From an uncultured Pelagibacteraceae bacterium (lineage in GTDB: Bacteria > Pseudomonadota > Alphaproteobacteria > Pelagibacterales > Pelagibacteraceae): a stretch of DNA of 64,000 bases. How positions within the stretch are numbered: position 1 is the first letter of the stretch; each line of letters begins with the position of its first letter. This document shows positions 1 through 64,000 of this stretch, in pieces. Below the pieces are notes generated by a model. That model saw only the letters and a program-made list of their open reading frames with translations. It had not been told where the DNA came from and made no database searches. The stretch lies in assembly GCA_902543295.1 (NCBI GenBank), contig CACBXW010000001.1:1-64000 (forward strand). The letters are read 5' to 3'. Both the position numbers and the translations under genes were made by a program.

Positions 1-1
1 C

Positions 2-766
2 GAGCCTAAAAATAAAAATTTTTTCCATATTTTATTAAATAAAATTGAAAAAAAGGTAGTAAGATATTTGTATTTGATAATTTTCTCTCATGAAAAAAGA
101 GCAATTAAATTTTTAAATGATACAAAAATTAAAAAAAAATACTTAATTTTTAATAATTCATTGTCATTAGATTATTATAAAAAATATAAGAAAAGAAAAA
201 ATCATATAAGCTTTACAAAAAAAAAATTATTTTATTTCGGATCAATTGGCCCTGGTCATGCTCTTAATAATATCATTAAGTCTTTTAAATACTTGGAAAA
301 TAATATTTATTTAACCATATATGGGTGGGTTGTTGATTATAATTATTATAAAAATATAAAAAAGTTGATTATAGAAAATAATTTATCAAAAAATATCAGT
401 GTCAAATTAGATGTAAAAGATTATGTTTGGAAACAAGAAATATTAAAAAATCATTTGGGAATAGCACTATATGAAGATATTTCATTGAGCCATAAATACA
501 TGTTTACAGCTTCACAAAAGATTAATGCATATATAGCAGCAAATATTCCTGTCCTTGTTACAAAGAATAGAGATAATAAAAAATTTATTGATAAGTATAA
601 TTGTGGCGTTTGTACTTCTTTATACCCAAAAATGATAGCAAAAAATATTAATCTTACATTAAAAAATAAGAAAAAATATTTAACAATAAAAAAAAATACA
701 AACAAAACTTTTAAAAAAGTTTTTAATTTTGAAAATCAATTTAAAAAAATAGAAAATGAATTATAA
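2..766 (+). CDS. glycosyltransferase, GT-B/family 4-like C-terminal part (5' truncated by window edge)
   Basis: Frame stays open to the window start (EPKNKNFFHILLNK...), so the ORF-track start at 68 is probably internal; FYFGSIGPGHALNNIIKSF and late AYIAANIPVLV segments resemble GT-B glycosyltransferases. Confidence 0.65.
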   Translation, partial: EPKNKNFFHILLNKIEKKVVRYLYLIIFSHEKRAIKFLNDTKIKKKYLIFNNSLSLDYYKKYKKRKNHISFTKKKLFYFGSIGPGHALNNIIKSFKYLENNIYLTIYGWVVDYNYYKNIKKLIIENNLSKNISVKLDVKDYVWKQEILKNHLGIALYEDISLSHKYMFTASQKINAYIAANIPVLVTKNRDNKKFIDKYNCGVCTSLYPKMIAKNINLTLKNKKKYLTIKKNTNKTFKKVFNFENQFKKIENEL

Positions 767-767
767 C

Positions 768-1712
768 TTAGATAATTTTTAAGTATATTGAACCAGGCTG
801 AGTATCTTTTTTTAGATAAGGACATTTTTTGTTCAGGCTTTCAAAATGACTATTTTTCAGATAGTTAAGAGACAAGAGAACCTCATATCTATCTGTATTT
901 GATAAAATTCCTTCCAATAAGTATTGTTCGTTCCACAATCGAATTTTATCGAATGTCCAATTAGGTAAATAATTATTCGGTGTGAATATGTCGTGTATGT
1001 GAACAATTACTCCACTTTTTAATTGTGGCAATATATCTAGATAAAATTTTAATACATCTCCATCTGGTCTTATTATGTGTGAGCTATCTAAAAAAAATAT
1101 ATCATTTTTATCTAATTCAGAACTCCAGTTCACAGATATATTTTCTAGTGGTTGCGTAATTATTTCAATATCAAAATTCTTCAACCATTTATTTTCAAAT
1201 GGTTCAATACACTTCACTTCAGTCGAAAATTTTAAAAATTTATTTTTTTTTATAGCCTCTAGACATATCAAAGTTGAGTGACCACTGCCCACTTCAATAA
1301 TTTTTTTTGGTTTAATATATCTAATCATTTGATAATAAATTTCTGCATCTCCTTCTTCAAATGATCCATTTTTTAAAGTAAAATTATAATTTTTTGTTCC
1401 GTTATTTAAGTCGAGTTTTATCAATTCGTCTTCAAATTTAAAATTTTCTAGATATTTGATTTGTTTAGAAATATTTAAGTTAATTGATGATAAATTTCTT
1501 TTTAAATATTTTTTTTTGTCTTCGGAGGAATATTGAATTTTGGGCTCATAATAATGATTGATTATGGGATGCAAGCCGAGCTTATCAAGTGTTTTTTTTG
1601 TTATGGGTAAATTTTCAGGACCTCTTTTTTTATATTTAATAAGTACCCATCCCACACTAAATACAATGAAAGATAGAAATAAATCATATATTTTAATAAA
1701 GAAAGATTTCAT
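768..1712 (-). CDS. class I SAM-dependent methyltransferase (Methyltransf_24-like)
   Basis: IIEVGSGHSTLICLEAIKKN motif I, NDIFFLDSSHIIRPDGDV and GVIVHIHDIF segments. Confidence 0.7.
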   Translation of the reverse strand: MKSFFIKIYDLFLSFIVFSVGWVLIKYKKRGPENLPITKKTLDKLGLHPIINHYYEPKIQYSSEDKKKYLKRNLSSINLNISKQIKYLENFKFEDELIKLDLNNGTKNYNFTLKNGSFEEGDAEIYYQMIRYIKPKKIIEVGSGHSTLICLEAIKKNKFLKFSTEVKCIEPFENKWLKNFDIEIITQPLENISVNWSSELDKNDIFFLDSSHIIRPDGDVLKFYLDILPQLKSGVIVHIHDIFTPNNYLPNWTFDKIRLWNEQYLLEGILSNTDRYEVLLSLNYLKNSHFESLNKKCPYLKKDTQPGSIYLKII

Positions 1713-1803
1713 ATTTAATTATTGTTAAATATATATATTTTATATTTAGACTTTTAAATACTTTAATTGTAAATTCTATTAACAATAGCTTAACTTTTAA
1801 AAT

Positions 1804-3054
1804 ATGAATTTTGATTTAAAAATTAAAAATTTAATTAATTCAATTAATTTAAATAAACAAAATAATAAAAAATTAGATCTCAGATTTCCTTTATTAGAAG
1901 ATGGATTTACAGATGAGGATATATACCAAGCTTTAGAAGTTTTGCTTTCAAAAAATATTACAATGTCTAAAATTACAAGAAAATTCGAGCAAAGATTTGC
2001 TGATTATGTTGGAGCAAAATATGCTGTGATGGTAAATTCTGGTTCATCAGCAAATTTGTTGGCTGCATTTGCCTTAACTAATCCCTATAAAAAAAATAAT
2101 TTAAAATTTGGAGATAAATTTATTATACCTGCAATTTGTTGGTCAACCTCATTATGGCCATTTGTTCAGAGCGGTTTAAAGCCAATTTTTATAGATGTAT
2201 CAAAAGAAGATTTTTGTATTGATGTTTCAAAACTAAAAAATATGAACTTAAATAAAATTAAGGCAATTGTTTCTATAAATATATTGGGCAATAGTCCCGA
2301 TATATCAAAACTTGCAAACATCTGTCAGGAAAATAATATTTACCTCATAGAGGATACATGTGAGGCATTAGGATCTAAGTTTAAAAAAAAATCATTAGGA
2401 ACTTTCGGTGATTTTGGAACATATTCATTTTATTATTCACACCAAATTACCTCAGGAGAAGGAGGTATGGTTGTATGCAAAACTAAAAAAGACTTTGACT
2501 TGTTAAAAGTTCTTAGATCTCATGGATGGGATAGGAATATTTCAAAAAAAAATTCAAATAAATTTAATTTTATAAACTCAGGATTTAATTTAAGACCTTT
2601 AGATTTAACAGCAGCCATTGGTCTTAACCAATTAAAGAGGCTCAATAAAATGAAACAAATTAGAGAATATAATAAAAATAAAATTACCAATCATATAAAA
2701 AAGTTACCAAATTGGAGTAATCAATTTCAGTTTTTTTCTGCGAGAAAATACTTAGAACCTAGTTGGTTTGGCCTTCCTCTTCTCATGAATAAAAAATTTA
2801 TTAAAAAGAAAAGCATTTTTTTGAAATATTTAAATAAAAATAATATAGAGACAAGACCAATTTTGAGTGGAAATTTTTTAAAACAACCCTGTGTTTCACT
2901 TTACAATTTAAATAATCCAGAAAAAAATTTCAGAAATGCAAATGAAATTGATGAAAGAGGATTTTTCATAGGATTACCCACTGAAAAGTACACAACACAA
3001 AAAGTAGAGTATTTAGCAAATAAATTATTGCAAATTGAAAAATTTTCTAATTAG
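1804..3054 (+). CDS. DegT/DnrJ/EryC1/StrS family PLP/PMP enzyme, RfbH (sugar 3-dehydrase)-like
   Basis: YAVMVNSGSSANLLAA, LIEDTCEALGS, SFYYSHQITSGEGGMV; His at the usual Schiff-base Lys position. Confidence 0.8.
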   Translation: MNFDLKIKNLINSINLNKQNNKKLDLRFPLLEDGFTDEDIYQALEVLLSKNITMSKITRKFEQRFADYVGAKYAVMVNSGSSANLLAAFALTNPYKKNNLKFGDKFIIPAICWSTSLWPFVQSGLKPIFIDVSKEDFCIDVSKLKNMNLNKIKAIVSINILGNSPDISKLANICQENNIYLIEDTCEALGSKFKKKSLGTFGDFGTYSFYYSHQITSGEGGMVVCKTKKDFDLLKVLRSHGWDRNISKKNSNKFNFINSGFNLRPLDLTAAIGLNQLKRLNKMKQIREYNKNKITNHIKKLPNWSNQFQFFSARKYLEPSWFGLPLLMNKKFIKKKSIFLKYLNKNNIETRPILSGNFLKQPCVSLYNLNNPEKNFRNANEIDERGFFIGLPTEKYTTQKVEYLANKLLQIEKFSN

Positions 3055-3766
3055 ACAAAAGCCTATATTTCCAGAATAATTTTAACATGCTTAAAAAAGA
3101 ATTAATAATTAAACTTATGTTAACAGAACTTTCACCTCTAATTCTGTTAACAAAAATTGAGTCAATTTCCTTAATCTTGAGTTTTTCTTGTTTAAAAATT
3201 AATAATATTTCAGTCAATATTAAAAATTCTTTACTGATAAAATTTTTTTTATTTATTAAAATTCTTAATCCTTTTTTACTATAAAACCTATATCCATTTG
3301 TGTAATCTTTTATGTCAAGCCTGAATAAAAATTCTAATAATAAATTAGCTAAGCTAGAAAATATGACTCTATTAATTGGCCAATTTAAAATTTTGCTTTT
3401 GACTAAATATCTACTACCAATGAGTAAATCCAAATTTTCATTTATCAACTTTTTAAGATTTCTATTTAATTCAGATGGTTTATGCGAGAAATCACTGTCC
3501 ATTTCAATGAAATATTTAATATTCTTTTTTCTAAAAAGTTTTTTAAACCCATAAATTACAGCAGATCCTCTACCAAGTTTTTTTTTTCGTCTATAATAAT
3601 ATAGATTTTTTAATTTTTTATGTTTTATGATTACTTCTGTTCTATCATTTTCTGAGTCATCAACAATTACAATATAACTATTAGTGTATTTTCTAATATG
3701 TTTTATAAGTTTAATAATATTTTTTTCTTCATGATAAGCTGGAATTACAATTCCTATATTAGACAT
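3047..3766 (-). CDS. family 2 glycosyltransferase, dolichol-phosphate mannosyltransferase-like
   Basis: IGIVIPAYHEEKNI, IVIVDDSENDRT, FIEMDSDFSHKPSEL. Confidence 0.85.
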   Translation of the reverse strand: MSNIGIVIPAYHEEKNIIKLIKHIRKYTNSYIVIVDDSENDRTEVIIKHKKLKNLYYYRRKKKLGRGSAVIYGFKKLFRKKNIKYFIEMDSDFSHKPSELNRNLKKLINENLDLLIGSRYLVKSKILNWPINRVIFSSLANLLLEFLFRLDIKDYTNGYRFYSKKGLRILINKKNFISKEFLILTEILLIFKQEKLKIKEIDSIFVNRIRGESSVNISLIINSFLSMLKLFWKYRLLSN

Positions 3767-3818
3767 TTTATACTATATTTTATAAAAAAATTTTTATAAG
3801 TGTGTATCTTATAATGTT

Positions 3819-4763
3819 ATGAAAAAATATAAAAATTCAAAAATTTTTTTAGCTGGACACAATGGGTTAGTCGGATCAGCAATATATGATAAACTTAGGT
3901 TGTGTGGTTATAAAAGGTTAATTGTAAAGAAAAGAAAAGAATTAGATTTAAAAAATTCAGATAAAGTTTTAAGGTTTCTCAAAAAAACAAAACCAGATTA
4001 TATTATAATTGCTGCAGCTAAAGTTGGTGGAATTAAAGCTAATAATAATTTATCAGGACAATTTATCTACGAAAATCTATGTATTCAAAATAATTTGATA
4101 GATGGTGCTCATAAAATTGGTGTTAAAAAATTAATTTTTTTAGGTTCCAGTTGTATATATCCTAGACTTAGCAAACAACCTATCAAAGAAAAATACTTGC
4201 TTGAAGGACCACTAGAAAAAACAAATGAGGCCTATGCAATAGCAAAAATTGCTGGTGTTAAAATGTGTGAATACTATAATAAACAATATTCAACTAATTT
4301 TTTGAGTTTAATGCCATGTAATACATTCGGAAAAAACGATAATTATGATTTAGAAAGCTCACACTTTTTACCCGCGTTAATAAAGAAAATATATCAAGCT
4401 AAAATTAAAAATAAAAAATTTGTAGAACTTTGGGGAAATGGCAAGACTTTGCGAGAAGTTATATATGTGGAAGATATTGCAAATGCTGTAATTCATTTTC
4501 TCTTTACCAATACAAGTCATAATTTGATAAATATTGGCACTGAAAAAGAAATGAGTATAGAGGATTATGCTAACAAAATTATGAAAATTTTGGGTATAAA
4601 AATTAAAATTAAATATATAAACAAAACTTTGACTGGCACTCCAAGAAAAGTGTTAGATTGTAAACTAGCCAAATCTTATAATTGGAAAGCAAAATTCAGC
4701 GTTTATGATGGTTTAAAAGAAACTATAAAAGATTTTGAAAAAAATTATTTAAAATATAATTAA
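3819..4763 (+). CDS. fcl: GDP-L-fucose synthase
   Basis: GHNGLVGSAI, AAAKVGGIKANN, FLGSSCIYP, YAIAKIAGVKMCEYYNKQY, TGTPRKVLD. Confidence 0.92.
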   Translation: MKKYKNSKIFLAGHNGLVGSAIYDKLRLCGYKRLIVKKRKELDLKNSDKVLRFLKKTKPDYIIIAAAKVGGIKANNNLSGQFIYENLCIQNNLIDGAHKIGVKKLIFLGSSCIYPRLSKQPIKEKYLLEGPLEKTNEAYAIAKIAGVKMCEYYNKQYSTNFLSLMPCNTFGKNDNYDLESSHFLPALIKKIYQAKIKNKKFVELWGNGKTLREVIYVEDIANAVIHFLFTNTSHNLINIGTEKEMSIEDYANKIMKILGIKIKIKYINKTLTGTPRKVLDCKLAKSYNWKAKFSVYDGLKETIKDFEKNYLKYN

Positions 4764-5776
4764 ATATAATTATTTAACTCTGACTCAATCATTATTTTAA
4801 CAAGTTCTTTTAATTTTGTTTTTGATTTCCACTTTAAAAATTTATCTGCCTTAGATGAGTCGCCAATCAGAATATCAACCTCAGCTGGTCTAAAAAATTT
4901 TGGATTAATTTTTATTATTGTTCTTCTATTTTCTCTATTAATTAATCTTTCATTCAGTCCTTTTCCAACCCATTTTGCATCAATTTTTAGAAATCTTAAT
5001 GTTTCATTTATGAATTGTTTAACAGAATATGTTTTTCCTGTTGAAATAACAAAATCTCGAGGCTTTTTTTGCTGAAGCATTTTCCATATGGCTTCAACGT
5101 ATTCTTTTGCGTAACCCCAGTCCCTTTTTGCATAAATATTTCCAAGTTCTAGACAATTTAAATCTCCTTTCAATATTTTGACAAGACCAAGCGTAATCTT
5201 TCTTGTAACAAATTCCTCTCCTCTTAATGGAGATTCGTGATTAAATAGGATTCCAGAGACAGCAAAAATATTATATGACTCTCTATAAAGTTGAGTAGTA
5301 AAATGTCCAAATACTTTTGCAATTGCATATGGGCTTTGTGGATTAAAATTTGTATCTTCATTTTGTATTTTTTCACTTACTTTTCCATACATCTCCGAAG
5401 ATGAAGCTTGATAAAATTTAATTTTTGGATCTACTTCCCTTATTGTCTCAAGAAGTTTTAGAACTGAGGTTCCAGTAACATTAGATGTATATAAAGGACT
5501 ATTGAATGAGCTCTTCACAAAAGATTGCGCTCCAAGGTTATAAATTTCATCAAATTTATATTTTTGCAATAATCTTTTAATATCGTATAGTTCACTTAGT
5601 TCTAGTTCTTCCAATATTACTTTTTTTTCAATTCCGAGTCTTTTTAATCTCCAAAGACTTGATCTTGAAGATCTTCTATCAGAACCAATTACTTTATAAT
5701 TCTTCTTTAATAAGAGATTTGCTAAATAGGCACCATCTTGGCCGGAGACACCAGTTATTAACGCAGTTTTTTTCAT
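4760..5776 (-). CDS. gmd: GDP-mannose 4,6-dehydratase
   Basis: ALITGVSGQDGAYLANLLL, NLGAQSFVKSSF, SSSEMYGKV, PYAIAKVFGHF, FNHESPLRGEEFVTRKI, RPAEVDILIGDSSKA. Confidence 0.95.
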   Translation of the reverse strand: MKKTALITGVSGQDGAYLANLLLKKNYKVIGSDRRSSRSSLWRLKRLGIEKKVILEELELSELYDIKRLLQKYKFDEIYNLGAQSFVKSSFNSPLYTSNVTGTSVLKLLETIREVDPKIKFYQASSSEMYGKVSEKIQNEDTNFNPQSPYAIAKVFGHFTTQLYRESYNIFAVSGILFNHESPLRGEEFVTRKITLGLVKILKGDLNCLELGNIYAKRDWGYAKEYVEAIWKMLQQKKPRDFVISTGKTYSVKQFINETLRFLKIDAKWVGKGLNERLINRENRRTIIKINPKFFRPAEVDILIGDSSKADKFLKWKSKTKLKELVKIMIESELNNYI

Positions 5777-5825
5777 TTGTAATCATATTAATAATTAATT
5801 TTTTACATAAGTATAGCTAATAATT

Positions 5826-6725
5826 TTAATTATCGATCCTAATCCAATTATTTGGAACTGTGTCTATTTCACTTTCTTTTATTGTACCACTCCAATTTTT
5901 TGGAGCTATAATAATTTTATTTTTATTATTTGAGAGCCATGCACCCCACCAAGCAAATGTGCTATTAGGTACAATAAAATTTTTAAAACAAGACATCAAA
6001 TAAAGATAATTTTTAAATTTATTGCCAGCTTTTTCATGACCAACAAATATAAATCTTTCGCTATATCCAAAATTTCTTCTGCACCAGTCTAAATCATCAG
6101 AGAATATAAAAATTTTTGATATTTTACCAAGTTTTTGATCAAAATATTTAATAGAATTTTTATAATAATTAATACTTATTGCATTTAATTCCTTAGTGTT
6201 AAGATGATCTGTTCTTCTTACATTTAAACAAATATCATTTTCCAAATTTATTTCTTTATTGAATAATATATTTTCTTTTTTAATTCTTAGATCGTTAAAA
6301 TTGTATAAATTTAAGATTTCATCCCTATAATCTTTAAAATAATCTTCAGATTGCCAATAACCATCGATGTATACCAATTTTTTTTTATTTTTAATTAATC
6401 TAAAATCTACTTTCCTAGATCTTTCCATAAATACATGAAAATTAAGTCTATCAACTAATTTTGTAATATTGTGTCTTAATACATAATTATTAAAAAATTG
6501 CATTGTATAGAGCAAGGCAAAATAATTAATTTTTTTTTTTTTTATATCAAATATATCCAAATCAAAGTTTCTAATAATGTAACCTTTTGGAGGTTTAATT
6601 TTTTTTTCAATTAAATATCTTGTATCACATATAACATTAGTATTTATTTTTTTTGCTAAAGCATAAGCTGTAGCATATTGGAACATTTGGTTTCCCAATC
6701 CATCTTTAATATTAACAATGATCAT
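5826..6725 (-). CDS. glycosyltransferase family 11-like (alpha-1,2-fucosyltransferase-like)
   Basis: N-terminal DGLGNQMFQYATAYALA, RRTDH segment, C-terminal FIVPNSTFAWWGAWLS. Confidence 0.85.
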   Translation of the reverse strand: MIIVNIKDGLGNQMFQYATAYALAKKINTNVICDTRYLIEKKIKPPKGYIIRNFDLDIFDIKKKKINYFALLYTMQFFNNYVLRHNITKLVDRLNFHVFMERSRKVDFRLIKNKKKLVYIDGYWQSEDYFKDYRDEILNLYNFNDLRIKKENILFNKEINLENDICLNVRRTDHLNTKELNAISINYYKNSIKYFDQKLGKISKIFIFSDDLDWCRRNFGYSERFIFVGHEKAGNKFKNYLYLMSCFKNFIVPNSTFAWWGAWLSNNKNKIIIAPKNWSGTIKESEIDTVPNNWIRIDN

Positions 6726-7808
6726 TTAATTTATTTTCAAGATAATATCTTCAAATATCTTTTTTAAATCATATTTTATTTCCCATTTTGGATAGTGATT
6801 TTTTATTTTATTCAAATTACTAATGTAACATTTATGATCTCCAATTCTTGAATTATTATTATATGTATAATTCATCTTTATACCGGTGATATTCTCTACA
6901 AACTCTATTGCTTCAAGAATAGATATTGAATTTTTCCTCCCTCCACCAATATTGTAAACTTCTGCAATTCTGGGCTTCTCAAAAAATAATCTTGCAAAAT
7001 TTTTTATATCTTCAGAGTGAATATTATCTCTGACTTGTTTTCCTTTATATCCATATATCGTATACTTTTTTTTTTTAAGATTGCACCTAATCAAATAATT
7101 TAAGAAACCGTGCTGCTCAACACCAGATTGATTTGGTCCTGTTAAGCACCCACCCCTTAAACAACATGTATGAATATCAAAATATCTCCCGTATTCTTGA
7201 ACAATTAAATCAGCTGATAATTTAGAAACTCCGAATAATGAATGTATGCAATTATCAACATTGAAGTTTTCGTCAATTCCGTTTTTGTATTTATCCTGCA
7301 AAAAATCATATCTTTTCTTTTTCTCCTTAAGTTTAATCTTATTTGGGTTATCTCCATAAACCTTATTTGTTGAAAAATATATAACAGTTGTCTTTTTTAA
7401 TTTTTTTCTAACAGCTTCCATTAAATTTATTGTAGCTGATGCATTTATTTCGAAATCTCTCAAAGGTATTTTTGCTGCTGTGTCATGACTTGGTTGTGCA
7501 GCGCAATGAGCAATATCATTTGGCTTTGTGTTCTCAATGAGATCAAATACTTTTTTTTTATCTGTTATATCCAAATTTAGATGTTTATAATTTTTTACAT
7601 TCTTTAATAAAAAATTTTTAGTTTTATTAGTGTTACCACTTTTTCCAAAAAATTTAGATCTTTCGTTATTATCTAGTCCAATAACTAGATCATACTCTTT
7701 GTGAAGTCCATAAACTATTTCTGATCCAATCAATCCTGTAGATCCAGTAACGAGTAATATTTTTTTTTTCATAAGGAAATATTTAATAAAAAAAAATTGT
7801 TTTACCAA
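6726..7808 (-). CDS. NAD-dependent epimerase/dehydratase, CDP-paratose 2-epimerase (RfbE)-like; MKKKILL about 12 codons in is the likely start
   Basis: VTGSTGLIGSEIV, AAQPSHDTAAKIPLRDFEINA, STNKVYGDNPN, SLFGVSKLSADLIVQEYGRYF, RGGCLTGPNQSGVEQHGFLNYL, GYKGKQVRDNIHSEDI, EVYNIGGGR. Confidence 0.82.
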   Translation of the reverse strand: MVKQFFFIKYFLMKKKILLVTGSTGLIGSEIVYGLHKEYDLVIGLDNNERSKFFGKSGNTNKTKNFLLKNVKNYKHLNLDITDKKKVFDLIENTKPNDIAHCAAQPSHDTAAKIPLRDFEINASATINLMEAVRKKLKKTTVIYFSTNKVYGDNPNKIKLKEKKKRYDFLQDKYKNGIDENFNVDNCIHSLFGVSKLSADLIVQEYGRYFDIHTCCLRGGCLTGPNQSGVEQHGFLNYLIRCNLKKKKYTIYGYKGKQVRDNIHSEDIKNFARLFFEKPRIAEVYNIGGGRKNSISILEAIEFVENITGIKMNYTYNNNSRIGDHKCYISNLNKIKNHYPKWEIKYDLKKIFEDIILKIN

Positions 7809-7931
7809 TAAAATTTATAATATTAGAGTTGATAATCATTATTTTAATATTTTAAATTTTATACAATAAACATAATTATAAATTGAAATTATTGATATAG
7901 ATATAAATACAAGTAATATAATTTTATTTAA

Positions 7932-9383
7932 ATGTCATATACTGAAAATTTAAAGAAAGTTTCTAATCACTTAATTATTACAATTTTAATAATAATTATA
8001 GCATTTTTTATAAGGTTTTATAATTTTGACTCAATTGGTTTTTGGGGCGATGAATATTTAACATTTTGGCTATCTGAACCTTTTTATAGTTTTACTTATA
8101 TAAACAAAAAGACTTTAGACTCACCAGATTTTGTACCCGCACTTTATTATTTTATTCTAAATTTATATAATCATTATTTTGATTACTCGGCATATTTTTT
8201 GAGATTATTTCACATAATATTTGGATCTGCTAGCTTAATTATAACTTATTTTATTTCAAAATTGTTACTAAACAGATCTTCAAATAATCTTGTTTTGTAT
8301 TTACTAGCATTTAATTTATTTTTAGTTTGGTCTGCTACAGAGGTGCGAGTTGTAAGTTTTGCTTTATTTTTCCAGCTTCTATCAATTTATATTTTTTTAT
8401 TATCTATTAAAAATATTAAAAAAAACAAAATTTTTATTAATAATTTTTTTTTGGTTTTATCAAATCTGATTTCATTATCTATCCATCCATTATCTATTGT
8501 AATAGTTATCTCACAGTGTTTACTTTTATTATTCATCTTATTAACAAATAAATTAAATATTCAAAAAAAATATATTCTTTATTATTTAATATGTATTGTT
8601 GCTACAATAATATTATATATTATTTTAAATAAATCATATTTTTTCAACAGCATTGAAACTACAAGACTGGACAATCACAATCAGTTAAATTTAAATTTTT
8701 TTTTAGGGTATAATTTTAAACATTATTTTTCATCTTATATATTGGGATTTATTAATTTATTAATTATTATTTTAACAATCGTTTCCTCTAGAAAAAAAAT
8801 TTTTGAAAATATTTGTTTGTTTTATTTATTTCTACTTTTTATTTCTACTTATTTATTTATTATAATTGGAAGTATTCTTTTAACTGGAATGAATGGACAA
8901 AGGTATTGGTCTTACTTAGTTCCAATAATAACTATAATGAATATTTATTACTTAACTGTAATAAATAGAAATTTAATTAGTAAATTATTTTTAATAATCT
9001 TAATTTTTTATACCCCTTTTATATTTTTTAAAAATTTAAAATTTCCTCAAGTAAAAAAACCTGATACACCAGAATTAATAAGACAGATTAATTTCTCTAA
9101 TACTTATAATGTTGTTAGTGAAAACTATGGCATGTTTGAAAACTATTTAACCAAAGGTTATAAAAATTCTAAAATAATTCTCTTAAAAGAAAATCAAATT
9201 GAAAGTATTGAAAATGATTTTTGGTATCTATGTTTAGATCTAACTTGGCATCAAGACAAGGGTTCATATTGGAGAGAGATGTATGATTGTTCTCTGAAAA
9301 ATAAAAATATTTTGGCATTCAATAAAGTTTATAGTATTAGGTTACAAGGATATGTAATTACAAAGTATGAGTTTAAAAAATAA
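7932..9383 (+). CDS. multi-spanning membrane glycosyltransferase, ArnT/PMT (GT39/83)-like
   Basis: Many hydrophobic helices; N-terminal FDSIGFWGDEYLTFWLSEP segment typical of this superfamily. Confidence 0.7.
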   Translation: MSYTENLKKVSNHLIITILIIIIAFFIRFYNFDSIGFWGDEYLTFWLSEPFYSFTYINKKTLDSPDFVPALYYFILNLYNHYFDYSAYFLRLFHIIFGSASLIITYFISKLLLNRSSNNLVLYLLAFNLFLVWSATEVRVVSFALFFQLLSIYIFLLSIKNIKKNKIFINNFFLVLSNLISLSIHPLSIVIVISQCLLLLFILLTNKLNIQKKYILYYLICIVATIILYIILNKSYFFNSIETTRLDNHNQLNLNFFLGYNFKHYFSSYILGFINLLIIILTIVSSRKKIFENICLFYLFLLFISTYLFIIIGSILLTGMNGQRYWSYLVPIITIMNIYYLTVINRNLISKLFLIILIFYTPFIFFKNLKFPQVKKPDTPELIRQINFSNTYNVVSENYGMFENYLTKGYKNSKIILLKENQIESIENDFWYLCLDLTWHQDKGSYWREMYDCSLKNKNILAFNKVYSIRLQGYVITKYEFKK

Positions 9384-9410
9384 TCACATTAATCAAAGTT
9401 ATTTAATTTA

Positions 9411-9439
9411 TTGACATAGTATAATTACCTTTGTATATG
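9411..9439 (+). promoter_or_regulatory. candidate sigma70-type promoter for the 5S rRNA
   Basis: TTGACA (9411-9416), 17-nt spacer, TATATG (9434-9439), predicted start about 9446, next to the 5S 5' end; an overlapping TATAAT lies at 9420-9425. Confidence 0.5.
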
Positions 9440-9444
9440 TAGCG

Positions 9445-9562
9445 GGCCTGGTGATTATTGCGAAAGGGTAATACCCGATCCCATTCCGAACTCGGAAGTC
9501 AAGCCTTTCTGCGCCGATGGTACTTAGTCTTAAGACTTGGAAGAGTAGGACATTGCCAGGCT
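9445..9562 (+). rRNA. rrf: 5S ribosomal RNA
   Basis: ACCCGATCCCATTCCGAACTCGGAAGTCAAGCC and GATGGTACTTAGTCTTAAGACTTGGAAGAGTAGG; terminal helix GCCTGG (9446-9451) / CCAGGC (9556-9561). Confidence 0.96.
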
Positions 9563-9569
9563 ATCATAA

Positions 9570-10457
9570 ATGAAAAAACTTCTAATAGTAACAGGAGGAG
9601 CAGGCTTTGTAGGCTCGAACTTAATTAAATCATTAATTAAAACAAGCAAATATAAAATAATAAGCATTGATAATTACTCATCGGGATCAAGTAAAAATCA
9701 TATTAAAAATAATAGAGTCAAATATGTAAAAGGCGAAACTAAAAACATTTCAAAAATTTTAAAATATAAAAAGTCTAAAATAAAAACAATTTTTCATTTT
9801 GGAGAGTTTTCTAGAATTTATCAAAGTTTTGAAAGTTTTGAAAAATGTTTTTCATCAAATTCAATTGGAACTCAAGAAGTTTTTAAATTTTGTTTAAATA
9901 ATAATATTAAATTAATTTATTCAGCCACCTCTGCTAGTCTTGGTAATAGAGGTAAAGACCGAAACCTATCTCCTTATGCATTTACAAAAGCCAAAAATCT
10001 TGAATTGTTAGAAAATTTAAAAAAATGGTTTAGTTTTAAATTTGAAGTAATCTACTTTTATAACGTTTATGGATCAAAGCAAATTGAGAATGGACCAATG
10101 GCAACGGTTATAGGTATTTTTCAATATCAATATAAAAATAAAAAACCACTCACAGTCGTTAAGCCTGGATCGCAAACAAGAAGATTCACACATATTTCTG
10201 ATACTATTGAAGTATGTATTAAAGCTTGGAAAAAAAATAAATGCAAGCACTACAGCATAAGTCACAAAAAGTCACATTCAATAGAAAATGTGGCAAAAAT
10301 GTTTGGATCTAAAATAAGGTATTTGCCTCATAGGCAAGGAGAAAGATATGCTTCTGCGTTGACTAATTTGTCATATAATAACAAGGTAATCAAATACTAC
10401 GGAAAAATAAATTTGAAAGATTACATAACATCGTTTATTAAAAACGAAAAAATTTAA
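9570..10457 (+). CDS. NAD-dependent epimerase/dehydratase (UDP-glucose 4-epimerase-like)
   Basis: [30 protein letters not shown]-type [23 protein letters not shown]. Confidence 0.85.
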
Positions 10458-10459
10458 TT

Positions 10460-10585
10460 ATGAAAATTGCAAGTTCACTAAAGTCACTAAAAAAAAGAGA
10501 CCTTAACTCTAAACTCGTAAGAAGAAGGGGTAGGGTTTATATTATAAATAAAAAAAACCCTAAATTTAAAGCAAGACAGAAATAA
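10460..10585 (+). CDS. rpmJ: 50S ribosomal protein L36
   Basis: Hand translation [41 protein letters not shown]; absent from the supplied ORF track (too short). Confidence 0.92.
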
Positions 10586-10588
10586 GAT

Positions 10589-10699
10589 ATGGACGACAAA
10601 AGCCATAAAGATACTTGGAATAATTTCACAAAATTTGTTTTATGGGGCTCGGTTGCGGTAGTAGTTATCTTAACATTAATGGCTATATTTCTTTTATAA
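10589..10699 (+). CDS. small single-TM protein, aa3-type cytochrome c oxidase subunit IV-like
   Basis: Hand translation MDDKSHKDTWNNFTKFVLWGSVAVVVILTLMAIFLL*; short acidic/aromatic head plus one TM helix; absent from the ORF track. Confidence 0.65.
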   Translation: MDDKSHKDTWNNFTKFVLWGSVAVVVILTLMAIFLL

Positions 10700-10700
10700 G

Positions 10701-11789
10701 ATGATAATTGGTTCAATTTCTGAAAATTTGAATTTAGAAAAGAGAGTGGCAATAACTCCTGAAATAATTAAAAAATATAAATCTTTAGGACTAGAAATAA
10801 ATTTAGTTAAAAATTATGCAACTCATTTAGGCATTCAAGATGACGAATATGAGTTAAATGGTGCTAAGATTTTAGATAGCGAAAATGAAGTTTTATCTAG
10901 CTCAGATGCAATTGTCCAAATGAATATATTGAATGATTCAAATCTTAATAAATTAATTCAAAAACAAATTTTAATTGGGGTTTTAAACCCATATTCTAAC
11001 GAAAAAAAACTTAAAGAAATTATTTCAAAAAATATTAATTGTTTTTCTCTTGAACTTTTACCTAGAATAACAAGAGCGCAATCAATGGACATCTTATCTT
11101 CACAAGCAAATTTGGCTGGATATAAAGCTGTAGTGGACTCTTTTTCATATTTTCAAAAAGCTATACCAATGATGATGACGGCAGCTGGAACAATATCAGC
11201 CGCCAAAGTATTAGTTGTAGGCGCAGGAGTTGCGGGTTTACAAGCAATAGCTACAGCAAAAAGAATGGGTGCTATTGTTTTTGCCACAGATGTCAGAATG
11301 GCTTCCAAAGAACAGGTAGAGAGTTTAGGAGGAAAATTTTTGATGGTTGAAGGATCAGAAAATCTTGAAACAGCAGGTGGATATGCAAAAGAAACTTCTG
11401 ATGAATTTAGAAAAAAACAAGAAGAACTAATAACAGAGACTCTAAAAAAAATTGATATCGTTATATGCACTGCTTTAATTCCTGGAAAAAAAGCACCAAT
11501 TATAATTAAAAAAGAAATGATAAATGTTATGTCAACTGGGTCTGTTATTTATGATCTTGCTGCTTCACAAGGTGGAAATTCTGAATTAACTCAGGTAGAT
11601 AAGATCGTAGATAATAATGGCATAAAAATTATGGGTGAGACAAATATATTAAACAAGTTACCAATATCTGCCTCAAATCTATATTCGAAAAATATGTTTA
11701 ATTTTATTAGCAATTTATTTAACAAAGAAAAAAATTCCTTTGATATAAATTTAGAAGATGAGATAATTGAAAAAACAAAGATTAAATAA
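10701..11789 (+). CDS. pntAA: NAD(P) transhydrogenase subunit alpha part 1
   Basis: EKRVAITPEIIKKYKSLG, KVLVVGAGVAGLQAIATAKRMGAIVFATDVR. Confidence 0.93.
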   Translation: MIIGSISENLNLEKRVAITPEIIKKYKSLGLEINLVKNYATHLGIQDDEYELNGAKILDSENEVLSSSDAIVQMNILNDSNLNKLIQKQILIGVLNPYSNEKKLKEIISKNINCFSLELLPRITRAQSMDILSSQANLAGYKAVVDSFSYFQKAIPMMMTAAGTISAAKVLVVGAGVAGLQAIATAKRMGAIVFATDVRMASKEQVESLGGKFLMVEGSENLETAGGYAKETSDEFRKKQEELITETLKKIDIVICTALIPGKKAPIIIKKEMINVMSTGSVIYDLAASQGGNSELTQVDKIVDNNGIKIMGETNILNKLPISASNLYSKNMFNFISNLFNKEKNSFDINLEDEIIEKTKIK

Positions 11790-12091
11790 TGGAAATTGAT
11801 CCTTTTATATTTAGATTGAGCATATTTATTTTGTCCATTTTTGTCGGATATTATGTCGTATGGAGTGTCACTCCATCATTACATACACCACTAATGTCTG
11901 TGACTAACGCAATCTCATCTGTGATTATTGTTGGGGCTATAATTGCAACACTTTCAGGATCTTCAGAAAAAATTTTTGAAACATCTAATATTTTTGGTTT
12001 TCTCGCAATAATTTTAGCAGCTGTAAATATTTTTGGTGGGTTTCTGGTCACCCAAAGAATGTTACAAATGTATAAGAAGAAGAAAAAATAA
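11789..12091 (+). CDS. pntAB: NAD(P) transhydrogenase subunit alpha part 2
   Basis: TPSLHTPLMSVTNAISSVIIVGA, GGFLVTQRML, located between pntAA and pntB. Confidence 0.93.
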   Translation: MEIDPFIFRLSIFILSIFVGYYVVWSVTPSLHTPLMSVTNAISSVIIVGAIIATLSGSSEKIFETSNIFGFLAIILAAVNIFGGFLVTQRMLQMYKKKKK

Positions 12092-12094
12092 AAT

Positions 12095-13489
12095 ATGTCA
12101 GCTAATTTATCAGCAATTTTTTATTTAATTTCGGGAATACTTTTTATTTTAGCGTTGAGAGGTCTTTCCTCCCCCGAGACATCAAGACAAGGAAATTATT
12201 TTGGAATAGCTGGTATGCTTATTTCAATAATTGTAACCTTTTTAACTGTTGGAAACTTTGGAACAGGATTTATATATGTATTAATATTCTTGGTAATTGG
12301 CGGTTCTGTCGGTGCATATATAGCCTTTAGAATACCAATGACAGCAATGCCTGAACTTGTTGCTGGATTTCATAGCCTTGTTGGATTGGCTGCAGTATTT
12401 GTTGCAATATCAGCATTTTTAAAACCAGAGGTATTCAATTTAGGAACAGTTGGAAATATCAAATTGGCTAGCCTTATAGAAATGTCTTTAGGAGCATCTA
12501 TTGGCGCAATTACTTTCTCAGGCTCAATAATTGCCTTTTTAAAATTGAGAGGCATCATGTCAGGCGCTCCCATTACTTTTAAAGGACAGCATTTGTTAAA
12601 TTTAATTTTAGGTTTAACAACTATTTTTTTGATTTATTATTTGTGCGCAACTCAGTCATCTAATATATTTTGGTCAATAGTTGCAATTTCATTTTTAATA
12701 GGGATACTTTTAATAATACCAATCGGTGGAGCAGATATGCCAGTAGTTATATCAATGCTTAATTCTTATTCTGGTTGGGCAGCGGCAGGTATTGGTTTTA
12801 CGCTAGAAAATACAGCGCTGATAATTACGGGAGCATTAGTTGGCTCATCTGGAGCAATACTTTCATATATTATGTGCAAAGGTATGAACAGATCATTCTT
12901 TAATGTAATACTTGGAGGATGGGGAGCAAGTGAGCAATCATCTATTTCTAAAAACAATGAGCAAAAACCAGTAAAAAATGGTAATGCAGATGACGCAGCT
13001 TTTTTAATGAAAAACGCTTCATCAGTTATTATAGTTCCTGGATATGGAATGGCAGTCGCACAAGCACAGCATGCTTTAAGAGAAATGGTAGATGCTTTGA
13101 AGAAAAACGGTGTTAAAGTTTCTTATGCCATTCATCCTGTTGCAGGAAGGATGCCGGGTCATATGAATGTTTTACTAGCAGAAGCAAACGTTCCTTATGA
13201 TGAGGTTTTTGAATTAGAGGAAATAAATAATGATTTTGCAAATTGTGACGTTGCTTATGTGATTGGAGCAAATGATGTAACAAATCCAGTAGCTAAATCT
13301 GATCCTCAAAGTCCAATATTTGGAATGCCAGTTTTAGATGTTGAGAAAAGTAAATCAGTATTATTTGTCAAAAGAAGTTTATCTCCAGGATATGCAGGAA
13401 TTGACAATGATTTATTTTACAGAGATAATACATTGATGTTATTTGCTGATGCTAAGAAAATGACAGAGGAAATTGTAAAAAGTCTATAA
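12095..13489 (+). CDS. pntB: NAD(P) transhydrogenase subunit beta
   Basis: MPELVAGFHSLVGLAAVFVA, PGYGMAVAQAQHALREM, HPVAGRMPGHMNVLLAEANVPYDEV. Confidence 0.95.
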   Translation: MSANLSAIFYLISGILFILALRGLSSPETSRQGNYFGIAGMLISIIVTFLTVGNFGTGFIYVLIFLVIGGSVGAYIAFRIPMTAMPELVAGFHSLVGLAAVFVAISAFLKPEVFNLGTVGNIKLASLIEMSLGASIGAITFSGSIIAFLKLRGIMSGAPITFKGQHLLNLILGLTTIFLIYYLCATQSSNIFWSIVAISFLIGILLIIPIGGADMPVVISMLNSYSGWAAAGIGFTLENTALIITGALVGSSGAILSYIMCKGMNRSFFNVILGGWGASEQSSISKNNEQKPVKNGNADDAAFLMKNASSVIIVPGYGMAVAQAQHALREMVDALKKNGVKVSYAIHPVAGRMPGHMNVLLAEANVPYDEVFELEEINNDFANCDVAYVIGANDVTNPVAKSDPQSPIFGMPVLDVEKSKSVLFVKRSLSPGYAGIDNDLFYRDNTLMLFADAKKMTEEIVKSL

Positions 13490-13516
13490 TATTAATTTTG
13501 ATTTAGATTAGATAAT

Positions 13517-13593
13517 TGGTTGCGGGGGACGGATTTGAACCGCCGACCTCAAGGTTATGAGCCTTGCGAGCTACCAGGCTGCTCCACCCCGCG
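13517..13593 (-). tRNA. initiator tRNA-fMet (anticodon CAT)
   Basis: Reverse complement CGCGGGGTGGAGCAGCCTGGTAGCTCGCAAGGCTCATAACCTTGAGGTCGGCGGTTCAAATCCGTCCCCCGCAACCA; C1xA72 mismatch and GGG/CCC-type anticodon stem typical of initiator. Confidence 0.96.
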
Positions 13594-13596
13594 ATA

Positions 13597-13803
13597 TTAA
13601 ATCCTATTTTTGAGCTTGTTAAGTTTTTTAACTCTTTTAATATTTTCTTGTAAAATTCTTTTTTTTCTTTCCGATGGTTTTTCATAATTGTTTTTCAACT
13701 TAATTATTTTAAAAAAGCCATCTCTCTGAAGCTTTCTTTTCAGAACCCTTAATGCTTGTTCAACATTATTATCTTTAACTTCTATTTTAATAACAACCTC
13801 CAA
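13597..13803 (-). CDS. rpsU: 30S ribosomal protein S21
   Basis: Short basic protein: VEQALRVLKRKLQRDGFFKIIKLKNNYEKPSERKKR. Confidence 0.92.
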   Translation of the reverse strand: MEVVIKIEVKDNNVEQALRVLKRKLQRDGFFKIIKLKNNYEKPSERKKRILQENIKRVKKLNKLKNRI

Positions 13804-13866
13804 AAAAGCGATTAGTTAGCATTTTAAATAATATTTGTCTATATAATTAAAATTTTACACTTTTTT

Positions 13867-14424
13867 TTAAATTTTTGTTTTGGAATTTTTTTCTCTTAAT
13901 GCTTTTCTTTCTGCCTTTTCAATTGCACTAATTAAATCTTTTTGAGTAAATAATCCCATGGCTACAGGATCTTTTGCATTAAGATTGTTGAAATTCCAAT
14001 AACTTTTGTTTCTGATTGATGTGACAAGATTTTTTGTAACCCCAACCAATCTTGCAATCTGAGTATCTTTTAAAATAGAGTGATTTTTTAGCAACCAAAG
14101 CGCAGAGTCTGGTTTATCCTGTCTTTTTGAAAGTGGAACATACTTCTTAATTTTCGTTTGATTATTTTTAATATCTATCTCTTTATCAATAATATTGAGT
14201 GGTCTGTTGTCATCTTTTGAAGACAACTTTATTTCCTCATCAGTTAATTGTCCTGAAATAATTGGATTATAACCTACTATTCCTTTTGCAACTTCACCAT
14301 CTGCAATACCTTGTATTTCTACTTCATGTAATTGGCAAAAATCAGCAATTTGTTTAAAAGTTAGTGTTGTATTTTCAACTAGCCACACTGCAGTAGCCAT
14401 TGGCATTAAAGGTGCTTTTGACAT
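13867..14424 (-). CDS. DUF1013 family protein (TrcR-like alphaproteobacterial cell cycle regulator)
   Basis: [49 protein letters not shown]. Confidence 0.88.
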   Translation of the reverse strand: MSKAPLMPMATAVWLVENTTLTFKQIADFCQLHEVEIQGIADGEVAKGIVGYNPIISGQLTDEEIKLSSKDDNRPLNIIDKEIDIKNNQTKIKKYVPLSKRQDKPDSALWLLKNHSILKDTQIARLVGVTKNLVTSIRNKSYWNFNNLNAKDPVAMGLFTQKDLISAIEKAERKALREKNSKTKI

Positions 14425-14654
14425 TAACTTTTGTTCTCAGATCTAAAATTTTGAAATTTTTTATTAAATTTACTAATTCTTCCTTTATCCAGAATCTTTT
14501 GTTTTCCACCAGTCCATGCCGAGTGAGATTTGGGGTCAATTTCAAGTTTTAAAATTTCATTTTCAGATCCCCAGGTAGATTTTGTTTCAAATTGAGACCC
14601 ATCAGTCATCTCAACTTTAATAGGATGGTATTTTGGGTGAATATTTTTTTTCAT
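14424..14654 (-). CDS. rpmE: 50S ribosomal protein L31 (start moved to [10 protein letters not shown])
   Basis: [29 protein letters not shown]...[28 protein letters not shown]-track start is 11 codons upstream. Confidence 0.9.
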
Positions 14655-14689
14655 GTGCAGCGTTATAACAAAAAATTTCTTAAACACAA

Positions 14690-15436
14690 TTAAAAGTTAT
14701 CTAATTTTTTAATCATTTTTTCGTAAATGTTAGGATTTCCAGCTCTAATATCAATTTTATTAATTGAGAAATTATTTATATCATTAACTTTACCACCAGC
14801 TTCCTCAATAATAATCTTGCCTGCAGCTATATCCCATATATTTATTTTGTTATGAAAAAATCCATCTAATCTTCCACATCCAACATAAGCCAAATCTAGT
14901 GCCGCACAACCTGTATTTCTCAAATTTAATTTTGGATGAATAGATTTTACTCCATCGTTATTTGACGCAAATAAACAATCTTCTATGTTAGATTTTTTAG
15001 AAACTCTTACTCTATGGTTGTTTACAAAAGCACCACAATTTTTTTCTGCATAAAATATTTCATTTTTAATTGGATCAAAAATTAATCCAGATATGATTTC
15101 ATTTTCTTTTTTTAGAGCTACCGAAATAGCAAAGTGGGGGATTCCATGCAAGAAATTAGTAGTACCATCTATTGGATCTATAATCCAAAAAAAATTTTTA
15201 TTCTTATTATTAATTATTCCTGTTTCCTCAGAAATAATTGAGTAATTTTTTTTTGATTTAGACAATTCTTCTATTAATATTTTTTCTACACGTTTATCTG
15301 TTTTTGTTACAAAATCTTTTGGTCCTTTTTTTGATACTTGTAAATTTTCTAATTCGCCAAAATCTCTTATTATAACTTTTGTCGCCTTTTCACAGGCTTT
15401 TATCATTAAATTTAAATTTGGAGATATTGAATTCAT
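14690..15436 (-). CDS. suhB: inositol monophosphatase family protein (start moved to MNSISPN)
   Basis: [50 protein letters not shown]; the track start would overlap efp. Confidence 0.88.
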
Positions 15437-15437
15437 T

Positions 15438-15998
15438 TTAAATTTTTTTAACGTATTCCATTGTTCTAGTGTCAATAATTACAATGTCTCCACTTTCGAT
15501 AAAAGGAGGAACTTGAATATTTAATCCATTTTCAAGTATAGCTGGTTTATAAGACGAAGAAACTGTTTGACCTTTTAATGCGACATCTGTTGAAACTATT
15601 TTACATGTCAATTGGTTTGGGAGTAAAATACTCAAAGGATTTTCATTATAAAAGTTAATCGTTACCTCTAGATTTTCAGTAAGCAATTTACCTTTATCAC
15701 CAACTATACTTTTGCTTAAGTTGATTTGCTCAAACGATGTGGGGTTCATAAAAAAAAAATCATTTTCATCACTATATAAGAAATTGTATTTTATTTCCTC
15801 TATTGATGCTTTTTCTATAGTTTCGCTCGATCTAAATCTTTCATTAAGTTTTGTATTTTTAATTAAACTTTTCATTTCAACTTGTGCAAATGCTCCGCCT
15901 TTACCAGGTTTAACATGATTAGTTTTTAATACCTCCCATAGTTCCCCCTTATATTCTAATATCATGCCCACTCTTATTTCTGTTGCATTTATTTTCAT
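15438..15998 (-). CDS. efp: translation elongation factor P
   Basis: VGMILEYKGELWEVLKTNHVKPGKGGAFAQVEMK; Lys at the tip of the KPGKGGA loop. Confidence 0.94.
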   Translation of the reverse strand: MKINATEIRVGMILEYKGELWEVLKTNHVKPGKGGAFAQVEMKSLIKNTKLNERFRSSETIEKASIEEIKYNFLYSDENDFFFMNPTSFEQINLSKSIVGDKGKLLTENLEVTINFYNENPLSILLPNQLTCKIVSTDVALKGQTVSSSYKPAILENGLNIQVPPFIESGDIVIIDTRTMEYVKKI

Positions 15999-16612
15999 AT
16001 TAAATTTTTTATTGCTTGGTGCGGTTTAAACTTTTTATTATTCCAAATGTAACTTGAAATAGCTAAAAAATCTGCTTTGTTCAACAATAGTTTTTTATAA
16101 TTGCTTTCATTGATTCCCCCAATAGCTACAACTGGTAAATTTATTAACTTTTTAATTTTAATTAAAGATTTGATATTCGCTTTATGTGTAACTTTTTTAG
16201 TTCTAGTTTTAAAAAATGCTCCTAATGCAATATAATTTGCACCACCCGATGAAGCATTTTTAGCCAGTTTAATTGAATTATGACAAGTAACTCCAATTAT
16301 TTTATTCTTTAAAATTTTTCTTGCATCAAAAATATTCATATCTCCTTGACCCAAATGACATCCGTGTGCATTCACTTTTAAAGCAAGATGAGGATTATCA
16401 TTAATGATTAATTTTACTCTGTTTTTCTTACAAATTCGCAATATTTTCTTTGCAATTATAGTTTTTTTTTTAATATTTTCTTTTTTAAGTCGTAATTGAA
16501 AAAATTTTACCTTTTTCGATTTAAAAACTATATTTAAGATGTTGTAAAATGATTTATTTATAATTTTATTAGGAGATATTAAATAAATAAATTTTTTATT
16601 TTGAATTTTCAA
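15995..16612 (-). CDS. thiE: thiamine phosphate synthase
   Basis: FFQLRLK, LIINDNPHLALKVNAHGCHLGQGDM, IGVTCHNS, YIALGAFFKTRTK, PVVAIGGI. Confidence 0.88.
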   Translation of the reverse strand: MKIQNKKFIYLISPNKIINKSFYNILNIVFKSKKVKFFQLRLKKENIKKKTIIAKKILRICKKNRVKLIINDNPHLALKVNAHGCHLGQGDMNIFDARKILKNKIIGVTCHNSIKLAKNASSGGANYIALGAFFKTRTKKVTHKANIKSLIKIKKLINLPVVAIGGINESNYKKLLLNKADFLAISSYIWNNKKFKPHQAIKNLI

Positions 16613-17609
16613 AACTTTTTGACCATTTTCCTTGTGCCGCTAAAGAACACATTTTAGCTCTATGATCGAAAATTTTCTGGGTTCCGATTGCATTATTAAT
16701 ATCTTTTGACCAATATTTTAGCGCACTTTGTTGTAGAGCTCTTCCATAAGAATATGTCATTATAAAATTTGTATCATTTTTTACATTTATTTGATTTAAG
16801 TTTGCTGTAGCTTCTATCTCTGTTTGACCCCCCGATAGAAAAGCTATGCCAGGGACTGATGCTGGTACATTATTTTTCAAACATTCTAAAGTTAGTTCTG
16901 CAATTTCTTCGCTAGAAATTTTTTCATCGGAACTTTTTCCTGGTAAAATCATGTTTGGTTTTAATATTGTTCCCTTCAAATCAACATTATTTATTTCTAA
17001 CTCTTCATAACATTTATTTATTACTTCAGATGTTTTGATGAAACAATCTTTAGCAGAATGATCACCATCCATTAAAACTTCGGGTTCAATTATAGGAACC
17101 ATTCCTGCTTCTTGAACTAATGCAGCGTATCTAGCCAATGCGTGAGCATTTGACGAAATAGATAATTTGCTAGGATATTTATCAGAAATCACGTAAACAC
17201 CTCTCCATTTTGTAAATCTTGCTCCAAGTTTATAATAATCATTAAGTCTTTCTCTCAAACCATCTAAACCTTCTGTAATTTTTTCCTCTTTAGATCCTGC
17301 TAATATTTTGGCTCCTGTATCAACTTTAATCCCTGCTAACGATCCACTTGAATTAATAAGTTCAGGTATAGTTTTTCCATTAGACGTTCTCTGTCTTATT
17401 GTTTCATCATATAGTATTACTCCACCTATACATTCACTTATTGATGATGATGAAAAAAGAGTTTGTCTAAAAAGCAGTCTATTATTTTCATCAGAATGTA
17501 CTTTTACCGAGTCTAATCTTTTTGTCATTGTGGCAGTGCTTTCATCAGCTGCAAGTATACCTTTGCCATTAGATAATATTTGAAGAGCGATTTTGTTTAG
17601 TTCAGACAT
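16596..17609 (-). CDS. fba: class I fructose-bisphosphate aldolase
   Basis: GKGILAADESTATMTKRL, ARFTKWRGVY, PIIEPEVLMDGDH, LKPNMILPG, ASVPGIAFLSGGQ. Confidence 0.94.
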   Translation of the reverse strand: MSELNKIALQILSNGKGILAADESTATMTKRLDSVKVHSDENNRLLFRQTLFSSSSISECIGGVILYDETIRQRTSNGKTIPELINSSGSLAGIKVDTGAKILAGSKEEKITEGLDGLRERLNDYYKLGARFTKWRGVYVISDKYPSKLSISSNAHALARYAALVQEAGMVPIIEPEVLMDGDHSAKDCFIKTSEVINKCYEELEINNVDLKGTILKPNMILPGKSSDEKISSEEIAELTLECLKNNVPASVPGIAFLSGGQTEIEATANLNQINVKNDTNFIMTYSYGRALQQSALKYWSKDINNAIGTQKIFDHRAKMCSLAAQGKWSKSFENSK

Positions 17610-18782
17610 TTAATTTAATGCTTTTATACCAGGGAGAACTTTGCCTTCAAGATATTCTAAAAATGCTCCACCTGCAGTTGAAACAAAATTATATTTATTT
17701 TTCATATTTAGTGAATTAATTACTGCCACTGTATCTCCTCCACCAACAACTGAAAAAATTTTGTCCCCTCTGTTTGCTATATATTTTGCTATTTCTGAGC
17801 TTCCTAATGAAAAATTCTTATTTTCAAAGTAACCTAGTGGTCCGTTCCATAATATTGTCGAGGAATGGTCAATAATTTTTTTTATTTCAACTAATGTTTT
17901 TGATCCAACATCAAGTATCATATCATCGTCTTCAATATCTTTAAAATCTTTTTCAAAAGATTTATCATTCAATTTTTTTCCAATTTTAACATCTTTCGGA
18001 AAATATATTTTACATTTATTTTTTTCAGCATATGTGAATATTTCTTGAATTAAGTAATCAATATTTTTTTCATATACAGAATTACCAATTTTCAAACCTT
18101 TGTATTTCAATATATTGTTTGCCATTGCACCAACTATTATAATACTATTAAATTTTGGTATTAAATTTTTTATTATATTTATTTTTGAAGATATTTTAGA
18201 TCCACCGATTATACATGTTACAGGCTTTTTTATTTCAGAAGTTATTTTATTAAGAGCATTTATCTCCGCATTAATTTGAATTCCGCTATACGATGGAATA
18301 TACCTTGTTATTTTTGATACGGAGGCATGATCTCTGTGTGAACATGAAAATGCGTCATTAACATATATTTCACCTAAGCTTGCTAATTTCTTTGAAAATT
18401 TATCATCGTTGGCTTCTTCTTCGGGATAAAATCTAATATTTTCAAGTATTACCAACTCATCATTTGAATTCTTAAAAATTTCTTCTTTATTTAAATTAAA
18501 AATGTTTTCTTTAAGCAATGATACATCTTTTTTAATTTTACTTTTAATATACAACGATACCAATTCTAGAGAAAGTTCCTTGACTATTTTTCCTTTTGGT
18601 CTTCCAACATGAGATATTATTATAATCTTTGCTTTTTTTTTTAATAAAAATTCTACTGTAGGCATAACCTTATCAATCCGGTTAGTATCTGTTATTTTTC
18701 CGTGTTTCATTGGAACATTTAAATCGAGTCTAAGAATTACACTTTTATTTTCAATTTTTTCTATATTTTCAATAGATTTCAT
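17610..18782 (-). CDS. pgk: phosphoglycerate kinase
   Basis: VILRLDLNVPMKHGKITDTNRI, SHVGRPKGK, FSCSHRDHAS, ILWNGPLGYFE, GGGDTVA. Confidence 0.95.
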   Translation of the reverse strand: MKSIENIEKIENKSVILRLDLNVPMKHGKITDTNRIDKVMPTVEFLLKKKAKIIIISHVGRPKGKIVKELSLELVSLYIKSKIKKDVSLLKENIFNLNKEEIFKNSNDELVILENIRFYPEEEANDDKFSKKLASLGEIYVNDAFSCSHRDHASVSKITRYIPSYSGIQINAEINALNKITSEIKKPVTCIIGGSKISSKINIIKNLIPKFNSIIIVGAMANNILKYKGLKIGNSVYEKNIDYLIQEIFTYAEKNKCKIYFPKDVKIGKKLNDKSFEKDFKDIEDDDMILDVGSKTLVEIKKIIDHSSTILWNGPLGYFENKNFSLGSSEIAKYIANRGDKIFSVVGGGDTVAVINSLNMKNKYNFVSTAGGAFLEYLEGKVLPGIKALN

Positions 18783-19789
18783 TATTTGATCTTGCTTACA
18801 TACTCAGCAATATCACACATTCTGTTCGAGAAACCCCATTCATTATCATACCAAGCTGAAATTTTTCCCATTTTATTACCAACTACATTAGTAAGTGAGG
18901 AATCTATGATCGCGGATGCACTATTGTGATTAAAATCAACTGAGACTAGCTTCTCATCTGTAACATTTAGAATATTTTTAAGTTTCGATTTAGATGCTGA
19001 AAATAAAGAGTTATTTAATTTTTTTATCGTAATATTTTTTTTTACATTAAATATAAATTCAATTAATGAAACATTTGGTGTTGGTACTCTCATAGCTACC
19101 CCTTCTAGCTTACCTTTCAATGAGGGTATAATTTCGCCAATAGCTTTTGATGCACCAGTGGATGTTGGTACAATTGATTGACTTGCAGACCTCGCCCTTC
19201 TTGGATCTTTGTGAGAATTATCTAATATTCTTTGATCACTTGTAAAAGCATGTATGGTTGTCATAAAACCATTAAGAATTATAAAATTTTTATTAATTAC
19301 ATCTGCAACAGGAGCTAAACAATTTGTTGTGCAGGAAGCTGCTGAAATAATCTTATCATTATTATTGACATTATTATGATTTACGCCAAAAACTATAGTT
19401 TTATCTGCCATTTTACACGGGGCTGATACTATAACTTTTTTTATCCCATTTTCTATATGTGGCATTAATTGATCTTTAGAATTAAACTTACCTGTACACT
19501 CGAAAACAAAATCAACACCATATTTTTCCCACTTTATGTCATTAATTTTAGAGTGTTGGGTGTAAGATATTTTTTCTTTATTTATTTTTATGTAATTTTC
19601 TTCAGATTTTACCAGAGAACTAAAAGTTCCATGAATTGAATCATATTTTAATAAATTTGCGCAAATTTCAGAGCTAGATATATTATTAATATGCTTGATG
19701 ATTATTTTACCTTTGTGATTTTCATAAATCGACCTTACAATCATTCTGCCAATTCTGCCCATACCGTTAATGCCAACTTTTATTGTCAT
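18782..19789 (-). CDS. gap: glyceraldehyde-3-phosphate dehydrogenase
   Basis: [44 protein letters not shown]. Confidence 0.95.
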
Positions 19790-21741
19790 TTTTTTATATA
19801 AAATTTAATTTTTTTACTAATTTTTTCACTACTTAAACCAAAATGATCATAGACTTTTTTATAAGGAGCACTTTTACCAAAGTCTTCTATTGAAAAAGAC
19901 AAGCCTTTTTCAATATATTTTTCCCAAGACATTTTTGAACCTGCCTCAATTGCAAAAGTGTTTTTGCTTTCTTTTAAGATTTTATTTTTATAGCTTTTGT
20001 TTTGTTTGTCAAAAATTTCTTGGCAAGGCATTGATATTACTTTTGAATAGATTTTTTTTTTGGCCAATTTATGACTTGTCTCAATTGCAAGATTGACTTC
20101 TGACCCTGAAGCTAAAATGGTTAAATTTATATTTTTTCCAGTCCTCAAAACCTCGTAAGCTCCCATAGAGCATTGATTTTTTTTGCTAAAGCTATTTCTT
20201 ATGGGTTTTAAGTTTTGTCTAGTTAAAGCTAATATGCTAGGTGTTTTGTTGCTTTTTAATGCAATATCCCAACATTCAATTGTTTCGGTTTGATCCGCTG
20301 GCCTCAAAACATTTAAGTTTGGAATAGATCTTAAAGCAGCAAGTTGCTCTACAGGTTGATGAGTAGGTCCATCTTCTCCTAGTCCTATAGAATCATGTGT
20401 CATTATATAAATTACCTTCTGTTTCATTATAGCAGACAATCTTATTGAAGGTTTGCAATAGTCTGAAAATATTAAAAAAGTACCTCCATAAGGAATAAAA
20501 TTACTATGAAGAGCTAATCCATTCATTATCCCACTCATTGCGTGTTCCCTAACACCATAGTGAATATAATTACCACCAAAGTTACTTGAATTAATAATTT
20601 TATGTAACTTAGTTTTTGTATTGTTTGATCCCGCTAAATCAGCAGAACCACCAATTAAAGTATTTCTCTCTTTTAATATAGCAGATAAAAACTCTTCTGA
20701 GGATTTTCTTGTAGCTATAGTCTTAAAATTTTTTATTGCATCTTTTTTTTGTTTTATAATTGAACTCGAGAATTTATTTTTAATAATATTTTTAAATTTT
20801 AGTTTGTGTCTACTAAAAGTTTTATTCCATATTTTTTCTTTTTTGACACCTTTCTCTCCAATTTTTCTCCAATCAGTTAAAATTCTTTGAGGTATTTTAA
20901 ATGGTTTATAATCCCAATCTAATCTTTTTCTAACTAACTTAATTTCATCTATTCCAAGAGGACTTCCATGAGAAGAGGCCTTTCCACTTTTATTTGGAGA
21001 TCCAAATCCTATTTTTGTTTTACACGAAATCACTGTTGGTTTTTTAGATGTTTGTGCTTTTTTTAATGCATTATAAATTTCTCTGTAATTATGCCCATTG
21101 ATCAAAATATAATTCCATCCATAGCTTTTAAATCTGTTTTTATAGTCATCTGAGACTGCTAAACTAGTAGGACCATCAATTGAAATAGAATTATTATCAA
21201 AAAGCATTATAAGATTGTTAAGTCTAAGGTGACCGGCTAGACTCATTGCTTCATGACTTATTCCTTCCATAAGGCATCCATCACCAGCCAAGACATAGGT
21301 TTTGTGATTTATTAAATTACTTCCTAATTTTTTCTTTAAAATTTCTTCTGCTATTGCAAAACCCACAGAATTTGCAATTCCTTGACCTAAAGGACCAGTT
21401 GTTGTTTCAATACCTGAGTTGGGGTGATACTCTGGGTGTCCAGCACAAATTGAATTTAGTTGTCTAAAGTTCTTAATGTCATTAATTGATACACTTTTAT
21501 ATCCAGTTAAGTACAAAAGTGAGTAGAGCAACATTGATCCGTGTCCAGCTGATAAAATAAACCTATCTCTATTAAGCCAGCTTGGATTTTTTGGATTAAA
21601 TTTTAAGAAATATTTATATAAAATTGTTACAACATCCGCCATGCCCATTGGCATGCCAGGGTGACCAGAATTAGCTTTTTGAACCGCATCTATTGATAAA
21701 AAACGAATAGCGCTTGATAAATTTTTTTCTTTATTTTTCAA
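19786..21741 (-). CDS. tkt: transketolase
   Basis: [68 protein letters not shown]. Confidence 0.95.
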
Positions 21742-21793
21742 AAAGTATCCTATCTAGACTTAGGTGATTCAATTTATTAATATAGATATATAT

Positions 21794-22117
21794 ATGAAAA
21801 ACATTGATGAAAAAGAAAAAAAATTAGAAGATACTTTAGAAAAGTTAAGAGAAATAAATGTTCAAGATAATAAAGAATTAAATGAAGTTAACATATTAAG
21901 AGATCAGAAAAATCAATTAGAAATTGAAAAAGATCAGATAAACAAATCTCTTAAGACCTTAGAGGAAGAAAATTTAAAACTTAAAAGTCAATTAAAGGAA
22001 CTAAAAATAAATTATGAAATTTCAAAAAAAAAAGAAAATCACTTTACTGAAAAAATTGATGAATTAAATCAAGAAACAGATAGTTTATTGGAAGAAATAG
22101 ATAAATGGCAAATGTAA
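21794..22117 (+). CDS. short coiled-coil protein upstream of zapA
   Basis: MKNIDEKEKKLEDTLEKLREINVQ..., heptad-like; translationally linked to the next ORF by overlap. Confidence 0.65.
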   Translation: MKNIDEKEKKLEDTLEKLREINVQDNKELNEVNILRDQKNQLEIEKDQINKSLKTLEEENLKLKSQLKELKINYEISKKKENHFTEKIDELNQETDSLLEEIDKWQM

Positions 22118-22551
22118 ATATAAAATTTAATGGTAAAGAATATTTATTATCCTGTGAAGATGGTCAAGAGGAACATTTGGAAGAGTTGTCCTTGAGTTTA
22201 AATAAAAAATTTAATGATCTAAAATTTGATCTTGGAAATATTGGAGAGAATAAATTACTACTAATATCTTCTATAAAAGTCATGGATGAGTATTTTGAAA
22301 CCAAAAAAAAAGTAGATGCGCAAAAAAAAGAGCTTCAAGAATTAAAAGAAAAATTTAAAGAATTAAAATCTTTAGTTTATCAGTACAAAGATAACAAAGA
22401 AAATGAAATTAAAAATTTAAGCTCAACACAAGAAGAACTTGAGAATGATATTGAAAAGTACAAAATAAGTTATGAAAATTTAATAGACAAAGTAACTTTA
22501 GAAATAGAAGACTTTGTCAAAAAAAATAGCACAAATACTTCTGTTTCATAA
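22105..22551 (+). CDS. zapA: cell division protein ZapA-like
   Basis: VNIKFNGKEYLLSCEDGQEEHLEELSLSLNKK, coiled-coil C-terminus; position just before 5-FTHF cyclo-ligase. Confidence 0.8.
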   Translation: MANVNIKFNGKEYLLSCEDGQEEHLEELSLSLNKKFNDLKFDLGNIGENKLLLISSIKVMDEYFETKKKVDAQKKELQELKEKFKELKSLVYQYKDNKENEIKNLSSTQEELENDIEKYKISYENLIDKVTLEIEDFVKKNSTNTSVS

Positions 22552-22557
22552 ATATCA

Positions 22558-23097
22558 GTGTCAAAATTTAAATTAAGAAAAAAAATTATTAACTTAAGAA
22601 AAAAAAAATATTTTGAAATCAAAATTGACGATAATATTATAAATAGTTTTTATAATAAAATTAATCTATCAAAAAATAAAATTATTGGAGGTTATTTTCC
22701 AATAAATTTTGAATTTGATTGTTTGCAAATACTAAAAAAATTTTATTCTAACGGTTATATTATTTCGTTGCCAATTATAAAAAGAAATCATCAAATGGAT
22801 TTTCACAAATGGGATATGAATGATCCTTTAACATTAAACTCATTAGGAATTCCTCAGCCATTAAAATTGAAAAAAGTATACCCAGATATAATATTTGTAC
22901 CAACAGTTGCTTTTGATAAATTCAGGAATAGAATTGGCTACGGTGGTGGATTTTATGATAGATATTTAGAAAAAATCTCTCAAATTAAAAAATGTACAAC
23001 AATTGGACTGGCTTTTTCACATCAAAAAGTTAATAAAATTAATGTTGAAAATTTTGATAGAAAATTAGATTTAATTTTGACAGAAAAATTAATGTAA
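22558..23097 (+). CDS. 5-formyltetrahydrofolate cyclo-ligase (GTG start)
   Basis: GGYFPINFEFD, DIIFVPTVAFDKFRNRIGYGGGFYDRYLE. Confidence 0.9.
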   Translation: MSKFKLRKKIINLRKKKYFEIKIDDNIINSFYNKINLSKNKIIGGYFPINFEFDCLQILKKFYSNGYIISLPIIKRNHQMDFHKWDMNDPLTLNSLGIPQPLKLKKVYPDIIFVPTVAFDKFRNRIGYGGGFYDRYLEKISQIKKCTTIGLAFSHQKVNKINVENFDRKLDLILTEKLM

Positions 23098-23099
23098 AA

Positions 23100-23906
23100 A
23101 TGAAAATTTTATTTTTAGGCGATATCGTCGGAGACGCAGGCTTTAAATCAGTAAAAAAAAACTTGCCAAATATAGTCTCAAAAAAAGGCATAGATTTTGT
23201 TTGTGTTAATGGTGAAAATGCAGCAAGTGAAGGTGTGGGTCTAACTGAGAATATTGCTAATGAACTTTTTAATGTAGGTGTAGATGTAATTACTACAGGA
23301 AATCATGTCTGGGATCAAAAGGAAATTTATGAATATATAAAAACTGAAAAAAAATTATTAAGACCAGTAAATATGAGTGGAAATTTACCTGGTAAAGGTT
23401 TTTCCATATTCAATTCAAAAAAAAATCTAAAAGTTGGTGTACTAAATCTGATGGGTAACGTTTTTATGAAAAAGTGTGATGATGTTTTTAAAATTGCTAC
23501 CGAATTTATTGCAGAAAAAAAAAAATCAAAAGATTATGATTTTTTAATAGTGGATTTTCATGGAGAAATAACAAGTGAAAAAATGGCTATAGGTAATCTA
23601 TTTGATGGATATGCAACTTTAGTTGTAGGTACCCATACGCACGTGCCCACAAATGATGCAAGAGTTCTAAAAAATGGAACTAGCTATATTACTGATGCTG
23701 GAATGTGTGGTGACTATGACTCGGTAATTGGTATGAATGCACAAAATTCAATTAACAGATTTCTAAAAAAAGAAGCTGTAAAACATTTTCCTGCCAATGG
23801 AGAAGCATCTCTGAGTGGTGTAGTTGTAGATTGCGATGTAAGAAATGGACTAGCAAAAAATATAGAAAGTTTCATTTTTGGTGGGAGTTTAAAAAACATA
23901 AATTAA
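23100..23906 (+). CDS. YmdB-family metallophosphoesterase
   Basis: ILFLGDIVGDAG, VNGENAASEGVGLT, TTGNHVWDQKEI, VDFHGEITSEK, VVGTHTHVPTNDARVL, TDAGMCGDYDSVIG. Confidence 0.92.
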   Translation: MKILFLGDIVGDAGFKSVKKNLPNIVSKKGIDFVCVNGENAASEGVGLTENIANELFNVGVDVITTGNHVWDQKEIYEYIKTEKKLLRPVNMSGNLPGKGFSIFNSKKNLKVGVLNLMGNVFMKKCDDVFKIATEFIAEKKKSKDYDFLIVDFHGEITSEKMAIGNLFDGYATLVVGTHTHVPTNDARVLKNGTSYITDAGMCGDYDSVIGMNAQNSINRFLKKEAVKHFPANGEASLSGVVVDCDVRNGLAKNIESFIFGGSLKNIN

Positions 23907-23908
23907 TT

Positions 23909-24631
23909 ATGGCTGGACACTCACATTGGGCGGGCATTAAACATAAAAAAGGCAAAGCTGACAAACAGAGATCAAAAATTTTTTCTAAACTCTCCAGAGA
24001 AATCACTGTTGCTGCGAAACTAGGAGATAAGAATCCCGATATGAATTCGAGGTTAAGATCAGCAATACAAGCGGCCAGATCAGCTAACATGCCAAAAGAA
24101 AATATTGAGAGAGCAATTGAAAAGTCTTCTAACAATGATCAATCAAATTTTGAAAATATTAGGTATGAAGGTTTTGGACCTAGCAAATCTGCTGTAATAG
24201 TTGAAGCATTGACTGATAATAAAAATAGAACTGCTTCTAATATAAGAACAATATTTTCGAAAAATAACGGTTCTTTAGGAACCCAGGGCTCTGCATCACA
24301 TAATTTTCAAAGATTGGGTGTAATTAAAATAGATAAAAATGAAATTGAAAAAGATAAAATTTTTGAATTAGCAATCGAGTCGGGTGCAAATGATTGTATT
24401 TCTCGTGATGAATTTCATGAAGTGCATACGGATATCGATGAAATATACGAGGTAAAAAAAAAATTTGAAAAAGTTATTGCAAATTTTCTTTCTACTGAAA
24501 TCGAGTGGCTACCCATAAATAAGGTATCTCTTAAAGGTGAAGAAAATCAAAATATGGTAAAATTTTTAGAAACTCTTGATGATGAGGATGATGTACAAAA
24601 TGTTTATACAAATGTTAACTTTGAAGATTAA
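23909..24631 (+). CDS. yebC: YebC/PmpR family regulator (start moved to MAGHSHW)
   Basis: MAGHSHWAGIKHKKGKADKQRSKIFSKLSREITVAAKLG; the track start at 23831 overlaps the upstream gene. Confidence 0.93.
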   Translation: MAGHSHWAGIKHKKGKADKQRSKIFSKLSREITVAAKLGDKNPDMNSRLRSAIQAARSANMPKENIERAIEKSSNNDQSNFENIRYEGFGPSKSAVIVEALTDNKNRTASNIRTIFSKNNGSLGTQGSASHNFQRLGVIKIDKNEIEKDKIFELAIESGANDCISRDEFHEVHTDIDEIYEVKKKFEKVIANFLSTEIEWLPINKVSLKGEENQNMVKFLETLDDEDDVQNVYTNVNFED

Positions 24632-25129
24632 ATGATAATTGTTGGAATTGATCCAGGTATAGCAGGTGCTATCTGTTTTTTTTCTAGTGGGAATGTTATT
24701 GATGTAATCGACATGCCCACAATGGCTGAAGGAAAAAAAAATAAAAAACAAGTTAATGGTAGGCAAATTTATAATGAAATAATGCTAATAAAAAATAATT
24801 TTAAGAGCGAAAAAATGAGTGTAATAGTCGAACAAGTTTCTGCTATGCCAGGACAAGGTGTAACAAGCATGTTTAATTTTGGACAATCATTTGGAGTTAT
24901 TAAAGGCATTTGTTCTGCAATGGAGCTACCCATTTTTTATGTTAGACCAGCAAAATGGAAAAAACATTTTAATTTGATTAATTCTGATAAAGATGCCAGT
25001 AGAACTAAAGTAATAGAGATGTTTCCTAGAATCTCTAATAAGTTATCAAGAAAAAAAGATATTAATAAGGCTGATGCTATTTTAATTGCTCAATATTTTG
25101 AAAACACAAGAGAAAACATTGATAACTAG
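24632..25129 (+). CDS. RuvC-like RNase H-fold nuclease (phage-type Holliday junction resolvase-like)
   Basis: VGIDPGIAGAI, VIVEQVSAMPGQGVTSMFNFGQSFGVI, NKADAILIAQY; acidic residues consistent with a RuvC-like active site. Confidence 0.75.
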   Translation: MIIVGIDPGIAGAICFFSSGNVIDVIDMPTMAEGKKNKKQVNGRQIYNEIMLIKNNFKSEKMSVIVEQVSAMPGQGVTSMFNFGQSFGVIKGICSAMELPIFYVRPAKWKKHFNLINSDKDASRTKVIEMFPRISNKLSRKKDINKADAILIAQYFENTRENIDN

Positions 25130-25185
25130 ACTATTTGAGTTTTTTGAAGTCAAATTAATGACATATTTTAATGGGAAACGATTGA

Positions 25186-25860
25186 ATGGACTCAGATATT
25201 GCAACACAAAGCTTAGGTTTAGCAAGTAACACAGATTTTTCTTTAATTAGTTTATTTTTGCGCGCAGATATAATTGTCAAGTCAGTAATAATAATATTAA
25301 TTCTATCTTCCATTTATTCATGGGCAATAATATTTGAAAAAATAAGAATGTTTAGAAAAATTAATAAAAGTGCAGAGGAATTTGAAGAGAAATTCTGGAA
25401 ATCAAAGTCTGCTGAAACATTTTATAACAGTCTGCCTTCAAATATTGAGGATCCTATGGCAAAATTATTTAAAAGTTCTATGCAAACAGTTATGAAAACT
25501 AGATCAAAATCAAATTTATCTGAGAGACTATCTAGTGTTTTAGAAGTAAATATTGAAAAACAAATGGTAGCAGTTGAAAAGTATAATAGTTTTTTAGCAA
25601 CTGTTGGATCGACAGCTCCATTTATAGGATTGTTTGGAACTGTTTGGGGAATTATGAATTCATTTCAATCGATTGCAATTTCAAGAAACACTAGCCTTGC
25701 AATAGTTGCCCCAGGTATTGCAGAAGCCTTATTTGCAACTGCACTTGGATTATTAGCTGCAATTCCTGCTGTAATTGCTTATAATAAATTTAATTCAGAC
25801 TCTAGAAAATACTCACAAAAATTAGAAAACTTTTCGAAAAGATTCTTATCAATTATTTAA
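25186..25860 (+). CDS. tolQ: Tol-Pal proton channel TolQ
   Basis: LATVGSTAPFIGLFGTVWGIMNSFQSI, APGIAEALFATALGLLAAIPAVIAYN. Confidence 0.94.
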   Translation: MDSDIATQSLGLASNTDFSLISLFLRADIIVKSVIIILILSSIYSWAIIFEKIRMFRKINKSAEEFEEKFWKSKSAETFYNSLPSNIEDPMAKLFKSSMQTVMKTRSKSNLSERLSSVLEVNIEKQMVAVEKYNSFLATVGSTAPFIGLFGTVWGIMNSFQSIAISRNTSLAIVAPGIAEALFATALGLLAAIPAVIAYNKFNSDSRKYSQKLENFSKRFLSII

Positions 25861-26277
25861 ATGGGATTTAAGCTCAAAAGTTCAAAAAACGATCCAATGA
25901 GTGAAATTAATGTTACACCATTTGTTGATGTAATGTTGGTTTTGCTAATTATATTCATGGTCACTGCACCATTGCTTACAGTTGGAGTACAGGTAGATCT
26001 GCCAGAAACTTCTGCTGATACACTTCCTGAGGAAAATGAACCATTAACTTTAACTATTAATTCTAAAGGTGAAATTTTTATTCAGGAAACAAAAGTCGAG
26101 TTTAACAATTTGATTGTTAAAATATTGGCAGTGTCAAATAATAGAACTGATACAAGAATTTATGTTAGGGGAGACAAAGCTATTAACTATGGAAGGGTTC
26201 TGGAAATTATGGGAATGCTTTCAGGGTCGGGATTTACAAAAGTTGCTTTAATATCTGAACCGAATAAAGAGAGATAG
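25861..26277 (+). CDS. tolR: TolR (ExbD family)
   Basis: MSEINVTPFVDVMLVLLIIFMVTAPLL. Confidence 0.94.
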   Translation: MGFKLKSSKNDPMSEINVTPFVDVMLVLLIIFMVTAPLLTVGVQVDLPETSADTLPEENEPLTLTINSKGEIFIQETKVEFNNLIVKILAVSNNRTDTRIYVRGDKAINYGRVLEIMGMLSGSGFTKVALISEPNKER

Positions 26278-26282
26278 AGATT

Positions 26283-27251
26283 ATGTATCGAGGTCTTTTA
26301 ATCTCATCTGGATTTCATGTTGCTATTGTTATGGTGAGTATCTTGGCTTTACCATTTGTTGCCAAAAAACCTCTGGATATTCCACCTCTTATCTCTGTTG
26401 AGCTTATTCAAATAGCTGAAAAGACAAATATTCCTTTCGCACCAAAAGCATCAAAAATAATTGAGAAGGCAAAAAAAGAAAATGAAAAGCTTTTGTCTGA
26501 ACAGGCCCCTCCTAAAAAAGTAAAAAAAGATGAAAAAAAAGAAGTTCAAACAGATAAAAAAAAAAATGATATTTCTGAGGTTGCATCAAAAAAAACACCA
26601 ACTAGTGAAAATAAAATAGAAAAGCTAAAAAAAGAAAAATTAAACGCTGTACCTATGCCAGATGAAGATAAACAGAAAATTCAACCTAAAGAAGAAAAAA
26701 AGCAGAAACCTTCAAAAGAAATCAACGACGAAAATATCAAAAAAATAGTTCAAACAAAAAAACCTATTTTGGATGAGAAAAAAGTTAAACAAGTTTCAGA
26801 ATTTGAAAAGAAAGAAAAATTAGATTTAAACGAAATTGCAGCTTTAATTGATAAAAAAAAAGAAAATTTAGCAGAAACAAAAAAAGAAGTTGATAAGATT
26901 TCTCAATCAACTGATGAAACTATGGATTATTCAAAACTAACCCTTAGTGAAGAGGACGCATTAAAGGCCCAAATATTTACATGCTGGAGTGTTCCTATAG
27001 GTTTGCCATTTAGTGAAGATTTATTAGTTAGAGTTAAACTCCAATTAAAACCAGACGGTACAATTGAAAAACTTGAAATGTTAGATCATGTAAAAATGAA
27101 CACACCTGGTAAAGAAAAATTTAGAACACTAGCAGATAGTGTAAGACGAGCTATTCAGTTGTGTAACCCATTAAAAGTTCCCACAAGTGGGTATGAAAGA
27201 TGGAAAAATATGATTTTAAATTTTGATGCTCGTGATATGCTTGGAGGATAA
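26283..27251 (+). CDS. tolA: TolA-like protein
   Basis: N-terminal TM, long Lys/Glu-rich linker, C-terminal [19 protein letters not shown]; between tolR and tolB. Confidence 0.85.
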
Positions 27252-28597
27252 TGATTAGAATAATTAATTTATTTTTTTTTATATTTTTTTTATTGTCAGC
27301 TAAGGCTTATTCATTAATAGAGATAGATATAACAAGGGGTAATTTAGATCCGTTACCAATTGCAGTTTCTCCATTGTTTCAAGATGACAATTCAAAAAGA
27401 AATTCAATTAATGAACTTAAAATTGAAAATGTTGGATCTGAGATTTCATTAGTTGTGGAAAATAATTTAAAAATTTCAGGTTTATTTAATCCTCTTAGCA
27501 AAGAAGCATTTTTACAAAAGCCAGATATTGCTCATTTAAAACCAAGATTTGAGGATTGGGCATTGATTAAAGCTCAAGCTTTAATTACAGGCAAAGTAAC
27601 AATTGAGGACAAAAAATTAAAAGTTGAATTTAGACTATGGGATATTTTAGCCGGAAGAGAAATGATGGCCTTAGCATTTACAACGGTTCCAAGTAATTGG
27701 AGGAGAGTTGGACATATAATTTCTGATAAAGTTTATGAAAGATTAACTGGAGAAAAGGGATATTTTGATACCAGAATTATTTATGTATCTGAAGAAGGAC
27801 CTAAGACTGCAAGAGTTAAGAAGTTAGCTATTATGGATCAAGATGGTTTTAACACAAAATATTTAACATTAGGAAATGAATTAGTTTTAACTCCTCGATT
27901 TAATCCGACAAGTCAAATGGTGACTTACCTATCTTATTTTAAAAATCTACCTAGGGTATATTTATTAGATATTGAAACTGGTACTCAAGAAGTAGTTGGT
28001 GATTTTCCGGGAATGACATTTGCTCCACGATTTTCACCAGATGGAAAAAAAATTATTATGAGTTTTGCAAAAGATGGAAACTCAGATATTTATACAATGG
28101 ATTTGGAAAATAGAATTGTTGAAAGAATAACTAATCATCCATCAATTGATACATCGCCTTCTTACTCACCTGATAATCGATTTATAACATTTAATTCTGA
28201 TAGAAGTGGGTTTCAACAAATCTATGTAATGAAATCTGATGGTTCAAATGTAAAAAGAATTTCATTTGGCAAAGGATTGTATGGCACTCCTGTATGGTCT
28301 CCAAGAGGTGATTTAATTGCATTCACAAAATTACATAAAGGAAAATTTTATATCGGTGTTATGCGAACGGATGGTTCTGGAGAAAGATTATTGACTGAAA
28401 ATTACTATCAAGAAGCTCCTTCTTGGTCTCCAAATGGAAGAGTATTAATTTTTTATAGAGAGACCAAATCTAACGATAAAGGTGAAGGATTTAGTGCCAA
28501 GTTATGGTCTATAGATCTTACAGGTTATAATGAAAGGCAAGTTCAAACAGAGACGGATGCCTCCGACCCATCTTGGTCGTCTTTATTAAGTAATTAG
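27251..28597 (+). CDS. tolB: Tol-Pal periplasmic protein TolB
   Basis: Signal peptide; repeated [21 protein letters not shown] / [19 protein letters not shown] / [14 protein letters not shown] propeller blades. Confidence 0.95.
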
Positions 28598-28697
28598 GGC
28601 TATTTTATTAATTTTTTAATATAAATTAAGTTGATTTTTATGCTTGAAACATCTAATTAGTTGTGAAAAAGTTCTAATAAATTATTAAGGAGCATTA

Positions 28698-29186
28698 ATG
28701 AATTTTAGCAAATCATTTAGAAATACTTTTCTAGTTATATTATTAAGTTTAATCGTATCGGCTTGTGCTACGAAAAAAACCACTACGACAGTTGAAGGTC
28801 AAATGCAAGGTGATGTCTACACAGGAACTGATACAGTTAAATATTTAGCTGACGGTGTTCCGGACAGAGTATTTTTTGCGACAAACGAATCTATTTTAAC
28901 AACTAAATCAAGAGACACATTAAGAAAACAAGCAAATTGGTTAAGAGAAAATTCTAGCATCAATGTTGTAGTCGAAGGTCATGCCGATGAAAGAGGAACA
29001 AGAGAATATAACTTGGCATTAGGCGAAAGAAGAGCAAATGCTGCCAAAGATTATCTGATCACTTATGGAATATCTGCTGATAGAATTTCAGTAATAAGTT
29101 ATGGAAAAGAAAGACCAGTTGACTCAGGTTCAAATCCGCTTTCTTGGTCTAAGAATAGAAGATCTGTAACTGTAAAAGCTAATTAA
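28698..29186 (+). CDS. pal: peptidoglycan-associated lipoprotein Pal
   Basis: Lipobox-like IVSACA; VVEGHADERGTREYNLALGERRANAAKDYL. Confidence 0.95.
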   Translation: MNFSKSFRNTFLVILLSLIVSACATKKTTTTVEGQMQGDVYTGTDTVKYLADGVPDRVFFATNESILTTKSRDTLRKQANWLRENSSINVVVEGHADERGTREYNLALGERRANAAKDYLITYGISADRISVISYGKERPVDSGSNPLSWSKNRRSVTVKAN

Positions 29187-29204
29187 AGCTATTTGAAATA
29201 TTTT

Positions 29205-29249
29205 AAAGACCCTAAGATTATTATAAATAATTGCAGGGTCTTTTTTTTG
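29205..29249 (+). terminator. Rho-independent terminator downstream of pal
   Basis: AAAGACCCT ... AGGGTCTTT inverted repeat followed by a T run. Confidence 0.8.
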
Positions 29250-29276
29250 CCATCATTATAATTAAAAAATAATTTA

Positions 29277-30281
29277 ATGTTTAAAAAATTCTCCAATATT
29301 TTTACTTATATAATCTCTATATTTTTCATTTCATTCAGTGCAGCTTCTGAAGAACTGAACATGAGAGAAATTTTAGAAATTATTCAAAAAGATCTAAGAA
29401 CTTTAGAAAGAGCGGTTTATTCAGAATCATTTCAGAAAAAAACTGGAGGTGAAACTTCATTGACAAATAAGGAACAGGAAGATGTCTTGACAAGACATCT
29501 ATTAAAATTATCTGAAATAGAAAAACAATTTCAAAATCTGACTAACAAATTTGAAGAAATTAATTTCAAAGTCGATAAGTTATCGTCTAGACTTTCTAAA
29601 ACACAAGCAGATAATCAATTAAGATTTCAGGATTTAGAAAACAATTCTAACCTCATTCAAAAAAGTGATAACAATAAAGAAAATTCAATTACAAATGAAA
29701 ATCTAGAAAATGATCTAGCTAGCAAAAAAATTATGCCAGGCACATCCCAACCCCAAGATTTAGGCACAATATCATATAAGGACATGACAGATACAAATGA
29801 GACACAAGCAATACAGTCAGTTGAAACGACTCAAACAATCCTAACAGAAAATTTTATAAACGAGGAAAAAATTTTACCTGACGCGTCTCCTTTAGAGCAA
29901 TATGAATTCGCAACTAGTTTTTTAAAAGTGGGAGATTATAATATGGCAGAAAGGGCATTCAGAGAATTTGTTGATACAAATCCAGACAATGACCTTTCTG
30001 GAAACGCACAGTATTGGTATGCGGAAACTTTCAGAATAAGACAGCTCTATACAGATGCGGCATCTGCTTATTTAGAGGGTTACCAAAAATATCCCAAGAG
30101 TGAAAAAGCACCTATTAACCTTTTGAAGCTTGGTGTATCTTTAGTTCAAATAGGAGAGAAAGATCAGGGTTGCTTAATGATTGCTGGTGTTAAAAAACAG
30201 TATCCAAATGCCACTCAATCAGTTCTTCAAAAAGCTAAATATGAAGAGAAAAAGTTTGAGTGCAACAAAGAAAACTCTTAA
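29277..30281 (+). CDS. cpoB: CpoB/YbgF-like periplasmic TPR protein
   Basis: Signal peptide, coiled coil, C-terminal YEFATSFLKVGDYNMAERAFREFVDTNPDNDLSGNAQYWYAETF. Confidence 0.88.
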   Translation: MFKKFSNIFTYIISIFFISFSAASEELNMREILEIIQKDLRTLERAVYSESFQKKTGGETSLTNKEQEDVLTRHLLKLSEIEKQFQNLTNKFEEINFKVDKLSSRLSKTQADNQLRFQDLENNSNLIQKSDNNKENSITNENLENDLASKKIMPGTSQPQDLGTISYKDMTDTNETQAIQSVETTQTILTENFINEEKILPDASPLEQYEFATSFLKVGDYNMAERAFREFVDTNPDNDLSGNAQYWYAETFRIRQLYTDAASAYLEGYQKYPKSEKAPINLLKLGVSLVQIGEKDQGCLMIAGVKKQYPNATQSVLQKAKYEEKKFECNKENS

Positions 30282-31293
30282 TTTTTATTTAACAAAATTA
30301 AAAGATCCTCAGGTAAGAAAATTATATAGCCAATTCTCAAAAAATCTCGCATCTGTGGATTTAACCAATAAAAAGATTATGGTTGGGGTATCTGGTGGTG
30401 CTGACAGCTTAGCTGTTTTATTTTTTGCTCAGTGCTATGCTTTAAAACATCAAACTAAATTGTACCCTGTAATAATAGATCATAAACTAAGAAAAGAATC
30501 TACAATCGAGGCTGAAAACTTGAAGTATAAACTTAAACAAAACTTTAAAATTAAATGTAAAATTCTCTCAAAAAAAATTGTTAAAATTAATAAGAATATA
30601 CAATCTTATGCAAGAGACTTAAGATATGATTTATTTTTTGAAGAGTGCAATAAACAAAAAATAGACTATCTTATATTAGGACATCATAAAGATGATCTAA
30701 TTGAAAATTTTTTTATAAGATTTCTGAGAGGCTCTGGTTTAAAAGGACTTGTTTCTTTTGACAAAAACGTAATAATTTATAACGGAATTAATGTTATTAG
30801 ACCATTTCTATCTACTTCAAAAAAAGATCTACTTAAAATAAATAAAAAAACTTTTGGATTTTTTATAGATGATCCCACAAATAATGATGATAAATTTTTG
30901 AGGAGTAGAATTAGAAAACTTCTAGTAAATTTAGATAAAGAAGGTCTAAAGTTTAATAAATTTTATTTAACTTTAAAAAATTTGTCAAAAAGTGATCAAG
31001 TAATCGAATTTTATGTTGATAAAAATATTTTAGAAAACTCAAAGTATTTTGAGAAAGATAAAAAAATAATATTAAACAAATCCTTTTTTAATAATCCTGA
31101 GGAAATTATTTTGAGAAGTATTATGCAAGTAATTAAACGCATTAGTTGGAAAAAAAACTATCCAAGAGGCAAAAAGGTGAATAGTCTTATAGATTCTATA
31201 AAGTTTACGAACAAAAACGTGAAATTGACACTTTCTGGATGTATTATTGAAAAAATTCAAGATTCGGTGATTATTTACCCAGAAAAACGATAA
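30241..31293 (+). CDS. tilS: tRNA(Ile)-lysidine synthase (start uncertain; the track start at 30181 overlaps cpoB by 100 nt)
   Basis: IMVGVSGGADSLAVLFF, VIIDHKLRKES, LGHHKDDLIENFFIRFLRGSGLKGL. Confidence 0.9.
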   Translation: MKRKSLSATKKTLNFYLTKLKDPQVRKLYSQFSKNLASVDLTNKKIMVGVSGGADSLAVLFFAQCYALKHQTKLYPVIIDHKLRKESTIEAENLKYKLKQNFKIKCKILSKKIVKINKNIQSYARDLRYDLFFEECNKQKIDYLILGHHKDDLIENFFIRFLRGSGLKGLVSFDKNVIIYNGINVIRPFLSTSKKDLLKINKKTFGFFIDDPTNNDDKFLRSRIRKLLVNLDKEGLKFNKFYLTLKNLSKSDQVIEFYVDKNILENSKYFEKDKKIILNKSFFNNPEEIILRSIMQVIKRISWKKNYPRGKKVNSLIDSIKFTNKNVKLTLSGCIIEKIQDSVIIYPEKR

Positions 31294-31357
31294 TTTTTTT
31301 GTTAAATGATCAAATTGACACTTGTTAAATTATTAATAATTCTTAATTTAATGCTCT

Positions 31358-33250
31358 ATGAATTTTAAAAACTTAGCCATGTGGGGAATAATCGTCATTT
31401 TAACGATTGGTCTTTATAATATGTTTAAGAACCCACAAGGTTCAATTTCTCAAAAAAATAAAATTATTTTCTCAGAATTCTTAACCGAGGTCGATAATGG
31501 AAGAGTAGTTAAAGTAGAGATACAAGGAAAAAATATAAAAGGAGTATTATCAAATGGAAATCAATTCACCACCTATGCTCCTGAAGACCCGAACTTAATC
31601 CAGAAACTAAGCGATAAAGGTGTAAGCATCTCAGCAAGTCCATTAGAGGAAAAAATGCCTTCATTATTAGGAATACTTCTTTCATGGTTTCCAATGCTTT
31701 TATTGATTGCTGTTTGGATATTCTTTATGAGACAAATGCAAGGTGGAAAAGGTGGGGCAATGGGATTTGGAAGATCGAAAGCAAAAATGATGAATGAAGT
31801 AAAAGGAAAAGTTACTTTTAATGACGTTGCCGGTGTTGAGGAAGCTAAAGAAGAAGTAGAAGAAGTAGTTGAATTTTTAAAAGATCCAAGAAAGTTTAGC
31901 AGATTAGGTGGTAAGATACCACGAGGTTGTTTATTAGTGGGTCCTCCAGGAACTGGTAAGACTTTACTGGCAAGAGCAATTGCTGGAGAAGCTGGAGTTC
32001 CATTTTTCACTATATCTGGATCAGATTTCGTTGAAATGTTTGTTGGTGTTGGAGCTTCGAGAGTTAGAGATATGTTTGAACAAGGTAAAAAACATTCTCC
32101 GTGTATTATATTTATTGATGAGATTGATGCAGTTGGAAGAAGCAGAGGAGCAGGTCTTGGTGGAGGAAATGATGAAAGAGAGCAAACTCTCAATCAGTTA
32201 TTAGTTGAGATGGATGGTTTTGATACTAATGAAGGTGTAATTATTATTGCTGCAACTAATAGACCAGATGTCTTAGATCCAGCTCTTTTAAGACCAGGAA
32301 GATTTGACAGACAGGTTGTTGTTTCCAATCCAGATCTAATCGGTAGAGAGAAAATTTTAAAAGTACACGCAAAGAAAATATCAATGGCACCTGATGTTAA
32401 TTTAAGAACAGTAGCTAGAGGAACACCTGGATTCTCTGGTGCAGATTTAGCAAATCTTGTAAACGAGGCAGCATTGCTAGCCGCAAGAAAAAACAAAAGA
32501 ATTGTGACGTATCAAGAATTTGAAGAAGCTAAAGATAAAGTTATGATGGGATCTGAAAGAAGATCTATGGTAATGTCAGAGGAAGAGAAAAAATTAACTG
32601 CTTACCATGAGGCTGGACATGCGATTGTGACAATAAATGAAAAAGCCGCTTATCCTATTCATAAAGCAACAATAATACCAAGAGGAAGAGCCTTAGGTAT
32701 GGTTATGCAATTACCTGAAAGGGATGAAGTTTCTCAAACAAGAGAACAGCTTCATGCACAAATGGCCATAGCAATGGGCGGAAGAGTTGCGGAAGAAATA
32801 ATTTTTGGAGATGACAAAGTAACTACTGGAGCAGCAAGTGATATTGAACAGGCAACTAAAAGAGCACGAGCCATGGTTATGAGAGCTGGATTAAGTAAAG
32901 AAATGGGACCAGTTGCTTATGGTGAAAACGAAGAAGAAGTATTTTTAGGAAGATCTGTTGCAAGACAGCAAAATATGTCAGAGGAAACTGCAAGAAAAGT
33001 TGATAGTGAAATTAGAAAATTTGTTGATATGGGTTACGAGAGAGCAAGAAAAGTATTGACTGAAAAAATTGATGATCTGCATAAATTAGCAAAAGCTTTG
33101 CTTACTTACGAAACTTTAACAGGTGCGGAAATTGAGGATTTAATTAATAAAAATATATATCCTAAGAATAAAGAAGATCTAAAAGTTGAAGATGATGATC
33201 AAAGCTCAGCACTTGGTTCAATGGGTCTAAAACCAAAGATAGTGCACTAA
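31358..33250 (+). CDS. ftsH: ATP-dependent zinc metalloprotease FtsH
   Basis: [50 protein letters not shown]. Confidence 0.97.
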
Positions 33251-33256
33251 GCTTTA

Positions 33257-34306
33257 ATGAATAAATATTACACTAGAGCGTGTAATTTTTATTATGGAAT
33301 AACATCAAAAACGAACATAAAAAAAAAAAAATCTATTCCTCTCAATGGTTACAATCATATTTCTTTTGATAAATTAGAAATCATTGACAGAAAAAAAAAC
33401 AAAATAATTAACATTAAAGATATTAGAAAACTTTCAACTAAATTAAAAAAAAAAGTTATTAGAGATTTAAAAAATATAAAAAAAAAGAAAATTTTTAAAC
33501 AAATAAATTTATCGGATATCCCTATTTTGATGGGTATAGTTAATTTAACTCCAGATAGTTTCTCAGATGGTGGCAAATATAATAAAAAAAATTTAGCGTT
33601 AAAACATGTTAATAACTTATTATCAAATGGAGCAAAGATAATAGACGTTGGTGGAGAGTCTACGAGACCAGGTGCAAAAGATATTAATCCTAGAAAAGAA
33701 TGGGATAGAATAAAGGTCATCTTAAAAATTTTAAAAAACAAAAAAAGTTTTGTTTCATTAGATACTAGAAAAAGTTTTGTGATGAAGAAAGCCTCTAAAA
33801 TAAAAGTAGATCTTATAAATGATGTGTCTGGACTAAGTTATGACCCTGATACTATAAATTATTTAAAAAAAACAAAAAAACCTTTTGTCATTCATCACAT
33901 GAAAGGAACACCAAAGAATATGCAGATTAAACCTACTTATAAAAATGTTTTACTTGATATTTATGACTTCTTTGAAACAAAACTAAAATATCTAAGAAAA
34001 CAAGGTATAAAACATAATAATATTATATTAGATCCAGGAATTGGGTTTGGAAAAAATTTGAAACATAATATTACCCTCTTAAAGAATATTTCTATTTTTC
34101 ATTCATTGGGTCTCCCTGTAATGTTGGGTTTATCTAGAAAGAGATTTATTAAGGATATTTCAAAAGAGAATGATACAAAAGAGAGAATTGGTGGAACAGT
34201 ATCTTCATGTATTCAAGCATATCTACAAGGAATTCAAATTTTAAGAGTTCATGATGTTAAAGAAATTAGCCAAGCATTTAAAGTGTTTAAAGAATTAGAA
34301 AATTAG
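33257..34306 (+). CDS. folP: dihydropteroate synthase with N-terminal extension
   Basis: LMGIVNLTPDSFSDGGKY, IIDVGGESTRPGAK, DPGIGFGKN, VMLGLSRKRFI. Confidence 0.93.
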   Translation: MNKYYTRACNFYYGITSKTNIKKKKSIPLNGYNHISFDKLEIIDRKKNKIINIKDIRKLSTKLKKKVIRDLKNIKKKKIFKQINLSDIPILMGIVNLTPDSFSDGGKYNKKNLALKHVNNLLSNGAKIIDVGGESTRPGAKDINPRKEWDRIKVILKILKNKKSFVSLDTRKSFVMKKASKIKVDLINDVSGLSYDPDTINYLKKTKKPFVIHHMKGTPKNMQIKPTYKNVLLDIYDFFETKLKYLRKQGIKHNNIILDPGIGFGKNLKHNITLLKNISIFHSLGLPVMLGLSRKRFIKDISKENDTKERIGGTVSSCIQAYLQGIQILRVHDVKEISQAFKVFKELEN

Positions 34307-34308
34307 CA

Positions 34309-35640
34309 ATGATTAAAAAATATTTTGGAACTGACGGAATTAGAGGAAAAGTTAACGGCTCTAAAATAAATGGTGAAATGTTTTTTAAATTTGGCTTAGC
34401 AGCTGGAACATATTTTAAAAATTTAAAAAAAAGTAAACAAACAGCAATAATTGCAAAAGATACTAGATTATCAGGTTACACGCTTGAACCTGCGTTAGTA
34501 TCTGGATTGGCATCAGCGGGGATGCATATTTATACTTTAGGACCGCTACCAACAAATGGTCTAGCAATGCTAACGAAAAAAATGAGAGCAAATATGGGCA
34601 TAATGATTACAGCTTCACATAATCCATATTATGATAATGGTTTAAAGCTATTTGGACCTGATGGACTTAAACTATCTGATAAAATTGAAAAAAAAATTGA
34701 GAAGTTAATTGATTCAAAAATTACAAAAAATCTGTCTAAACCTATTGAACTTGGTAGGGTTAAAAGACTAGAAGATGCTAATGATAACTATATAAAAATA
34801 TTAAAACAAAATTTCCCATCCTCATTTAGTTTAAAAGGTATTAAAATTGCCTTAGACTGTGCTAATGGTGCTGGTTATAAAGCTGGTCCTGAATTATTTA
34901 AATCATTAGGCGCCAAAGTATTTAAAACTGGTACTTCTCCTAACGGATTGAATATTAATCTTAAATCTGGATCAACTTATCCAAGTAAAATTTGTAAAAT
35001 GACAAAAAAAAATAAGGCCCATATAGGAATTGCATTAGATGGAGATGCAGACAGAATTATAGTCTGTGACGAAAAAGGTAGAATTGTTGATGGAGATAAA
35101 ATTCTTGCCATGTTGGGAGAAAGATGGAAAAGAAAAAAAATTTTAAAAGGTGGAGTAATTGGGACACTAATGTCGAATTATGGTTTAGAAAATTTTTTTA
35201 AAAATAAGGGAATTAAATTTTTAAGATCAGATGTAGGAGATAGGTATGTAAAAGAAAAAATGAAAAAAAATAAGTTTAATTTAGGTGGAGAACAATCGGG
35301 TCACATAATCCTTGGGAAGTTTGCAACTACAGGAGATGGATTACTGGTTGCCTTAGAAATACTTTTTTCATTAAGAAAAAAAAAGAAAGCCAGTGAACTT
35401 TTTAATAAATTTAAACCCACTCCACAAATTTTGGAAAATATAGAAGTTAAAGATAAATCAATAATTAATACTCCAAAATGCAAAAAAGCAATTAATCAAG
35501 CAAATAAAATAATTAAAAAAAAAGGTAGAATATTAGTTAGAAAATCTGGTACTGAACCAAAAATTAGAATTATGAGCGAGTCAGATGACTCAAGTTTAAA
35601 TAAATTGTGTGTTAATATAATTAAAAAATCAATCCAGTAA
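34309..35640 (+). CDS. glmM: phosphoglucosamine mutase
   Basis: YFGTDGIRGKVN, GIMITASHNPYYDNGLKLF, ALDGDADRIIVCDE, GGEQSGHII. Confidence 0.95.
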   Translation: MIKKYFGTDGIRGKVNGSKINGEMFFKFGLAAGTYFKNLKKSKQTAIIAKDTRLSGYTLEPALVSGLASAGMHIYTLGPLPTNGLAMLTKKMRANMGIMITASHNPYYDNGLKLFGPDGLKLSDKIEKKIEKLIDSKITKNLSKPIELGRVKRLEDANDNYIKILKQNFPSSFSLKGIKIALDCANGAGYKAGPELFKSLGAKVFKTGTSPNGLNINLKSGSTYPSKICKMTKKNKAHIGIALDGDADRIIVCDEKGRIVDGDKILAMLGERWKRKKILKGGVIGTLMSNYGLENFFKNKGIKFLRSDVGDRYVKEKMKKNKFNLGGEQSGHIILGKFATTGDGLLVALEILFSLRKKKKASELFNKFKPTPQILENIEVKDKSIINTPKCKKAINQANKIIKKKGRILVRKSGTEPKIRIMSESDDSSLNKLCVNIIKKSIQ

Positions 35641-35641
35641 A

Positions 35642-36454
35642 TTGAAAATCAAATCTAAAATATTAATAATTGCAGGATCAGATTCTTCTGGAGGAGCTGG
35701 AATTCAAGCGGATATTAAATCGGTTACTTCTCTTGGATCTTTCGCTATGACAGCAATCACAGCAGTAACATCTCAAAATACAACAGGTGTTAAGTCTATA
35801 ATTCCAGTGCCTAACAAAGAAATTTCTAATCAAATCGAATTTACTTCAAAAGATATTAGGCCAGACGCAGTAAAGATAGGAATGCTGCATTCTACTAAAG
35901 TTATAAATTCAGTATTGAGATCAATAAAAAAGTCAAATTTAAATAAAATAATACTAGATCCTGTTATGGTGGCCAAAGGTGGAGCCAAGCTTATTGATAA
36001 TAAGGCTATTTTAGTTTTAAAAAAAAAACTAATAAAAAAAGTTGATTTAATTACACCAAATATTCCTGAAGCAGAAATACTAACTAAAATAAAAATTAAA
36101 TCTATCTTGGATATGAAAAACGCTGCTAGAATATTATTAGATTTAGGTGCTAAGAACGTTTTAATTAAAGGTGGTCATTTAAATTCTAAAACTTTGAAAG
36201 ATGTTTTTGTAAATAAAAAAGAAATTGCAATATTTACAAATAAAAAAATTAAAACAAAAAATACTCATGGAACTGGATGTACATTATCAAGTGCAATTGC
36301 AACATATTATGGATGTGGAAAAACTCTAAAGAAATCTTGTGAGTTAGGTATTAGATATGTAAACAATGCCATTAGGACAAGACCAAACTTTGGAAAAGGA
36401 AATGGACCAATTAACCATTTAAATAGTTTTATAATTGAGAAGAAATTTAGATGA
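35642..36454 (+). CDS. thiD: hydroxymethylpyrimidine/phosphomethylpyrimidine kinase (TTG start)
   Basis: [53 protein letters not shown]. Confidence 0.93.
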
Positions 36455-37743
36455 ATAATGTAGTCGTTGTTGGATCGCAGTGGGGAGATGAAGGTAAAGG
36501 GAAAATAGTTGATTGGTTATCCAGTGAAGCAGACGTTGTCGTAAGATTCCAAGGAGGACATAATGCTGGTCACACATTAGTTATAGATGGTGTTACTTAT
36601 AAATTAAGATTATTACCATCTGGAATTGTAAGAAAAAATAAAATTTCAATTATAGGAAATGGAGTTGTTGTTGATCCCTGGGCGCTTCTGGATGAAATTG
36701 AAGAAGCGAAATCTAAAGGTGTAGAAATCAATGAAAATAATCTGATTTTATCTGAGGCTGCCACATTAATTTTACCATTTCATAGAGAGATGGATGAAAT
36801 AAGGGAAGACTCTGCTGGTAAATCAAAAATTGGAACTACTAGAAGAGGTATTGGCCCAGCCTATGAGGATAAAGTAGGAAGAAGATCTATAAGAGTAATG
36901 GATCTTGCATCAAAACAAAATCTTGAAAATCGATTATCATTAGTACTTGAACACCATAATGCAATCCGAAAAGGATTGGGTAAGCCAATATATGAAAAAG
37001 ATAAACTAGTTAAGGACTTATTAAAAATAGCTCCAAATATTTTAAAATATTCAGCACCTGTTTGGAGAAAGATAGATCAATTTAAATCAGAAAATAAAAA
37101 AATATTATTTGAGGGAGCTCAAGGAATATTACTTGATGTAGATCACGGAACATATCCATATGTAACTTCTTCCAATACAGTAGCAGCATCAGCAGCAACA
37201 GGATCTGGATGTGGTCCAAACTTAATAAACTACGTATTAGGAATTACAAAAGCATACACAACAAGGGTAGGTGAAGGACCTTTCCCAACAGAATTAACAG
37301 ATGATATTGGTAATCATTTAGGTGAAAAGGGACATGAATTTGGAACTGTAACTAGCAGAAAAAGAAGATGCGGCTGGTTTGATGGAGTTCTAGTAAGACA
37401 AACAATAAAGATCTCAGGAATTGTTGGAATAGCATTAACAAAATTAGATGTGTTAGATGAACTTGATCAAATAAAAATTTGTGTAGCTTATGAGCTAAAC
37501 GGAAAAAAAATAGATTATTTTCCTGCAGCAGTAGATGATCAAATAAATGTTAAGCCAGTTTATAAAATATTTGAGGGATGGAAATCTAAAACCCAAGGAA
37601 TAAAAAAATTTCAAGATTTACCTAATAATGCAAAGATTTATGTAAAAGCTGTTGAAGAATTCATTGAGGCAAAAATATCAAGTATTTCAACGAGTCCAGA
37701 AAGAAAAGATACTATTCTTTTAATAGATCCATTTAATAATTAG
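36451..37743 (+). CDS. purA: adenylosuccinate synthetase
   Basis: [59 protein letters not shown]. Confidence 0.96.
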
Positions 37744-37761
37744 AAAAGAATTTTAACGAGC

Positions 37762-38652
37762 TCAATTAGCTGGTAATAGATTTTTTGATTTAGCAGAGTT
37801 CAACATATGTTTTTGGAGTTTTTCAAATGCTTTGTTTTCAATTTGTCTAATTCTTTCTCTGCTTATTTTGAATTTCTTACTTAAATCTTCCAAAGTTATT
37901 GGATAATCTGTCAATCTTCTAGAATAAAGAATCTCTTTTTCTCTCTCATTTAAAATCTTAATAGAGTCTTGTAAAAGGTCTTTTCGTTGCTCCATTTCCT
38001 CATTTTGTGCAAATTTAAGTTCTTGATCCATATCATTGTCTACAACCCAATCTTGCCATTCATCACCGTCTTCCCCAATTGGTGCATTTAATGACTGCTC
38101 TTTTCCTGAAAGCCTTCTATTCATTGATACTACTTCTTGTTCACTAACATCTAATCTGTTTGCTATATCTTTTACGTGTTCATCACGTAAGTCACCCTCA
38201 GTTCTAGGTGCAATTTGATTTTTTAGTTTCTTCAAGTTAAAAAAAAGCTTCTTTTGAGCTGTTGTAGTTCCAATTTTTACTAAGCTCCATGATCTTAGAA
38301 TATATTCTTGAATAGAAGCTTTAATCCACCACATTGCATAAGTCGCAAGTCTAAAACCTTTTTCTGGTTCAAATTTTTTGACAGCTTGCATTAAACCTAC
38401 GTTACCTTCTGAAATCATTTCATTGAGAGGCAAACCATAACCTTTGTAACCCATCGCTATTTTAGCAACTAGTCTTAGATGACTTGTAACAAGTTTTTCA
38501 GCTGATTTAACATTTCCTGTGGTTTGCCAATTTTTAGCAAGCATGTATTCTTCTTCTGCATCTAGCATAGGGAATTTTTTTATCTGAGCTAGATATGCAG
38601 CTAAACCACCTTCATTTGAAAGAGTAGGCAAGTTGTATGTATTATTACTCAT
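37762..38652 (-). CDS. rpoH: RNA polymerase sigma-32-type factor RpoH
   Basis: LVTSHLRLVAKIAMGYKGYGLPLNEMISEGNVGLMQAVKKFEPEKGFRLATYAMWWIKASIQEYILRSWSLVKIGTT. Confidence 0.93.
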   Translation of the reverse strand: MSNNTYNLPTLSNEGGLAAYLAQIKKFPMLDAEEEYMLAKNWQTTGNVKSAEKLVTSHLRLVAKIAMGYKGYGLPLNEMISEGNVGLMQAVKKFEPEKGFRLATYAMWWIKASIQEYILRSWSLVKIGTTTAQKKLFFNLKKLKNQIAPRTEGDLRDEHVKDIANRLDVSEQEVVSMNRRLSGKEQSLNAPIGEDGDEWQDWVVDNDMDQELKFAQNEEMEQRKDLLQDSIKILNEREKEILYSRRLTDYPITLEDLSKKFKISRERIRQIENKAFEKLQKHMLNSAKSKNLLPAN

Positions 38653-38695
38653 AGGAAGTATTTATGTAATAGAGAAATTTTTTTTTACAATCGTT

Positions 38696-39676
38696 TTATT
38701 TACTTAATTTTCTTAGTTTTTTTAAGATATCATTTAATTCTTTTGGTATATTTGATGAAAATTCTAACCTTTCCCCAGACTTTGGATGATCAAAACCCAA
38801 CTGTTTTGCATGCAAAAATTGTCTATCTAGATTTAAAATTTTACTATTAAGATCTTCATCAATGTTTTTAAATTTCTTAAATTTCTTTTTATATTTTTTA
38901 TCTCCAAGAATATTATTACCTTTGTATGACATATGGACTCTTATTTGATGAGTTCTCCCAGTTTCTAATTTACATTGTATAAAACTAAAAGTTGGAACAT
39001 TATCATTTTCAAAAAGCTCTAATGTTTCATAATGGGTAATTGCCTTTTTACCTTTGCTTGATGATACTTCCATCATCTGTCTATTTTTCGAACTTCTAGT
39101 TATGAATGTTTCAATTGTTCCTTTTTGAGGTCTTAATTTTCCCCAAATTAAAGTTTGATAAACTCTAGTTATAGAATGTTCGGAGAATTGAAGTGATAAT
39201 TTTTCATGAGTTGAATTATTTTTTGCTATTACAATTAATCCAGAAGTATCTTTATCAATTCTATGAACTATACCGGGTCTCAGTTCATCTCCAATATTAG
39301 ATAAATTTTTGCTATCATAATTCATTAACGCATTAACTATCGTATTATCATAATTACCAGCACCAGGATGCATTGAAATTCCAGATGGTTTATCAATTAC
39401 AATTAAATCTTCATCTTCGTGAATTATGTTTAATTTAAAATTATAAGGTTTTAAGCTTTGTTTCTTAGGTTCAACAATTTCAAGATCAATTTTGTCATTT
39501 AATTTTGTTTTAACTGAGGGGTCTTTTATAATTTTGTCGTTAATTTTTAATTTACTATCTAATATTAAATTTTTTATTCTAGTTCTGCTTAAACTCTTAT
39601 CATGATTTGCTAATATTGTGTCTACTCTCTTGTTATTATCATCTTCTTTAATAATTAAATTGATGATATTTTTCAT
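38696..39676 (-). CDS. rluD: RluA/RluD family pseudouridine synthase
   Basis: N-terminal S4-like domain; IVHRIDKDTSGLIVIAKN, LETGRTHQIRVHM. Confidence 0.92.
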   Translation of the reverse strand: MKNIINLIIKEDDNNKRVDTILANHDKSLSRTRIKNLILDSKLKINDKIIKDPSVKTKLNDKIDLEIVEPKKQSLKPYNFKLNIIHEDEDLIVIDKPSGISMHPGAGNYDNTIVNALMNYDSKNLSNIGDELRPGIVHRIDKDTSGLIVIAKNNSTHEKLSLQFSEHSITRVYQTLIWGKLRPQKGTIETFITRSSKNRQMMEVSSSKGKKAITHYETLELFENDNVPTFSFIQCKLETGRTHQIRVHMSYKGNNILGDKKYKKKFKKFKNIDEDLNSKILNLDRQFLHAKQLGFDHPKSGERLEFSSNIPKELNDILKKLRKLSK

Positions 39677-39699
39677 AAATTATTATATTAAATTATTAT

Positions 39700-39776
39700 G
39701 CGTTCGTAGCTCAACTGGATAGAGCGCCAGATTTCGGCTCTGGAGGTTCAGGGTTCGACTCCTTGCGGGCGCACCA
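39700..39776 (+). tRNA. tRNA-Arg (anticodon TCG)
   Basis: GCGTTCGTAGCTCAACTGGATAGAGCGCCAGATTTCGGCTCTGGAGGTTCAGGGTTCGACTCCTTGCGGGCGCACCA; anticodon loop TTTCGGC. Confidence 0.93.
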
Positions 39777-40568
39777 TTATTCGCCCATATTAATAAGCGT
39801 TCCTTTATTTTTTGCGACATTGAAAGAATAATAGAATAATGCAATTGATAATACAAAGTAAACTCCATTCCACATGAAAGCATAATAGATATTTTGAATA
39901 TCTACAGTTTGATTAATCAAAATATTTCTTGCTTCTTCAAATATATATACCAATGGTATTAGATAAGCTATCTTCTGGAACACCTCTGGTAGTATTTCAA
40001 TTGGATAATAAATGCATCCAAATGGAGCTAATAAAAACATTGTAGACCACGCTATATTTTCAAAAGAGGGCCCATATCTCAGTAGACCAGCTGATACAAG
40101 TATTCCTAATGTTATTCCAAATAAATATAGGCTTAAAAATAAAAAAAATAGAAATATTCCTAAATCTAAAATAGAAATACCAAACAATGGAGATGTTAAA
40201 AGTACTGCTGGTATTAAACCTATAAGAGCTCTTATTAAAGCTGTAGCAACAAGTGAAGTTAATATTTCACCAATTTTCATTGGTGCAATAAATAAATTTG
40301 TAAAGTTTCTACTCCAAATTTCCTCAAGAAATAGCATATTAAATCCAATACTAGTTCTAAAAAGAAAATCATAAAGGATCGCGCAAGTTAATATAACTCC
40401 AACTGCATTATTATAATATGTTGTATGTGTAGCAAAAAAATTTGAGATAAATCCCCACAAAGTAATTTGAATAGTCGGCCAATAAACAAGATCTAAAACC
40501 CTTGGGAAAGATCTGGTAATTAAATAAAAATGTCTTAAAAAAAGACCATACATTCTAGTTAAGCTCAT
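39777..40568 (-). CDS. ABC-2 type transporter permease
   Basis: Six or so TM segments; paired by 14-nt overlap with an ABC ATPase. Confidence 0.85.
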   Translation of the reverse strand: MSLTRMYGLFLRHFYLITRSFPRVLDLVYWPTIQITLWGFISNFFATHTTYYNNAVGVILTCAILYDFLFRTSIGFNMLFLEEIWSRNFTNLFIAPMKIGEILTSLVATALIRALIGLIPAVLLTSPLFGISILDLGIFLFFLFLSLYLFGITLGILVSAGLLRYGPSFENIAWSTMFLLAPFGCIYYPIEILPEVFQKIAYLIPLVYIFEEARNILINQTVDIQNIYYAFMWNGVYFVLSIALFYYSFNVAKNKGTLINMGE

Positions 40569-41292
40569 TTTTACTCCTTGATAATTTTAAAAAAACTTCC
40601 TCGAGGTTTTTTCTGCCGTGTTTATTTATTAATTCTTCAGGATTTCCTTTATCGATAATAATTCCGTCTTTCATCATAAGAATAGATTTACAAAGTCTAG
40701 TGACTTCATTCATATTATGAGAAGCAAGAAGTATAGATATTTTTTTTTCTTTTTTATAATCTTCCAAAAAAGATCTAACAAAATCACCTACTTCTGGATC
40801 TAATGATGCGGTTGGCTCATCTAGTAATAATACTTTTGGTTCGTTGATTAATGCTTTTGCCAAACTAACTCTATTTTTTTGTCCAGATGATAATTCGCCT
40901 GTAATGCTATTAAGTAATCCTCCCAATCTTAATTTTTCCGATAAAAATTCAATCCTCTCATTAATATTATTTATTTTATATAATTTTCCATAAACGGTTA
41001 GATTTTGTTTAACCGTAAGTTTTTTTGGTAATTCAATATATGGAGATATGAAGTTTATTTTTTCCAAGATTTCAATTCTATTTCCCTCCAATTTTTGACC
41101 ATTTATCAAAATTTCTCCACTAGTTGGTTTTAAAAGTCCTAATAACATACCGATGGTGGTTGTTTTGCCTGAGCCATTTGGACCTAATAGGCCTAAAATT
41201 TCGTCTTCTTTTATGTTAAAGCTTATACCTTTTACAGCTTCATTCTTTCCATAATTTTTTTTAATATTTTTTACTTCGACTAAATTTTTCAT
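40555..41292 (-). CDS. ABC transporter ATP-binding protein
   Basis: LLGPNGSGKTTTIGMLLGLL, LSSGQKNRVSLAKALINEPKVLLLDEPTASLDP. Confidence 0.93.
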   Translation of the reverse strand: MKNLVEVKNIKKNYGKNEAVKGISFNIKEDEILGLLGPNGSGKTTTIGMLLGLLKPTSGEILINGQKLEGNRIEILEKINFISPYIELPKKLTVKQNLTVYGKLYKINNINERIEFLSEKLRLGGLLNSITGELSSGQKNRVSLAKALINEPKVLLLDEPTASLDPEVGDFVRSFLEDYKKEKKISILLASHNMNEVTRLCKSILMMKDGIIIDKGNPEELINKHGRKNLEEVFLKLSRSKNELN

Positions 41293-42224
41293 TTTTTTGA
41301 TGCTCTAAGAAGTCTATCGTTAATCACTAATCCAAAGTTTCGTTTTGGTATTCTTTGCACAGCTATTTTTCTGTAACCTAGCTTCTTAATTTTTCTTAAT
41401 GTTTTATACAAATTTTTACCACTCTCCATTAGATTATTTGTCTTACTTAAATAAAAATAATTCTTATTATTTTCTTTTTTCTTCTTGATTAGGATAAAAG
41501 CCTCATCTTTTTTTATTTTAATTGCGTTTAATCTAATGGGTATACCTGGTGAATAATGAACCCTCCCTCTTCCTGGAGAATTTATATTGTTTTTACCATG
41601 CAATTTAGTTTTTAAATTTATTTTTAATTTTTTTTTTAATATAGAAACATCTAAACCGCCCAATCTTAAAATTTGAGGTTTTTTTACTAAACTTATTATT
41701 GTAGATTCAACACCAACTTTTGATCTTCCACCTTCTAGAATAAATTTAATTTTTTCTCCAAATTCATCATATACATCATCTTTTGTCACTGGACTTATCC
41801 CTTCAGAAATATTTGCGCTTGGTGCTGCTAAAGGATATTTTAAAGATTTTAATAATATTCTAGCGGTTCGGTGACTTGGAAATCTTACACCTAATGTTTT
41901 TTTGTTATTAGTAACGTTTTTTGAAATTTTGCTTTCATTTTTTAGTTTTAATATAAAAGTAATTGGTCCAGGGCATAATGAATTATAAAGTTTATAAAAC
42001 AAAGTATTTGTCTCACAATCTTTTTCCAAATCTTTAATATTATAATAATGAACTATCAAGGGGTTATCAGAAGGCCTTCCTTTTAATTTAAATATTTTTT
42101 TAGTGCCTTTATCAGAATAGGCATTAGCAGCTAATCCATAGACAGTTTCTGTAGGTATTCCAATACATTCGTTATTATTTAAATATTTTACTGCTTTTTT
42201 AATATTTGAATCATTAATTTTCAT
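41289..42224 (-). CDS. tsaC: threonylcarbamoyladenylate synthase (Sua5/YrdC family)
   Basis: GIPTETVYGLAANAYSD, IFKLKGRPSDNPLIVH, PLAAPSANISEGISPV, ESTIISL. Confidence 0.93.
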   Translation of the reverse strand: MKINDSNIKKAVKYLNNNECIGIPTETVYGLAANAYSDKGTKKIFKLKGRPSDNPLIVHYYNIKDLEKDCETNTLFYKLYNSLCPGPITFILKLKNESKISKNVTNNKKTLGVRFPSHRTARILLKSLKYPLAAPSANISEGISPVTKDDVYDEFGEKIKFILEGGRSKVGVESTIISLVKKPQILRLGGLDVSILKKKLKINLKTKLHGKNNINSPGRGRVHYSPGIPIRLNAIKIKKDEAFILIKKKKENNKNYFYLSKTNNLMESGKNLYKTLRKIKKLGYRKIAVQRIPKRNFGLVINDRLLRASKK

Positions 42225-42244
42225 ATAATATTACAAACTATTAT

Positions 42245-42499
42245 ATGAATGAAAAAATTTTGCCAGATGATATTGAATTAAAATCTTTGAGTGAACTCAC
42301 AGATATAGCAGATCGTTTAATTCAAAAATTAGAAAATAAAAAAAATTTGGAAGAATCCATTGAAGATTATCAATATTTAATAAAGTTAAATAATATAATA
42401 GAAAAAAAATTTCAAAAGTACTCAAAAAATATATCTGAAAGTACCAAGCTAAAAATAGAAGAATTAACCTCAAAAAAAAATGAAAAAAAAATTAGTTAA
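42245..42499 (+). CDS. xseB: exodeoxyribonuclease VII small subunit
   Basis: Small acidic ORF just upstream of ispA/dxs; position plus DIADRLIQKLENKKNLEESIEDYQ character. Confidence 0.6.
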   Translation: MNEKILPDDIELKSLSELTDIADRLIQKLENKKNLEESIEDYQYLIKLNNIIEKKFQKYSKNISESTKLKIEELTSKKNEKKIS

Positions 42500-43349
42500 A
42501 ACTGTTAATGAAGTAAATAAATTTTTAAAAAATTACTTAGCAAAACAAAAAAAAACAGATCTAATTATACCTATTAAGTATGGTTTATTTCCTGGAGGAA
42601 AAAAAATAAGATCTAAACTTATTTTTGATGTTGGAAAAATTTTTAACGTAGAAAAAAAATATCTCTTATATTTAAGTTCAGCAGTTGAATGTATACACGC
42701 TTATTCACTAATACATGATGATTTACCTTGTATGGATGATGATGATATTAGAAGAGGTAAACTAACCACACATAAAAAATTTGGAGAATCAACGGCGGTT
42801 TTAGCTGGAAACTCCCTTTTGACATTAGCTTTTGAAATTTTATCTGATCCAAAGTTCAATATAAATAATAATAAAAAAATAACCTTAATAAATTTAATAT
42901 CTCACTCATCAGGACACCAAGGTATAGCTGGAGGTCAATTTTTGGATTTAAATTATGAAAGAAAAAAAGTTTCTAAACAAAAAGTAATAGATATGGAGAT
43001 TAAAAAGACTGGAAAATTATTTTCATTCAGCTGTTTGTCTCCAGTTATTTTGACAAATAAAAAAGTTCAAATAAAAAAATTCTCAATTATTGGTGAAAAA
43101 ATTGGTTTACTTTTTCAAATTGCAGATGATTTAATTGATTATAGCAGTACATCAAAAACTGCAGGAAAAAAAACAAAGAAAGATTCAAAAAGGGGAAAAG
43201 CAACATTAATAAGTTTACTAGGATATAAAAATGCTATTAAATATGCCTCAAAATTAAAAAAAGAAATATTTAATAGTTTAGTTAGCTATGGAAATAATGC
43301 TAGTGATTTAAAAGAGACAATTGAATTTATATTAAGTAGAAATAAATAA
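42480..43349 (+). CDS. ispA: polyprenyl synthetase (farnesyl/geranyl diphosphate synthase-like)
   Basis: GGKKIRSKL, ECIHAYSLIHDDLPCMDDDDIRRGKLTTHKKFGE, FQIADDLIDY. Confidence 0.92.
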   Translation: MKKKLVKTVNEVNKFLKNYLAKQKKTDLIIPIKYGLFPGGKKIRSKLIFDVGKIFNVEKKYLLYLSSAVECIHAYSLIHDDLPCMDDDDIRRGKLTTHKKFGESTAVLAGNSLLTLAFEILSDPKFNINNNKKITLINLISHSSGHQGIAGGQFLDLNYERKKVSKQKVIDMEIKKTGKLFSFSCLSPVILTNKKVQIKKFSIIGEKIGLLFQIADDLIDYSSTSKTAGKKTKKDSKRGKATLISLLGYKNAIKYASKLKKEIFNSLVSYGNNASDLKETIEFILSRNK

Positions 43350-45260
43350 ATGCAAAATTACAAATATTTAAATAATATTAATTTTCCTTCAGATATAAAA
43401 AAACTCAATAATGAAGAATTAAAAGTTCTATCAGAAGAAGTAAGAAGCGAAATGATTGAAGCTGTTTCAAAAACAGGTGGTCATCTAGGTGCGGGCTTAG
43501 GTGTTGTAGAATTAACAGTAGCACTTCATCATGTTTTTGACACACCTAAGGACAAATTGATATGGGATGTTGGTCATCAATCATACCCTCATAAAATTTT
43601 AACAGGAAGAAAAGATAAAATACGAACTTTACGACAAGGAAGTGGATTATCTGGTTTTACAAAGCGATCGGAAAGTGAATTTGACCCTTTCGGTGCAGCT
43701 CATAGTTCCACTTCTATTTCAGCTGGACTTGGTATTGCAACAGCAAATAAATTATCAAATAAATCAGATCAGGTTATAGCAGTTATTGGTGACGGTGCCA
43801 TGAGCGCAGGAATGGCATATGAAGCTATGAATAATGCTGGAGACTCAAATACAAAAATGATCGTAATTTTGAATGACAATGATATGTCAATTGCAAAACC
43901 AGTTGGCGCAATGAAATCTTATCTTGCTAAAATTTTTTCAGGCAAGATTTATTTTAGTTTAAGAGAAACAGTTAAAATGATTATTTCATCATTTTCAAAA
44001 AGATTTAGCAAAAAGGCTGGAAAGGCTGAAGATTTTTTGAGAACGGCTGTCACAGGTGGTACATTATTTAATTCATTAGGTTTTTATTATGTTGGTCCAA
44101 TTGATGGTCATGATTTAGATGTACTATTGCCAATTTTAAAAAATGCAAAAGAAAGCAATCATAATGGTCCAATATTAATTCATATAAAAACTCAAAAAGG
44201 GAAAGGATATAGTTTTGCTGAAAAATCTGATGATAAGTATCATGGAGTTACAAAATTTGATGTTCAAACTGGAGTTCAACAAAAATCAACAACTAAGACT
44301 CCTGCATTTACAAAGGTTTTTGCAAATACATTAATAGAGCATGCAAAGAAAGATAGTAAAATTGTAGGTATAACTGCTGCTATGCCATCTGGGACAGGAA
44401 TGGACGCATTTAGTAAAGTTTTCCCGGACAGAACTTTTGATGTTGGAATTGCTGAACAACATGCTGTTACTTTTGCTGCAGGTTTAGCAACAGAGGGTTA
44501 TAAGCCTTATGCAGCAATTTATTCAACATTTTTACAAAGAGCTTATGATCAGGTAGTTCATGACGTTGCAATTCAAAGTTTACCAGTAAGATTTGCAATT
44601 GATAGAGCTGGTTTAGTTGGCGCTGATGGAGCCACTCATGCAGGTGCTTTTGATATTACATATTTATCAACTTTACCTAATTTTATTGTTATGGCGGCAA
44701 GTGATGAAGCAGAATTGGTAAGAATGGTAAATACGTCAGTAGATATTAATAATCAACCATGTGCATTTAGATATCCAAGAGGAAATGGAGTAGGTTTAGA
44801 ATTACCTGATATCAACGAAAAAATAGATATCGGAAAAGGTAGAGTTATAAGAGAAGGTAAGAAAGTTGCCTTAGTAAGTTTTGGTAACAGATTAAAAGAA
44901 TGTCTATTGGCTGAAGAAGTTTTAAAAAAAATGGGAATTAATCCAACAATTATAGATGCTAGATTTGCAAAACCTCTGGATGAAAATCTTATGTGGCAAG
45001 TTGCAACAAATCATGAAGTGCTAATTACGTTGGAAGAAGGCTCTATAGGAGGTTTTGGAGCTCATGTAAATCATTTCTTAAATGAAAAGAATTTATTAGA
45101 TAATAATATAAAATTTAGATCAATGATTTTGCCTGATAAATTTTTAGACCAAGATAAACCAGAAGAAATGTATAAAGAAGCTGGTCTAGATGCTAAATCT
45201 ATTGAAGCGAAGGTTTTAGAAACTCTAAATTCTAAAGTTTTAATTAAAAAAACTAATTAA
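43350..45260 (+). CDS. dxs: 1-deoxy-D-xylulose-5-phosphate synthase
   Basis: [82 protein letters not shown]. Confidence 0.96.
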
Positions 45261-46342
45261 TTTCCACATTGAGCTTTATTCATTAAGTAGTGATCAAGAA
45301 TTACACAATGCATCATTGCTTCGCCAATAGGCACTGCTCTAATACCTACACATGGATCATGTCTCCCTGTGACTGAAATTGAAGTATTTTTTCCAAATTT
45401 ATTAATTGTTTTTCTTTGAGAAAGAATTGATGAAGTTGGTTTTACTGCAAAAGAAACTATTATTTCTTGACCACTAGAAATTCCTCCAAGAATTCCCCCA
45501 GCATTATTTGATTTAAATTTTGTTTTCTTTCCTGTTTGAGACATTTCATCAGAATTTTGTTCACCAGAAAGTTGAGCAGAGTTCATTCCTGATCCTATAT
45601 TTACCCCTTTTACTGCGTTAATACTCATCATTGCTGATGCTAAATCCATATCTAATTTTGAATAAATTGGAGCTCCTAATCCTACAGGAACACCTCTTGC
45701 TCTTACTTCAATAATAGCCCCACATGATGAGCCAGCTTTTCTTATCCCAAGTAAATATTTTTCCCATAATTTTAAAACTGTTTTATCAGGACAAAATAAA
45801 GGGTTTTTTGTGATGAAACTGTCATTCCATTTTTCTGTGTCACATCCTAGTATTCCTAATTGTGTTACGGCTCCAATTACACTGTACTTTTTCCCAATAA
45901 TATTTTGCAAAACTTGTTTTGCTATTGCCCCTGCTGCCACTCTTGAAGCAGTCTCTCTTGCTGACTGTCTGCCTCCACCTCTATAATCTCTAATTCCATA
46001 CTTTTTAAAATATGTATAATCAGCATGACCAGGTCTAAATTTATCTTTAATATTTTTATAATCCCTAGAACGCATATCTTTATTGAAGATAATCATTGAG
46101 ATAGGTGTACCTGTTGTTTTGCCCTCAAATGTTCCTGATAATATTTCTACTTTATCATCCTCTTTTCTTTGGGTTGTGAATTTAGACTGACCAGGCTTTC
46201 TTTTATTTAATTCTAACTGAATGTCTCTGATATTAAGCTTAATATTCGGAGGACAACCATCAACAACACATCCTATGGCTGGACCATGAGATTCACCCCA
46301 TGTAGTAAATCGAAAAAATTTTCCAAATGTATTAAAAGACAT
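45257..46342 (-). CDS. aroC: chorismate synthase
   Basis: [70 protein letters not shown]. Confidence 0.96.
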
Positions 46343-46374
46343 TATATTATTATATAAATTATTTTGGTTAAATT

Positions 46375-46998
46375 ATGAACGAAAAAAATTCTTTAGGGTT
46401 AGATAAATGCTTTCTAGATCTTGATAATCCAATACTATTATTCACTGAATGGTACAACGAGGCAAAGAAAACAGAAATAAATGATCCAAATGCATTAGCT
46501 CTAGGCACTATTAACGAAAAAGGTTATCCGAATGTAAGAATGGTATTGCTCAAAGATTATGGAGAGGATGGATTTGTTTTTTACACTAACTTTAACAGTA
46601 ATAAGGGAAACTCTATAAAGCAGAATCCAAACATTTCGATGTGCTTTCATTGGAAAAGTTTACTCAGACAAATTCGAATAGTTGGTACTGCTGAAAAAGT
46701 TTCTGATGAAGAAGCTGATAATTATTATAAATCAAGAAGTTACGGAAGTAGAATTGGTGCATGGGCATCAAATCAGAGTTCAATTTTAAAAGATAGAGAA
46801 GAGCTAAACCAATCTATAAAAAAATTTAAAGATCTCTATAAAGATGAAAATAATGTTCCAAGACCTGATCATTGGTCAGGATGGAGGTTAAAACACCACG
46901 AAATTGAATTTTGGTTAGATGGTGAAAATAGAATTCACGAAAGATTAAAATATATTAAAGAAAATAATGATTGGAAAAAAATTCTCTTATCACCTTAA
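46375..46998 (+). CDS. pdxH: pyridoxamine 5'-phosphate oxidase
   Basis: ALGTINEKGYPNVRMVLLKDYGEDGFVFYTNFNSNKG, WSGWRLKHHEIEFWLDGENRIHERLKY. Confidence 0.94.
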   Translation: MNEKNSLGLDKCFLDLDNPILLFTEWYNEAKKTEINDPNALALGTINEKGYPNVRMVLLKDYGEDGFVFYTNFNSNKGNSIKQNPNISMCFHWKSLLRQIRIVGTAEKVSDEEADNYYKSRSYGSRIGAWASNQSSILKDREELNQSIKKFKDLYKDENNVPRPDHWSGWRLKHHEIEFWLDGENRIHERLKYIKENNDWKKILLSP

Positions 46999-48008
46999 AA
47001 TTTTCTATTAATACTAAATGAAGTTAAATTTTTGAGTATAGTTTTTTCTTCACAATCTTGAAATATACTTAATGAATTTGATGCTAAATTTATATAGTGC
47101 TCTGCTTTTTTGTAACACTCATTAATTATATTATATTTTTTTACCAATGTAAGCACATAGTCAAATTGTTCTTTAAATCTGATATTTTGATCAAATATTT
47201 TTTTTAAAACTAATTTTTCATCTGAAGATAATTTTTGATGTAATAGAATAATCGGGAGAGTAACCTTGCCCTCAAAGAAATCTTTCCCTATCTCTTTACC
47301 AAACATTTTTAATTCTGAGTTATAGTCAAGTGTGTCATCTGCAATCTGAAATGTTAATCCAAGGTTCTTTCCATAGAATTCTAGTGCATCTTTAAATTTT
47401 TTGTCTTTATCAGCAATTATTGACCCAACTTTTGAAGATGCTGAAAATAAAGCTGCAGTTTTAGAAGAAATTATATTCAAATATGTATCTTCTAACATTT
47501 CAGAGTCACCTTTATGTTGTAATTGCAAAACTTCTCCCTGAGCAATAGTTGATGATGTAGAAGATAAAAGTTTTAATACTTCAATACTTCCATCCTCAAC
47601 CATCATTTCAAAACATCTACTTAATAAATAGTCCCCAACAAGAATTGATGACTGATTTCCCCAAATTTTATTTGTAGTTTTTTTGCCTCTTCTTAAATCT
47701 GCGCTGTCAATTACATCATCATGCATAAGAGTTGCTGCGTGTATAAGTTCAACACATGCAGCTAGGTTCACATCTCTACTACCTTTTGTATATCCACACA
47801 ATTTAGCACACTCCAAAGTAAGCAATGCTCTTAATCTTTTACCTCCACTAGTCATGTGGTAAGCTGTCATTTCTTTAACAAGCTCAACTTTACTATCTAA
47901 TTTATAAGAAATTTTGTCTTCAACTAAACTTAGTTTTTCATCAACAGAATTTACTAAATCTGTATACGCATTAGTTATTTGCTTTTTTAATTGAACTACT
48001 GAACCCAT
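46995..48008 (-). CDS. ispB: polyprenyl synthetase (octaprenyl diphosphate synthase-like)
   Basis: SGGKRLRALLTLECAKL, ELIHAATLMHDDVIDSADLRRGKKTTNKIWGNQSSILVGDYLLSR. Confidence 0.9.
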   Translation of the reverse strand: MGSVVQLKKQITNAYTDLVNSVDEKLSLVEDKISYKLDSKVELVKEMTAYHMTSGGKRLRALLTLECAKLCGYTKGSRDVNLAACVELIHAATLMHDDVIDSADLRRGKKTTNKIWGNQSSILVGDYLLSRCFEMMVEDGSIEVLKLLSSTSSTIAQGEVLQLQHKGDSEMLEDTYLNIISSKTAALFSASSKVGSIIADKDKKFKDALEFYGKNLGLTFQIADDTLDYNSELKMFGKEIGKDFFEGKVTLPIILLHQKLSSDEKLVLKKIFDQNIRFKEQFDYVLTLVKKYNIINECYKKAEHYINLASNSLSIFQDCEEKTILKNLTSFSINRKF

Positions 48009-48116
48009 AAATCCAAAATATTACATTAAGTTTATTAATATACTTATCAATTGACGCACCTAATTCTTCAACTATAAGTAGCTTTATAATTAAGTAAAAT
48101 TTTTATAATCATTTGT

Positions 48117-48923
48117 ATGTTTTCATTTTTTAAAAAAAAAAAAATTGTTAGTCATTTAAGACTTACCGGCATCATAGGAAATGTTGGAAAGTTTAAACAA
48201 GGAATAGAATATTCCTCTCAAGAAGAAATGATAAAAAAAGCTTTTTCAGTAAAAAAAGCAGAGGCTGTTGCAATTTCAATTAATTCACCAGGTGGTTCAC
48301 CTGTTCAATCACATCTAATTTATAAATTTATTAGAGAACAGTCTAAGAAAAACAAAAAAAAAGTAATAGTTTTTGCTGAAGATGTTGCTGCATCTGGAGG
48401 CTATCTAATTGCATGCGCAGGTGATGAGATTTATGCTAATGCAAGTTCTATAATTGGATCAATAGGAGTAATTTATTCTTCTTTTGGTTTTAAAGATTTA
48501 ATTCAAAAAATAGGTGTTCAAAGAAGGGTTTATACAGCTGGAAAAAATAAAAGTACTCTAGACCCTTTTTTAGACGAGAAAGAAGAGGACATTCAAAGAT
48601 TAAAAAATATTCAACTGGAACTTCACCAAGAATTTATTAATGTTGTAGAGGCAAGTAGATCAACAAAATTAAACAAAACTGATGTTGAACTTTTTTCTGG
48701 AGAATTTTGGTCTGGCAAAACATCTTTAAAACTTGGTTTGATAGATGGAATAGGGAATGCAGAACAGATATTGAGAGAAAAATTTGGTGAAGATGTTGAA
48801 ATTAAAAAATTTGAAAAGTCTAAAGGATGGCTTGCCAAAAAACTTTCGTCTTCTGAAGACCATGCTGATAAATTGATAAGTATTTTAGAAGAAAGATCTA
48901 TTTGGCAAAAATATGGTTTCTAA
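48117..48923 (+). CDS. S49 (SppA/SohB-like) signal peptide peptidase family protease
   Basis: [59 protein letters not shown]. Confidence 0.92.
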
Positions 48924-49797
48924 AAAAAAAACAAAAAATCCAAAATCATTTATTTCTTTTCAGGATACAATTTTAAATCTTCAAAAGTACTGGTCAAAAA
49001 AAGGTTGCGTTATTTTACAACCTTATGATTTAGAAGTTGGAGCAGGAACATTTCACCCAGCAACAACTCTAAGATCATTAGGTTCTAAACCATGGAAAAC
49101 AGCTTACGTTCAACCATCACGAAGACCAACAGATGGAAGGTATGGAGAAAATCCTAATCGTTTGCAACACTATTATCAATTTCAAGTTTTAATAAAACCT
49201 TCACCAAAAGATATTAAAAAAATGTATCTTAATAGCCTTTCATCAGTAGGTATTAAATACGAAGAGCACGATATCAGATTTGTAGAGGATGATTGGGAAA
49301 GTCCAACCTTAGGTGCTGCTGGTCTTGGATGGGAAGTATGGTGTGATGGTATGGAAGTTACTCAATTTACTTATTTTCAACAAATGGCAGGTATGGAATG
49401 CAATCCAATATCTGTTGAAATTACTTATGGTTTAGAGAGATTATGTATGTTTATTCAAGGTAAAAAAAATGTTTTTGATTTAATTTGGAATGATGAGGGA
49501 GTTTTATACAAAGATGTTTTTCATCAAGCTGAAAAAGAATTTTCAGCCTATAATTTTGAATATGCAAACACAGATAAATTATTTAAAATTTTTGATATGC
49601 TCGAAGAAGAAGCAAAATCATTAATTGAAAAGAAAATTTCTCTTCCAGCATATGATCAATGTTTAAAATCAAGTCATGTGTTCAATATTTTAGATGCTAG
49701 AGGAGTTATAAGTGTTGCTCAAAGAGCAGAATATATTGCAAGGATCAGAGATCTGACAAGAGAAATTGGAAAAATCTGGGTAGAAACACAAAATTAA
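48913..49797 (+). CDS. glyQ: glycyl-tRNA synthetase alpha subunit
   Basis: [67 protein letters not shown]. Confidence 0.96.
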
Positions 49798-49798
49798 A

Positions 49799-51862
49799 AT
49801 GTCTGAATTTTTCCTTGAATTATTTAGTGAAGAAATACCTTCCAGATTACAAATCAATGCTAGAAATGAATTAACACAAATTTTTAAAAAATTTTTTGAT
49901 GAGAATGAAATTATAGTTAAAGGTAAAATTAATACTTATTCAACTCCAAATAGGCTCATTGTTCATATAAATAAGATATCTAAAGATGTAATAAAAAAAG
50001 CAGAGGATATTAGAGGTCCTAACATAAATGCTCCAGAAAAGGCTTTGGAAGGATTTTTAAAGTCCAATAAAATAAGTAAAGAAAAAGTTTTCAAAAAAAG
50101 CACTGAAAAAGGCATATTCTACTTCTACAACAAACCATCGCAAAAAATAAAAACATACGATTTATTAAAAGAAAGTATTGCAAGTTTACTTTTAAAAATT
50201 TCATGGAAAAAATCAATGAAATGGGGCAATCATGATTTATATTGGGGAAGACCGTTAAAATCAATTTTAGCTTTATTTGATAAAAAAATAATTGAATTTA
50301 AATTAAACCATTTACATAGTTCAAATAAAACTTTCACAGATAAAGATCTAGAAGATGAAGTAAAAAGTTTTAATGATTTTAAATCTTATATAAAATTTTT
50401 TAAACAAAAAGGAGTAACAATTGATCAAGATAAAAGGAAAGAATTTATAATTAAAGAAATAAACAAGGCAACTAATCAAAAAAAAATTCATATAAACGTG
50501 AATGAAAAACTTATAGACGAAATAATAAATATTGTTGAAAAACCAAAAATTTTAGTTTGTGAGTTTAATAAGAAATTTTTAGAAATTCCCCAAGAAATAC
50601 TTATTATTACAATGCAGCATCACCAAAAATATTTTCCTACATTTGATAGCAAAAACAAAATAACAAATAATTTTATAGTTGTAGCAGATTGCAAGGACAA
50701 AAAGGGATTAGTTAAATTAGGAAATCAAAATGTTGTAGATGCGAGGTTGGCAGATGCAGAATTTTTTTGGAATAGAAATAAGTCTCAAAATTTAGTTAAA
50801 CAGGTATCTAGATTGAAGCAAATTAATTATTTTAAAGGGTTGGGAAGTTATTTTGATAAAATACAAAGAGTAAGAAAACTTAGCGGAATAATATCAGATG
50901 AACTTTTAATAAGTAAAGAAAAGATAGAAATTGCCTCCTCAATTTGCAAAGTAGATTTGATGTCGGATTTAGTTGGAGAGTTTCCCGAATTACAAGGCGT
51001 GATGGGTGGATATTTCGCAAGAGAGCAAGGTTTTGACGAAGAAATAAGTTTAGCTGTTTCAGAGCATTACTTACCAAGTGGCATTGATAGCAAAGTTCCA
51101 AAAAAACCATACAGCATAGCATTATCGTTAAGTGACAAAATAGACTCTTTAGTTGGATTTTTTGGAATTAATCTCAAACCAACTAGTTCAAAAGATCCTT
51201 ATGCCTTAAGAAGAATGGCAATTAGTTTATTAAGGTTAATAATTGAAAATCAAAAAAAAATAAAATTAAGAGATCTAATAAATTATTCAATAAATTTATA
51301 CAAAGAACAAAATTACTCTTTTGACTCAAAATTGATAAATGATGAATTGGGAGATTTTATTTTAGATAGATTAAAAAATTATTTAAAAGAAAAAAATATT
51401 AGGTCGGATATTATTGAATGCTCCACTAATTCTTATGGAATAGATGATTTACTAAAAATTTTTAATAAATCATTAAATTTGAATAAAAATATTAAAAAAG
51501 ATTTCGGTCTTGATGTTATTGCAATTTATAAAAGATCTGCAAACATTTTAAATAGCGAAGGTAAATCAAAACTAGAAATTGTAGGTTCTGCCGATCCTGG
51601 TCTCTTTAAAAATGATTATGAAAAAAATCTTTATAAAAAAATACATGCTATAAGAAAGTATTTTTCAAGCATAGGTAGAGACGAGGATTATGATGAAAGT
51701 CTTAAAACACTCTCAAGTGCCAAAATAGAGGTTAATGAGTTTTTTGATAATGTAATAGTTAATGATCAAGAAGAATTAATTAAAAAAAACAGACTAGAAC
51801 TTTTAAAAATGTTGTGTAAAAGCTTCGATAATTATTTTAACTTTTCAAAAATAGAAGCATAA
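49799..51862 (+). CDS. glyS: glycyl-tRNA synthetase beta subunit
   Basis: FFLELFSEEIPSRLQ, RGPNINAP, MQHHQKYFPTFD, VDARLADAEFFWNRN. Confidence 0.94.
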   Translation: MSEFFLELFSEEIPSRLQINARNELTQIFKKFFDENEIIVKGKINTYSTPNRLIVHINKISKDVIKKAEDIRGPNINAPEKALEGFLKSNKISKEKVFKKSTEKGIFYFYNKPSQKIKTYDLLKESIASLLLKISWKKSMKWGNHDLYWGRPLKSILALFDKKIIEFKLNHLHSSNKTFTDKDLEDEVKSFNDFKSYIKFFKQKGVTIDQDKRKEFIIKEINKATNQKKIHINVNEKLIDEIINIVEKPKILVCEFNKKFLEIPQEILIITMQHHQKYFPTFDSKNKITNNFIVVADCKDKKGLVKLGNQNVVDARLADAEFFWNRNKSQNLVKQVSRLKQINYFKGLGSYFDKIQRVRKLSGIISDELLISKEKIEIASSICKVDLMSDLVGEFPELQGVMGGYFAREQGFDEEISLAVSEHYLPSGIDSKVPKKPYSIALSLSDKIDSLVGFFGINLKPTSSKDPYALRRMAISLLRLIIENQKKIKLRDLINYSINLYKEQNYSFDSKLINDELGDFILDRLKNYLKEKNIRSDIIECSTNSYGIDDLLKIFNKSLNLNKNIKKDFGLDVIAIYKRSANILNSEGKSKLEIVGSADPGLFKNDYEKNLYKKIHAIRKYFSSIGRDEDYDESLKTLSSAKIEVNEFFDNVIVNDQEELIKKNRLELLKMLCKSFDNYFNFSKIEA

Positions 51863-54520
51863 ATGCCAAAATTAGTTTTTAATTTTAAATCTAAAGACAC
51901 AATAAAAATAAAAAACCCAAAAAATATTTTAGGAGGCAAAGGTGCAAATTTATCAGAAATGGGAAGGATGGGTTTACCTGTCCCACCTGGATTTACGATT
52001 TCTACTGAAGTTTGTGATTTATTTTATAAAAATAAAAAGAAATTAAAGCCTAAAATCATAAATGAAATAAATAGAGAGTTAAAAAATATTGAAAAAGATT
52101 CTGGTAAAAAATTTGGAGATTTGAAAAATCCTTTGTTGTTATCTGTAAGATCTGGCGCGAGAGTATCTATGCCAGGAATGATGGATACTATTTTAAATCT
52201 TGGACTAAATGACAAAACTGTGATTGCTTTAGCAAGTAAAACATCAAATATGAGATTTGCAAAAGATAGTTATAGAAGATTTATACAAATGTATGCAAAT
52301 GTTGTTATGGGTGTTGAAAGTTATAATTTTGAAGAATTAATTGAAAATTACAAACTTACAAAAGGTGTTTTGCTAGACACTGATTTGGATGAAGATGATT
52401 GGGATGGATTGATTAAAGACTTTAAAAATATTGTAAAAGAAAAAACAAAAAAAAATTTTCCTCAAAATATTAATGAACAATTACTAGGTGCAATTAGTGC
52501 AGTCTTTTTGTCATGGGAGAGTAACAGAGCAAAGGTTTATAGAAAATTAAATCATATCCCATCAGAGTGGGGAACTGCAGTAAATGTGCAGTCCATGGTT
52601 TTTGGTAATATGGGTGATGATTGTGCGACAGGTGTTGTATTTACACGTAATCCATCTAATGGGATGAATGAAATCTATGGCGAATATTTAATAAATGCTC
52701 AAGGAGAAGATGTTGTTGCGGGAACTAGGACCCCCCAACATATAACTAAGAAAGCTAGAAAAGATGCAAAAGAAACACTTCTTTCAATGGAAGAGTCTAT
52801 GCCTAAAGTTTACAAAAATCTAAAAAAAATTCTTATTAAATTAGAGAAACATTATAAAGATATGCAGGATGTAGAGTTCACAGTCGAAAATAATAAGTTG
52901 TGGATGTTGCAAACAAGATCTGGAAAAAGAACTGCAAAATCATCAGTAAAAATTGCTGTCGACATGGAAAGAGAAAAACTTATAACAAAAAAAGAAGCAG
53001 TGCTTAGAGTACAGCCAAATTCATTAGATACTTTGCTTCATCCAACTTTAGATGAAACAGCAAATCTAGAAGTAATAGCCAAAGGCCTTCCAGCTTCGCC
53101 AGGAGCAGCTAGTGGAAAAGTAGTATTTACTTCTGACGAAGCTGAAAGATTAAATGGAATGATGCAAAATACAATCCTAGTAAGAGTAGAAACATCTCCT
53201 GAAGATATTCAGGGAATGCATGCAGCTAAAGGAATTCTTACAGCAAGAGGAGGAATGACCAGTCATGCTGCAGTGGTTGCAAGAGGAATGGGTAGACCTT
53301 GTGTATCTGGCTCAAGCGAAATAGAAATAGATTACCAAAATAAAATCTTTAAAACGAAAAATTATGAAATTAAAGAAGGTGATTTAATAACTATTGATGG
53401 ATCAACTGGTAGAATTATAAAAGGAGAGGTTAAAACTGTTAAACCCGAAATTTCAGGAGATTTTTCTAAACTTATGAGCTGGGCTGATAAATTTAGAAAA
53501 CTAAAAATTAGAACTAATTCTGAAACTCCTTCAGATAGTAAAATTGCTAGGGAATTTGGAGCTGAAGGAATAGGTCTTTGTAGAACGGAACATATGTTTT
53601 TTGATGAAGAGAGAATTTTATCTGTAAGAGAAATGATATTATCTAAATCAAAAGAAGATAGGGCTAATGCTTTAAAGAAACTACTACCTTTTCAAAAAAA
53701 AGATTTTATTGATATTTTTAAAATTATGAATGGTCTCCCTGTTACAGTCAGATTATTGGATCCACCACTTCATGAATTTTTACCAAAAAATCAAAAAGAA
53801 ATTAGCGATGTAGCGAACGCTTTGAATATCAAAAGTTCTGAATTAGAGGGTAGAATAACAGAACTTCATGAACAAAATCCAATGCTCGGTCATAGGGGTT
53901 GTAGATTAGGTATATCATTTCCAGAAATATATGAGATGCAGTGTGCTGCGATATTTGATGCATTAGTTGAATGTAAAAAACTTAAGATAAAATCTATTAT
54001 TCCAGAGATTATGATACCTCTAGTATCAACTGAAGCAGAAATAAAAATAATGAAAAATTTGGTAATTAGTGTTGCCAAAGAAGTTGAAAACAAAACTAAA
54101 ACAAAACTAAAATTTTTAGTAGGTACAATGATTGAGCTCCCAAGAGCAGCAATCAAAGCAGATGATATATCTAGGCATGCAGAATTCTTTAGTTTTGGAA
54201 CAAATGATTTAACACAAACGACTTTTGGAATTAGCAGAGATGATAGTGGTAAGTTTTTAAATGATTATATTGATAATAAAATCTTTGATGTTGATCCATT
54301 TGTTTCTATAGATGAAGGAGTTGAGGATTTGATAGAAATGGCAACAAAAAAAGGCAGAAAAATAAACAAAAAAATCAAACTTGGTATATGTGGTGAACAC
54401 GGAGGCGATCCTAAAAGTATCGACTTTTGTGCTCGAGCTGGTCTAGATTATGTGTCCTGCTCACCTTATAGAGTACCTATTGCAAGACTTGCAGCCGCTC
54501 AAGCTCAATTAAAAAAATAA
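51863..54520 (+). CDS. ppdK: pyruvate, phosphate dikinase
   Basis: LGGKGANLSEMGRMGLPVPPGFTIST, GMTSHAAVVARGMGRPCVSG, EGIGLCRTEHMFF, GICGEHGGDPKS. Confidence 0.96.
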   Translation: MPKLVFNFKSKDTIKIKNPKNILGGKGANLSEMGRMGLPVPPGFTISTEVCDLFYKNKKKLKPKIINEINRELKNIEKDSGKKFGDLKNPLLLSVRSGARVSMPGMMDTILNLGLNDKTVIALASKTSNMRFAKDSYRRFIQMYANVVMGVESYNFEELIENYKLTKGVLLDTDLDEDDWDGLIKDFKNIVKEKTKKNFPQNINEQLLGAISAVFLSWESNRAKVYRKLNHIPSEWGTAVNVQSMVFGNMGDDCATGVVFTRNPSNGMNEIYGEYLINAQGEDVVAGTRTPQHITKKARKDAKETLLSMEESMPKVYKNLKKILIKLEKHYKDMQDVEFTVENNKLWMLQTRSGKRTAKSSVKIAVDMEREKLITKKEAVLRVQPNSLDTLLHPTLDETANLEVIAKGLPASPGAASGKVVFTSDEAERLNGMMQNTILVRVETSPEDIQGMHAAKGILTARGGMTSHAAVVARGMGRPCVSGSSEIEIDYQNKIFKTKNYEIKEGDLITIDGSTGRIIKGEVKTVKPEISGDFSKLMSWADKFRKLKIRTNSETPSDSKIAREFGAEGIGLCRTEHMFFDEERILSVREMILSKSKEDRANALKKLLPFQKKDFIDIFKIMNGLPVTVRLLDPPLHEFLPKNQKEISDVANALNIKSSELEGRITELHEQNPMLGHRGCRLGISFPEIYEMQCAAIFDALVECKKLKIKSIIPEIMIPLVSTEAEIKIMKNLVISVAKEVENKTKTKLKFLVGTMIELPRAAIKADDISRHAEFFSFGTNDLTQTTFGISRDDSGKFLNDYIDNKIFDVDPFVSIDEGVEDLIEMATKKGRKINKKIKLGICGEHGGDPKSIDFCARAGLDYVSCSPYRVPIARLAAAQAQLKK

Positions 54521-54529
54521 AATTAAATT

Positions 54530-55366
54530 CTATATTTCCAATTTTAAGTCTAATGCATTCATTGAGTGGGTTAAAGATCCTACGGAAATTCTATTTACAC
54601 CTGTAGAGGAAACATTTTTAACATTCCTTAAGCTAATTCCTCCTGATGCTTCAGTCTCATAAAATTTCCTAGACAATCTGACTGCTTTTTTTAAATCTTT
54701 TGAACTCATATTATCTAATAGAATTCTATCAAATTTCAGACCCAATATTCTCTTTAACTGAGATAAATTATCAACCTCTACTGTTATTTTTTTTTTTCCT
54801 TTCTTTCTAATGGCTCTTTGAATTAAATTTTCAAAATTTTTTTCAGAACTTATATGATTATCTTTTATTAAGTATTCATCACTTAAGTTAAATCTGTGAT
54901 TTGTTCCACCACCTAATTTAACTGCATATTTTTGAATTACTCTTAGATTTGGGATTGTTTTTCTTGTGCAGCATATCTTAGTTTTTTTTCCAGCCTTTTT
55001 TACAAACATATTTGTTTTAGTTGCTATTCCAGAAATATGAGAAACAAAGTTTAATGCTACTCTCTCGCCGGTTAAAATATTTTTTAAGTCACCATCAATA
55101 GTCGCAATTACCTCGCCTTTTTTGATACGAGATCCATCTTTTTTTTTATTTTTAAAATTTATTTTATTATCAACTAATTTAAATGTTTCTTTTGCAAATT
55201 CTATCCCACCTAAAATTCCATTTTGGTTACATATCATTTTAGCTCTTTTTTTAATATTTTTATTAATTAGTTCTGAAGTAATATCGCCTGATGGATATAA
55301 GTCCTCATTCAAAGCTAATTTACATGAAGATTTTATAAAATTTTTATTTAATTGAATTTTAGACAC
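54530..55366 (-). CDS. nadC: nicotinate-nucleotide pyrophosphorylase (carboxylating)
   Basis: GDITSELI, GERVALNFVSHISGIAT, CCTRKTIPNLRVIQKYAVKLGGGTNHRFNLSDEYLIKDNHI. Confidence 0.95.
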   Translation of the reverse strand: MSKIQLNKNFIKSSCKLALNEDLYPSGDITSELINKNIKKRAKMICNQNGILGGIEFAKETFKLVDNKINFKNKKKDGSRIKKGEVIATIDGDLKNILTGERVALNFVSHISGIATKTNMFVKKAGKKTKICCTRKTIPNLRVIQKYAVKLGGGTNHRFNLSDEYLIKDNHISSEKNFENLIQRAIRKKGKKKITVEVDNLSQLKRILGLKFDRILLDNMSSKDLKKAVRLSRKFYETEASGGISLRNVKNVSSTGVNRISVGSLTHSMNALDLKLEI

Positions 55367-55371
55367 AGATT

Positions 55372-56361
55372 TTATCTGCCTATTTCTGCCATTCTCTCTA
55401 CAGACTTTCTTGCTTTTTCAATTGTTTCATCATCCATTATTATTTCGTTACTCTCATTTTCTAAACAATCTAATATTTTAGGTAAAGTTATTCTTTTCAT
55501 ATGAGGACAAAGATTACATGGTCTAATAAATTCAACTTTTGGATTGTCAATTTGTACATTATCACTCATTGAGCATTCTGTGACCATCATGACTTTTTCT
55601 GGTTGATTATCTCTTACATATTTAATCATTCCACTTGTAGAACCTGCAAAATCAGAAGCTCGTATCACATCTGGTGGACATTCTGGATGAGCTATTATTT
55701 TTATACCTGGGTTTGCTTTTCTTATATCATTAATTTCTTCATCATTAAATTGTTCATGAACTTCACAAGTTCCTTTCCAAGAAATAATTTCTACATCTGT
55801 TTGTGATGCAACATATTTAGCTAAAAAATCATCAGGTAAAAATATTACTTTTTTTTTACCTAAAGACTCTACAATTTTTACTGCATTCGCTGAAGTACAA
55901 CATACATCAGTCTCTGCTTTGACATCGGCAGATGTATTTATATAAGAAACTACAGGTACACCAGGATATTGTTTTTTTAAATTTCTAACATCGTTACCAG
56001 TTATAGACGAAGATAATGAACAACCCGCTTTCATGTCAGGGAGCAAAACTTTTTTTTCCGGACTCATTAATTTTGCTGTTTCAGCCATAAAGTGAACTCC
56101 GCACATGACAATTATATCTGCTTTTGTTTTTGCAGCTTCTAGAGCCAAAGCTAAAGAGTCTGCTGAAAAATCTGAAATACCATGATAAATTTCAGGAGTC
56201 TGATAGTTGTGAGCAAGAATTACAGCGTTTTTCTCTTTCTTTAGTTTATTAATTTTATAAATATATGGTGCGTGTGTAGCCCATTCTATCTCTGGAATTT
56301 TTTTTGAGACTTTATTGTAAATTGAGCTCGTAGCTTTTTTTATTTCACTAGTAAATTCCAT
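55372..56361 (-). CDS. nadA: quinolinate synthase
   Basis: NAVILAHNYQTPEIYH, IIVMCGVHFMAETAKLMSPEKKVLLPDMKAGCSLSSS, DVCCTSANAVKIV, CNLCPHMKRI. Confidence 0.95.
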   Translation of the reverse strand: MEFTSEIKKATSSIYNKVSKKIPEIEWATHAPYIYKINKLKKEKNAVILAHNYQTPEIYHGISDFSADSLALALEAAKTKADIIVMCGVHFMAETAKLMSPEKKVLLPDMKAGCSLSSSITGNDVRNLKKQYPGVPVVSYINTSADVKAETDVCCTSANAVKIVESLGKKKVIFLPDDFLAKYVASQTDVEIISWKGTCEVHEQFNDEEINDIRKANPGIKIIAHPECPPDVIRASDFAGSTSGMIKYVRDNQPEKVMMVTECSMSDNVQIDNPKVEFIRPCNLCPHMKRITLPKILDCLENESNEIIMDDETIEKARKSVERMAEIGR

Positions 56362-56419
56362 AAAAAAAACTTATCAACTTGAAATAGAATTGTCATTCAT
56401 TTAATCTGCCGCATAACAA

Positions 56420-56505
56420 GCGGTCATGCTGAAATTGGTAGACAGGCACGGTTGAGGGCCGTGTGGGCCTAGCCCATGAGAGTTCGAGTCTCTCTGACCG
56501 CACCA
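56420..56505 (+). tRNA. tRNA-Leu (anticodon GAG)
   Basis: GCGGTCATGCTGAAATTGGTAGACAGGCACGGTTGAGGGCCGTG...GAGAGTTCGAGTCTCTCTGACCGCACCA; long variable arm; anticodon loop TTGAGGG. Confidence 0.95.
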
Positions 56506-56521
56506 AAACAATTAAATAATA

Positions 56522-56770
56522 GGGGCGTTCTGTTGCCAGGTGCCCCAAACCCCGTAACTTAATTAATAAATTAATTAAGCTGCAAGTGCGTAACTTTCGT
56601 TAGCATTTATAAATTAGCCCTTTGCGGCGGAACAATACCGAACGAAAGAATAACTTTTAGTCATCCGTCGATCCTTATTCACCCCCATAAGTTGTAAATG
56701 GTGGAGGTGGTGGGTACTGCCCCCACGTCCGTAATGGTTATTACGAAATTCATTTATCGTCATAGTTGGA
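56522..56770 (-). ncRNA. ssrA: circularly permuted two-piece tmRNA (acceptor piece upstream of coding piece; outer ends approximate)
   Basis: Minus strand: acceptor end CACCTCC-A-CCA (3' end 56699) pairs with GGGGGTG at the coding-piece 5' end (56686) with a G3-U70 wobble; GGATCGACGG motif; tag ORF GCTAACGAAAGTTACGCACTTGCAGCTTAA at 56604-56575 = ANESYALAA*; GC-rich GGGGC...GCCCC hairpin near 56522-56546. Confidence 0.92.
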
Positions 56771-56822
56771 AATCCAACATTAATAATATAAAACCAAATC
56801 ATACAGATTCAATAAATTATTC

Positions 56823-57770
56823 ATGAAGTTAACTGAAGATCAAATAAAAGAGATAAAGGAACAACAAACCCAACAAAATATAACAAAAAGGGTAACAGCC
56901 CCTGAGTTAGAAAGAATACTTTACGATGCAATTCCAATACTTGATCATGGTTTTATTAGGGTAGTAGACTATATGGGTGACGATACTTCTATTGTTCAAT
57001 CTGCTAGAGTTTCCTACGGAAAAGGCACAAAAAAGGTTTCTACAGACTCAGGTTTAATAAAATATTTAATGAGACATTGGCACAGTACTCCATTTGAAAT
57101 GTGTGAAATTAAGTATCATGTCAAGTTACCAATATTTATAGCTAGACAGTGGATAAGACATAGAACTGCAAATGTAAATGAATACTCTGCTAGATATTCA
57201 ATTTTGGACAAAGAATTTTATTTACCTGAACCTAAAAATTTAGCAGCTCAATCTCAAAGTAATAGACAGGGCAGAGGAGATATTTTGGAAGGAGAGAAAG
57301 CAAAAAAGGTTTTAGCCTTATTAAAAGGGGATGCAGAACAAACATACGATAATTATGAAACTATGCTGAATGAGAGATATGATGGTACTATAATTGATAA
57401 GAATTCTGTAGGACTTGCAAGAGAGTTGGCAAGAATGAATTTAACTTTAAACACATACACCCAATGGTATTGGAAAACAGATTTGTTAAATTTAATGAAC
57501 TTTTTGAGACTCAGAGCAGATCACCATGCTCAGTATGAAATTAGAGCTTATGCTGATGCTATGTTAGAAACTGTTAAAAAATGGGTACCAATCACTTATG
57601 AAGCATTTATGGATTATAGAGTTGGTGGAGTCGAGGTTTCAGCTAGAGGAAAAGAAATTATAAAAAAAATGATGAAAGGTGAGAATATTAATTTAGATCA
57701 ATCAGGCCTTTCAAAAAGAGAATGGAATGAGTTAATGGAGGCCTTTGAATTAAAGGATAAGATAATTTAA
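56823..57770 (+). CDS. thyX: flavin-dependent thymidylate synthase
   Basis: ThyX signature [19 protein letters not shown]. Confidence 0.95.
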
Positions 57771-57773
57771 TTA

Positions 57774-58553
57774 GTGATAAATAAAATAATAAGTAAACTT
57801 TTAGCCAAAACAGGAAATTATAATTATCATATAGATAAAAAACTTTTTGAAAAATTTATTGATAAAATTAAAATTTATGACACTGGTCATGATTTAATAA
57901 GGTTAGGCAATCAGAAAGATGGTGGCTATCTTATCCCAAATATAATTGAAAATATACATTTGTGTTTTTCTGCTGGTGTTGGCGACGATATTACTTTCGA
58001 ACAAGAATTAAAAAAAAAAAATATTAAATGTTTTTTAGCAGATGGAACTGTAGAACCTCCTAACGGATTTAATTTTTTAAAAAAAAATTTAAATATTTAC
58101 AATGACGAATATAATATAGACGTCAACACTTGGTTTGATAGTAATGTAGAAAATCTAAATGATTTAAATATTATATTAAAATTAGACATAGAAGGATCAG
58201 AAATAGGTATAATTTATAATATTGATGAAATAATTTTAAGTAAAATAAATATTTTAATTATAGAATTTCACGATTTCTTATACTTGGGTAATCATTTTGG
58301 CAATAGAATTTATGACGAAGTATTCGACAAAATATTAAAATATTTCACTATTTGTCATATTCATCCTAATAATTTTGGTTCAACAAAATTTATTAATAAT
58401 ATAAACATTCCAAGTTTGTTAGAGTTTACTTTTATAAATAATAAATTAGTAAAAACTAGAAATAAAATACAAAAAACAATTCCACATCCACTTGATAAGA
58501 AAAATAATCCTCTAAAAAAAGACATAGCTCTTCCAGATTGTTTTTACAGATAA
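57774..58553 (+). CDS. FkbM-like methyltransferase-type protein (GTG start)
   Basis: LGNQKDGGYLIPN, FSAGVGDDITFEQEL, IILKLDIEGSEIGII, INILIIEFHDF. Confidence 0.65.
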   Translation: MINKIISKLLAKTGNYNYHIDKKLFEKFIDKIKIYDTGHDLIRLGNQKDGGYLIPNIIENIHLCFSAGVGDDITFEQELKKKNIKCFLADGTVEPPNGFNFLKKNLNIYNDEYNIDVNTWFDSNVENLNDLNIILKLDIEGSEIGIIYNIDEIILSKINILIIEFHDFLYLGNHFGNRIYDEVFDKILKYFTICHIHPNNFGSTKFINNINIPSLLEFTFINNKLVKTRNKIQKTIPHPLDKKNNPLKKDIALPDCFYR

Positions 58554-58567
58554 AAACTTATTGATTA

Positions 58568-59392
58568 TCAAATGAAAATTTGATGCAATTTTTTTGCAAA
58601 CTCTAAATAAATTTTAGAAATCTTGTGATCTGGTTTACTCTCAACAATAGGAGTTCCCAAATCACCTTGCTTTCCTATTTCTGGGTTAATCGGTATTTCA
58701 CCAAGAAAATTCTTGTCGAATTCCTTAGCGGTTTTTTCAACACCACCTTCGCCAAAAATAGCATACCTTTTTTCATCCTCTCCAATGAAATGACTCATAT
58801 TATCAACAAGCCCTATTATTTTTACTTTAAGTTTATCGAACATTTTAATTCCTCTTTTTACATCTTGAAGAGCAATTTCTTGTGGGGTAGATATAATTAT
58901 AACCCCATCCATGTTAATTTCTTGTGCAAATGTTAACTGTGTATCACCAGTTCCAGGAGGCATATCAACAATTAAAAAATCTAAATTTTCCCATAAAACT
59001 TTTTGTGTAAAAGTTTTAATTGCAGAAATAACCATTGGACCTCTCCAGATCATTGGTGTTTGTTCGTCAGTTAAAAAACCAATCGACATACATTGAATTC
59101 CATATTTCATAATTGGCTTTAGTTTTTGTCCATCACTTTCGGGCTTTTCTTGAATTGAAAATAATTTTGGTAAAGATGGCCCGTAAATGTCCGCGTCTAA
59201 TAATCCAACTTTTAAATCCAATTTTTTTAAAGCTAAAGCTAGATTCGTTGCAAAAGTTGACTTTCCGACTCCTCCTTTGGCACTAGAGATTGCAATGGTA
59301 AACTTCGTTCCAATAATTGGGTTTCTTCTAAAGGTTTTTGGCTTAGTTTTTGCCGTCATTGTGTCACTTAAACCTACTTTTTTATTGTCCAT
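58568..59392 (-). CDS. mrp: Mrp/NBP35 (ApbC) family Fe-S carrier ATPase
   Basis: IAISSAKGGVGKSTFATNLALAL, GLLDADIYGPSLPKL, DFLIVDMPPGTGDTQLT. Confidence 0.93.
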   Translation of the reverse strand: MDNKKVGLSDTMTAKTKPKTFRRNPIIGTKFTIAISSAKGGVGKSTFATNLALALKKLDLKVGLLDADIYGPSLPKLFSIQEKPESDGQKLKPIMKYGIQCMSIGFLTDEQTPMIWRGPMVISAIKTFTQKVLWENLDFLIVDMPPGTGDTQLTFAQEINMDGVIIISTPQEIALQDVKRGIKMFDKLKVKIIGLVDNMSHFIGEDEKRYAIFGEGGVEKTAKEFDKNFLGEIPINPEIGKQGDLGTPIVESKPDHKISKIYLEFAKKLHQIFI

Positions 59393-59446
59393 ATTTTACC
59401 ATTACCTTGTTTTTGCTAAGAAAGACACTATATAGAATGTCTAATT

Positions 59447-60538
59447 ATGAGTGATTTTAAAAATCAAAGCCCGTGGGGATCACCTCCAGGTGGTGGAGGA
59501 AGTGGTAACGGTGGATTTAGAAAAGGTCCTACTCCGCCAAATATTGACGAGGTTATAAGCAAACTGCAATCATTAATAAATAGATTTTTAGGTGGTGGCA
59601 AAGGTGGAGCTAAGCCAATCATAATCGGACTTATAATTCTTTTAATTGTCTGGACTTTAAGTGGGCTTTATAGAGTTTTGCCTGATGAGCAAGGAGTTGT
59701 ACTAAGGTTTGGAAAATTTGTTAAAACAACTCAGCCTGGATTAAACTATCATTTACCTTTTCCAATAGAAAATGTTCTGACTCCAAAAGTAACTAAAGTA
59801 AATAGGATGGACATTGGATTTAGATCTGAGAGAGATAGTGGTTTTTCGTCAGGTGGAGTCGCAGATGTTCCTGAAGAAAGCTTAATGCTTACAGGTGATG
59901 AAAATATTGTTAATATTGATTTCTCAGTATTTTGGGTAATCAAAGATGCAGGTAATTTTTTATTTAAAATCCAAGATCCAGAAGGAACAGTAAAAGCCGC
60001 TGCAGAAACAGCGATGAGAGAAGTTATTGCGCGATCTGATATTCAACCAATTTTGACTGAAGGAAGATCACTTATAGAAGCTGATACTCAAGAAATTATA
60101 CAAAAAATCCTTGATGAATACACAAGTGGAATTCAAATTACACAAGTTCAAACTCAAAAAGCTGATCCACCAGACCAAGTTATTGATGCATTTCGAGATG
60201 TACAGGCAGCTAGAGCGGATATGGAAAGATCTAAAAACGAGGCAGAAGCATATGCTAATGATGTAATTCCAAGAGCACGTGGAGAAGCAGCGAAAATTCT
60301 ACAAGCAGCAGAAGCTTATAAAAAAGAGGTTGTTGCTAAAGCAGAAGGTGAAGCAAGTAGATTTTTATCAATATATAATGAGTATGCTAAAGCCAAAAAA
60401 GTAACTCAAGAAAGAATGTATCTTGAGACAATGGAAGAAGTATTAGCTGATATTAATAAAATAATAATAGACAAAAATTCAGGTGAAGGTGTAGTACCTT
60501 ATCTGCCATTACAAGAATTAAAGACAGGGACAAACTAA
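59447..60538 (+). CDS. hflK: FtsH protease modulator HflK
   Basis: Gly-rich N-terminus (SPWGSPPGGGGSGNGGF), one TM, band-7 domain LYRVLPDEQGVVLRFGKFVKTTQPGLNYHLPFPIE. Confidence 0.94.
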   Translation: MSDFKNQSPWGSPPGGGGSGNGGFRKGPTPPNIDEVISKLQSLINRFLGGGKGGAKPIIIGLIILLIVWTLSGLYRVLPDEQGVVLRFGKFVKTTQPGLNYHLPFPIENVLTPKVTKVNRMDIGFRSERDSGFSSGGVADVPEESLMLTGDENIVNIDFSVFWVIKDAGNFLFKIQDPEGTVKAAAETAMREVIARSDIQPILTEGRSLIEADTQEIIQKILDEYTSGIQITQVQTQKADPPDQVIDAFRDVQAARADMERSKNEAEAYANDVIPRARGEAAKILQAAEAYKKEVVAKAEGEASRFLSIYNEYAKAKKVTQERMYLETMEEVLADINKIIIDKNSGEGVVPYLPLQELKTGTN

Positions 60539-60539
60539 A

Positions 60540-61409
60540 ATGAAAGCTGGAAAATTTTTATTACCAATAATTATACTATTTATTGCAACAGTTTACTTTT
60601 CAGTCTTTATAGTAAAAGAGGTTAATCAAGCTATAGTGCTTCAATTTGGTGATCCTAAAAGAATTATATCCAAACCTGGAATTAATTTTAAAATTCCATT
60701 TATACAAAATGTTGTATTCTTAGATAAAAGAATTTTAAATCTTGACACACCACCTGAGGAAGTAATTGCATCTGATCAAAAAAGGTTAATAGTTGATGCA
60801 TTTGCAAGATTTCAGATAATTGATCCTCTTAAATTTTATATATCTGTAGGAAATGAAAGAGTTGCAAGATCAAGACTAGCTACAATTATAAATTCTAGAA
60901 TAAGAAACGTGCTTGGTCAGCAAGAACTACAAACACTTTTATCAGAAGATAGAACAAAACAAATGTCATTAATCCAAGAAGGTGTAAATAATGAAGCAGA
61001 AAATTTTGGAATTAGTATTGTAGATGTAAGAATTAAAAGAGCAGATCTTCCACAAGCAAACAGTGATGCAATTTTTAGAAGAATGCAAACTGAAAGAGAA
61101 AGAGAAGCAAAAGAATTTAGAGCCAAGGGTGCAGAGATGGCAGTAACAATTACCTCAACCGCTGATAAAGAAGTTACCGTTATACTTGCAGACGCACAAA
61201 AAAAATCTGAAATTATGAAAGGAGAAGGCGATGGTCTGAAAAACAAGATTTTTGCTGATGCCTTCGGACAAGATCCTGAATTTTTTGCATTCTATAGAGC
61301 TATGCAAGCATATCAAAAAGCTTTAATTGGTGGTGAAACATCAATGATACTTTCACCAGATAGTGAATTTTTTAAATTTTTCGGAAATATTGATCAAAAA
61401 GTAGAGTAA
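60540..61409 (+). CDS. hflC: protease modulator HflC
   Basis: Band-7 protein directly downstream of hflK; VKEVNQAIVLQFGDPKRIISKPGINFKIPFIQNV. Confidence 0.94.
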   Translation: MKAGKFLLPIIILFIATVYFSVFIVKEVNQAIVLQFGDPKRIISKPGINFKIPFIQNVVFLDKRILNLDTPPEEVIASDQKRLIVDAFARFQIIDPLKFYISVGNERVARSRLATIINSRIRNVLGQQELQTLLSEDRTKQMSLIQEGVNNEAENFGISIVDVRIKRADLPQANSDAIFRRMQTEREREAKEFRAKGAEMAVTITSTADKEVTVILADAQKKSEIMKGEGDGLKNKIFADAFGQDPEFFAFYRAMQAYQKALIGGETSMILSPDSEFFKFFGNIDQKVE

Positions 61410-61414
61410 TTTTA

Positions 61415-61600
61415 ATGAGAGAATTGATCATCGCATTTGGTCTATTCCTTTTTATTGAAGGCATTCTTTACGCCATATTTCCATCAAAAATGAAAAATAT
61501 GATAATGAAATTAAAAGAAGCCACTGACAATCAACTAAGAACAGGTGGATTAATATTTGCAGTGATTGGATTTTTTATTATTTGGTACTTAAAAAGATGA
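61415..61600 (+). CDS. DUF2065 family small membrane protein
   Basis: LIAFGLFLFIEGILYAIFPSKMKNM, RTGGLIFAVIGFFIIW, downstream of hflC. Confidence 0.8.
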   Translation: MRELIIAFGLFLFIEGILYAIFPSKMKNMIMKLKEATDNQLRTGGLIFAVIGFFIIWYLKR

Positions 61601-63000
61601 GATTCTTAAAAATTTTATTACTAATATTATTTTCAATCAATATTCAAAATACCTCTAACGCAGCAAACATGCCTGCGTCTTTTGCAGATCTAGCTGAAAA
61701 ATTAATGCCATCAGTAGTAAATATCTCGACTACAACAACAATAACCACAAGGTCTAATCCATTTCCATTTGAGTTTCCTCCTGGTTCTCCTTTTGAAGAT
61801 ATGTTCAAAGATTATGGAACTCCTCAAAAGAGACAAACAAGTGCGCTTGGTTCTGGCTTTATAATAGATGAAAAAGGAATTGTTATTACAAATAATCACG
61901 TGATACAGGGCGCAGAAGATGTTTTTGTTAGAGTTAATGGTGAAAAAAATATAAAGGCAAAAGTAATTGGAGCTGATCCTGGCATGGATTTGGCTGTTCT
62001 TCAAATAGAGTCAGATCAAAAATTCATACCAGTTAAATTTGGTGACTCTGATATCGCAAGAATAGGTGATTGGGTTATTGCTATTGGGAATCCATTTGGC
62101 TTAGGTGGAACGGTTACTGCAGGAATAATCTCTGCAAGAAACAGAAGTATCGGTCTTTCTAGATATGAAGACTACATTCAAACTGATGCATCAATTAACC
62201 AAGGTAATTCAGGTGGTCCATTGTTTAATATGGATGGAGATGTAATTGGAATTAATACAGCTATATTAGGTCAATCAGGTTCAATTGGAATTGGTTTTGC
62301 AATACCTTCTAATAGTGCACAAAAAGTAATTAATCAATTAATTGAATTTGGTGAAACTAAAAGAGGATGGTTAGGTGTTAGAATTCAAACAGTCACAAAA
62401 GATATTGCAGATGTTGAAAAATTAGATGAACCTAGAGGAGCACTTGTTGCTAGCGTAGCTGAAAATAGTCCATCAGATAAGGGCGGAATAAAAGCTGGAG
62501 ACATAATTTTAGAATTTGATGGCAAAAAAATTAATGAAATGAGTGAACTTCCAAGAATAGTTGCAGAAACTGAAGTTGGAAAAAAAGTAAAATTAAAAGT
62601 TTGGAGAAATAAACGTGAAATAACTAAGGAAATTATACTTGGAAGACTAGAAACATCCGAAGATTTTAAATCCCAAGGTTTAGTAACTGAAAAACCTAAA
62701 GAAGATGCAATAGATGGTCTGAAGATAAAAGTGAGATTGCTAAATAAAGATGACATTAAACAAAGAAATTTACCAAAAAATACAACAGGATTAGTTATCA
62801 CAGAAATTGATAAAGATAGCCCAGTTAATTATCTTCAAGTAAATAATATTATTGTTGAAGCACAGAAGAAAAAGATCAACACCATTGGAGATCTAGATAA
62901 CATTGTAAAACTAGCTCTAAAAAGTAATGATAAAAGTTTACTTATCGCAATTTACAATAACAATAACCAAAGAAGATATATTGGTGTTAAACTAAATTAA
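61597..63000 (+). CDS. degP: DegP/DegQ (Do family) serine protease (start moved to MRFLKILL)
   Basis: Signal peptide; SGFIIDEKGIVITNNHVI, DLAVLQI, QTDASINQGNSGGPLFN; two PDZ-like regions. Confidence 0.94.
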   Translation: MRFLKILLLILFSINIQNTSNAANMPASFADLAEKLMPSVVNISTTTTITTRSNPFPFEFPPGSPFEDMFKDYGTPQKRQTSALGSGFIIDEKGIVITNNHVIQGAEDVFVRVNGEKNIKAKVIGADPGMDLAVLQIESDQKFIPVKFGDSDIARIGDWVIAIGNPFGLGGTVTAGIISARNRSIGLSRYEDYIQTDASINQGNSGGPLFNMDGDVIGINTAILGQSGSIGIGFAIPSNSAQKVINQLIEFGETKRGWLGVRIQTVTKDIADVEKLDEPRGALVASVAENSPSDKGGIKAGDIILEFDGKKINEMSELPRIVAETEVGKKVKLKVWRNKREITKEIILGRLETSEDFKSQGLVTEKPKEDAIDGLKIKVRLLNKDDIKQRNLPKNTTGLVITEIDKDSPVNYLQVNNIIVEAQKKKINTIGDLDNIVKLALKSNDKSLLIAIYNNNNQRRYIGVKLN

Positions 63001-63920
63001 TGGACCTAAAGTCCAAAATAATTCTTATTTCAGGACCAACTGCATCTGGAAAATCAAAATTTGCTGTAAAGCTTGCAAAAAAAGTAAATGGAGAAGTTAT
63101 AAATGCAGATAGTATGCAAATATTTAAAGAATTAAAAATTCTTACAGCAAGACCTCAGCGAAATGATTTAAAAAATATAAATCATCATTTATATGGATTT
63201 AAAAGTGTAAAGGAAAATTATTCTACAGGAAATTGGCTTAAGGATGCCAAGAAAAAAATTAACAGTATTAAGAAAAAGAACAAAATTCCAATTCTTGTTG
63301 GTGGCACTGGTTTATATTTTAAAGCGCTTATCGATGGTATTGTTAAAATTCCCGATATCCCACTCACTATTCGAAATAGAATAAGAAAAAAACAATCAAA
63401 AATAGGACAAATTAAATTTTACTCTGAGCTTATTAAACTAGATCCGCTCTGCAAAAAAAAAATTAACAAAAATGATTCTCAAAGATCAATAAGAGCCTAT
63501 GAAGTAAAAAAGTTTACAAATAAATCTTTGTTTGATTGGTATAATGAAACATATTCTGATTTTACTAAAGACAGTTTCATAAAGTTACATATCGATTATC
63601 CTAGAGATAAGTTAATAGAAAGAATTTATGTAAGAACAAATGAAATGTTAAGAGATGGAGCAATAAAAGAGGCTAAGAGGTTTTATAAATTAAGAGTAAA
63701 GAAAGATTTATCATCTAATAAAGTTATTGGTCTAAGCGAGATTAAAGAATATCTCGACAAAAAAATAGATCTTACTGAATTGAAAGAAAAAATATCAATA
63801 AAAACAAGGCAATATGCTAAGAGACAGTCCACTTGGGCAAGAGGACAAATGTCTGACTGGCAAAAAATAAAATTTAATACTCTTAAATCATATTTAAAAA
63901 AATTTCCTAAATCAGCATAG
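63000..63920 (+). CDS. miaA: tRNA dimethylallyltransferase
   Basis: ILISGPTASGKSKFAVKLAKK, INADSMQIFKELKILTARP, ILVGGTGLYFKAL, RQYAKRQSTWARGQ. Confidence 0.95.
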   Translation: MDLKSKIILISGPTASGKSKFAVKLAKKVNGEVINADSMQIFKELKILTARPQRNDLKNINHHLYGFKSVKENYSTGNWLKDAKKKINSIKKKNKIPILVGGTGLYFKALIDGIVKIPDIPLTIRNRIRKKQSKIGQIKFYSELIKLDPLCKKKINKNDSQRSIRAYEVKKFTNKSLFDWYNETYSDFTKDSFIKLHIDYPRDKLIERIYVRTNEMLRDGAIKEAKRFYKLRVKKDLSSNKVIGLSEIKEYLDKKIDLTELKEKISIKTRQYAKRQSTWARGQMSDWQKIKFNTLKSYLKKFPKSA

Positions 63921-63961
63921 ATTGCTTGACCTATTAGCACAACTTCAGCTAGATTGTCTGA

Positions 63962-64000
63962 ATGTCAAAATTATACTCTGGAGCTGAAATCGTATTTAAG
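63962..64000 (+). CDS. ilvB: acetolactate synthase large subunit, N-terminus only (cut by window end)
   Basis: ATG TCA AAA TTA TAC TCT GGA GCT GAA ATC GTA TTT AAG = MSKLYSGAEIVFK, typical IlvB start. Confidence 0.65.
   Translation, partial: MSKLYSGAEIVFK

Follow-up and report, generated by a model that had tools for sequence, protein, structure and literature searches.

A phage-kind MOC1-type Holliday junction resolvase as the probable in-place replacement of RuvABC in Pelagibacteraceae

We analyzed a 64,000-nucleotide window from an uncultured member of the Pelagibacteraceae (order Pelagibacterales, SAR11) and found that the gene at 24632-25129 encodes a Holliday junction resolvase of the phage/chloroplast MOC1 type, not a cellular RuvC. 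With high confidence, we interpret this gene as an in-place replacement of RuvABC: a phage-kind MOC1-type enzyme, working without RuvAB, that occupies the bracketed position of the Pelagibacteraceae ymdB-yebC-[ruvC-ruvA-ruvB]-ybgC-tolQ operon. The original prediction, made from the sequence alone, was that a phage-type enzyme had replaced ruvC and that the branch-migration helicase had been lost, and the family assignment, the genomic slot, and the absence of RuvABC all back it. RuvAB is near-universal among RecA-bearing bacteria, with only two exceptions in a 2005 survey (PMC1193525).

Results

The resolvase gene occupies the ruv position of a conserved operon. A single open reading frame of 165 aa lies on the forward strand between yebC and tolQ, with the coordinates, strand, and length originally given. 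Its ATG (24632) directly abuts the stop codon of yebC (23909-24631, +; stop codon 24629-24631), and tolQ (25186-25860, +) begins 56 bases 3′ of it; these two neighbors served as slot markers. Genera g2-g4, like other alphaproteobacteria, carry ybgC at the position of this intervening gap (25130-25185, +). Upstream, a 5-formyl-THF cyclo-ligase-like gene and ymdB (22558-23906, +) form a conserved part of the ruv neighborhood and keep the order seen in other alphaproteobacteria that carry ruvCAB, while tolR, tolA, tolB, and pal follow downstream (25861-29186, +). The arrangement holds throughout the family, with yebC upstream of the resolvase in 126/126 SAR11 family loci and tolQ as the next downstream marker in all 124 loci with room for it.

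In relatives from the class, we could read the order ymdB-yebC-ruvC-ruvA-ruvB-ybgC-tolQRAB-pal directly, matching the order originally given for many alphaproteobacteria, with ybgC not always present; in some relatives, the ruv genes are situated away from yebC or a gap precedes tolQ. Genera g2-g4 of the same family have yebC-resolvase-ybgC-tolQ (loci L045, L047, L048, L051, and L058). Since ybgC follows the resolvase in these genera, the resolvase sits exactly in the ruvC-ruvA-ruvB position, and the loss of ybgC from the window's lineage is a separate event limited to part of the family. Thus, ruvA, ruvB, and ybgC are indeed missing from this locus, as first noted, but the absence of ybgC does not extend to g2-g4.

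The resolvase was detected in 87 of the 147 genomes of the order, every one of them in the window's family. Seven family genomes returned no match; in these, yebC was also missing or a contig broke inside the locus, so we attribute the absences to assembly gaps, and true absence was ruled out by this yebC check. The gene is under purifying selection (dN/dS of 0.08-0.17 among close relatives), and 55 of 165 columns are invariant in an alignment of 19 diverse family members. The window belongs to the genus Candidatus Pelagibacter; its nearest relatives among the named genomes compared, which are single-cell and metagenome genomes of Pelagibacteraceae, share 92-97% identity in this protein. The GC content resembles that of neighboring genes, which argues against a recent insertion. 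A prophage remnant was likewise rejected, given the ordinary GC content, the fixed slot, and the lack of adjoining phage genes.

Profile and structural comparisons place the protein with MOC1. The phage family phrog_1770, annotated as a Holliday junction resolvase, matched residues 1-159 at 126 bits (E=2e-36), and two further phage resolvase families matched more weakly. The comparison with cellular RuvC models gave 21.6 bits for Pfam PF02075 (cut-off 22.2) and 20.9 bits for TIGR00228 (cut-off 100.65), both below threshold. The only strong relatives of solved structure are plant chloroplast MOC1 proteins: NtMOC1 and ZmMOC1 were the best matches among PDB structures, with NtMOC1 retrieved at E=2.4e-16 from the single sequence and 2.7e-20 from a profile of the 19-member alignment. 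AlphaFold2, supplied with 19 family members, returned a model with pLDDT 87 and pTM 0.86 that has an RNase H fold of the MOC1 type. In Foldseek, the first 12 matches to this model were all MOC1 (TM 0.78-0.84; ZmMOC1 at TM 0.84, E=4.4e-12), followed later by RuvC (TM 0.54-0.65). The motifs MPGQGVTS and KDASR, which had suggested a phage-type enzyme, are both common to phage proteins. The assignment to a phage-type family therefore stands, with the refinement that the closest characterized relative is plant MOC1, not a studied phage enzyme.

These data also bear on whether the protein could be a fast-evolving, vertically inherited RuvC, with only ruvA and ruvB lost. It does occupy the ruvC slot, it resembles RuvC in having an RNase H fold with a D-E-D active site, and its weak PF02075 match spans nearly the full length. 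Against these points stand the profile scores and fold ranking described above, together with the phage-type loop and the KWKK and KKD motifs, all missing in RuvC. In a 65-sequence tree, RuvC formed one clade (100/100) that excluded the SAR11 protein, and the SAR11 sequences formed another (100/99) amid phage-type proteins. Forcing SAR11 to group with alphaproteobacterial RuvC cost 96 log-likelihood units (AU p=7.8e-11). We consider vertical descent from RuvC very improbable and rejected it.

The phage-to-bacterium direction of transfer is what we infer from the distribution of the family. A tree with SAR11 beside RuvC as the first branch was not rejected (AU p=0.61), leaving the root between RuvC and MOC1-type proteins unfixed, and similarity to the SAR11 proteins was the criterion by which the viral sequences in the tree were picked. 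Consequently, the direction rests mainly on breadth: the MOC1-type family occurs in 109 records of isolated phages and on at least 590 stretches of viral DNA, against 4 genomes outside SAR11 among 385 of the class. Neither yebC, tolQ, nor any ruv gene adjoins any of 151 viral loci, so bacterial contamination of the viral contigs was ruled out. The best viral identity was ~48%, and no pelagiphage relative close to the SAR11 resolvase was found. The unfixed root would also accommodate an old cellular MOC1-type lineage, retained by SAR11 and captured later by phages and plants, with SAR11 as the donor. We judge this scenario unlikely, as the family is rare elsewhere in the class, was not found in the sister family of the order, and is widespread in phages. 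Separately, plant NtMOC1 and ZmMOC1 grouped on a long branch with the resolvase of the Planktothrix cyanophage PaV-LD and two viral contigs (95/82; L272), hinting at a cyanophage link for chloroplast MOC1.

Acidic residues of the putative active site are conserved, and the recognition loop differs from that of MOC1. The catalytic tetrad of NtMOC1 comprises D116, D118, E175, and E258 (PMC7078210), for which the SAR11 equivalents are D7, G9, E67, and D148; three of the four positions are matched, with E258 represented by Asp. The codons of D7 (24650-24652, +), E67 (24830-24832, +), and D148 (25073-25075, +; also aligned with E. coli RuvC D141) encode residues invariant in the 19-member alignment. 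Gly at the second tetrad position is common to phage members and RuvC. The alignment also contains an invariant Asp143 (25058-25060, +), which aligns with NtMOC1 D253, lies near RuvC D138, and may supply the fourth acid. Within the base-recognition loop AMPGQG (24842-24859, +), invariant in 19/19 members, Gln75 stands in place of the cytosine-reading Asp of MOC1 (NtMOC1 D183), as it does in the aligned phage members. Owing to this substitution, we predict from the sequence that the SAR11 enzyme cleaves junctions with a preference different from, or looser than, the cytosine rule of MOC1.

RuvABC is missing throughout the order, and RecG is retained. A profile search of the window's own genome detected neither RuvC nor RuvB, and ruvA, ruvB, and ruvC are missing genome-wide. 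The RuvB_N matches in this genome fall in frames of 422, 552, 811, and 632 aa, sizes that would fit ClpX, DnaX, Lon, and FtsH, and were rejected as RuvB. Across the order, the full RuvB model matched 0/147 genomes, with known control genomes positive, and RuvA and RuvC exceeded the cut-off in none of the 147; the weak RuvA matches cover ~30 residues and score far below it. A ruvABC operon elsewhere in the genome was rejected on these grounds. For comparison, ruvB was present in 346 of 385 class genomes. RuvB was likewise unmatched in some other near-complete alphaproteobacterial genomes, among them G176 (a single contig, 99% complete).

RecG was found at full length (642 bits) in the window's genome and in 129 of the 147 genomes of the order, where it scores slightly below the TIGR00643 cut-off throughout; the misses are mostly draft or incomplete genomes. 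The search of the rest of the genome proposed at the outset thus shows ruvA and ruvB missing and recG retained. The loss initially described for the locus is confirmed, with the refinement that it is order-wide and not recent. In sister-family genomes, we also observed a second RecG/Mfd-type helicase beside recG (~790-800 aa frame; e.g., G002:C2:177728-178909), and only recG was found in the window's family at the same threshold. One possibility is that this second helicase is a truncated Mfd and that Pelagibacteraceae lack Mfd.

A different nuclease fills the slot in the sister family. No MOC1-type match was detected in this second family of the order, all 87 matches falling in the window's family. 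Instead, its yebC-tolQ slot encodes a 123-127 aa protein with a PDDEXK_15 match (e.g., L068:1020-1400, L062:1039-1410, and L072:2317-2700), scoring 31-34 bits against PF24608 (cut-off 27), E about 1e-20 against phrog_244, and weakly against archaeal Hjc. Of the 147 genomes of the order, 43 encode this protein; all 43 belong to the sister family and none to the window's family, so unrelated nucleases occupy one position in the two families. Its D50, E60, and K62 fit the PD-(D/E)XK (D...ExK) motif and are conserved in >93% of viral and host copies. The nearest relatives are viral, with up to 55% identity (50% for Roseobacter phage CRP-810). The AlphaFold2 model (pLDDT 52) was too poor to judge the fold.

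Another alphaproteobacterial order is represented by genome G263, in which we also found a divergent MOC1-like gene, in the arrangement ymdB-yebC-MOC1-like-ybgC-tolQ (L255:5344-7982); ruvB had no match in this genome, which is only 80% complete. The G263 copy lies apart from the SAR11 clade, and a common origin was only weakly rejected (AU p=0.034). The slot may have undergone a third replacement in the G263 lineage.

Discussion

Taken together, we regard it as fairly likely that the whole order gave up RuvABC, that two families independently filled the slot with unrelated phage-type single-protein resolvases (MOC1-type and PD-(D/E)XK PDDEXK_15), that the G263 lineage separately recruited a divergent MOC1-type enzyme, and that SAR11 recombination runs on RecG plus a phage-type resolvase. 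In the window's family, a phage-kind MOC1-type resolvase with an RNase H fold, presumably dimeric, would have taken over from ruvC, with ruvA and ruvB gone. The enzyme would most likely resolve the four-way junctions formed by RecA through a pair of symmetrical nicks, without the RuvAB motor, with branch migration probably performed by the retained RecG.

Alternatively, the gene could be a domesticated phage gene with a different role, for instance the debranching of replication forks or of phage DNA, with YqgF/RuvX or RecG alone handling junctions. RuvC-like nucleases can act on other substrates. YqgF is described as near-universal, but also as occurring together with RuvC, and no resolvase activity had been demonstrated for it (PMC1193525). 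The resolvase is moreover single-copy, family-wide, under purifying selection, and located in the ruv slot, and the same slot of the sister family holds another resolvase-type nuclease. We therefore find this alternative improbable and favor junction resolution as the function, although YqgF/RuvX could share junction work in SAR11.

Replacement of RuvC by unrelated resolvases (RecU, PMC1193525) and the activity of phage resolvases in ruv mutants are already known. For SAR11, our targeted search of the open-licence literature found no description of RuvABC loss or of a MOC1-type resolvase; an earlier report elsewhere is possible. SAR11 is reported to recombine promiscuously, in a study that does not mention the Ruv genes (PMC12374537). 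A SAR11 recombination study lists RecBCD, RecF, and MutSL, but not Ruv, as missing. A Red Sea study assigned a "putative Holliday junction resolvase" to the SAR11 core, which could be either the MOC1-type gene or YqgF.

SAR11 ranks among the ocean's most abundant bacterial groups. If confirmed, our findings would mean that its last recombination step depends on a phage-type nuclease whose cutting preference may differ from that of MOC1, and they would represent a rare case in which a core housekeeping complex was replaced in parallel, each time at the same place in the genome. The effect of a RuvAB-independent resolvase on crossover control would then become directly testable.

Comparison with known systems

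RusA, a prophage-derived resolvase of E. coli, has a fold unrelated to that of the MOC1-type SAR11 enzyme and is not found in a housekeeping operon. It is nonetheless similar as a phage-type resolvase able to act without RuvABC, releasing junction-tied DNA in ruvAB and ruvC mutants (PMC2716532). RecU of Firmicutes is likewise a known replacement of RuvC by an unrelated resolvase (PMC1193525), but it has another fold, its gene seldom adjoins ruvAB, and Firmicutes retain RuvAB. Cellular RuvC, which works with RuvAB, shares the operon slot, the RNase H fold, and the D-E-D core; the SAR11 protein differs in falling outside the RuvC clade, in its longer recognition loop and KKD segment, and in having no RuvA or RuvB partners.

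NtMOC1 and ZmMOC1 match the SAR11 protein over the full length, rank first in the fold comparison (TM up to 0.84), and share with it the catalytic Asp/Glu positions, apart from D118, and a base-recognition loop ahead of helix 2. Unlike them, the SAR11 protein is encoded on a bacterial chromosome, has Gln for D183 and Gly for D118, and shares ~25-29% identity with MOC1. The phrog_1770 resolvases of Salmonella phage epsilon15 and Planktothrix phage PaV-LD belong to one family with the SAR11 enzyme (~31-48% identity) and have in common with it the AMPxQG loop, the WK motif, and the C-terminal catalytic segment, whereas the SAR11 copies make up a single host-chromosomal clade with a fixed position between yebC and tolQ.
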